NCBI GenBank assembly: GCA_015067935.1
Contig: SVLL01000013.1
Location: 1 to 37,574, forward strand
Origin: Oscillospiraceae bacterium
GTDB lineage: Bacteria > Bacillota > Clostridia > Oscillospirales > Oscillospiraceae
Length of the DNA stretch: 37,574 nt
Direction: 5' to 3'
This document shows, one piece after another, positions 1 through 37,574 of this stretch (its first letter is position 1; every line of letters starts with the position of its first letter). A program made the position numbers and the translations under genes. The notes beneath the pieces are model-generated. The model made no database searches. It saw nothing but the letters and a program-made list of their open reading frames with translations, and was not told where the DNA came from.

Positions 1-393
1 GTGATCCGCAATCATATCAAATCCGCCATTCCTGCAGCTTTTCTCAAGCACGCCTACACCCCGGACATTCCCGGAAAAGAACGCAGGAAATCTGCACCGG
101 GAAAAGAAGGAAAGCTGGGAGTGGAGGGAATGACTCCGGAAATTATTCTGGATGCTCTCCGACGGGCCGGTGCGACATTTGAGGGCGGAGACCCCACACA
201 CCGAGGCGAGACACTGTCCAAGCAGGATATGTGCGATTTGGGACTGTCCGGCGGTGCTGACAGTAAGGTAAAACGCCTTGCTTTACAGAAAATGCTGAAC
301 CTGCCGGAACATCTGAGCGCAAATGCGCTTTTGGATGTGCTCAATTTACTTTACAGCAAAGAAGAAATCTACCGAATGGTGGATACCTTGTAA
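1..393 (+). CDS. rnmV: Ribonuclease M5, C-terminal part (Toprim/DUF4093), truncated at window edge
   Basis: C-terminal sequence GMTPEIILDALRRAGAT...LSKQDMCDLGLSGGADSKVKRLALQKMLNLPEHLSANALLDVLNLLYSKEEI resembles the RNase M5 C-terminal domain; ORF is open to base 1. Confidence 0.8.
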   Translation: MIRNHIKSAIPAAFLKHAYTPDIPGKERRKSAPGKEGKLGVEGMTPEIILDALRRAGATFEGGDPTHRGETLSKQDMCDLGLSGGADSKVKRLALQKMLNLPEHLSANALLDVLNLLYSKEEIYRMVDTL

Positions 394-424
394 AACACAA
401 ATCACAATGACAGGAGGAATTATT

Positions 425-2293
425 GTGGTTGATATTTCTGTTACCAACTTAACAAAGTTCTTTGTCATTGGTGAAAACCTTTTGGAGGGTCTGACCTTTG
501 AGATTCAGGAAGGGGAGTGCGTAGCCATTCTCGGTCGCAACGGCTGCGGCAAAACCACCCTTTTTAACATTCTCACCGGGCAAATGGACTATGACGATGG
601 GGAAGTGTATGTCAATCCCAACAAGCGGTTAGGTTTAATTTCTCAGATCCCCAAGTTCCCGATGGGCTTTACGGTGGAGGATGTGCTCCGCTCCGCCTAT
701 TCCGGGATTTTAAAGGCTAAGCGGAAGATGGAAGAACTGGAGCAGGCAATGCTCTGCGGTGCTACCGAGGAGCAACTGCGCCAATACGATGATCTTTGCA
801 ACCGCTTTCAATCCGGCGGCGGTTATGAGATGGATGTGGAGGTCGATAAGATTTGCAACGGTCTCGGCATCACATCAGAGCAGCGTACCCAAGATTTTTC
901 CAGCCTTTCCGGCGGAGAAAAGACCCGGGTGAATCTGGGTCGCTTACTGCTGGAAAAGACGGATATCCTATTACTGGACGAGCCCACCAACCATTTAGAC
1001 CTGCGCAGCGTGGAATGGCTGGAAAGCTATATCAACAGCTTTAAGGGTACAGTTTTGGCCATTTCCCACGACCGCTATTTTATCGACCGGATCGCTGACC
1101 GGGTGATTGAGATCACCGACGGTCACGCAGAGTTTTATTCCGGTAACTACTCCTTCTATATGGATGAAAAGCAGGCCCGTTTCGACCTGCAAATGAAGCA
1201 GTATGAGCAGGAGCAGGCAAAGCTGAAGCAGCTGGGCTATACGGTGGAACGGATGAAAGGATGGGGCATTAACAACCGCACCTTGTACCGCCGTGCAATG
1301 TCCATTCAGCACCGAATGGAGCGTATTAAAAAGACGGAAAAACCAAAAACGGAAAAGACAATGAAGGCCACCTTCGGGGAAAAGGATTTCTCCGGCAATG
1401 TGGTGTTTAAATTGAAGAATATGGCCAAGAGCTTTGGTGAGCGCACCCTTTTCTCGGATGTGAATCTGACAGTGGAGGGCGGCGAGCGGATTGCACTGCT
1501 TGGTGATAACGGTACCGGAAAATCTACCTTTATCAAATGTCTCCTCGGGGATGAGGATTGTCAGGGAAAGATTCAGTTCGGTCCTACGGTGAAATGGGGA
1601 TATCTGCCCCAAATCATCCATTTTGACCATCCGGAGCGGAGCCTCTATGATACGATGCTCTATGAAAAGAACTGCACTCCACAGACTGCCCGTGACCGTC
1701 TGGGCGCGTTTCTGTTCCAAGGGGAAGATGTGTTCAAAACCGTGGGAACCCTCTCCGGTGGCGAGCAGAGCCGCCTGCGGCTGTGTATGCTGATGGATGA
1801 GAAGATCAACCTGCTTATTTTGGACGAACCTACCAATCATTTGGATATTGCATCCCGTGAATGGATCGAGGCGGCCATCGAGGAATTTGAGGGTGTGCTG
1901 CTGTTTGTAAGCCACGACCGATACTTTATCGATAAATTTGCTGAGCGTATCTGGCTGCTTGAAGACGGGACGATCCGGGATTTTGCCTGCGGCTATGCCA
2001 AGTACCGCTCTATCATCGAGCACGAGCAGGCGGCAAAGCCCCAAGCGGTTGCCGCACCCAAGCCCAAAAAGGAAAAACCTAAGGGCGGCACAAAGGAGCA
2101 GGAAAAGCTGATCCGCCGTCTGGAACGGGAAATTGAAAAGCAGGAGCAGCTCATCGCCCAGCTGGACGAAAAAATCGAAGCTGCGGCTGCGGATTATCAG
2201 GAGCTTACCCGTCTGCTGGCGGAAAAGGAACAGGCGGAGGATACCCTGATGGAAATGATGGAGGCTTGGGAACAAGCACAGGTTGACACCTGA
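425..2293 (+). CDS. ABC-F family ATP-binding cassette protein (two ABC domains, no TM)
   Basis: Two Walker A (GRNGCGKTT, GDNGTGKST), two LSGGE signatures, two LLLDEPTNHLD/LILDEPTNHLD; GTG start at 425 preceded by AGGAGG. Confidence 0.93.
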   Translation: MVDISVTNLTKFFVIGENLLEGLTFEIQEGECVAILGRNGCGKTTLFNILTGQMDYDDGEVYVNPNKRLGLISQIPKFPMGFTVEDVLRSAYSGILKAKRKMEELEQAMLCGATEEQLRQYDDLCNRFQSGGGYEMDVEVDKICNGLGITSEQRTQDFSSLSGGEKTRVNLGRLLLEKTDILLLDEPTNHLDLRSVEWLESYINSFKGTVLAISHDRYFIDRIADRVIEITDGHAEFYSGNYSFYMDEKQARFDLQMKQYEQEQAKLKQLGYTVERMKGWGINNRTLYRRAMSIQHRMERIKKTEKPKTEKTMKATFGEKDFSGNVVFKLKNMAKSFGERTLFSDVNLTVEGGERIALLGDNGTGKSTFIKCLLGDEDCQGKIQFGPTVKWGYLPQIIHFDHPERSLYDTMLYEKNCTPQTARDRLGAFLFQGEDVFKTVGTLSGGEQSRLRLCMLMDEKINLLILDEPTNHLDIASREWIEAAIEEFEGVLLFVSHDRYFIDKFAERIWLLEDGTIRDFACGYAKYRSIIEHEQAAKPQAVAAPKPKKEKPKGGTKEQEKLIRRLEREIEKQEQLIAQLDEKIEAAAADYQELTRLLAEKEQAEDTLMEMMEAWEQAQVDT

Positions 2294-2342
2294 CGGATAA
2301 CGGGGTATAATACCAAAAGAAAATCTCAAAGGAGCGAAGTAA

Positions 2343-3167
2343 ATGAGTTCTTGTAACGGAAATTGCGCCAGCTGCAGCTCTGACTGCGGGGAACGCAAGA
2401 AGGAGAGCCTGCTGGCGGCTTTGAATCCCAAGTCCAGCGTAAAAAAAGTAATTGCCGTTGTCTCCGGAAAGGGCGGCGTGGGCAAGTCCACGGTTACCTC
2501 TCTGCTGGCGGTGGCCATGGCGCGCAGAGGCAAGCGGGTGGGCATTCTGGATGCGGATATTACAGGTCCGTCTGTTCCTACAGCCTTTGGCGTAAATGAG
2601 TGTCAGGGTGCCTCTGAAGATGGGCTCTATCCTGCTCTGACCAGAACCGGTATGCAGGTGATGTCCATCAATTTGCTGCTGGACAACCCCGGTGACCCCG
2701 TCGTATGGCGCGGTCCCGTCATTGCCGGTGCGGTAAAGCAGTTCTGGACCGATGTGGTTTGGGAAGATGTGGACTATATGTTCGTGGATATGCCTCCCGG
2801 AACGGGCGATGTGCCTCTGACGGTATTCCAAAGCCTGCCGGTGGATGGTGTTGTAATCGTCACCAGTCCCCAGGATTTGGTCAGTATGATCGTCAGCAAG
2901 GCTGTGAAAATGGCCGAGATGATGCACATCCCGGTGCTTGGCTTTGTGGAGAACTATGCCTATCTGTCCTGCCCGGATTGCGGCAAGAAAATCGAGGTCT
3001 TCGGCAAGAGCCATCTGGATGAAATCGCATCTGCTCTCGGTCTGCCGGTGCTGGCAAGACTTCCCATCGACCCTGCTGTGGCAGAAGCTTTCGACAACGG
3101 TCAGATGGAAACGGTTTTGACTGATGCGGTGGAAGGCGTTATCACCGCAATCGAAAAGCAAGAATAA
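2343..3167 (+). CDS. Mrp/NBP35-type P-loop ATPase (iron-sulfur carrier)
   Basis: GKGGVGKST deviant Walker A, DADITGPSVP, MPPGTGDVPLTVFQSLP, CPDCG motif, Cys-rich N-terminus CNGNCASCSSDC. Confidence 0.92.
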   Translation: MSSCNGNCASCSSDCGERKKESLLAALNPKSSVKKVIAVVSGKGGVGKSTVTSLLAVAMARRGKRVGILDADITGPSVPTAFGVNECQGASEDGLYPALTRTGMQVMSINLLLDNPGDPVVWRGPVIAGAVKQFWTDVVWEDVDYMFVDMPPGTGDVPLTVFQSLPVDGVVIVTSPQDLVSMIVSKAVKMAEMMHIPVLGFVENYAYLSCPDCGKKIEVFGKSHLDEIASALGLPVLARLPIDPAVAEAFDNGQMETVLTDAVEGVITAIEKQE

Positions 3168-3169
3168 TA

Positions 3170-3201
3170 AAAATCTCCGCTTCGGTCGAAGCGGAGATTT
3201 T
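3170..3201. terminator. Bidirectional intrinsic terminator between mrp-like gene and pgsA
   Basis: Perfect 15-bp stem AAAATCTCCGCTTCG-GT-CGAAGCGGAGATTTT between convergent genes. Confidence 0.85.
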
Positions 3202-3204
3202 GCT

Positions 3205-3801
3205 TTATTCTTTGGTTTCTTCGGTAGGCTCGATGGATTGGATCATTTTACTGTGGGTGAAATAAATAATCGCGTAGTGGATAAAGGATGCCAGAAGAAG
3301 AACCGTATCCACGATCATAATCACATTCACTGCAACAGGACCTATATTAGGGAACATCACAAGTACAATCAGGCTCACGAACAGTACGGCCGTAGAGATC
3401 TTACCGGTGATGGCTGCACCGGAGAGCATCTTGCCCTTGCTGATGATGAACAGACCTGCGACCATTTGGAAGGTCTCCTTAATGACAAAGAGGATCATCA
3501 GCGTCAGCAGAATGGGATACTTGATCACAAGGCAGACGATTAGAGCAAACTGGGTGACCTTGTCGGCCAAGGGGTCAAGGATCTTGCCCACATTGGAGAT
3601 CATATTAAAATGCCGCGCGATCTGCCCATCGATCATATCGGTCAGACAGGAGACCGCCAGAATGCCGCCTGCGATGTAGTAGTCAATATCGGAATCGGCG
3701 TTGAGGTAGATGACGATATAGACGGGAATCAGCAGCAGCCGGAACAAGCTGAGCATATTGGGAATTGTGAAGAAATCTTTTTTCCAATCCTTGATAAACA
3801 T
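3205..3801 (-). CDS. pgsA: CDP-diacylglycerol--glycerol-3-phosphate 3-phosphatidyltransferase
   Basis: CDP-alcohol phosphatidyltransferase motif region TDMIDGQIARHFNMISNVGKILDPLADKV; IPNMLSLFRLLLIPVY N-terminus. Confidence 0.93.
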   Translation of the reverse strand: MFIKDWKKDFFTIPNMLSLFRLLLIPVYIVIYLNADSDIDYYIAGGILAVSCLTDMIDGQIARHFNMISNVGKILDPLADKVTQFALIVCLVIKYPILLTLMILFVIKETFQMVAGLFIISKGKMLSGAAITGKISTAVLFVSLIVLVMFPNIGPVAVNVIMIVDTVLLLASFIHYAIIYFTHSKMIQSIEPTEETKE

Positions 3802-3902
3802 TCCTAATCCTCCGGAGATTGCCTGGCAATCATTTGCATTTTTATATTATAGACACATTCCCGGGGATAATCAAGAGGAAAAAGTGGAAATTCATAGAAA
3901 CT

Positions 3903-4439
3903 TTATATATTTTCCTGAGGTTTTTGGATGGTGGCCATCGGATAATGAATGGCAAGGTTTTTCCATGTCTCACGGTCCAGCTCGCCGGTAGCCGGAAGAA
4001 GCGTCAGGAGCTGAAATTCCGACAGCGCATTGGCGGTTGGAATATCCAAAACTCCCGTTACAGCCGGAGCGGTGATGCTGTTATAGGATTGGGCCAACAC
4101 GATCAGCATTGCCTGAACCAGATAGAGATTCGGGTTGTTTTCTCCCTGCCGGATCACCTGATTCGGCTCCAGTATAATTTCCAGCGGTTGTACCGGACCG
4201 ACGGCAATTAACGCAGGTTCGTAGGCCCTCACGATCTGTTCCCAAGTTTGTTGGTCCGCTACACCAGTAACGGGAAGACCGTTTCGCCTCTGAAAGGTGG
4301 ATACAGCAGTAACGGTTTGCGGTCCGTAGATGCCGTCAGGAATGACACTGGTTTGGAGGTCATCACTTTCAGCGATGACACGGAGCATAGTCTGCAAGCT
4401 TCGTACCGGCTGCCCCACAAAGGATTCGTCAGGCTTCAT
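3903..4439 (-). CDS. Peptidoglycan-binding (PG_binding_1) domain protein, two repeats
   Basis: VGQPVRSLQTMLRVI...DGIYGPQTVTAVSTFQRRNGLPVTGVADQQTWEQI and a second degenerate copy; ATGA overlap with upstream gene. Confidence 0.8.
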   Translation of the reverse strand: MKPDESFVGQPVRSLQTMLRVIAESDDLQTSVIPDGIYGPQTVTAVSTFQRRNGLPVTGVADQQTWEQIVRAYEPALIAVGPVQPLEIILEPNQVIRQGENNPNLYLVQAMLIVLAQSYNSITAPAVTGVLDIPTANALSEFQLLTLLPATGELDRETWKNLAIHYPMATIQKPQENI

Positions 4440-5692
4440 CGAATCACCTCCTGAATGATTGGGTCCTGTTGACCGAGTCGCAGGTCCTCGCCGGGAAACT
4501 GGGTCAGGGTGGTGCTGCGGGCGTAACGGGTGCGATTGGCTGATGCCATCGCCGGTACAGATGCCTGCCGTGCAGTGGCAGTGGGACGAATAACGGGAAA
4601 ACGCTCCCCATCCCTTAGACTGGTATTTTCAATACCGGCAAACTGGTCATAAATCTCGTCCCAAGTCCGGTCATCCACCTGTCCGGTTTCCGGAAGACCG
4701 AACCGCCTCTGTGCGGCAATCACCGCATCCCTTGTGGCAGGACCGAAAATGCCGTCTACCGTAACGGGCGGGATGTTTCGAATGTACTCGGAAAGCACAG
4801 ACAGCATATACTGCAGATGCCGTACCTTATCACCTCGGTCGCCTTCCTGTATGGGATCGGGATATTCCCAGTTGATGGAGTAGAATTGCTGTCCCTGACT
4901 GCGCAGCTCAGAAAGCCGGGTGACAGCAGTGTATAGGCGCACCAGCTCATACCATGTAGCCTTACCGACGATCCCGTCAGGCACCAGACCAAAGATTTCC
5001 TGAAATTTCCTTACAGATGCCTCGGTGCGGCTGCCGAAAATGCCGTCCACCGATGCCAGCTTGGGAATGGCAGGATAGTTTTGGGCGATCCGGTTCAGCT
5101 CTACTTGCACAACGACCACTGACGGACCGGTGCTGCCCCTTCGCAGAGGCGTACCCGGGTAGGAGGAGGTGATGCCCCGTATGGGTGCATTGCTGACAAT
5201 TTCCACATTGCCGTAGTAATTTCGCAGAATCTGCACATAGTCAAGCCCCCGCTGTGCCAGATTCTGGCTGCCCCATTGGCTTAAACCCTCACAAGTGACA
5301 GTAGTGCCGTTGCAGAATTTTGCTGCCAGCGGCTCGACAAACCCCGGCCGTCGCAGGTAATCGTTAAAGAAAGTGTCTACTTGTCGGGAAATAGTATTAA
5401 AGTAGCTGCGCCCATTTACATAGGCCTGATCGTAGGCGGTGCTGTTTGTGATGTCAAAATCATAGCCCCGGCTGCGGTAAAACTCTGTGTATACCCGGTT
5501 CAGGGCAAAGGAAACGATGGCGAGAATATTAGCTTGCAGGGCACTTTCGTCCCAAGTGGGATAGATTTCACTGGAGGCCACATTTTTTACATAGTCGATA
5601 AAGGGCACGGTCACATTGGCAGCATACTGTGATGGCGCACCAAGATGTACGGTAATGCTCTGGGGTACAAAAGGCAGAACAGTAGGTGGCAT
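4436..5692 (-). CDS. SpoIID-like domain plus two PG_binding_1 domains
   Basis: NVASSEIYPTWDESALQANILAIVSFALNRV and CEGLSQWGSQNLAQRGLDYVQILRNYYG resemble SpoIID/LytB; two DGIFGxxTxxAVxxFQ...VDxxTWxEI repeats. Confidence 0.75.
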   Translation of the reverse strand: MPPTVLPFVPQSITVHLGAPSQYAANVTVPFIDYVKNVASSEIYPTWDESALQANILAIVSFALNRVYTEFYRSRGYDFDITNSTAYDQAYVNGRSYFNTISRQVDTFFNDYLRRPGFVEPLAAKFCNGTTVTCEGLSQWGSQNLAQRGLDYVQILRNYYGNVEIVSNAPIRGITSSYPGTPLRRGSTGPSVVVVQVELNRIAQNYPAIPKLASVDGIFGSRTEASVRKFQEIFGLVPDGIVGKATWYELVRLYTAVTRLSELRSQGQQFYSINWEYPDPIQEGDRGDKVRHLQYMLSVLSEYIRNIPPVTVDGIFGPATRDAVIAAQRRFGLPETGQVDDRTWDEIYDQFAGIENTSLRDGERFPVIRPTATARQASVPAMASANRTRYARSTTLTQFPGEDLRLGQQDPIIQEVIR

Positions 5693-5704
5693 AGAATCCC
5701 TCCT

Positions 5705-6112
5705 TTATAGGTTTTGCCGGGAGGTGAGGAAGGTTTCCGACTTGTTCCGGCTTTCGGGAAGCTCCGAAAGCGGGATCAGTGCAAGCTCCTGATCGGTAAC
5801 GACCCCAGGGAAAATCTGCACATCATCCACGAAAATCTGTTCATAGTCCCGTAATCTGGCAGTGAGATTGACTGTTGCAAAGGGAATTTCCGTTGGGTTA
5901 GGTGTCAAACTTTCGGCGCGGTCAGGCACCGGGATGGAGATGGGATCGATGCGCCCTGACCGGTCTGTCAGCCGCAGGGCAATGACCGTTCCGTCCGATG
6001 CGGAAACCGCTATGGAAACATCCTGCAAGGGGATATACCCATTGCCGGCGTAAGCGTGTACCTGAATATATCCGGTATCCGGCAGAAGAATCACTCCTTT
6101 CTTGGTTCGCAT
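5705..6112 (-). CDS. Hypothetical protein with carboxypeptidase-regulatory-like beta domain
   Basis: GYIQVHAYAGNGYIPLQDVSIAVSASDGTVIALRLTDRSGRIDPISIPVP; internal ATG 6112 chosen to avoid overlap with upstream gene; same strand as 4436..5692. Confidence 0.6.
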   Translation of the reverse strand: MRTKKGVILLPDTGYIQVHAYAGNGYIPLQDVSIAVSASDGTVIALRLTDRSGRIDPISIPVPDRAESLTPNPTEIPFATVNLTARLRDYEQIFVDDVQIFPGVVTDQELALIPLSELPESRNKSETFLTSRQNL

Positions 6113-6158
6113 TAGTATATGCACAGGTTGGTCAGAAGGTGAAAATAGGAAAGCTTCC

Positions 6159-6593
6159 TTAAAGGAAGCCTTCCATTTGCTTGATGTTGTTGTTTTCACA
6201 ATCCAGCAGCTTTTGGGCCATCTCGGTTACAGCCCCGTCGTTTTGATGATAACGGTGCAGATTCTTGAGGCTTTTGATCACACCGCGGGTGTTGCCCTGC
6301 ACCATCATTTCTGCAATTTTGGAATCATTCTTGCCATACATCAGCTTGCCCCGGGTGGCCATATCTGCCATCGTCCGGGCAATGGGGTTCAGTTCTGTAA
6401 GCTCCCAACCCCGTCGCTTGGCCAAAGCATAGGTCTCCTGCTCAATGTCGTTGTACTCCTTCAGCTGATCCCGGAGGGCTTTTTTCAGTTCATTGCCGTT
6501 TACGGCTTTTTCCACACTGCGGATACCTACCTGTCCCATTTGGGTAGTTTTCAGCAGGGAGGATAAAATATCTTTACTGTCCTTCATTTTCAT
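6159..6593 (-). CDS. Hypothetical alpha-helical protein (possibly ferritin-like/DUF2383-like)
   Basis: Helical sequence SVEKAVNGNELKKALRDQLKEYNDIEQETYALAKRRGWELTELNPIARTMADMATRGKLMYGKNDSKIAEMMVQGNTRGVIKSLKNLHRY. Confidence 0.6.
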   Translation of the reverse strand: MKMKDSKDILSSLLKTTQMGQVGIRSVEKAVNGNELKKALRDQLKEYNDIEQETYALAKRRGWELTELNPIARTMADMATRGKLMYGKNDSKIAEMMVQGNTRGVIKSLKNLHRYHQNDGAVTEMAQKLLDCENNNIKQMEGFL

Positions 6594-6682
6594 CACCGGG
6601 CTTATCTTGTGCAGATTGCAGGCAGATAACCGTGGCAAAATTTTCATAATTTCATAGGATGCTCTGAGAGGAGGCGTTTTAG

Positions 6683-8497
6683 ATGTGCGCCATTGCCGGA
6701 ATTCTTGACATACCTACCGAAGAGAATACTCTGAAACAAATGCTGGAAACCATGCATCGCCGGGGACCGGATGCCAACGGAATCCACCCCATTGAGGGCG
6801 GCTGGCTGCTCCATGCCCGTCTGGTTGTTGTGGATCCCGACGGGGGAAAGCAGCCAATGACGCTTTGCTTTGCCGGCGAGGAATACACCATCGTTTATAA
6901 TGGAGAGCTTTATAATACTCCTGAGCTGCGTGGGCAGCTGGAAAAGCTGGGACATTTCTTTTTATCCCGTTCCGACACGGAGGTTTTGCTCCATGCTTAT
7001 GCCCAATGGGGGAGAGATTGTCTTGAAAAGCTAAATGGCATCTTTGCATTTGCGGTGTGGGAAAAATGCCGTCGCAAATTGTTTATGGCCCGGGACAGAA
7101 TGGGCGTAAAGCCGTTTTTTTATACACAAGCCTGCGACGGATTTCTCTTTGCATCGGAAATGAAAACCCTGCTTGTCCATCCCAGTGTAAAACGGGAGCT
7201 GGACCGGGAAGGGGCTATGCAGTTGCTGTTGTTGGGTCCGGGTAGAGTACCGGGAAGCGGTGTGTTGCGAAATATCCGGGAACTGAAGCCGGGGCAGTAT
7301 GCAGAATACGAAAACGGAAAAATGCAGGTGCAAACCTATTGGTATTTAAGGGACAGGGAGCATCGGGAGAGCTTTGGGGAAACGGCAGAACGGGTGCGTG
7401 CATTGGTGCTGGATGCCGTTTTGCGGCAGACGGTCTCCGATGTGCCCATCGGCACTTTTTTGTCAGGGGGATTGGATTCCAGTTTAATTACTGCCATCTG
7501 CGCAAAGAAAATGGGTGGCAAGCAGCTGCCTACTTTTTCCGTTGATTATGTGGACAGCGCAAAATACTTTACACCCAATAAATTTCAGCCGGAATCGGAT
7601 GGGGAATACATCCGTCTGATGGCAGAGACCTTCCGCACCGATCACCATTGGTGTGTGCTGTCGCCGGATGACCTGATGGCGGAGCTTGAAAATGCGACCC
7701 TTGCCCGGGATCTGCCCGGAATGGCGGATGTGGATTTTTCCTTGCTCGCCTTTTGCAGGCAGATCAAGACGCATGTGACCGTTGCCCTGTCAGGGGAGTG
7801 CGCTGACGAGATATTCGGCGGCTATCCCTGGTATCGTGATCCGGAAATTCGTAACCGAGAAGGCTTCCCGTGGGCCCAGAATACGGCATTACGGATGGGG
7901 ATGCTGCACCCGGGAATACAGAAAATCAACGGCGCAGAATATGTGCAGGCGTTGTATGATGAGACTTGCCGGGAATGCGATATCCTGCCGGGAACAGATC
8001 CCTTGGAAATACGGATGAAGCAAATGATGAATTTGAACCTGAAATGGTTTATGCAAACCCTTTTGGATCGTAAGGACCGGATGAGTATGTATTCCGGACT
8101 TGAAGTGCGCGTTCCGTTCTGCGACCATCGAATTGCCGAGTATCTCTACGGTGTGCCGTGGGAATACAAGGATCACAGGGGAAAGGAAAAGGGATTGCTA
8201 CGCTCGGCAATGGAAGGGATACTTCCGGAGAAGGTGCTTTGGCGAAAGAAATCTCCCTATCCCAAGACGATGGACCCCCGATATTTACAGCTTGTATCGG
8301 AGCGGATGGAGCATCTGCTGGCTGATAAAAACGCACCATTGTTCCAACTTGTGACAAGAGAAGCGGTGAAGAATGTGCTGCTGGAAGACCAGACTTGGCC
8401 ATGGTACGGTCAGCTGATGCGCAGGCCCCAGACCATTGCATATCTGCTCCAGCTGAATCTTTGGCTGAGCCATTACAGCATAGATATAACCATATGA
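6683..8497 (+). CDS. asnB: Asparagine synthase (glutamine-hydrolysing)
   Basis: N-terminal MCAIAGILD (Cys2 nucleophile), HRRGPDANG, YNGELYN, SRSDTEVLLHAY; synthetase motif SGGLDSSLI. Confidence 0.93.
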   Translation: MCAIAGILDIPTEENTLKQMLETMHRRGPDANGIHPIEGGWLLHARLVVVDPDGGKQPMTLCFAGEEYTIVYNGELYNTPELRGQLEKLGHFFLSRSDTEVLLHAYAQWGRDCLEKLNGIFAFAVWEKCRRKLFMARDRMGVKPFFYTQACDGFLFASEMKTLLVHPSVKRELDREGAMQLLLLGPGRVPGSGVLRNIRELKPGQYAEYENGKMQVQTYWYLRDREHRESFGETAERVRALVLDAVLRQTVSDVPIGTFLSGGLDSSLITAICAKKMGGKQLPTFSVDYVDSAKYFTPNKFQPESDGEYIRLMAETFRTDHHWCVLSPDDLMAELENATLARDLPGMADVDFSLLAFCRQIKTHVTVALSGECADEIFGGYPWYRDPEIRNREGFPWAQNTALRMGMLHPGIQKINGAEYVQALYDETCRECDILPGTDPLEIRMKQMMNLNLKWFMQTLLDRKDRMSMYSGLEVRVPFCDHRIAEYLYGVPWEYKDHRGKEKGLLRSAMEGILPEKVLWRKKSPYPKTMDPRYLQLVSERMEHLLADKNAPLFQLVTREAVKNVLLEDQTWPWYGQLMRRPQTIAYLLQLNLWLSHYSIDITI

Positions 8498-8502
8498 AAC
8501 GG

Positions 8503-8529
8503 AAAGCCACAGGGATCTGTGGCTTTTTT
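8503..8529 (+). terminator. Intrinsic terminator after asnB
   Basis: AAAGCCACAG-GGAT-CTGTGGCTTTTTT. Confidence 0.9.
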
Positions 8530-8616
8530 CTTTAATTAGCTCTTTTCATTTTAGGCAAAATGGTGTATAGTATAGGTAAGACTTTCTTCAGACCGCAAAG
8601 GTGGAAAGGAGCAGTA

Positions 8617-9273
8617 ATGACTTACGAACAGATTAAGAAAAACGAGGCGATTCGCACCTATATCATGCAGGCGGATGCCTCTTTGGCCGCACTCGGTTAT
8701 ACGGAGCACAGCTTCGCCCATGTGGGACGGGTAGCGGAAATGACCGGATATATCCTGAAAACACTGGAAAAGAGTGACCGTATTGTAGAGTTGGGCAAAA
8801 TCGCCGGCTTCCTGCACGATATCGGTAATCTGGTGAATCGGGTGGATCACAGCCAGAGCGGTGCAATTATGGCGTTTCGTCTGCTGGACCGAATGGATTT
8901 TTCTCCCGACGAGATTTCCCTGATCGTCACCGCAATCGGTAACCACGATGAGGGCACCGGCGTGCCGGTCAATGAGCTGGCAGCAGCGTTGATTCTGGCG
9001 GACAAGTCCGATGTGCGCCGCAGCCGTGTACGCACCAAGTATGTGGCAGATTTTGACATTCACGACCGGGTGAATTACTCCGTCACGAAATCGGAACTGA
9101 CCATTAACGAGGCCCATACAGTGGTGGAGCTGAAGTTGGAGGTCGACACCCAGTTCAGCCCGGTGTTGGATTATTTTGCGATTTTTACAAACCGGATGCT
9201 TCTGTGCCGCAGCGCGGCAGAAACCTTGGGTTTGCAGTTTAAACTGACCATCAACGAACAGCAACTTGGCTAA
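8617..9273 (+). CDS. HD-domain phosphohydrolase
   Basis: HSFAHVGRVAEMTG...IAGFLHDIGNLVNRVDHSQSGAI...NHDE metal-binding His/Asp pattern; start 8617 after GGAAAGGAG. Confidence 0.85.
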   Translation: MTYEQIKKNEAIRTYIMQADASLAALGYTEHSFAHVGRVAEMTGYILKTLEKSDRIVELGKIAGFLHDIGNLVNRVDHSQSGAIMAFRLLDRMDFSPDEISLIVTAIGNHDEGTGVPVNELAAALILADKSDVRRSRVRTKYVADFDIHDRVNYSVTKSELTINEAHTVVELKLEVDTQFSPVLDYFAIFTNRMLLCRSAAETLGLQFKLTINEQQLG

Positions 9274-9288
9274 GAAAGGAGTGCTGGT

Positions 9289-11295
9289 ATGGCACTGAAG
9301 ATTCTGAAAAGAAATCCCTGCTTGCTTCCCTATGAGGCAGACCTGAAAATGCGGATGGCAAATTATAAAGCCACCAAAGCCGCACTGACAGCTGATGGGG
9401 CAGGACTAAGCGATTTCGCCAACGCCCACCACTATTTTGGTTTCCATCCGGTCCCTGATGGCTGGTACTACCGGGAATGGGCACCGGCTGCGGAGGAATT
9501 GTTCCTGACAGGTGATTTCTGCGGTTGGGATCGCTACGCCCATCCGATGACTAAGACAGAGAACGGTGTTTTTGAGCTGTTCCTGCCCGGAGCGGATGCT
9601 CTGCAGGACGGTCAGCGAGTGATGACAATCGTCAGACACGGCGGTCGCGAGCTGGAGCGTATACCTCTCTATGCCACCCGGGTAGTGCAGGATCCGCAAA
9701 GCTACGAGTGGCACGGCGTCATCCACCGAATGAAGGATTTTCGATGGACGGACGGGTGCTTTAAGCCGGAAAAAAAGCTTCTCATCTACGAATGCCATAT
9801 CGGTATGGCGCAGGAAGAGGGGAAGGTTGGCACTTATACGGAATTTAAAGAGAATATTCTGCCCCGAATCAAGGCCTTGGGCTACAACACCATCCAGATC
9901 ATGGCCATTATGGAGCATCCCTACTATGCCTCCTTCGGTTACCAGGTGACCAATTTCTTTGCGGCATCCTCCCGGTTTGGTATGCCGGAGGAGCTGAAGG
10001 CTCTGGTCAATACTGCCCACGAAATGGGCATCGCGGTGCTTCTGGATGTTGTTCATTCCCACGCATCCAAGAATACCCGGGAGGGTATCAACGAATTTGA
10101 CGGCACATCCTATCAGTTCTTCCACGAGGGTGCGAAGGGCAATCACTCTGCGTGGGATACCAAATGCTTCAACTACGGCAAGCACGAGGTGCTCCATTTC
10201 TTACTGTCCAACCTGAAATTCTGGATGGAGGAATACCATTTTGACGGCTTCCGCTTTGACGGCGTGACTTCAATGCTTTATCACGATCACGGTCTGGGTA
10301 CGGCCTTCACCGGTCCTGAGCTGTATTTCTCTATGAATACGGATACGGAAGCGGTGACCTATCTGCAGCTGGCATCCACGCTGGTGAAGGAGCTGAATCC
10401 CAATGCCATTCTGATTGCGGAGGATATGTCAGCTATGCCGGGTATGTGCCTGCCCATTTCCGAAGGCGGCATCGGCTTTGATTACCGCCTCGCCATGGGC
10501 GTGCCGGATATGTGGATCCGCCTTTTGAAGGAATACCGGGATGAGGATTGGGATCTGAACCGGATTTACTATGAGCTGGCCAACCGCTGGCCGGGAGAAA
10601 AGGTCATCGGCTACTGTGAGTCCCACGATCAGGCACTGGTGGGGGATAAAACCATTATGTTCCGGTTGTGCGATCAGGAAATGTACTGGTCTATGGATAA
10701 GTATAACAATAGCGCGGTAATTGATCGGGGAATGGCCTTGCATAAAATGCTGCGACTATTGACAATGACCCTAGGCGGCGAGGGCTACCTGACCTTTATG
10801 GGCAATGAATTCGGTCATCCTGAATGGATCGATTTCCCCAGAGAGGGAAACGGCTGGAGTTATCATTATTGCCGCCGTCAGTGGAGTCTTGCTGATAATC
10901 CGGACCTGAAATACGCATATTTGCAGGAATTTGAAAAGGATATGCTCTCTGCTGCAAAGAAGCACCGGGTGATCGGTCAGTGGGACAAACAGCTGCTGGT
11001 TCACAATGGGGACAATGTGATGGTTTACCAAAAGGGTGGGTTGATCTTTGCCTTTAATTTTGATCCCACCCGTTCTTATGAAGGCTATTTCCTGCCGATG
11101 CCGGAGGTAGGGGAGTATCAGGTGGTAATGTCCACAGATGACTATTGCTACGGCGGACACGGTCGGGTTTGGCATCAACGCTATACTGCAAAAGAAAATG
11201 AGGATGCAGCTGCAGGTATTATGTGCTATTTGCCGAGCCGCACTGCAATTGTATTTCGTAAAATAATTCACAGAAAGAGGGATAATAATGTATAA
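9289..11295 (+). CDS. glgB: 1,4-alpha-glucan branching enzyme, GH13_8 (eukaryotic-type) style
   Basis: YREWAPAAEELFLTGDFCGWDR (CBM48), GYQVTNFFAASSRFGMPEELKALVNTAHEMGIAVLLDVVHSHASKN, FRFDGVTSMLYHDHG, IAEDMSAMPG. Confidence 0.9.
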   Translation: MALKILKRNPCLLPYEADLKMRMANYKATKAALTADGAGLSDFANAHHYFGFHPVPDGWYYREWAPAAEELFLTGDFCGWDRYAHPMTKTENGVFELFLPGADALQDGQRVMTIVRHGGRELERIPLYATRVVQDPQSYEWHGVIHRMKDFRWTDGCFKPEKKLLIYECHIGMAQEEGKVGTYTEFKENILPRIKALGYNTIQIMAIMEHPYYASFGYQVTNFFAASSRFGMPEELKALVNTAHEMGIAVLLDVVHSHASKNTREGINEFDGTSYQFFHEGAKGNHSAWDTKCFNYGKHEVLHFLLSNLKFWMEEYHFDGFRFDGVTSMLYHDHGLGTAFTGPELYFSMNTDTEAVTYLQLASTLVKELNPNAILIAEDMSAMPGMCLPISEGGIGFDYRLAMGVPDMWIRLLKEYRDEDWDLNRIYYELANRWPGEKVIGYCESHDQALVGDKTIMFRLCDQEMYWSMDKYNNSAVIDRGMALHKMLRLLTMTLGGEGYLTFMGNEFGHPEWIDFPREGNGWSYHYCRRQWSLADNPDLKYAYLQEFEKDMLSAAKKHRVIGQWDKQLLVHNGDNVMVYQKGGLIFAFNFDPTRSYEGYFLPMPEVGEYQVVMSTDDYCYGGHGRVWHQRYTAKENEDAAAGIMCYLPSRTAIVFRKIIHRKRDNNV

Positions 11296-12157
11296 AGTTG
11301 CGATTTTGGGTTGTGAAAATTCTCACGCCAATAATTTCTTGAAAGCAGTTCTTGTGGACAGGATCTGCGAGGATATTGAATTTGTGGGCGTTTACAGCCA
11401 CGAGCCGGAGGCTATGCAAAAGCTGCACGACGAATTTGGCGTGGCAATGGCTTCTTCCTATGACGAATTTGTGGGCAAGGTGGACGGTATCATCATTACC
11501 GCCCGTCACGGCGACAACCACTATAAATACGCCAAGCCCTATCTGGATTGCGGAATTCCCATGTTTATCGACAAGCCCATCACCTGCACCGAGGCAGACG
11601 CAAAGGCCTTTATGAATGACCTGAAAAGCCGCAATGTACCCATCAGCGGCGGCTCTGTGTGCGTGCTCAATGACTTTGTACAGGAGCTGAAGCAGATTGT
11701 TGCAGAGAAAAAGCACGGTAATATTTTGGGCGGTTATCTTCGCGCGCCTATTATGATGCAGAGCCCCCACGGCGGTTTCTTCTTCTATGCCCAGCATCTG
11801 GCACAGACAATGATGGAGATTTTCGGCAACTATCCCGAAAGCGTCCGCGCCTGGCAGAAGGGCGAGATTCTCCACTGTGATGTGCACTATGCCGATTACG
11901 ATGTGGACCTTGCCTATACCCCCGACAGCTGGATTTATTATGCCAGTGTCAGCAGCTTTGAAAAAGTTGTGGGCGATGCCTTCAGCACCGGCGACGGTTT
12001 TGCCAAGGAGTTTATGGAGTTCCATAATCTGCTGGAGGGCAAGCCTCAGAAGCAGACCTACGAGGATTTCTTCGCGCCCGTGTTTGTGCTGAACGCCATC
12101 AACCGCGCGCTGCTCAGCGGCAATGTGGAAAAGGTCAATCGGATTGAGGAAATTTAA
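11288..12157 (+). CDS. Gfo/Idh/MocA family oxidoreductase
   Basis: N-terminal Rossmann-like KVAILGCENSHANNF, ...GIPMFIDKPITCTEADAKAF; overlaps glgB end by 8 nt. Confidence 0.85.
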   Translation: MYKVAILGCENSHANNFLKAVLVDRICEDIEFVGVYSHEPEAMQKLHDEFGVAMASSYDEFVGKVDGIIITARHGDNHYKYAKPYLDCGIPMFIDKPITCTEADAKAFMNDLKSRNVPISGGSVCVLNDFVQELKQIVAEKKHGNILGGYLRAPIMMQSPHGGFFFYAQHLAQTMMEIFGNYPESVRAWQKGEILHCDVHYADYDVDLAYTPDSWIYYASVSSFEKVVGDAFSTGDGFAKEFMEFHNLLEGKPQKQTYEDFFAPVFVLNAINRALLSGNVEKVNRIEEI

Positions 12158-12162
12158 TATCT

Positions 12163-12188
12163 AAGGGCATCACTTCGGTGATGCCCTT
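12163..12188 (+). terminator. Intrinsic terminator-like hairpin with TTCG tetraloop
   Basis: AAGGGCATCAC-TTCG-GTGATGCCCTT. Confidence 0.75.
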
Positions 12189-12192
12189 GCCC

Positions 12193-12221
12193 TTGACATT
12201 TTCGGTTTTAAATGCTATAGT
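12193..12221 (+). promoter_or_regulatory. Sigma-A type promoter for tRNA-Ser
   Basis: TTGACA - 17 nt - TATAGT immediately upstream of tRNA. Confidence 0.85.
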
Positions 12222-12231
12222 TGGTTGCGAT

Positions 12232-12320
12232 GGAGAGATGTCCGAGCGGTTTAAGGAGCTAGTCTTGAAAACTAGTGATGGGGCAACCCACCGTGGGTTC
12301 GAATCCCACTCTCTCCGCCA
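12232..12320 (+). tRNA. tRNA-Ser (anticodon UGA), CCA encoded
   Basis: Acceptor GGAGAGA/TCTCTCC, anticodon stem-loop CTAGT-CTTGAAA-ACTAG, variable arm, GGTTCGAATCC T-arm, terminal GCCA. Confidence 0.95.
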
Positions 12321-12324
12321 TAAC

Positions 12325-12370
12325 GGACACCAATTGGATGACAGTATCATCACGATTGGTGTCCAATTTT
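12325..12370 (+). terminator. Terminator-like hairpin after tRNA-Ser
   Basis: GGACACCAAT...ATTGGTGTCC with nested GATGA/TCATC, followed by AATTTT. Confidence 0.6.
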
Positions 12371-12394
12371 GTAATGCGGATATGGGGAATACCT

Positions 12395-13126
12395 ATGACA
12401 AGATTCTTTGTAACACCGGAGGATATGCAGCCCAATTTTCTGGTACTCACCGGGGAAAATGCCCAGCACGCCAAGGTCCTGCGACTGAAAAACGGGGAAG
12501 AGGTGCTGGTTTGTGACGGACAGGGCCACGAGTGCCTGTGTGCCGTCAGCGATGTGAGTGAGGGCCAGTTCAGCCTTGTGGTTAAGGACCGCAGAGCATC
12601 CGAAACAGAGGCTCCTGTACGGGTCAGCGTCTATATGGCCTTTCCCAAAGGTGACAAGCTGGAGCATGTGATCCAGAAAGCCACGGAGCTTGGTGCGTTT
12701 GAAATCGTGGCGTTTCCGTCAAGCCGCTGTGTATCGAAGCCTGACGAAAAGAGCTTAAAGAAAAAGCTGGAGCGTTGGCAGAAGATCGCGGCCTCTGCAG
12801 CAGAGCAATCCGGACGGGGCAGGATCCCGGAGGTCCTTGTTCTTGGCAGCTATAAAGAGGCTCTGACAAGAGCGGCCCAAGCGGATAAGGCCCTGATGTT
12901 CTATGAAAATGAGCAGGCAACAACCCTTAAAATGGCAATGGAACAGGGGAGTGCGGAAACTATCAGTCTGCTTACCGGTCCTGAGGGCGGTCTGGAAGAA
13001 AAAGAGGTTGCGCAGGCCCGGGAAATGGGTCTGCAGGTGTGCACACTCGGCAAACGGATTCTCAGATGTGAGACCGCTCCGCTGTGCGCTCTGTCAGCCG
13101 TAATGTATGCCTGCGGCGAATTTTGA
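12395..13126 (+). CDS. rsmE: 16S rRNA (uracil1498-N3)-methyltransferase
   Basis: MTRFFV...NAQHAKVLRLKNGEEVLVCDGQG, LLTGPEGGLEEKEV, LGKRILRCETAPLCALSAVMY. Confidence 0.93.
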   Translation: MTRFFVTPEDMQPNFLVLTGENAQHAKVLRLKNGEEVLVCDGQGHECLCAVSDVSEGQFSLVVKDRRASETEAPVRVSVYMAFPKGDKLEHVIQKATELGAFEIVAFPSSRCVSKPDEKSLKKKLERWQKIAASAAEQSGRGRIPEVLVLGSYKEALTRAAQADKALMFYENEQATTLKMAMEQGSAETISLLTGPEGGLEEKEVAQAREMGLQVCTLGKRILRCETAPLCALSAVMYACGEF

Positions 13127-13145
13127 TATAATTTATAAAAAGTTC

Positions 13146-13174
13146 TTGCATATATTGGTAATGTGTGATATAAT
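13146..13174 (+). promoter_or_regulatory. Sigma-A type promoter of the riboswitch leader
   Basis: TTGCAT - 17 nt - TATAAT. Confidence 0.8.
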
Positions 13175-13211
13175 CCTAATCTAAACCAAGGAAGGTTTTG
13201 GTCAATATCAC

Positions 13212-13284
13212 AAATATTGGTATATGCTTATAATAGGGATAAGCGTTTCTACGAACCACCGTAAATGGTTGACTACCGGTTTTG
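13212..13284 (+). ncRNA. Purine (guanine-class) riboswitch aptamer
   Basis: P1 ATTGGTA/TACCGGT, P2 GCTTAT/ATAAGC with L2 AATAGGG, J2/3 TTTCTAC, P3 AACCA/TGGTT with L3 CCGTAAA, J3/1 GACTA (C74 equivalent). Confidence 0.88.
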
Positions 13285-13310
13285 TCAGAACTGGTAGTCG
13301 GCCTTTTTTT
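13271..13310 (+). terminator. Riboswitch expression platform: intrinsic terminator overlapping J3/1 and P1 3' strand
   Basis: GACTACCGGTT-TTGTCAG-AACTGGTAGTC then CGGCCTTTTTTT; competes with aptamer. Confidence 0.88.
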
Positions 13311-13351
13311 ATCGTCTGCCGTTCTATACCCCTGAAGGGAGCGTATGCTGT

Positions 13352-13594
13352 ATGAATCACATTTTATTAGAAATTTTTGGCTATGTGGGAATGGCCCTTG
13401 TGCTGGTGTCCATGATGATGACATCGGTCAAATGGTTGCGCCTCTTTAATATGACCGGCGCAATCATCTGTGCCATTTACGGTATTCTTACCAACACATG
13501 GCCTACGGCACTTCTGAATATGGGCTTGCTGATTATTCAGGCAGTGCAGCTGATCCGGCTGTACCGGATGGAAAAGAAGGAGGTAACAAAATGA
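13352..13594 (+). CDS. Small YgjV-like membrane protein
   Basis: 80 aa hydrophobic: FGYVGMALVLVSMMMTSVKWLRLFNMTGAIICAIYGILTNTWPTALLNMGLLIIQAVQLIRLY. Confidence 0.7.
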   Translation: MNHILLEIFGYVGMALVLVSMMMTSVKWLRLFNMTGAIICAIYGILTNTWPTALLNMGLLIIQAVQLIRLYRMEKKEVTK

Positions 13595-15288
13595 TCTTAA
13601 ATATTGATGGCCGTACAATCGAGCCCCGTCCCGATCAATCCCTTTTGGAGCTGATCCGTGAGCTGGGGATGGATACAGATAAGCTATCCACCCGCCCGCT
13701 GGCAGCCAAAATCGCCGGTGAGGTATTCAATCTGAACTATGTTCCGGTCCGTCAGAAGGACGGTTCTGACCGTTCGTCCATTCGCCGCGCAATGGCGGCA
13801 TCCGGCGGTCACGTGCGTCTGCTGCGCTACGGTGACGATACCGGACGGGAGGTGTATACCCGCACCGCCCAATTTGTGACCTTCCTTGCACTGCATCGTC
13901 TGTACCCGCAGGCAAAAGCGAAGATGAACTGCACCGTTGGCTCCGGTCTGTTCATTGCTGTATATGACTGCAAGGAGCTTTCCATCCGTGCCCTGAAGGC
14001 GGAAATTGCCAAGCTGGTGGAGATGGACATCCCGTTGATTCGTCAGAGGCTGACCACGCAGGAGGCTATTGACCGCTATGCAGCTTCCGGTCAGGATGAC
14101 AAGGCAAAGCTGCTGTCCTGGCGTAAGGAACCCCACTTTGATGAATACATATTTGAGGATTTCGGTGATTACTACTATGGTGAGCTTGCACCATCCACTG
14201 GCTATATGAAGGTTTGGGATATTCAGCAGAAGGATGGCGGCTTTATGTTCATCTATCCCGACGATCAGGACCCCGATCAGGTTGCCGATTACAAGGAAAG
14301 CCCCCATTTCTTTGATATGTTCTCTGAGGGTGAAAAATGGGGCTACCTGATGGATTGTCAGACCGTTGCCGATTTGAATGAGCTTGTGGATTCCGGTCGG
14401 ATCCGTGAGCTGATCCGCGTCAACGAGGCACTGCACGAAAAGAATTATTCCAAGGTCGCCGATATGGTGTGCCAGCGGGGTGCAAAGGCGGTAATGCTGG
14501 CAGGCCCCAGCTCCTCCGGCAAGACCACCTCCGCCAACCGTCTGTCCACCCAACTGCGTGTTCACGGCAAAAAGCCTATTCTGATGAGTCTGGACGATTA
14601 CTATCTGGACCGAGATAAGATCCTGCCCGGACCTGACGGCAAGGTGGATTTGGAGCATATCAACACTATCGATACGGAGTTGTTCGGTCAGCATCTTGCT
14701 GCTCTGCTTGACGGGGAAGAGGTGGAGATTCCCACCTTCAACTTTAAACTTGGCAAGCGCGTCTGGAACGGCCACAAGATGAAAATGGATAAGGACACCG
14801 TTTTCGTGATTGAGGGTCTGCACGCCCTGAATCCGGTTTTGCTGCCTGCAAACCTGGATAAGCATCTGGTGTTCCGTCTCTATGTCAGCCCCTTGCTGCC
14901 TCTGAACCTGGATGATCATAACCGGATTCCCACCAGCTATCTGCGTCTGCTGCGGCGAATCGTGCGGGACTTTGAAAGTCGCGGCACCAGTGTCCAGCGA
15001 ACCATCGGTATGTGGGACAGCGTCCGTGCCGGTGAACGCCGGTGGATTTTCCCCTTCCAAGAGAATGCGGATGTGATTTTCAACAGCTCCACCCTCTATG
15101 AGCTGGCGGTGCTGAAAAAGCATATTTTCCCACTCCTGACGGCTGTTGAGCCGGAAGATCCTGCTTATGATGAGGTTCGTTCCATCGTTAAGGTGCTGAA
15201 CTTTGTGCAGGAGGCAGATGTGGATGATGAAATTCCGCCCACATCCCTGGTGCGCGAGTTTATCGGTGGCAATACTTTCTACCGTTAA
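13591..15288 (+). CDS. TGS/ThrRS-like N-terminus fused to uridine kinase/phosphoribulokinase-type nucleoside kinase
   Basis: P-loop AGPSSSGKTTSANRL, SLDDYYLDRD, IEGLHALNP; N-terminus resembles TGS plus ThrRS second additional domain; ATGA overlap and AAGGAGG RBS. Confidence 0.88.
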   Translation: MILNIDGRTIEPRPDQSLLELIRELGMDTDKLSTRPLAAKIAGEVFNLNYVPVRQKDGSDRSSIRRAMAASGGHVRLLRYGDDTGREVYTRTAQFVTFLALHRLYPQAKAKMNCTVGSGLFIAVYDCKELSIRALKAEIAKLVEMDIPLIRQRLTTQEAIDRYAASGQDDKAKLLSWRKEPHFDEYIFEDFGDYYYGELAPSTGYMKVWDIQQKDGGFMFIYPDDQDPDQVADYKESPHFFDMFSEGEKWGYLMDCQTVADLNELVDSGRIRELIRVNEALHEKNYSKVADMVCQRGAKAVMLAGPSSSGKTTSANRLSTQLRVHGKKPILMSLDDYYLDRDKILPGPDGKVDLEHINTIDTELFGQHLAALLDGEEVEIPTFNFKLGKRVWNGHKMKMDKDTVFVIEGLHALNPVLLPANLDKHLVFRLYVSPLLPLNLDDHNRIPTSYLRLLRRIVRDFESRGTSVQRTIGMWDSVRAGERRWIFPFQENADVIFNSSTLYELAVLKKHIFPLLTAVEPEDPAYDEVRSIVKVLNFVQEADVDDEIPPTSLVREFIGGNTFYR

Positions 15289-15374
15289 AGTTTTATTAGT
15301 GAGTAATTTCTTGATTTTGTGTGTTTAAGTAGCAGAAGGACTTTTTGCGGCAAGAATTCTGGGAGGTTATGGTT

Positions 15375-16268
15375 ATGAAGCATACCGTAAAACAAATCTC
15401 ATGCCTGCTGTTTTGCCTTTTGCTGATTCTCACTTGGCTGCCGGTCACAGCAAGAGCAGATACGGGACCAAAGCCCTCTGTGCGCATCACATTTAAGAAT
15501 ATGGGTGATGAGCTTTGCTATGGCACACTGCTCTCTGAGAAGTCGTCTACGGGCCCGGCATCTGTTTGGGATGGCAATGAGGAATATGCATACCACAATG
15601 AAAATGAGCTTTTTCCCTATGCACCTACGGACTATAAGACCTGGAAAGCCTTTGTGGAATACGAGGATTCCGACGGGTATTACTATCTGCAGAGAACTTG
15701 GCAGGTTAATGAAGCTAAAGAGCTGAGCTGGACCTATTATCCGCCGCAAAAATTCAAAATCCTTTTGTATTATCCCGAAACAGAGCAGTTCGTTGTCAGC
15801 GGTATCTATGAACGGTACGCCTTCGACAGCTATTTCTCTGTTGATATGGAAAGCGATGATATGATAAGCGTGCGTCAATCATATCAATACGGTCAGGAGA
15901 TCATATCCCTTTTGGCGCGTATCCTCATTACGATCGCCATTGAAATGGGCATTGCGTTCTTGTTCGGCTTCCGGGGCAAGAAAGCACTCCTGCTGCTTGT
16001 TATTGTCAACACCGCAACACAAATCGTTTTGAATGTTTTGCTCAATATCATCAATTTCAAATCTGGGCAGTTTGCGTTCGTTACGGGTTACATCGGGCTT
16101 GAATTTGCGGTTTTCGCCATTGAAGCAGTGCTTTACTCAGTGCTGATGAAGAGAATTGCTGATTACGAAAAACCTACCTGGTTCTATATCGTATACGCGT
16201 TAATAGCCAACGGAGTATCCTTTATTGTGGGCCTCGAAATCGCAAAAATGATCCCCGGCATATTCTAA
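15375..16268 (+). CDS. Hypothetical exported/membrane protein
   Basis: Signal peptide MKHTVKQISCLLFCLLLILTWLPVTARA, extracytoplasmic domain, then about four predicted C-terminal TM helices. Confidence 0.7.
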   Translation: MKHTVKQISCLLFCLLLILTWLPVTARADTGPKPSVRITFKNMGDELCYGTLLSEKSSTGPASVWDGNEEYAYHNENELFPYAPTDYKTWKAFVEYEDSDGYYYLQRTWQVNEAKELSWTYYPPQKFKILLYYPETEQFVVSGIYERYAFDSYFSVDMESDDMISVRQSYQYGQEIISLLARILITIAIEMGIAFLFGFRGKKALLLLVIVNTATQIVLNVLLNIINFKSGQFAFVTGYIGLEFAVFAIEAVLYSVLMKRIADYEKPTWFYIVYALIANGVSFIVGLEIAKMIPGIF

Positions 16269-16275
16269 AAATTTA

Positions 16276-16302
16276 CCGCAGCATCCGAACAGGATGCTGC
16301 GG
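16276..16302. terminator. Bidirectional terminator hairpin
   Basis: CCGCAGCATCC-GAACA-GGATGCTGCGG between convergent genes. Confidence 0.75.
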
Positions 16303-16306
16303 TTGC

Positions 16307-16789
16307 TCATTTATGATATTTGCTGCCGGCCTGAATGGCTTCTGCCCGGTAGATCTGCTCCAGGACCATAATTCTTGCCAGATGATGGGGAAAGGTCATA
16401 GGACCCATGGAGAGCTTAAAATCAGCCTTTTCTTTCACCCGGGGTGCCATGCCGAAGGACGATCCGATCAAAAAGCAGGCACTGCTTTTGCCGGAGAGCT
16501 TGACTTCCTTCAGTTTATCTGCAAAGATTTCGCTGGAAATCACCTTTCCTTCCGGCGTAAAGACACAAAACCAAGCACCCTTTGGAATCTTGGCAAAGAT
16601 CAGCTCTGCCTCCTTCTCCAGACCAGCGGCAATTTCAGCAGGGGAGGGATCCTCCGGAAGACGGTGCTCCGGCAGCTCGATAATCTGAAAATTGCAATAG
16701 CCCTTCAGCCGCTTGCAGTATTCCTCTGCCGCACTTGTGTAAAATTTTTCTTTCAGCTTTCCCATTGTGATCAATGTCACATCAAACAT
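16307..16789 (-). CDS. rlmH: 23S rRNA (pseudouridine1915-N3)-methyltransferase
   Basis: VTLITMGKLKEKFYTSAAEEYCKRL...FLIGSSFGMAPRVKEKADFKLSMGPMTFPHHLARIMVLEQIYRAEAIQAGSKYHK. Confidence 0.96.
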   Translation of the reverse strand: MFDVTLITMGKLKEKFYTSAAEEYCKRLKGYCNFQIIELPEHRLPEDPSPAEIAAGLEKEAELIFAKIPKGAWFCVFTPEGKVISSEIFADKLKEVKLSGKSSACFLIGSSFGMAPRVKEKADFKLSMGPMTFPHHLARIMVLEQIYRAEAIQAGSKYHK

Positions 16790-16852
16790 AGAACCACTCC
16801 TTTTCGGGTATTATATCATACAGCAATAAGCTTGGCAAGAAGGAGTGAGATT

Positions 16853-16999
16853 ATGAAGAAAAAGAAGGAACAGAAGAATGAGCAATGGGAAAGTGTTTTC
16901 GCCACAATAGAGCGCAATGCCTACGATCCGCTGGGCAGCTATACCGGCCGTCCCACAAACCCAAAGGAACGACCCGTGCAGGATGCGGACGATTTGTAA
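16853..16999 (+). CDS. Small 48-aa hydrophilic protein
   Basis: MKKKKEQKNEQWESVFATIERNAYDPLGSYTGRPTNPKERPVQDADDL; RBS AAGGAG upstream; followed by terminator. Confidence 0.7.
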   Translation: MKKKKEQKNEQWESVFATIERNAYDPLGSYTGRPTNPKERPVQDADDL

Positions 17000-17004
17000 A
17001 CAAT

Positions 17005-17023
17005 GGCCTGCCGGTGGCAGGCC
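17005..17023. terminator. Bidirectional terminator hairpin
   Basis: GGCCTGCC-GGT-GGCAGGCC between convergent ORFs. Confidence 0.75.
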
Positions 17024-17028
17024 ATTTG

Positions 17029-17277
17029 CTATGCTTTTTTGTACTTTTGTCGGGTAGCCATACCGCCGCGGATATGACGCTGGCTTTTGTTTACATCCAA
17101 AACCTTCCGCACCTGCGCATACAAGGCTTTGTTATACCTTGGCAGGCGAGTGGACAGGTCCTTGTGAACTGTGGATTTGGATATGCCGAAGCGTACTGCC
17201 GCCGCACGGACGGTCGCGCCGGTTTCAATCATGTACACAGCCAAAGCGCAGGCTCTTTCTTCCATGGTGTCAGGCAT
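17029..17277 (-). CDS. spoIIID: Sporulation transcriptional regulator SpoIIID
   Basis: MEERACALAVYMIETGATVRAAAVRFGISKSTVHKDLSTRLPRYNKALYAQVRKVLDVNKSQRHIRGGMATRQKYK; start at 17277 preferred over the longer ORF. Confidence 0.93.
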   Translation of the reverse strand: MPDTMEERACALAVYMIETGATVRAAAVRFGISKSTVHKDLSTRLPRYNKALYAQVRKVLDVNKSQRHIRGGMATRQKYKKA

Positions 17278-17443
17278 ATATATCCCCTCCGATGCTGTGT
17301 GCTGCCATAGAAATCTATGTTGCAAACAGTACCAATATGCCCGCTTACAGAATTATGAAAAATTTTTTATAAAAGGCGAAGAATTTTCAATTTATCTATA
17401 GAAATTTACCGCAATAGCCGTTATAATAAACAAAAAAGGAGGG

Positions 17444-18691
17444 ATGTCTATGGAAATTAGCGGAAAGACCCTGCGAAGAATATTTCTTGGCATAGGCGGA
17501 TGCATTCTGTTGTACTGGATTTTATTCCAAACAGATAGTGTTTTGCATATCTTTGGGCAGATCGCAGCGGTGTTTTCTCCCTTTGTGGTGGGTGCGGCAT
17601 TGGCGTTTGTGCTGAATGTTCCCATGCGTGCCATTGAAAAGCTGCTGAAGAAAATTCCTAAACTTAGTGCCCGGCGTGCTTTGGCCATTGTGCTGACCTT
17701 GATTGCGGTTGCATTGGTATTGTATGGCATCTTTGCCTTGCTGATTCCTCAGATGATTGATACTGTGGAGTCTATTGCCGGTCAGCTGCCGGATTTTTTC
17801 GCCAATGTTCAAAAAAGCATAATGAACTATTTGGAGGAAAACCCGGAGGTTATGGATTGGGTTACGGAAAACACCAATTTCCAGAACCTTGACTGGGGTG
17901 CCTTGGTGCAGGAGGCTGTGTCCTTCCTGACAGACGGTTTGGGAAATGTGGTGGAAAAGGCTGTTGCTGCGGTTATTACTTTGGGAACCGGCATTTTCAA
18001 TGCTATTCTCAGCTTCGTTTTCGCCCTTTACTGTCTGGCGCGAAAGGAGATCCTTGCCCGTCAGGGACGGCGGCTTTTGTATTCTGTGCTGCCGGAAAAG
18101 GTGTGCGATGAAGTCATCAGGATTTCTCGTATGACCAATGCTACCTTCTCCCGGTTTATCTCAGGTCAGTGCATCGAGGCGTTGATTTTGGGCGCAATGT
18201 TTGCCATCACGATGCCTATTTTCGGAATGCCCTATGCGGTGCTGATCAGCGTGATCATTTCTGTGACAGCCCTTGTGCCCATCGTTGGTGCCTTTGCTGG
18301 CTGCATTATTGGTGCATTCTTCATTTTGGTTGTGGATCCTGCACTGGCATTTTGGTTCATTATCCTGTTCCTTGCGCTGCAGCAGATTGAAGGCAACCTG
18401 ATCTATCCCCGTGTGGTTGGCAGTTCTGTGGGTCTGCCCGGTATGTGGGTGCTGCTGGCGGTTGCCATTGGCGGCGACCTGATGGGCGTTGGCGGTATGC
18501 TCCTTATGATCCCTGTTGCATCTGTGCTGTACGCACTGGCGCGGGAGTTTACGGATAAGCGTTTGGATGTACGCAATGTTCCCTACGATAAGCTTCAGGA
18601 TCACCCAATCAATCTGGAGCGTCCCAAAATTGAGCGGAAGCCCCGTAAGAAGCCTGCGGAAACCCCTGAAAAGACGGAAGAAACAGAGTAA
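17444..18691 (+). CDS. AI-2E family transporter (YdbI/PerM-like)
   Basis: Multi-pass membrane protein; FSPFVVGAALAFVLNVPM, GMPYAVLISVIISVTALVPIVGAFAG, QQIEGNLIYPRVVGSSVGLPGMWVLLAVAIGGDLMG. Confidence 0.9.
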   Translation: MSMEISGKTLRRIFLGIGGCILLYWILFQTDSVLHIFGQIAAVFSPFVVGAALAFVLNVPMRAIEKLLKKIPKLSARRALAIVLTLIAVALVLYGIFALLIPQMIDTVESIAGQLPDFFANVQKSIMNYLEENPEVMDWVTENTNFQNLDWGALVQEAVSFLTDGLGNVVEKAVAAVITLGTGIFNAILSFVFALYCLARKEILARQGRRLLYSVLPEKVCDEVIRISRMTNATFSRFISGQCIEALILGAMFAITMPIFGMPYAVLISVIISVTALVPIVGAFAGCIIGAFFILVVDPALAFWFIILFLALQQIEGNLIYPRVVGSSVGLPGMWVLLAVAIGGDLMGVGGMLLMIPVASVLYALAREFTDKRLDVRNVPYDKLQDHPINLERPKIERKPRKKPAETPEKTEETE

Positions 18692-18700
18692 TAAAGGTAA

Positions 18701-18724
18701 CCCCCGATGCGTTTGCATCGGGGG
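18701..18724. terminator. Bidirectional terminator hairpin
   Basis: CCCCCGATGC-GTTT-GCATCGGGGG followed by TGATTTTT. Confidence 0.85.
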
Positions 18725-18730
18725 TGATTT

Positions 18731-21619
18731 TTAGCCATTTGCGGCAATGGAAAAGCTCTGGGTGAATACCGAGGCTCCGTCGAAATAAACAGAAACGGAA
18801 TAGCTGCCGGATTCATTGGGCATTGTGGGAATCATGAATTCTCCGTAGCGATTATTCCACATATCGTCCCAAGTACGAACTTCTGTATCGGCACAGATCA
18901 GACGGCCCTCGTGATCCCGGATCACATAGAGGGTAGTGACCTGATCATCCACCTTGCTGGTTTTGGTGTCCAAATGTGCCACAAAGGCAGCTCTTTGTCC
19001 CAACAGGAAGGTAGTGGTGTAATCGTCTTCCTGAACATCCTCATAATTCCAATTGGATATGGCAGGGGGGACGCACATAGAAAAAGTTATATTATCCGCA
19101 GTGATCAGATAACCGCTGAAGGGTTCAGCGGACGGTGCAACATATTCCAGCTGACCCCCGAAGGCGGAGCTGCCGTCTGCAGGTTTGACGCTGATAGAAT
19201 AGTGTGCGCCCGGAACTCTCAGGGGAATCATTCCGTAGTTGCCTTCGCAGGCTATAAGCTGTTGAGTCGTGATGCTGTCAATGGTGTACATCAACAGCCA
19301 GCCGTCAGCCGGTGGATTGCCTTCACATTCCCAGGTTACCTTCAGATTAAGGGGATCACTGTCATCTACCTGCAGGTCCTTGACAGTAATTGCATTGGCA
19401 GAAATATAGATCCGGGTCCCGAGGGACATTCCGTCAGCCTTGACCTCTACGGTATAATCCGATGCAGGATCCAAACCTTCAAAGTAGAAGGCGGTATCTT
19501 CGGTCGTGACGGTTTTGTCAAAGCCGGCATCATTGTAGCAATGAATACTCCATTTTCCGACAGCTGCACCGGCAGGGGCATTCCAAGTAATTCCAAAACC
19601 CTGCTCAGTGAATCCAATCGCCCGCAAATTCTCCGGATAAACTACGCCGGATAATGTGTAGTTGATGGTATTTGTGCCGGTGACATACAGCTCTCTGGTC
19701 GGGATAAGTGTAAAGGTATACGCCTTGCCAACTGTCAGACCGGTAAGCGTGTATTGCCGCCCGGTGAATGGGGCGGTGGTGATGGCAGGCTGATCGTCTG
19801 TTTGGTAGGTGATCATCCATTCAGGGGATTCGGGACCTTGTGCAGAGAAATAGAGGATCACTGAGCCGTCCTCAAGACCGGTTGTGGCATAGAAACCGCT
19901 GATTACGGTGGCTTCTGCGGTGGAATAGCTTTCCTTGATCTCTCCGAGAAGCTTATGCATACCTGCGATGGAAACCTCAACCGTGTAGCTGGTATCCGGC
20001 TTCAGACCATCAAAAGCGGCAATGCCGTTTTTAACGGGGGAAGTGAGTGAATTGCCGTAGATATCGGTACAGGTGACGGTGAGCTTTTCATCGGCAATAT
20101 CGGTCACCAGCTCGACAGTCAGGGTGTCTTCCTTACCAGTGAGGATCATATCCTCTACGGTTTGCAAATAGTAATGCTGGTAGAATACGGCAAATCCTGT
20201 AATCAGGAAGAGAGAAACCGCAACCAGAATGCACGCTACGGTCAGCCCCTTATAGCGATTACGGCGGTGACGGCTCGGAGTTTCTTCTGTTTCCTCTTGC
20301 TCTTCCGGTGCAAGAGTTTCGGAATCTTCAGATAGTTCTTCCTCCGCAGGCTCTTCCTCCTCTTCCTCAACTGGAAGTGTAACATCAATGGGCTCAGGTG
20401 CGACGGGAGGATCGGGAAGCTGATGGGCGATCAGCTCATCTGCCTGCGCCAGCATGTCTTCCACATCCTCCTGCACAGCTTCAGCAGGTGCAGCCTCATC
20501 TTCTTCAGGGATTTCTTCCGGTTGCTCCGGCGCATCTTCGGTTTCTTCCTGAGGGACTCCTTCTGTAGAGGCATCGGTTTTGTCAGTGGGTGTTACCGGG
20601 GGCATCATTGCTGCCACAGCATCCAGTGCGTCATCAACCTCTGCCAAAATGTCTGCAGTGGTGGGTTCTTCATCTTCAACAGTGACGACCGGCTCCGGTT
20701 CGGGCTCTTCCGCAGCAGGAGGAGGGGGTGCGATGGGCGTGTCGTTTACCGCATTGGTTTGCATATAGCCGGCCAAAGCCTGACCCATCTGCACGGGGTC
20801 CTGCCATCGGTCCTCAGGATTTGCAGAGCAAGCCTTGAGAATGATCTCCGCAAGGGCGGAATCCGCGTGACGGGGGGCTGCCATGGGCTGATTTGCTTCC
20901 GGAAGCTGACCGTCATTATAAACCTGATAGAGAATCAAACCCATAGCGTAGGTATCCATGGTCAGATTCAAAGCGGAGAATGCATCGCTGATTTCCGGTG
21001 CGGTATAGGCACTGCGGTACTTATCCGGCAACGAGGTATAGTGCAGGGAATCCATGCGCATAAAACCCACATCACCGATGCGGAATTCCCGTTCGTTGCA
21101 CACAAAAATGTTGGAAGGCCGCAGATTGGTGTACAGATACCCGTAACGACGGGCAGCACACAGTGCCGCGCATAGATCAAGACCCAGATTGACACCCTGC
21201 AGGTGGGTCATTTCGTTGCATTTCAGCACATCCTCCAGCGTGGGGCGATACTGGCTGAGCAGGTACACATCAAAGCCGGTTTCGTCATTTTCCATCGGGA
21301 CCAGCTGATAGCCGTCAAAGGGTATGAAACCTCCGTTGCGAGCGAGCTTTTGCAGCAGCTGTGCTTCTTCGATAATGCCGTCTGCCTGCTCCCGGAAATA
21401 GTCAAGTGCGCGTTCCCGGTCATCAAATGCACCGGCCAAAAGCAGAGCCTCAAGCTTGGCTTGGGTGGCAGGCAGGGAGATGATTTTCACAATATGCTTC
21501 TTTTCGTTCTCCAAATACATTGCCGGGCAGGTGCGAACACCGTTGTGGTTACTGAAAGGATCGCCCATAACAAAGCCGTCCAGCAAGGGAGAAATCAGTA
21601 AGGGTTCTGACAAATTCAT
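18731..21619 (-). CDS. Membrane protein kinase-like (probable pseudokinase) with acidic linker, one TM helix and Fn3-like ectodomain
   Basis: Kinase-like YLYTNLRPSNIFVCNEREFRIGDVGF and APEISD; Glu/Pro-rich linker; TM GLTVACILVAVSLFLITGFAVFY; repeats with PDTSYTVEVS / PASDYTVEVK Fn3-like strands. Confidence 0.82.
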   Translation of the reverse strand: MNLSEPLLISPLLDGFVMGDPFSNHNGVRTCPAMYLENEKKHIVKIISLPATQAKLEALLLAGAFDDRERALDYFREQADGIIEEAQLLQKLARNGGFIPFDGYQLVPMENDETGFDVYLLSQYRPTLEDVLKCNEMTHLQGVNLGLDLCAALCAARRYGYLYTNLRPSNIFVCNEREFRIGDVGFMRMDSLHYTSLPDKYRSAYTAPEISDAFSALNLTMDTYAMGLILYQVYNDGQLPEANQPMAAPRHADSALAEIILKACSANPEDRWQDPVQMGQALAGYMQTNAVNDTPIAPPPPAAEEPEPEPVVTVEDEEPTTADILAEVDDALDAVAAMMPPVTPTDKTDASTEGVPQEETEDAPEQPEEIPEEDEAAPAEAVQEDVEDMLAQADELIAHQLPDPPVAPEPIDVTLPVEEEEEEPAEEELSEDSETLAPEEQEETEETPSRHRRNRYKGLTVACILVAVSLFLITGFAVFYQHYYLQTVEDMILTGKEDTLTVELVTDIADEKLTVTCTDIYGNSLTSPVKNGIAAFDGLKPDTSYTVEVSIAGMHKLLGEIKESYSTAEATVISGFYATTGLEDGSVILYFSAQGPESPEWMITYQTDDQPAITTAPFTGRQYTLTGLTVGKAYTFTLIPTRELYVTGTNTINYTLSGVVYPENLRAIGFTEQGFGITWNAPAGAAVGKWSIHCYNDAGFDKTVTTEDTAFYFEGLDPASDYTVEVKADGMSLGTRIYISANAITVKDLQVDDSDPLNLKVTWECEGNPPADGWLLMYTIDSITTQQLIACEGNYGMIPLRVPGAHYSISVKPADGSSAFGGQLEYVAPSAEPFSGYLITADNITFSMCVPPAISNWNYEDVQEDDYTTTFLLGQRAAFVAHLDTKTSKVDDQVTTLYVIRDHEGRLICADTEVRTWDDMWNNRYGEFMIPTMPNESGSYSVSVYFDGASVFTQSFSIAANG

Positions 21620-21767
21620 CGCCTCATTCCTTGGTATAATACGCTAAATTTTATTTTAAAGTATATTTGCTGAAAAAGCAACCATATTTCACAGGTTTTT
21701 CTCGAAAAGTACTGTGGGATTTTGACAAAAAGAATGATCTTTCGTGGCTCTTGTCAAGAATGTGTAC

Positions 21768-21796
21768 TTGCAAACAGAAAACAGATATGGTATAAT
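21768..21796 (+). promoter_or_regulatory. Sigma-A type promoter
   Basis: TTGCAA - 17 nt - TATAAT upstream of zinc-ribbon gene. Confidence 0.75.
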
Positions 21797-21839
21797 ACAA
21801 CCGAAAAGCGCAGTAAGTGCGCAGACAGGAGGTTTAGAT

Positions 21840-23066
21840 ATGAAAGTTGTTTGTGATGTATGTGGAACCACCTTCCCGGAAACCGACAGTTGTTGCCCGG
21901 TTTGTGGTTGTGCCAAGGCACCCGATGCCCAGTTAATTGAAGAGGAAACTCCCGTCAAACAGGAATCTGCCGGCAGCTACAGCAAGGGCGGTCGCTTCTC
22001 TCAGAGCAATGTCAATCGCCGCAGCACTGCTGCGGAGGAAAGTGCACAGGAGAGTATGCCTGAGCCCCGTCCTGCCCGTGAGCGCAAACCCCAGAGCGAG
22101 CCTCAGGGTACCAATAAGGGCCTGATTGCCGCAGTGATCATTCTGCTGGTCGCCATTGTTTTGGTGGTTGTGTATATTGGTATCAGTGTGCTGAATATGG
22201 ATTCCAACGAAGATCCTCAGCCCAGCAGTTCCAGCTCCGGCACCGTTCTGGAGGTGCCCTGTGAGTCCTTGACGCTCAAAAACGCCAACGGTATTATTAA
22301 TCTGTCCACTCCCAATGCGACCTTTCTTCTAGAAGTCATCGTGCTGCCCACTGATACAACTGATAAGATCGTCTATTCCTCTGCTGATCCTACCATTGCA
22401 AGTGTCGATGCCAAGGGCAATGTGATGCAGGTCGGTTACGGTGAAACGGTCATCACCGTTGCCTGCGGTGACCAGATGGCACAGTGTACGGTCAAGTCCA
22501 CTGTGGGTGAGCCGCCTGAGACGCAGCCTACTACACCTCCCGGTCCCCAGCTGCCTGACGGCTTCAAGCTGAAGCTGAAGACCTATAAGGACAGCGGTGA
22601 AATTACCATCGCCGGCGATGCTGTTGCTACCATTTACAGCGAAACCATGGGCGTCAAAGCCAGCGATATTACCTGGACCACCTCCGATCCTGCGATCGCA
22701 ACTGTTGAAAACGGCAAGGTTACCGGCGTTGGCAAGGGTTACTGCTATGTGACCGCTTCCATTGGCGATCAGACCGCAACCTGCAAGGTCATCTGCACCT
22801 CCAATGCCGCACCTCCCAGCGATTACAAGATCAGCCATGTGGATGTGACCATTGCTGTCGGTGAGACCTTCAACCTGTCTCTGAAGAACAAGGAGACCGG
22901 CGCCAATGTGCAGGGCATTGAATGGCAGGTAAGCGAGCCCGGCTTCGTGACCATCAACGGCAACAAGATTACCGGTCAGGCTGTCAACTGGTCCGGCGTC
23001 AAGGTGTTCGTTGAGTACGAGGGTGTCACATACACCTGCAGAATTATCGTCAAGCCTGCAGCTTGA
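21840..23066 (+). CDS. Zinc-ribbon, single-TM protein with Big_2-like extracytoplasmic repeats
   Basis: N-terminal CDVCGTTFPETDSCCPVCGC; TM GLIAAVIILLVAIVLVVVYIGISV; repeats SSADPTIASVDAKGNVMQVGYGETVITVACGDQMAQCTV and TTSDPAIATVENGKVTGVGKGYCYVTASIGDQTATCKV. Confidence 0.85.
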   Translation: MKVVCDVCGTTFPETDSCCPVCGCAKAPDAQLIEEETPVKQESAGSYSKGGRFSQSNVNRRSTAAEESAQESMPEPRPARERKPQSEPQGTNKGLIAAVIILLVAIVLVVVYIGISVLNMDSNEDPQPSSSSSGTVLEVPCESLTLKNANGIINLSTPNATFLLEVIVLPTDTTDKIVYSSADPTIASVDAKGNVMQVGYGETVITVACGDQMAQCTVKSTVGEPPETQPTTPPGPQLPDGFKLKLKTYKDSGEITIAGDAVATIYSETMGVKASDITWTTSDPAIATVENGKVTGVGKGYCYVTASIGDQTATCKVICTSNAAPPSDYKISHVDVTIAVGETFNLSLKNKETGANVQGIEWQVSEPGFVTINGNKITGQAVNWSGVKVFVEYEGVTYTCRIIVKPAA

Positions 23067-23076
23067 TAACAAGATT

Positions 23077-23102
23077 AAGGCAGCACCGAAAGGTGCTGCC
23101 TT
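23077..23102. terminator. Intrinsic terminator, GAAA loop
   Basis: AAGGCAGCACC-GAAA-GGTGCTGCCTT(TT). Confidence 0.85.
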
Positions 23103-23106
23103 TTGC

Positions 23107-23325
23107 TTAATCCATATCTGCGTGCTGCCCCTTGCGGAAGAGCAGGGAGATGCACCACAGACCTGCCAGACCCACAAGGGCATAGACAATGCGGCTGATA
23201 ACCGCATCCTGCCCCCCGAAGAGCCATGCAACCAGATCAAACTGGAAAATACCCACCAGCCCCCAGTTCAGGCTGCCGATGATCGAGAGAATCAATGCAA
23301 TTGTATCCAAATGTGTAACCTCCAT
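23107..23325 (-). CDS. DUF378-like small membrane protein
   Basis: LDTIALILSIIGSLNWGLVGIFQFDLVAWLFGGQDAVISRIVYALVGLAGLW. Confidence 0.85.
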   Translation of the reverse strand: MEVTHLDTIALILSIIGSLNWGLVGIFQFDLVAWLFGGQDAVISRIVYALVGLAGLWCISLLFRKGQHADMD

Positions 23326-23435
23326 TCAATTTTGTGGCTATGCATAGAATTCCCAAGTCATACGGAAATATTCACACCCTTGCAAAATTATTGTAATTAG
23401 GCTATAATAAGAAAAAATGCACGGGAGTGACCGAA

Positions 23436-24299
23436 ATGACTACATTATATGAACCGGCCTATGCCAAACTGAATCTGATACTGGATGTTTTGGGAAAGCG
23501 TGAGGATGGGTATCACGATCTGAAAAGCGTTATGCAGACAATTTCCCTGCGTGATGATGTTGAGATCGACATCGGCACCGGTGAAGGATGGCGGCTGCTT
23601 TGCGATAAAGATTGGATTCCCTGTGATGAAACCAATCTTGCATGGAAGGCGGCCAGAGTTTATTTTAATACGATTAAAAAAGACCCTGACGGTCTGGAAA
23701 TCCGTATTACGAAGCGGATTCCGTCCGAGGCAGGTCTTGGCGGCGGCAGTGCAGATGCCGCAGCTGTCCTCAGGGCGTTGAACCGTCATTATGATTATCC
23801 GCTTTCCATTGCCGCCTTGGCTGAATTGGGTGCGCTGGTGGGCAGTGATGTGCCGTTTTGTGTGATGGGCGGCACAGCCGTTGTGGAGGGCAGGGGAGAG
23901 CGACTGCGGAAATTGCCGGATATGCCCGATTGTATTTTTGTCATCTGCAAGCCGGAATTTTCTGCATCTACTCCCGCACTTTTTGCTAAGCTGGATGAGC
24001 AGACGATCGGCAAGCGTCCCGACCATAAGGCTATGGAAAAGGCTATTTTAAACGGTGATTTGAGTGGCGTTGCCCAGAATCTTTGGAATGTCTTTGACCC
24101 TGTTGTTACGCAAGAGCATTTGGAACTGAACTATATTAAATCTATTTTCAATTCCTACGGCTCCGCCGGTCAGCAAATGACAGGATCCGGCAGCGCGGTG
24201 TTCTGCATCGTTGGGGAATTTGAATTTGCCGCAGTTATCTGCCAGATGCTGAAAGAAAACTATCCGCAGGTTTTTATTGCCAAACCTGTATCAATTTAA
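23436..24299 (+). CDS. ispE: 4-diphosphocytidyl-2-C-methyl-D-erythritol kinase
   Basis: AYAKLNLILDVLGKREDGYHDLKSVMQ, IPSEAGLGGGSADAAAVLRALN, GSDVPFCVMGG, MTGSGSAVF. Confidence 0.95.
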   Translation: MTTLYEPAYAKLNLILDVLGKREDGYHDLKSVMQTISLRDDVEIDIGTGEGWRLLCDKDWIPCDETNLAWKAARVYFNTIKKDPDGLEIRITKRIPSEAGLGGGSADAAAVLRALNRHYDYPLSIAALAELGALVGSDVPFCVMGGTAVVEGRGERLRKLPDMPDCIFVICKPEFSASTPALFAKLDEQTIGKRPDHKAMEKAILNGDLSGVAQNLWNVFDPVVTQEHLELNYIKSIFNSYGSAGQQMTGSGSAVFCIVGEFEFAAVICQMLKENYPQVFIAKPVSI

Positions 24300-24305
24300 C
24301 ATTTT

Positions 24306-24346
24306 CCGTCCATACTGGTAGTATTACTGGTATGGACGGTGTTTTT
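24306..24346 (+). terminator. Terminator-like hairpin after ispE, ending at spoIIR start
   Basis: CCGTCCATAC...GTATGGACGG then TGTTTTT. Confidence 0.7.
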
Positions 24347-24964
24347 ATGAAGAAATTTATCAAATTCGTAGCCATTATCCTTCTGCTTGTGCTGGCCTTC
24401 TGGCTGGGTACAGTGGCAACCGACAAGGCACGCCTTTCCGACGGTGTGCTGCGCCTTCATGTGGTGGCCGCCTCCGATTCTGAGGAAGATCAGGCATTAA
24501 AACTCAAAGTCCGGGATGCTATCAATGAAGAGCTGGAGTCCCTGATGGACGACTTTTCCGATATGGAATCTGCAAAGAACTACCTTATGGGACAACTACC
24601 TGAATTAGAGCGCATCGCCAACCAGGTGCTGCAAAAGGCAGGCAGCTCCTATAAGGCTACAGTTTCCCTGACCCGTGAGCCCTTTCCCACTCGGGAATAT
24701 GATACCTTTGTTCTGCCTGCCGGAATTTATGAAGCCCTTCGGGTGACCATCGGTTCGGGGACAGGCCGGAATTGGTGGTGCGTGGTGTTTCCCAGATTGT
24801 GCATCAGCGCATCGGATGATACCTTTGCCGATACGGCAGCAGGAGCCGGCTTTTCCGATCAGCTAACCGGTGCGTTGACAGGTAAAGAAGAATATCGGGT
24901 GCGTTTTTTCATTTTGGATTGCATCGGTTGGGTGGAGAACTGGATTTATGAAAAAATAACCTGA
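24347..24964 (+). CDS. spoIIR: Stage II sporulation protein R
   Basis: TM N-terminus, LRLHVVAASDSEEDQALKLKVRDAI, FVLPAGIYEALRVTIGSGTGRNWWCVVFPRLC. Confidence 0.93.
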   Translation: MKKFIKFVAIILLLVLAFWLGTVATDKARLSDGVLRLHVVAASDSEEDQALKLKVRDAINEELESLMDDFSDMESAKNYLMGQLPELERIANQVLQKAGSSYKATVSLTREPFPTREYDTFVLPAGIYEALRVTIGSGTGRNWWCVVFPRLCISASDDTFADTAAGAGFSDQLTGALTGKEEYRVRFFILDCIGWVENWIYEKIT

Positions 24965-25040
24965 TAGTTTTTCGGTTATGTCCTTTATTTGTCCCATTGT
25001 CTGTGCTATAATGACCTTAAAGAAAGAAGGAGGTCATCCT

Positions 25041-28000
25041 ATGCTTCGGATTTTATTGAGCAAGGACTGGGTCGCTTGCCGTCAGGAGATCCTTTCCCGG
25101 ATCGCCGATGATGTGAAAAATGAAAGATGTGGGCGAATTCTGATGGTCCCTGAGCTGATCAGTCACGATACGGAACGCCGTCTGTGCAAGGCGGCGGGGG
25201 ATACCGCCAGCCGTTTTGCAGAGGTGCTTTCCTTTCCTCGACTGGCCTCCCGTGTTGCGGATCTGGCCGGAAACTGCGTTGGTGAATGCCTGGATAACGG
25301 TGGGCGGATCGTGGCAATGGCAGCGGCCACCCGCCAGCTGCACAGTATGCTCAAAGCCTATGCCTCTGTGGAAACAAAACCTGAGTTTTTGAAGGAACTG
25401 GTGGATGCGGTGGACGAATTCAAGCGTTGCTGCATCACTTCCCAGGATCTCAAAAATGCTGCCGAAAAAACGGAGGGCACGCTGGCCCAAAAGCTTACGG
25501 AGCTTTCCCTGATCTTGGAGGCCTACGATGCTATTTGCGCCCAGGGCAGAAAGGACCCGAGAGATCAGATGACATGGTGCCTGCACCAGCTGCGTGACGG
25601 GGAATTTGCCGAAAATCATGTGTTCTACATAGACGGCTTCCCGGATTTTACCCGACAGCATCTGTCGATTTTGGACCACCTGATCTGCAACAGCCCCCTT
25701 GTTACGGTGGGCCTGAACTGCGATAGTCTCCACAGCAATGCACAGGCCTTTGAGAAGGCGGCAGCCACTGCGTTGGAGCTGTATCAGTGCGCACAAAGAG
25801 CGGGAGTTGCGGTGGAAGTGGAAACGCTGCCGGGTCGCAAAGATGTTCTGCAACAGGTTTGCGAGGGCTTGTTCCAAGGCAAGCTGCCGGATCAGGATGC
25901 TCTTGCAGGTCGCGTTATTGCCGGTCACGCGGAGTCGGTTCAGGCGGAGCTGAACGCCGCAGCGGACAGAGTGATGGAGCTGGTGCAATCCGGATGCAGA
26001 TACCGGGATATCAGCATTGTCTGCGCAGATATGGATGGCTACGAAAATGCTCTGCGCCTTGTGTTCCGCCGCAGAGGAATCCCTCTGTATCAGGCCGGCA
26101 CTGAGGATATTCTGCAAAAGACCGTCATTTCTACAGTGCTTGCGGCAATGGAGGCCGCATTGAGCGGTTTTGAGCAGCACGCAGTGCTGCGGTACTTAAA
26201 ATCTGTTCTGTCGCCCCTGAGTCCCGACCTTTGCGATCGGGTGGAGAATTATGTGATTGCGTGGGGTATCCGCGGTTCTATGTTCCTGAAGCAGTGGGAT
26301 CGCCATCCGGATGGTCCCGGCAAGCAATGGAAACCGTGGTACGAGAAGGAACTGGCCGTTTTGAATGAAGCGCGACTTTTGGCAATTGAACCCCTTGCGG
26401 AATTGTCAGTTTCGTTCAAGAAAGCCAATAATCTGAGCGAACAGGTGCAGACATTACGGTCCTTTTTTACCCGCATCGGCTTGGAAAAGCGGTTGGAATT
26501 GCTGGAAATGCAGCTGCAATCCGCCGGGGAATACCGGGATGCACAGATCCTTGGTCAGCTGTGGGAGATTTTGCTCTCCGCTTTGGATCAGCTTGAGGAT
26601 ACCCTTGGGCAGACCATTTGGGAGAGCGAGCTGTTTGTGCGCCTGTTGACGCTGCTTTTAAGTCAGTATGATGTGGGTACGATTCCCCCGGTGCTGGATG
26701 CGGTCACGGCCGGATCTGTCAGTGCACAACGGTGTCAACAGGCTGAGCATCTGCTGGTTTTGGGTGCTGCGGAGGGTGCATTGCCCGGCTATGGCGGCTC
26801 CAAGGGCTTGCTGACCGATCAGGAACGGGTGCAGCTTCGGGATATGGGTGTGCCCCTGACCGGTGGAGCTATCGAGGGTATTCAGGCGGAATTTGCCGAA
26901 ATTTACGGTGTATTCTGCGGCGCAGCCCGGACTATATGGATTTCCCACTCGCAATCGGAAGGTTCCTATCTCTTCCGACGCCTGGTCGAGGCATTGAAGA
27001 CGGATACATTGCTGTGTGATTCTGTGGGTGCAGCTGCATGGGATCTTCGGGAAACCGGTGCATACCTTGCTCATTGGGGCGATGCGGATGCTGCCAAGGC
27101 GTTGGGAGCAGAGCGGTGGTATGATGATACTTGCCGCCGTATGGATTATTCCCTCGGCAGCGTCTCCCCGGATGGCATCAGCAAGCTTTACGGTGACAGG
27201 CTCTATCTGTCCGCTTCACAAATCGACCGCCATGCAGAATGCCGATTGTCCTATTTCCTGCGCTATGGTCTTGGGGCCAAGGAGCGGAAGGAATATACCA
27301 TCGACCCGGCTGAATTCGGCACCTATGTTCACGATGTTTTGGAGCATACCGCCAAGGATGTAATGGAGCTGGGTGGTTTTGATAAGGTATCCATTGAAAA
27401 GACGCTGGAACTGGCAAAGAAACACTCCGATGCCTACGCTGAAGCCAATTTTGCACAGCTGGAATCCCAGCGGCTGGAATACCTGTTCCGTCGGAACTGG
27501 CGGGAATTGGAGATGGTGGTGCAGGAGCTTTGGGATGAACTCAAATCAGCCCAGTTCCGCCCGGATAGCTACGAGCTTTCCTTCGGCGATGACGGGCAGC
27601 TGCCCGCAATTGAAATCGAGGATGCCGCCATTAAGGCCTTTGTCCGCGGCTATGTGGACCGGGTGGATATATGGCAAAACGGTGAGCAGCACTATTTCAG
27701 AGTTGTGGACTATAAGACCGGTCGGAAAGACTTCGATTATTGTGATGTGTTCAGCGGTGTGGGATTGCAGATGCTGCTGTATTTGTTTGCTTTGGAAAAG
27801 AGCGGACGGGGAAAGGGCGCGGGCGTGCAGTATTTCCCGGCAAGAGTTCCGATCCTCTCTGCGGACGGACGATTGACGCAAACGGAAGCGGACCAAATGC
27901 GAGGTAAGGAATGGGTTCGCAAGGGTCTGCTGCTGCAGGATGAAGATGTTTTGCGTGCAATGGATCCCAGCGGTAATATGTCCCGACTGTGCTGCGGCAG

Positions 28001-28283
28001 AAATAAGGCAGGGGATTTGGTTGGCGACTTGGCCGACCGGGATCAATTTGTCCTGCTGCGACAATATGTGTTCGGCTTGCTGCGCAATATGGTTGCGGAA
28101 GTTGCGTCCGGCAATGTGGCACCCAATCCGTACACCAGAGGCACAAGCCACAATGCCTGCAGCTATTGCCCTTATGGGAGCATCTGCAAGCCCTCTCAGG
28201 AGGAAGGCCGTCGCGACTTTAAGAAAATGACCGCGGATGAATTTTGGAACGGTATCAAGAAGGAGGTGGGACATAATGGCTGA
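25041..28283 (+). CDS. addB: Helicase-exonuclease AddAB, AddB subunit
   Basis: Start after GGAGG; LSASQIDRHAECRLSYFLRYGLGAKERKE, FRVVDYKTGRKDFDYCDVFSGVGLQMLLYLFAL nuclease motif, C-terminal Cys cluster CSYCPYGSIC. Confidence 0.94.
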   Translation: MLRILLSKDWVACRQEILSRIADDVKNERCGRILMVPELISHDTERRLCKAAGDTASRFAEVLSFPRLASRVADLAGNCVGECLDNGGRIVAMAAATRQLHSMLKAYASVETKPEFLKELVDAVDEFKRCCITSQDLKNAAEKTEGTLAQKLTELSLILEAYDAICAQGRKDPRDQMTWCLHQLRDGEFAENHVFYIDGFPDFTRQHLSILDHLICNSPLVTVGLNCDSLHSNAQAFEKAAATALELYQCAQRAGVAVEVETLPGRKDVLQQVCEGLFQGKLPDQDALAGRVIAGHAESVQAELNAAADRVMELVQSGCRYRDISIVCADMDGYENALRLVFRRRGIPLYQAGTEDILQKTVISTVLAAMEAALSGFEQHAVLRYLKSVLSPLSPDLCDRVENYVIAWGIRGSMFLKQWDRHPDGPGKQWKPWYEKELAVLNEARLLAIEPLAELSVSFKKANNLSEQVQTLRSFFTRIGLEKRLELLEMQLQSAGEYRDAQILGQLWEILLSALDQLEDTLGQTIWESELFVRLLTLLLSQYDVGTIPPVLDAVTAGSVSAQRCQQAEHLLVLGAAEGALPGYGGSKGLLTDQERVQLRDMGVPLTGGAIEGIQAEFAEIYGVFCGAARTIWISHSQSEGSYLFRRLVEALKTDTLLCDSVGAAAWDLRETGAYLAHWGDADAAKALGAERWYDDTCRRMDYSLGSVSPDGISKLYGDRLYLSASQIDRHAECRLSYFLRYGLGAKERKEYTIDPAEFGTYVHDVLEHTAKDVMELGGFDKVSIEKTLELAKKHSDAYAEANFAQLESQRLEYLFRRNWRELEMVVQELWDELKSAQFRPDSYELSFGDDGQLPAIEIEDAAIKAFVRGYVDRVDIWQNGEQHYFRVVDYKTGRKDFDYCDVFSGVGLQMLLYLFALEKSGRGKGAGVQYFPARVPILSADGRLTQTEADQMRGKEWVRKGLLLQDEDVLRAMDPSGNMSRLCCGRNKAGDLVGDLADRDQFVLLRQYVFGLLRNMVAEVASGNVAPNPYTRGTSHNACSYCPYGSICKPSQEEGRRDFKKMTADEFWNGIKKEVGHNG

Positions 28284-31200
28284 AGAATTGACCGGTCAGC
28301 AAAAGGATGCTGTATTTAACCGAGGCGGCAAACTGCTGGTTTCCGCTGCTGCAGGCTCCGGCAAGACCAAGGTACTGGTGGACCGCCTGATGTCCTACCT
28401 GCTGGACCCTGTAAAGCCTGCCAATCTGGATGATTTTCTGGTCATTACATACACCAAGGCTGCTGCCGCTGAGCTGAGGGGGAAAATTGCCTCTAAGCTG
28501 TCGGAAAAGATGGCAGAGCATCCTGAAAACCGACATTTGCAAAAGCAGATGCAGCGGCTTTATCTCGCCAAGATCACAACGGTTCATGCTTTCTGCGGTG
28601 ACATTCTCCGGGAGTATGCATATCTGGTTGACCTGCCTGCTGATTTCCGTGTGGCTGATGAAAATGAATGTATGCAGCTACGGGAAAACTGTATGAGCAA
28701 GTGCCTCGATGAGGCTTACACCCAATCGGAGGACCCGGATTTCCGGGCGTTTGTGGATACGCAAGGCTTGGGGCGCAATGACCGTTTGGTGCCTGAGATC
28801 CTGATGAAGGTCTATGACAGTGCCCGTTGTCATCTGGAACCGCGCAAGTGGCTGGATAAATGCGTCAAAAATGCGGATACCAGCAACATGGACGATGCCG
28901 CTCAGACCATTTGGGGCGAATATCTGATGAATGATCTCAGGGAGCATCTCAATCTTCAGGTTGAGGCCCTTCGGGTTTGTCTTGATGGTGCAGAGCAGAC
29001 CGAGACGATGGAGAATACTGTGACCTTACTGCAAAACACCATTTTCCAGCTGGAGCATCTTCGGGATTCCGGTACATGGGACGAGGTCGTAGACAGAAGC
29101 AACATCGATTACGGCAGACTTTCTTTTGCGAAAAATTGCCCGGATATGGACCTGCGTGACCGAATTAAGGCTGTGCGTAACGCCTGCAAGGAGGCTGTCG
29201 GCAAAAAGCTGAAGGCGTTTGCCGATCCCAGCGATGTGGTGCTGGAGGATCTGAGCAAATCTGCAGCTGCCGTTCGCGGCATGGTCAAGCTGGTGGAGGC
29301 TTTTGGCAAGGAATACGATAGTGCCAAGCGTGCCAGACGGATTTTGGACTTCGGCGATCTGGAGCACAAAATGCTGGACCTTCTGCTGGGAAAGAGCCGC
29401 AGCGGTCATACTGTTGCCGCAACGGAAATCGGTAACCGCTTCCGGGAGATTATGGTGGACGAATACCAGGACTCCAATGGGGTGCAGGATGCCATTTTCG
29501 CTGCCTTGACCGCAAAGCGGCAGAATTGCTTTATGGTGGGTGATGTGAAGCAGTCCATCTATCAGTTCCGCTTGGCTGACCCGGGTATTTTCCTCGAGAA
29601 ATACAATACATACGCCAATGTGGACGCGGCTTCAGAGGGAGAAGGACGGAGGGTAATGCTTTCCAAGAACTTCCGCTCCGGCGGTGCAGTTTTGGAAGGC
29701 GTAAACGATGTATTCCGGGAGTGTATGTCCCCGGCAGTTGGCGGTTTGGTATACGGCAAGGATGAGGAATTGGACGAAGGAATCAAGCATACCCCCCTGG
29801 GTGAGCCGGAAGTTGAGCTGTGGGCACTGCCCGTTGCGGAAAGTACCTATCACGAGGAGGCCGCATTGGTGGCGCAGCGTATTTCTCAGCTGTTGGACGG
29901 CAAACACATGGTACGCGAAAAGTCCGGCGCGTTGCGTCCCGTTCGCATCGACGATATCGCTATTTTGCTTCGGTCTCCCGGTTCAGTGGGCTGGTACTAC
30001 AAAGAAGCACTGGCTGCCATTGGCATTCCCTGCACGACCGGCGGTGGAAACGACCTGCTCCAGACTCAGGAGATTGCGGTACTGCGTGCTATTTTGCAGA
30101 CCATCAGCAATCCCCGGCAGGATATTCCGCTGATCGCCGCCTTGGCAAGTCCTGTATTTTGCGTGACCGCTGATGAGCTTGCGCAAATCCGGGGCAATCA
30201 TCCGTGGGGATGCCTGTTTGAGGCTCTTCAAAAGAGTGAGCTGCCCAAGGCAAAGGAATTCTTGGAGAATCTGACTATTTGGCGTCGGGAGGCCCGTTTG
30301 CAGCCGCTGGCACAGCTTCTGGAATCCATTTTTAGCCGCACCCGGATGGACAGCATCTTCGGTTCAATGCCCGACGGAAATATGCGTGCGGATAATCTGC
30401 AGACCTTCTATCAACTGGCCATTTCCTTTGAAAAGACCGGAAGGCGGGATTTGGAACAGTTTTTGGATCATTTGGAAGCTCTGTCCCATAAGGGCCTGAT
30501 CGTGGAAGGTACGCAGGCCAGCAATGCTGTGACGATTATGAGCATCCACAAGTCCAAGGGTTTGGAATTCCCGGTGGTTTTTGTTTGTGCGCTGTCCCGT
30601 TCCTTTAACCGGGAGAGCAGCCGCGCCCAAGTGTTGTGCGATCAGGACTTAGGGCTCGGTCTGGCAGCGGTGGATGAAAAACTCCGTGTCCGCTATCCCA
30701 CAATAGCCAAGCGTGCCATTGCTGCCAAAATCATTGCCGACAGCCTGTCCGAGGAGATGCGCGTACTTTATGTGGCGTTGACCCGGGCAAGAGATCGCCT
30801 GATTATGACTTACTCTTCCCAAAATCTGTGTAAGGATTTGGCTGAATTGGCACTTAGAATGGATGTGGGGAATCGGGAACTGCTGACAAAAGATGTTTCC
30901 TGCAGCGGCGAGTGGGTGTTGATGAGTGCCCTTCGCAGAACAGAAGCCGGAGAACTGTTTGCATTAGGCGGCAAGCCGTTGCACACACAGCCCGGTGAGC
31001 CTGCGTGGCTCATTCGTGTAGGTATGCCCAGCGGAAAGGGGTTAGTCGACATTGCGAATGACACGCCGGCCGCTAAAATGCCGGAGGATGCGATCGCAAA
31101 GCTGCAAAAGGGGCTTTCCTTCCGGTATCCGCATTCTGCCGCTACCCAAGCTCCTTCCAAGCAAACGGCAACCCAGCGTAAGGGTCGTCAAAAGGATGCA

Positions 31201-31770
31201 GAGGCCAACGAAAATACGCCGACACCCAAGCTACCGGTTCGTTGGAAGGGTAAAAGCGATGGTGCAGCCCGGGGTACTGCCATGCACGCAGTGATGCAGT
31301 ATATCCGTTATGAAAGCTGTACGGACGAAGAAAGCATCCGCAAGGAAGTTACCCGTCTGGCACAGGAGCATTTTATTACCGATGCGCAGGCACAAATGGT
31401 GGACATTGACCGAATCACCGCCTTTTTTGCCACGGACTTGGGTATGCAGCTTCGCACGCACCCCAATGTGCTGCGTGAATTCAAGTTCTCCATATTAGAT
31501 GATGCTGCCCAATATGATCCGGCCCTTGCCGGGGAGGAGATCCTGCTGCAGGGTGTTGTGGACTGTGCGATGATTGATGAACACAGCATCACGGTGATGG
31601 ACTTCAAAACCGACTATGTGACCGAGGAAACCCTGCCGGACAAGGTTGCACATTACCTGCCGCAGGTGAAAGCCTATGCCGATGCAATGGCACGAATCTA
31701 CAAGCGAAGAATTGCGTCTGCCTGGCTCTACTTCTTCCATATCGGAAGATGGGTGCAGATCGAAATCTGA
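28276..31770 (+). CDS. addA: Helicase-exonuclease AddAB, AddA subunit
   Basis: UvrD-like AAAGSGKTKVLVDRL, VDEYQDSN, GDVKQSIYQFRLADP, TIMSIHKSKGLEFPVVF, VALTRARDRL; nuclease GVVDCAMIDEHSITVMDFKTDYV; overlaps addB by 8 nt. Confidence 0.97.
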   Translation: MAEELTGQQKDAVFNRGGKLLVSAAAGSGKTKVLVDRLMSYLLDPVKPANLDDFLVITYTKAAAAELRGKIASKLSEKMAEHPENRHLQKQMQRLYLAKITTVHAFCGDILREYAYLVDLPADFRVADENECMQLRENCMSKCLDEAYTQSEDPDFRAFVDTQGLGRNDRLVPEILMKVYDSARCHLEPRKWLDKCVKNADTSNMDDAAQTIWGEYLMNDLREHLNLQVEALRVCLDGAEQTETMENTVTLLQNTIFQLEHLRDSGTWDEVVDRSNIDYGRLSFAKNCPDMDLRDRIKAVRNACKEAVGKKLKAFADPSDVVLEDLSKSAAAVRGMVKLVEAFGKEYDSAKRARRILDFGDLEHKMLDLLLGKSRSGHTVAATEIGNRFREIMVDEYQDSNGVQDAIFAALTAKRQNCFMVGDVKQSIYQFRLADPGIFLEKYNTYANVDAASEGEGRRVMLSKNFRSGGAVLEGVNDVFRECMSPAVGGLVYGKDEELDEGIKHTPLGEPEVELWALPVAESTYHEEAALVAQRISQLLDGKHMVREKSGALRPVRIDDIAILLRSPGSVGWYYKEALAAIGIPCTTGGGNDLLQTQEIAVLRAILQTISNPRQDIPLIAALASPVFCVTADELAQIRGNHPWGCLFEALQKSELPKAKEFLENLTIWRREARLQPLAQLLESIFSRTRMDSIFGSMPDGNMRADNLQTFYQLAISFEKTGRRDLEQFLDHLEALSHKGLIVEGTQASNAVTIMSIHKSKGLEFPVVFVCALSRSFNRESSRAQVLCDQDLGLGLAAVDEKLRVRYPTIAKRAIAAKIIADSLSEEMRVLYVALTRARDRLIMTYSSQNLCKDLAELALRMDVGNRELLTKDVSCSGEWVLMSALRRTEAGELFALGGKPLHTQPGEPAWLIRVGMPSGKGLVDIANDTPAAKMPEDAIAKLQKGLSFRYPHSAATQAPSKQTATQRKGRQKDAEANENTPTPKLPVRWKGKSDGAARGTAMHAVMQYIRYESCTDEESIRKEVTRLAQEHFITDAQAQMVDIDRITAFFATDLGMQLRTHPNVLREFKFSILDDAAQYDPALAGEEILLQGVVDCAMIDEHSITVMDFKTDYVTEETLPDKVAHYLPQVKAYADAMARIYKRRIASAWLYFFHIGRWVQIEI

Positions 31771-31778
31771 TAAATAAT

Positions 31779-31805
31779 GGCCTGCCGCGAAAGCCGTGGC
31801 AGGCC
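31779..31805. terminator. Terminator hairpin between addA and the minus-strand N/Q-rich ORF
   Basis: GGCCTGCC...GGCAGGCC, GTTTCTTT downstream. Confidence 0.75.
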
Positions 31806-31811
31806 GTTTCT

Positions 31812-31922
31812 TTACCGCTCGTTCTTGTTCTGGCTGTTGCGGTAGTTCTGATTGTTCTGCTGGTTCTGCTGATTCTGGTTGTTCTGGTTCTGCTGATTGT
31901 TCTGATTCTGCTTGTTATTCAT
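31812..31922 (-). CDS. 36-aa Asn/Gln-rich microprotein
   Basis: Complement reads ATG...TAA: MNNKQNQNNQQNQNNQNQQNQQNNQNYRNSQNKNER; RBS GGAGGAATTTGCT-ATG; 3' terminator hairpin; not in the supplied ORF track. Confidence 0.75.
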   Translation of the reverse strand: MNNKQNQNNQQNQNNQNQQNQQNNQNYRNSQNKNER

Positions 31923-31981
31923 AGCAAATTCCTCCGAAATTCAGTACTGCGGTATACCGCAAGAATATTGTGCCCAATTTA

Positions 31982-32338
31982 TTAGGCTTTATCCTTTGGT
32001 CGGAAAATTAAACTGACGATCAAACCGCTGATGATGGCTGCAGTAATGCCGCCTGCGGTGGCCTTCAGCCCACCGGTGAAGATGCCAAGAAAACCGTCCT
32101 TGTCAATGGCTTCCTTTACACCGTTTGCAAGGCAATACCCAAAACCGGTCAGGGGAACAGTCGCGCCTGCTCCAGCAAAATTCACAAGACAGGGATATAC
32201 TTCAAGTGCGGTAAGCAGCACACCGCAAACAACATAGCTGACCAAAATTCGTGCAGGTGTGAGCTTGGTCTTGTCGATGAGGATCTGGCCGATCAGACAA
32301 AGCAAACCGCCCACAAGAAATGCTTTTAAATAGTCCAT
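31982..32338 (-). CDS. spoVAE: Stage V sporulation protein AE
   Basis: MDYLKAFLVGGLLCLIGQILIDKTKLTPARILVSYVVCGVLLTALEVYPCLVNFAGAGATVPLTGFGYCLANGVKEAIDKDGFLGIFTGGLKATAGGITAAI; internal start at 32338. Confidence 0.95.
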   Translation of the reverse strand: MDYLKAFLVGGLLCLIGQILIDKTKLTPARILVSYVVCGVLLTALEVYPCLVNFAGAGATVPLTGFGYCLANGVKEAIDKDGFLGIFTGGLKATAGGITAAIISGLIVSLIFRPKDKA

Positions 32339-32339
32339 A

Positions 32340-33359
32340 TCAGTTGCAACCTCCGATGATCGATACTGCGTGGCACACCCCGGGAATGGGCAACCCCTGC
32401 TGAGTTGAGGTTGGAGACAGAAGCGCACCGGTACCGCAAAAGAGGATGTGTCGCAGCTTGCCTTTTTGCAGCTTCCCGAGCAGTTCACCGCACAGCGTAA
32501 TGGCACTGCATCCGCAGCCTGAGCCACCGGAGTGGACATCCTGCACAGTGTTGTCAAAAACCATTGTGCCACAGTCTGCCAGCCGCCCACCCAGATATAT
32601 GCCGTCCCTGCGCGCCAGCTCCATCAGCAGCTCCTTGCCTAATTGCCCCAGATCCCCTGTGACGATCAGATCAAAATCCTCAGGAGCTCGATGCATATCC
32701 GCAAGATGCGCTTTGATGGTCGCATAAGCAGCCGGTGCCATTGCGGCCCCCATATTGTTGGCATCCTTGATGCCCAAGTCTGTAACGGTGCCGATGGTGC
32801 AGCTGTCGATGCGAGGTCCGATACCTGCGGAGCAGAGCAGAGCCGCTCCGGAGCCGGTGACGGTCCATTGGGCGGTTGGCGTGCGCTGACCGCCGTAGCC
32901 GAGAGGGAAGCGGTATTGCCGTTCTGAGGATGCAAAATGGGATGAGGTCATTGCCACTACTTTATCCGCAAAACCGCCGCAGACTGCCATGGATGCCGCC
33001 ACAAGGCTCTCAGCCATTGTCGAGCAAGCCCCGTAAAGCCCCAGATGGGGAATCCCGGTGTTGCGCAGGGTAAAGGACGAGCCGATGCACTGATTCAGCA
33101 GGTCTCCGGAGTATACAAGGCCAATTTGAGATGGCTTCAGCTTTGCCTTTTCCAACAGCTTGTTCAGAGCCAGCTTCTGCATCTGCTTTTCGGCCTGCTC
33201 CCAGCTTTTTTGCCCGAAATAGGTATCCTTTGAGGTCAGATCAAAGGTGTGGGCCAAGGGGCCTTCCGACTCCCGTTTCCCGGCAACGCTTGCCCATGCA
33301 GTGATAACCGGCATTTGTGGGAGTACAAAGCTCTGCTTGCCCCGCTTGTTTTCCGCCAT
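32340..33359 (-). CDS. spoVAD: Stage V sporulation protein AD
   Basis: Thiolase-like fold sequence DTYFGQKSWEQAEKQM..., GLYGACSTMAESLVAASMAVCGGFADKVVAMTSSHFASSERQYRFPLGYGGQRTPTAQWTVTGSGAALL. Confidence 0.96.
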   Translation of the reverse strand: MAENKRGKQSFVLPQMPVITAWASVAGKRESEGPLAHTFDLTSKDTYFGQKSWEQAEKQMQKLALNKLLEKAKLKPSQIGLVYSGDLLNQCIGSSFTLRNTGIPHLGLYGACSTMAESLVAASMAVCGGFADKVVAMTSSHFASSERQYRFPLGYGGQRTPTAQWTVTGSGAALLCSAGIGPRIDSCTIGTVTDLGIKDANNMGAAMAPAAYATIKAHLADMHRAPEDFDLIVTGDLGQLGKELLMELARRDGIYLGGRLADCGTMVFDNTVQDVHSGGSGCGCSAITLCGELLGKLQKGKLRHILFCGTGALLSPTSTQQGLPIPGVCHAVSIIGGCN

Positions 33360-33411
33360 TTAAACCCTTCTTTCGCAGTTTTTGATAGTATGTGCATAAA
33401 TCAAAATAATA

Positions 33412-33512
33412 TGTCATTGCAAAACCCGGAGAGGCTGCTGCAATCCATATTTCCGCGAATGCGACACCCTCTCCCGGGGGAAAGGTGTTGGGCTTACGCC
33501 CTCGCAATGACA
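33412..33512. repeat. MITE-like/REP-like short element
   Basis: Terminal inverted repeats TGTCATTGC...GCAATGACA about 100 bp apart with internal ACACCctcTCCC...GGGgaaAGGTGT palindrome; intergenic. Confidence 0.55.
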
Positions 33513-33537
33513 AGTTTGGGGAATTGTACATTCGCGG

Positions 33538-33566
33538 TTGACAGATGTTTCCTTGAGGGCTATAAT
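33538..33566 (+). promoter_or_regulatory. Consensus sigma-A promoter of LRR protein gene
   Basis: TTGACA - 17 nt - TATAAT. Confidence 0.9.
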
Positions 33567-33595
33567 GTACTTATCATAAAAGGGAGGTATTTCCT

Positions 33596-36500
33596 ATGAA
33601 AAGATGGTTCACAATCCTCGCGGCATTGACCCTTGTTGTGCTGTGCATTGTCCAGCTGCCAACCGAGGCACAAGCGGCATCGGAAAGTGACTTGACCTTT
33701 GAATTGAATGAGGATGGAGAGAGCTATTATGTGTCAGATTGCAGCACATCTGCCAGCGGCAGCTTGTCCATCCCGGCTACCTATAACGGCAAGCCTGTGA
33801 CCAGTATTGGTTATCGTGCGTTCTACTACTGCAGCCGCCTGACGAGCATCACCATACCGGATAGCGTAACCAGCATTGGTTCTTCTGCGTTCGAAGACTG
33901 CAGCCTGACGAGCATCACCATCCCGAACAGCGTGACCAGCATTGGCGATGGTGCGTTCTCTGACTGCAGCAGCCTGACCGGCATCACAATTCCTGACAGT
34001 GTGACCAGCATTGGCAATCGTGCGTTCTATTACTGCACCAGACTGACTAGCATCACAATTCCTGACAGCGTGACCAGCATTGGCTCTTCTGCGTTCTCTG
34101 ACTGCACCAGACTGACCAGCATCACAATTCCTGCCAGCGTGACCAGCATTGGCTCTTCTGCGTTCTCTTACTGCACCAGCCTGACCAGCATCACAATTCC
34201 TGACGGCGTGACCAGCATTGCCAATTATGCGTTCTCTGACTGCACCAAGCTGTTCCGCATCACAATTCCTGACAGCGTGACCAGCATTGGCGATGGTGCG
34301 TTCTCTGACTGCACCAGCCTGACCAGTATCACAATTCCTGCCAGCGTGACCAGCATTGGCTCTTCTGCGTTCTATTCCTGCACCAGCCTGACCAGCATCA
34401 CAATTCCTGCCAGCGTGACCAGCATTGGCTCTTATGCGTTCTCTTCCTGCACCAGCCTTAACTACACGCAGTATGGTAACTATTACTATCTTGGCAATGA
34501 TTCTAACCCGTATTTGTATTTGGCAAAAGCATTGGATACCGGTATCAAGGAGTGCGAAATTTTCAGCCAAACCAGATTCATTGGCTCTTCTGCGTTCTCT
34601 GGTTGCACCAGACTGACCAGCGTAGTGATTCCTGCCAGCGTGACCAGCATTGGTTCTTCTGCGTTCTCTGGCTGCAGCAGCCTGACCAGCATCACAATTC
34701 CTGACAGCGTGACCAGCATTGGCAATGATGCGTTCCGTGACTGCACCAGCCTGTCCAGTGTGGCGATTGGTAACGGCGTGACCAGCATTGGCTCTTCTGC
34801 GTTCAGAAACTGCACCAGGCTGACCAGCATCACAATTCCTGACAGCGTGACCAGCATTGCCGATTATGCGTTCTATAACTGCACCAGCCTTAACTACACG
34901 CAGTATGGCAACTGTTACTATCTTGGCAACGATTCCAACCCCTATGTGTATTTGGCAGATACAATAAGTGCAGATATCACAGAATGCGAAATTTCCAGCC
35001 AAACCAGACTCATTGGCTCTTCTGCGTTCTCTGACTGCACCAGCCTGACCGGTGTGTACATTACAGATATTAGTGCCTGGTGTAAAATTATTTTTGGTGA
35101 TTATGATGCAAACCCACTATATTATGCAAAAAAACTGTATCTGAATAATATGCTTGTAACGGAATTGAATATTCCTGACGGCGTGACCAGCATTGGCTCT
35201 TCTGCGTTCAGATACTGCACCAGCCTGACCAGTATCACGATCCCCAACAGCGTGACCAGCATTGGCAATTCTGCGTTCTATTACTGCACCAGCCTGACCA
35301 GCATCACAATTCCTGACAGTGTGACCAGCATTGGCAATGATGCGTTCTTTGGCTGCAATAGCCTGACCGGTGTGTACATTACAGATATTAGTGCTTGGTG
35401 TAAAATTATTTTTGCTGATTCTGATGCAAACCCACTATATTATGCAAAAAAACTGTATCTGAATAATACGCTTGTAACGGAATTGAATATTCCTGACGGC
35501 GTGACCAGTATTGGTGATTATGCGTTCTTTTACTGCAGCAGCCTGACCAGTATCACGATCCCCGACAGCGTGACCAGTATTGGTGGCAGTGCGTTCTTCT
35601 ACTGCAGAAACCTGACGAGCATCACCATCGGTGATAGTGTGACCAGCATTGGTTCTTCTGCGTTCTATAACTGCACCAACCTGACCAGCATCACAATTCC
35701 TGACAGCGTGACCAGCATTGGCGCAAATGCCTTTAATTACTGCACCAGCCTGACCAGTGTGTACATTACAGATATTAGTGCTTGGTGTAAAATTATTTTT
35801 GCTGATTCTGATGCAAACCCACTATCTTATGCAAAAAAACTATATCTGAATAATACGCTTGTAACGGAATTGAATATTCCTGATAGCGTGACCAGCATTG
35901 GCGCAAATGCCTTTAATTACTGCACCAGCCTGAAAAAAATAGTGATTCCTGACAGTTTAAGTTGCATTGGAGGGGGCGCATTTTACAACTGTGTTAATTT
36001 AAAGAATGTAGTATACTGTGGTACGGCAGAACGGTGGGTGCAAATCGAAATCGGCTCTAACAATACTTATCTCACCAGCGCCAATCACAGTTATCACAAT
36101 ATGACTGAGGGAGATTGCTATAATCCAAAGACCTGTGTGTATTGCGGCCAAGTGGGAGAATATCCCCATGTTTGGATTGATGCAACCTGCACATCCTCTA
36201 AGTTCTGCTTCCTTTGCGGCATAACCGAAGGCGGTTTCGTTCACACTTGGACTGCTGCGACTTGTACTGCACCGAAAACCTGCACCCTTTGCGGTGTGAC
36301 AGAAGGGGATGTGGCACAAGGGGATGTGGCACATACCTGGAAGGCAGCTACTTGCACCGAAGCAGAATACTGCACCCGCTGTGGTGTGACCAAAGGTGAG
36401 TCTTTGGGGCATAATTGGACTGTTGCTAACTGCACCGATCCTGCAATCTGTTCCCGTTGCGGTGCGACAAGCGACAAGGCGCTGGGGCATCAGTATGACA

Positions 36501-37426
36501 ACGACCGTGATTATATCTGCAACACCTGCGGATATTCCCGCCTTGTGAAAGAAACAAGCCTGAAATTCTATAGCACCTCTCCCTCTCTGTCCTTCCAGGA
36601 TTACATCGGTATGCAGATCCTGATCCGCAATGCGGATGTGGCAAAGTATGATGAGGTTTATGTGATCGCCGTTCAGGAAGGACCTAACGGAGCCGTCACG
36701 ACCAAGCTGGAAGGATCACTGTTCTACGGAGCTTATCAGCTCTTCGACCAAAAGGTGCTGTCTTGGTCTATGAGCGAGACGGTCACAATGACACTCTACG
36801 GTGAAATTGATGGCGTAATCTATCAGGGCGCATCCATGACAGCATCTGTGGAATCTCTGGCATTACAGATTCTCAAAAACTCCACGGATTCCATTAAAAA
36901 CCGCCTGCTGGTGGATATGCTGAACTACGGTGCAGCGGTGCAGACGTTGTTTGGCTACAATGCATCCAATATGCCAAATGACGAGCTTGGCGACCTTGCT
37001 GACTACGGAACCACCACGGAGCCTGTCTTTACAGCTAATAATTCCATTACCGGCACGGCAAAGGTCTCCGTTCTGGTGTCCAATATCAGCCTGCAGTCCA
37101 AGGTGGAAATCCAACTTCTGTTTGCGGGGGATATTTCCGCATACGATGCCGTGGCAACGCTAAACGGAACCAATGCAGAGGTAATTGTGGACAAGGATGC
37201 CTATGCGGAACACGGCTGGACACTGGTGCGTGTTCCTCTTAAAGCCACGCAGATGCGTGAGGTCTTCACCATTGCGCTGCGCGATGCAAATGGCAACCCC
37301 GTTACGCAGGTATATAATGTCAGCGCAGAGGGCTATGCAACCTCTCGCGTGAACACGGAAAGACATGCTATGGATGTGGCGTTGATGCGCTACGGTGATT
37401 CCGTCGCAGCCTTTGCCAATCAATAA
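33596..37426 (+). CDS. BspA-type (LRR_5) leucine-rich-repeat secreted protein with C-terminal Cys-rich repeats
   Basis: Signal peptide [27 protein letters not shown]; many tandem [23 protein letters not shown] 23-aa repeats; CxxCG...H.W..A.C repeats near C-terminus; RBS GGGAGG. Confidence 0.93.
33841..35960 (+). repeat. DNA-level tandem repeats (about 69-nt units) inside LRR gene
   Basis: Repeated ATCACAATTCCTGACAGCGTGACCAGCATTGGC...GCGTTCTCTGACTGCACCAGCCTGACCAGC with few substitutions. Confidence 0.9.
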
Positions 37427-37431
37427 AATGA

Positions 37432-37463
37432 CCGCCCTGCTCACGGGAGCAGGGCGGCTTTTT
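37432..37463 (+). terminator. Strong intrinsic terminator of LRR gene
   Basis: CCGCCCTGCTC-ACGG-GAGCAGGGCGG-CTTTTTG. Confidence 0.93.
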
Positions 37464-37473
37464 GTATAAAGAA

Positions 37474-37496
37474 AACCACGCGTTAGACGCGTGGTT
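37474..37496. repeat. Perfect inverted repeat, possible end of a mobile element
   Basis: AACCACGCGT-TAG-ACGCGTGGTT with no T-tract and independent of the preceding terminator. Confidence 0.45.
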
Positions 37497-37574
37497 CAAT
37501 AAAGCCTATGGCGGCGAGTAAAAATCCCTGTTAAGATTATAGGTGCGGTCCGCCAACTGCACAAACAATCAAAA

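Follow-up and report, generated by a model that had tools for sequence, protein, structure and literature searches.

A guanine-I riboswitch aptamer with a 6-bp P2 and a G54·G72 junction mismatch in a predicted transcriptional ON switch of Oscillospiraceae

INTRODUCTION

Numbered as in xpt, the pocket of guanine-I aptamers comprises U22, A23, G46, U47, U51, A52, C53 and C74 (PMC3764141, PMC9295807); the A23-G46-C53 triple is universally conserved, and loops L2 and L3 kiss through U34, G37 and G38 on one side, and C60, C61 and A65 on the other (PMC3764141). Variant classes depart from this arrangement in characteristic ways. A cytosine at position 51 (58 in 2′-dG-I) selects nucleosides in 2′-dG-I and 2′-dG-II (PMC8872408); 2′-dG-III departs from guanine-I in all three joining regions, xanthine-II combines G51 with insertions in J2/3 and J3/1, guanine-II has a one-nucleotide J2/3 insertion together with most other xanthine-II-like changes, and an 8-oxoguanine variant is also mentioned as a class (PMC9295807).

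The closest described expression platform is that of the pbuE ON switch, in which a strand exchange running through P1, J3/1 and P3 gives rise to the terminator; weak P1 helices impaired termination in that system (PMC7707468). The xpt aptamer drove a pbuE-type platform only when given a P3 mismatch and changes in the P2 tune box, i.e. the two junction-proximal P2 pairs and the last J1/2 nucleotide, and natural variation of the tune box alters binding kinetics and affinity (PMC7707468).

Here, we describe a purine aptamer in a 37,574-nucleotide stretch of Oscillospiraceae DNA (the window). We consider it probable that this aptamer belongs to guanine-I and acts by switching transcription on, and that its short stems and junction mismatch leave the sensed ligand unchanged; these features may tune the switching instead.

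RESULTS AND DISCUSSION

Identity and anatomy of the aptamer

An Infernal covariance search of the window gave an RF00167 match at 13198-13295 on the forward strand, scoring 54.7 bits (E 7.9e-7) against a gathering cutoff of 37 bits; it is the only RF00167 aptamer found in the source genome, which is 79% complete. The leader is laid out as follows (xpt numbering).

13166..13174, + strand: likely extended -10 promoter element (TGATATAAT), from reading of the sequence
13216-13280, + strand: RF00167 aptamer core, from the covariance match
13216..13222, + strand: P1 5′ strand, AUUGGUA, from the covariance match and an alignment of 12 sequences
13223..13225, + strand: J1/2, i.e. U22, A23 and U24, from the covariance match
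13226..13244, + strand: P2 hairpin of 6 bp, GCUUAU/AUAAGC, lacking the 25-45 pair (strands 13226-13231/13239-13244; L2, AAUAGGG, 13232-13238), from the covariance match and compensatory changes in relatives
13245..13252, + strand: J2/3, i.e. G46 followed by UUUCUAC, the canonical guanine-I pocket (U51 at 13250, C53 at 13252)
13253..13271, + strand: P3 hairpin of 5 bp closed by a G54·G72 mismatch (13253/13271), with pairs A55-U71 to A59-U67 at 13254-13258/13266-13270 and L3, CCGUAAA, at 13259-13265
13272-13273, + strand: J3/1, i.e. A73 and C74, the latter (13273) being the specificity base
13274-13280, + strand: P1 3′ strand

TATAAT-like elements lie at the equivalent place in relatives; the putative promoter is absent from the list returned by a consensus scan, and the candidate -35 element (TTGCAT, 13146-13151) is a poor match.

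Stem lengths and the placement of the gaps

The initial annotation had read both P2 and P3 as one base pair short at the junction, by loss of the 25-45 pair and by a G/G at 54/72, and had proposed that the two shortenings are matched. The U22-G46 span is 23 nt in the window and 25 nt in xpt, and the 54-72 span is 19 nt in both, as against 21 nt in the Rfam/Clostridia consensus. The G54·G72 mismatch is real. P3 has lost no nucleotides when set against xpt, but falls one pair below the Rfam/Clostridia consensus, with the mismatch in addition. The Infernal alignment to RF00167 scores 54/72 as a non-pair and has one pair missing from each of P2 and P3, although in either stem it sets the gap at the pair that closes the loop. 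As the P2 span is simply two bases shorter than that of xpt, the register of this gap is arbitrary; the 25-45 placement is favoured over the loop-closing one because the A23-G46-C53 triple is conserved and the G preceding UUUCUAC is near-invariant, in agreement with the loss of that pair proposed initially. A U25·G45 wobble, with both A24 and G46 lost, can be drawn on paper, but is disfavoured by the near-invariant G before UNUCUAC.

Matched shortening is also borne out by the family. Our family/genus set comprised 96 distinct aptamers, 47 of them with a canonical L3; among the latter, 23 have U22-G46 and 54-72 spans of 23 and 19 nt (P2/P3 of 6/6), and 17 have spans of 25 and 21 nt (7/7). A 6-bp P2 is, therefore, ordinary in Oscillospiraceae, and the lengths of P2 and P3 shift together when L3 is canonical, presumably keeping the L2-L3 contact in register; the xpt aptamer itself is 7/6, so the matched-length rule is not absolute.

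The same family and genus contain a second aptamer type (L043, L044, L058, L066, L092-L094, L097 and L103), in which L2 and L3 are far from consensus (GGATNNATGGC / GCC...) and the pocket is kept; here, the kissing contact has presumably been rearranged. Tandem purine aptamers, ~90-165 nt apart and upstream of one gene, occur at L037, L041, L051 and L067. Purine aptamers also precede FAD-dependent proteins (PF21688, FAD-depend_C) at L055 and L109, and the reading frames downstream of L072 and L088 start similarly (MNYDVIIIG and MNKDIVIIG, respectively).

The G54·G72 mismatch is rare and clade-restricted

At phylum level, a pattern search of 250 genomes, which demanded the loop CCGTAAA letter for letter and stems of nearly equal length, returned 95 aptamer-like matches; this count was used in place of a separate phylum sample, which was skewed to high scores. 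C54-G72 is present in 93 of these matches, the other two being a U-A and a single G·G, which is that of the window itself; P3 has 7 bp in 86 matches and 6 bp in three. An exact scan of 85,462 species for G54/G72 with canonical J2/3, L3 and J3/1 found ten loci, all in Oscillospiraceae or uncultured Clostridia MAGs, several of them from ruminant caecum. A further G54·G72 aptamer, with a different L3, occurs in another genus of the family (L038), and 54/72 varies in the family (G-U, A-U, U-A and G-C). The initial annotation was to be dropped if many xpt-associated riboswitches proved to have identical junctions, and this came true by half: the 6-bp P2 is widespread in the family, whereas the mismatch is not.

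In an alignment of 12 clade members, ten of which had been retrieved with the G·G pattern itself, positions 54 and 72 are G·G in 11 and A·G in one. Given this pre-selection, the fair count is that of the operon loci found without requiring G·G, where seven of eight are G·G, the eighth is A·G and none is Watson-Crick. Only four P1 pairs, GGUA (13219-13222) with UACC, are kept in all 12 sequences, the outer pairs being mostly broken; P2 and P3 both show compensatory changes, eight sequences have A-U at 55-71, two have G-C and two A·C, and position 24 may be A, U or G in relatives.

The aptamer most likely still senses guanine

All eight pocket residues are present, in keeping with the original reading of a canonical, guanine-class core. 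The kissing residues are likewise found in L2 and L3, and the contact itself is predicted. Three stems surround the junction; what departs from the consensus is the C54-G72 pair and the 7-bp P2, exact stem length being a consensus trait that does not define guanine-I. As regards the other classes, the U74 of adenine aptamers is replaced by C (13273), and position 51 is U (13250) rather than the C of 2′-dG-I and 2′-dG-II. Neither J2/3 nor J3/1 shows the departures of 2′-dG-III, U51 and the lack of insertions are at odds with xanthine-II, and J2/3, GUUUCUAC, is the same as in guanine-I rather than guanine-II. Because the pocket is standard, the aptamer is most likely still guanine-sensing and of the guanine-I class; U51, C74 and the canonical J2/3 thus uphold the earlier preference for a guanine-like ligand over a Mesoplasma-type 2′-dG.

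Gene contexts in the family point the same way. In another genus, L013, L019 and L034 are 6/6 purine aptamers of the adenine type (U74), and the gene immediately downstream is one for adenine deaminase at L013 and L034. At L030, L042 and L053, a 6/6 aptamer with C74 (and U73) lies before guanine deaminase instead, as does the G54·G72 6/6 aptamer of L038. Hence, 6/6 stems and the mismatch coexist with ordinary guanine gene contexts. A change of ligand class was rejected on these contexts together with the pocket residues.

It had also been suggested that the altered junction might tolerate a modified purine or nucleoside. A shift to guanosine, 2′-dG or another modified purine would match an operon encoding a SemiSWEET/YgjV-like protein and a uridine-kinase-fold protein (see below); moreover, there is variation among the P2 junction bases close to the pocket, and known variant classes on the same scaffold do change ligand (PMC9295807). 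We nonetheless regard such a shift as unlikely: U51 is kept where nucleoside selection in 2′-dG-I and 2′-dG-II goes with C51 (PMC8872408), J2/3 and J3/1 are free of insertions or substitutions, 6/6 aptamers otherwise follow the position-74 code, and the mismatched aptamer of L038 precedes guanine deaminase. The tolerance suggested earlier is, therefore, not sustained. In its narrower form, the clade-specific junction (25-45 missing, U24 and G54·G72) would loosen the pocket such that a guanine nucleoside is sensed with U51 in place; we think this quite improbable, albeit that it would represent a nucleoside-sensing variant that owes its specificity to the geometry of the stems and not to mutations in the pocket, turning on a nucleoside transporter and a nucleoside kinase.

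An overlapping terminator predicts an ON switch

Terminator detection and the alignment place an intrinsic terminator immediately downstream of, and overlapping, the aptamer.

13267..13310, + strand: intrinsic terminator, with a 17-bp stem (13267-13303) followed by U7 (13304-13310)

Its 5′ arm is built from J3/1 and the 3′ strands of P3 and P1, and the predicted fold of the free leader is the one with the terminator (-40.6 kcal/mol, z -3.7). Because the 5′ arm uses these bases, terminator and bound aptamer are mutually exclusive, and ligand-ON control is therefore predicted, i.e. a transcriptional ON switch with a pbuE-like layout. The overlap with P3, J3/1 and P1 recurs in nearly all G·G relatives. 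Moreover, the terminator pair 13270/13300 covaries (U-A in six sequences, C-G in four and U-G in two): in the four relatives where U71 has become C, the terminator partner is always G, whereas the P3 partner follows in only two, such that the terminator pair is kept even with the competing P3 pair 55-71 lost.

Guanine-I switches commonly lower expression when guanine is plentiful (PMC9295807), and one might suppose an OFF switch of the xpt type here, with the overlapping hairpin being secondary. This seems highly improbable, as the 13267-13303 stem is the sole terminator detected near the aptamer and, since it uses bases of the P1 and P3 3′ strands, cannot coexist with the bound aptamer; a separate antiterminator was not seen, and the layout is common to the relatives.

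An ON switch of this kind would operate as follows. During synthesis of the leader, P2 and P3 would fold and dock via L2 and L3. Guanine, when bound, would form a Watson-Crick pair with C74, with further contacts from U51, U47 and U22, and the junction triples would lock P1 such that the 3′ arm of the terminator is unable to invade P1, J3/1 and the lower part of P3; transcription would then run on through the genes for the small membrane protein and the kinase. In the ligand-free leader, the 17-bp terminator would form and transcription would stop.

Stem geometry, tuning and drift

The short P1, the 6-bp P2 and G54·G72 of the clade would lower the barrier to invasion by the terminator, and would probably tune affinity. 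A changed affinity, which had been raised in the initial annotation, is plausible because the P2 tune box takes in both U24 and the site of the absent 25-45 pair; taken together, the weak P1, short P2 and mispaired base of P3 plausibly tune both affinity and strand exchange. The short P1 need not favour invasion, given that a weakened P1 impaired termination in pbuE.

Across the canonical-L3 loci, 6/6 geometry shows a suggestive tie to the ON layout. Under strict rules, an ON-type terminator was called at 13 of 26 six-bp loci and 1 of 49 seven-bp loci; under relaxed rules, the figures were 18 of 26 and 8 of 49 (p 8e-6 overall, 0.003 within the family; statistics that ignore kinship), and 8 of 14 six-bp loci when the G·G clade was set aside. 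As the calls are automated, erring both ways (L100 in the strict and relaxed counts, L013 in the relaxed count), and kinship is uncorrected, this association is only a lead. That terminator invasion needs a 54·72 mismatch was considered and rejected: L055, L013 and L019 are 6/6 ON switches whose terminators invade P3 with C54-G72 retained.

Alternatively, the switch may be guanine-sensing as proposed, with the short stems and G·G being products of neutral drift that affect neither affinity nor switching. This would replace only the tuning part of our reading, and is a possibility that we take seriously while holding it to be the less probable: 6/6 stems are common in the family, where 54/72 also varies, and G72 may be held by its terminator partner, leaving only G54 to be explained; on the other hand, each of the eight operon loci that were found independently has kept a purine-purine 54·72, while P2 has undergone compensatory changes.

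The target operon

Two reading frames follow the terminator and overlap by ATGA.

13352..13594, + strand: ORF 1, 80 aa, three predicted helices, YgjV-like and weakly SWEET/SemiSWEET-like
13591..15288, + strand: ORF 2, 565 aa, uridine kinase/PRK domain at the C-terminus

ORF 1 would appear to be a small membrane protein: it matches the second half of YgjV (PF10688; E 5e-4, below the family cutoff), and its structure model has three helices (mean pLDDT 71), the best structural matches being SWEET/SemiSWEET transporters, all of them statistically weak (best E 0.6). ORF 2 is probably nucleoside-kinase-like, and its N-terminal part gives a weak threonyl-tRNA-synthetase-like match. The kinase gene is present in 18 of 18 good genus genomes; the YgjV-like gene occurs in 9 of 61 genus genomes, nearly always behind this riboswitch, and the aptamer lies upstream of 11 of 13 distinct small-protein genes. 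In one genome (G331; L107/L111) the riboswitch directly precedes the kinase. The kinase was rejected as the gene that is always controlled, since most genus genomes carry it with no riboswitch.

Guanine-ON control of the operon would make sense if its products export surplus purine or dispose of it, as with the deaminase, xanthine dehydrogenase and MATE genes that follow other aptamers with a 6-bp P2. To our knowledge, nucleoside kinases are not usual targets of guanine riboswitches, which counts against the guanine ON switch proposed here.

Elsewhere, the gene behind a 6-bp-P2 purine aptamer encodes a MATE efflux protein that continues into a cytidylate-kinase-like domain (L062:702-2699), paralleling the window operon in having a transporter and a nucleotide-kinase fold under one riboswitch. 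At L158 and L159, the YgjV-like small protein carries an additional C-terminal domain of ~120 aa that looks GNAT-like by eye. Upstream in the window, a tRNA (12232-12317) overlaps the listed start of an rsmE-like ORF (12275-13126), the true start of which probably lies 3′ of the tRNA.

Comparison with known systems

The window aptamer is like xpt guanine-I (RF00167) in the pocket residues of J1/2, J2/3 and J3/1, the L2/L3 kissing residues and C74, and unlike it in the 6-bp P2, in G54·G72 for C54-G72, in having four invariant P1 pairs in the clade, and in its predicted ON platform and new target operon; these departures fall in part within the tune box region. With the pbuE adenine riboswitch it shares the ON layout, the strand-exchange terminator and a weakened P3, although the weakening in pbuE is an A-A mismatch near L3, whereas that of the window lies at the junction end; it differs further in having C74 rather than U74 and in the genes downstream. 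It is built on the same three-way-junction scaffold as the guanine-II, xanthine-II and 2′-dG variants, several of which are predicted ON switches (PMC9295807, PMC8872408), but has neither their insertions in J2/3 and J3/1 nor their alterations of position 51. The pocket is standard; the unusual part is the target genes, which are apparently switched on, and the predicted guanine regulon gains an uncharacterised membrane protein and a kinase. Overall, the aptamer represents a natural guanine-I subtype in which a purine-purine combination replaces the pair found in 93 of 95 phylum matches, and it would provide a parallel from nature to the finding, made with engineered switches, that mismatches in P3 and the P2 tune box govern ON switching.
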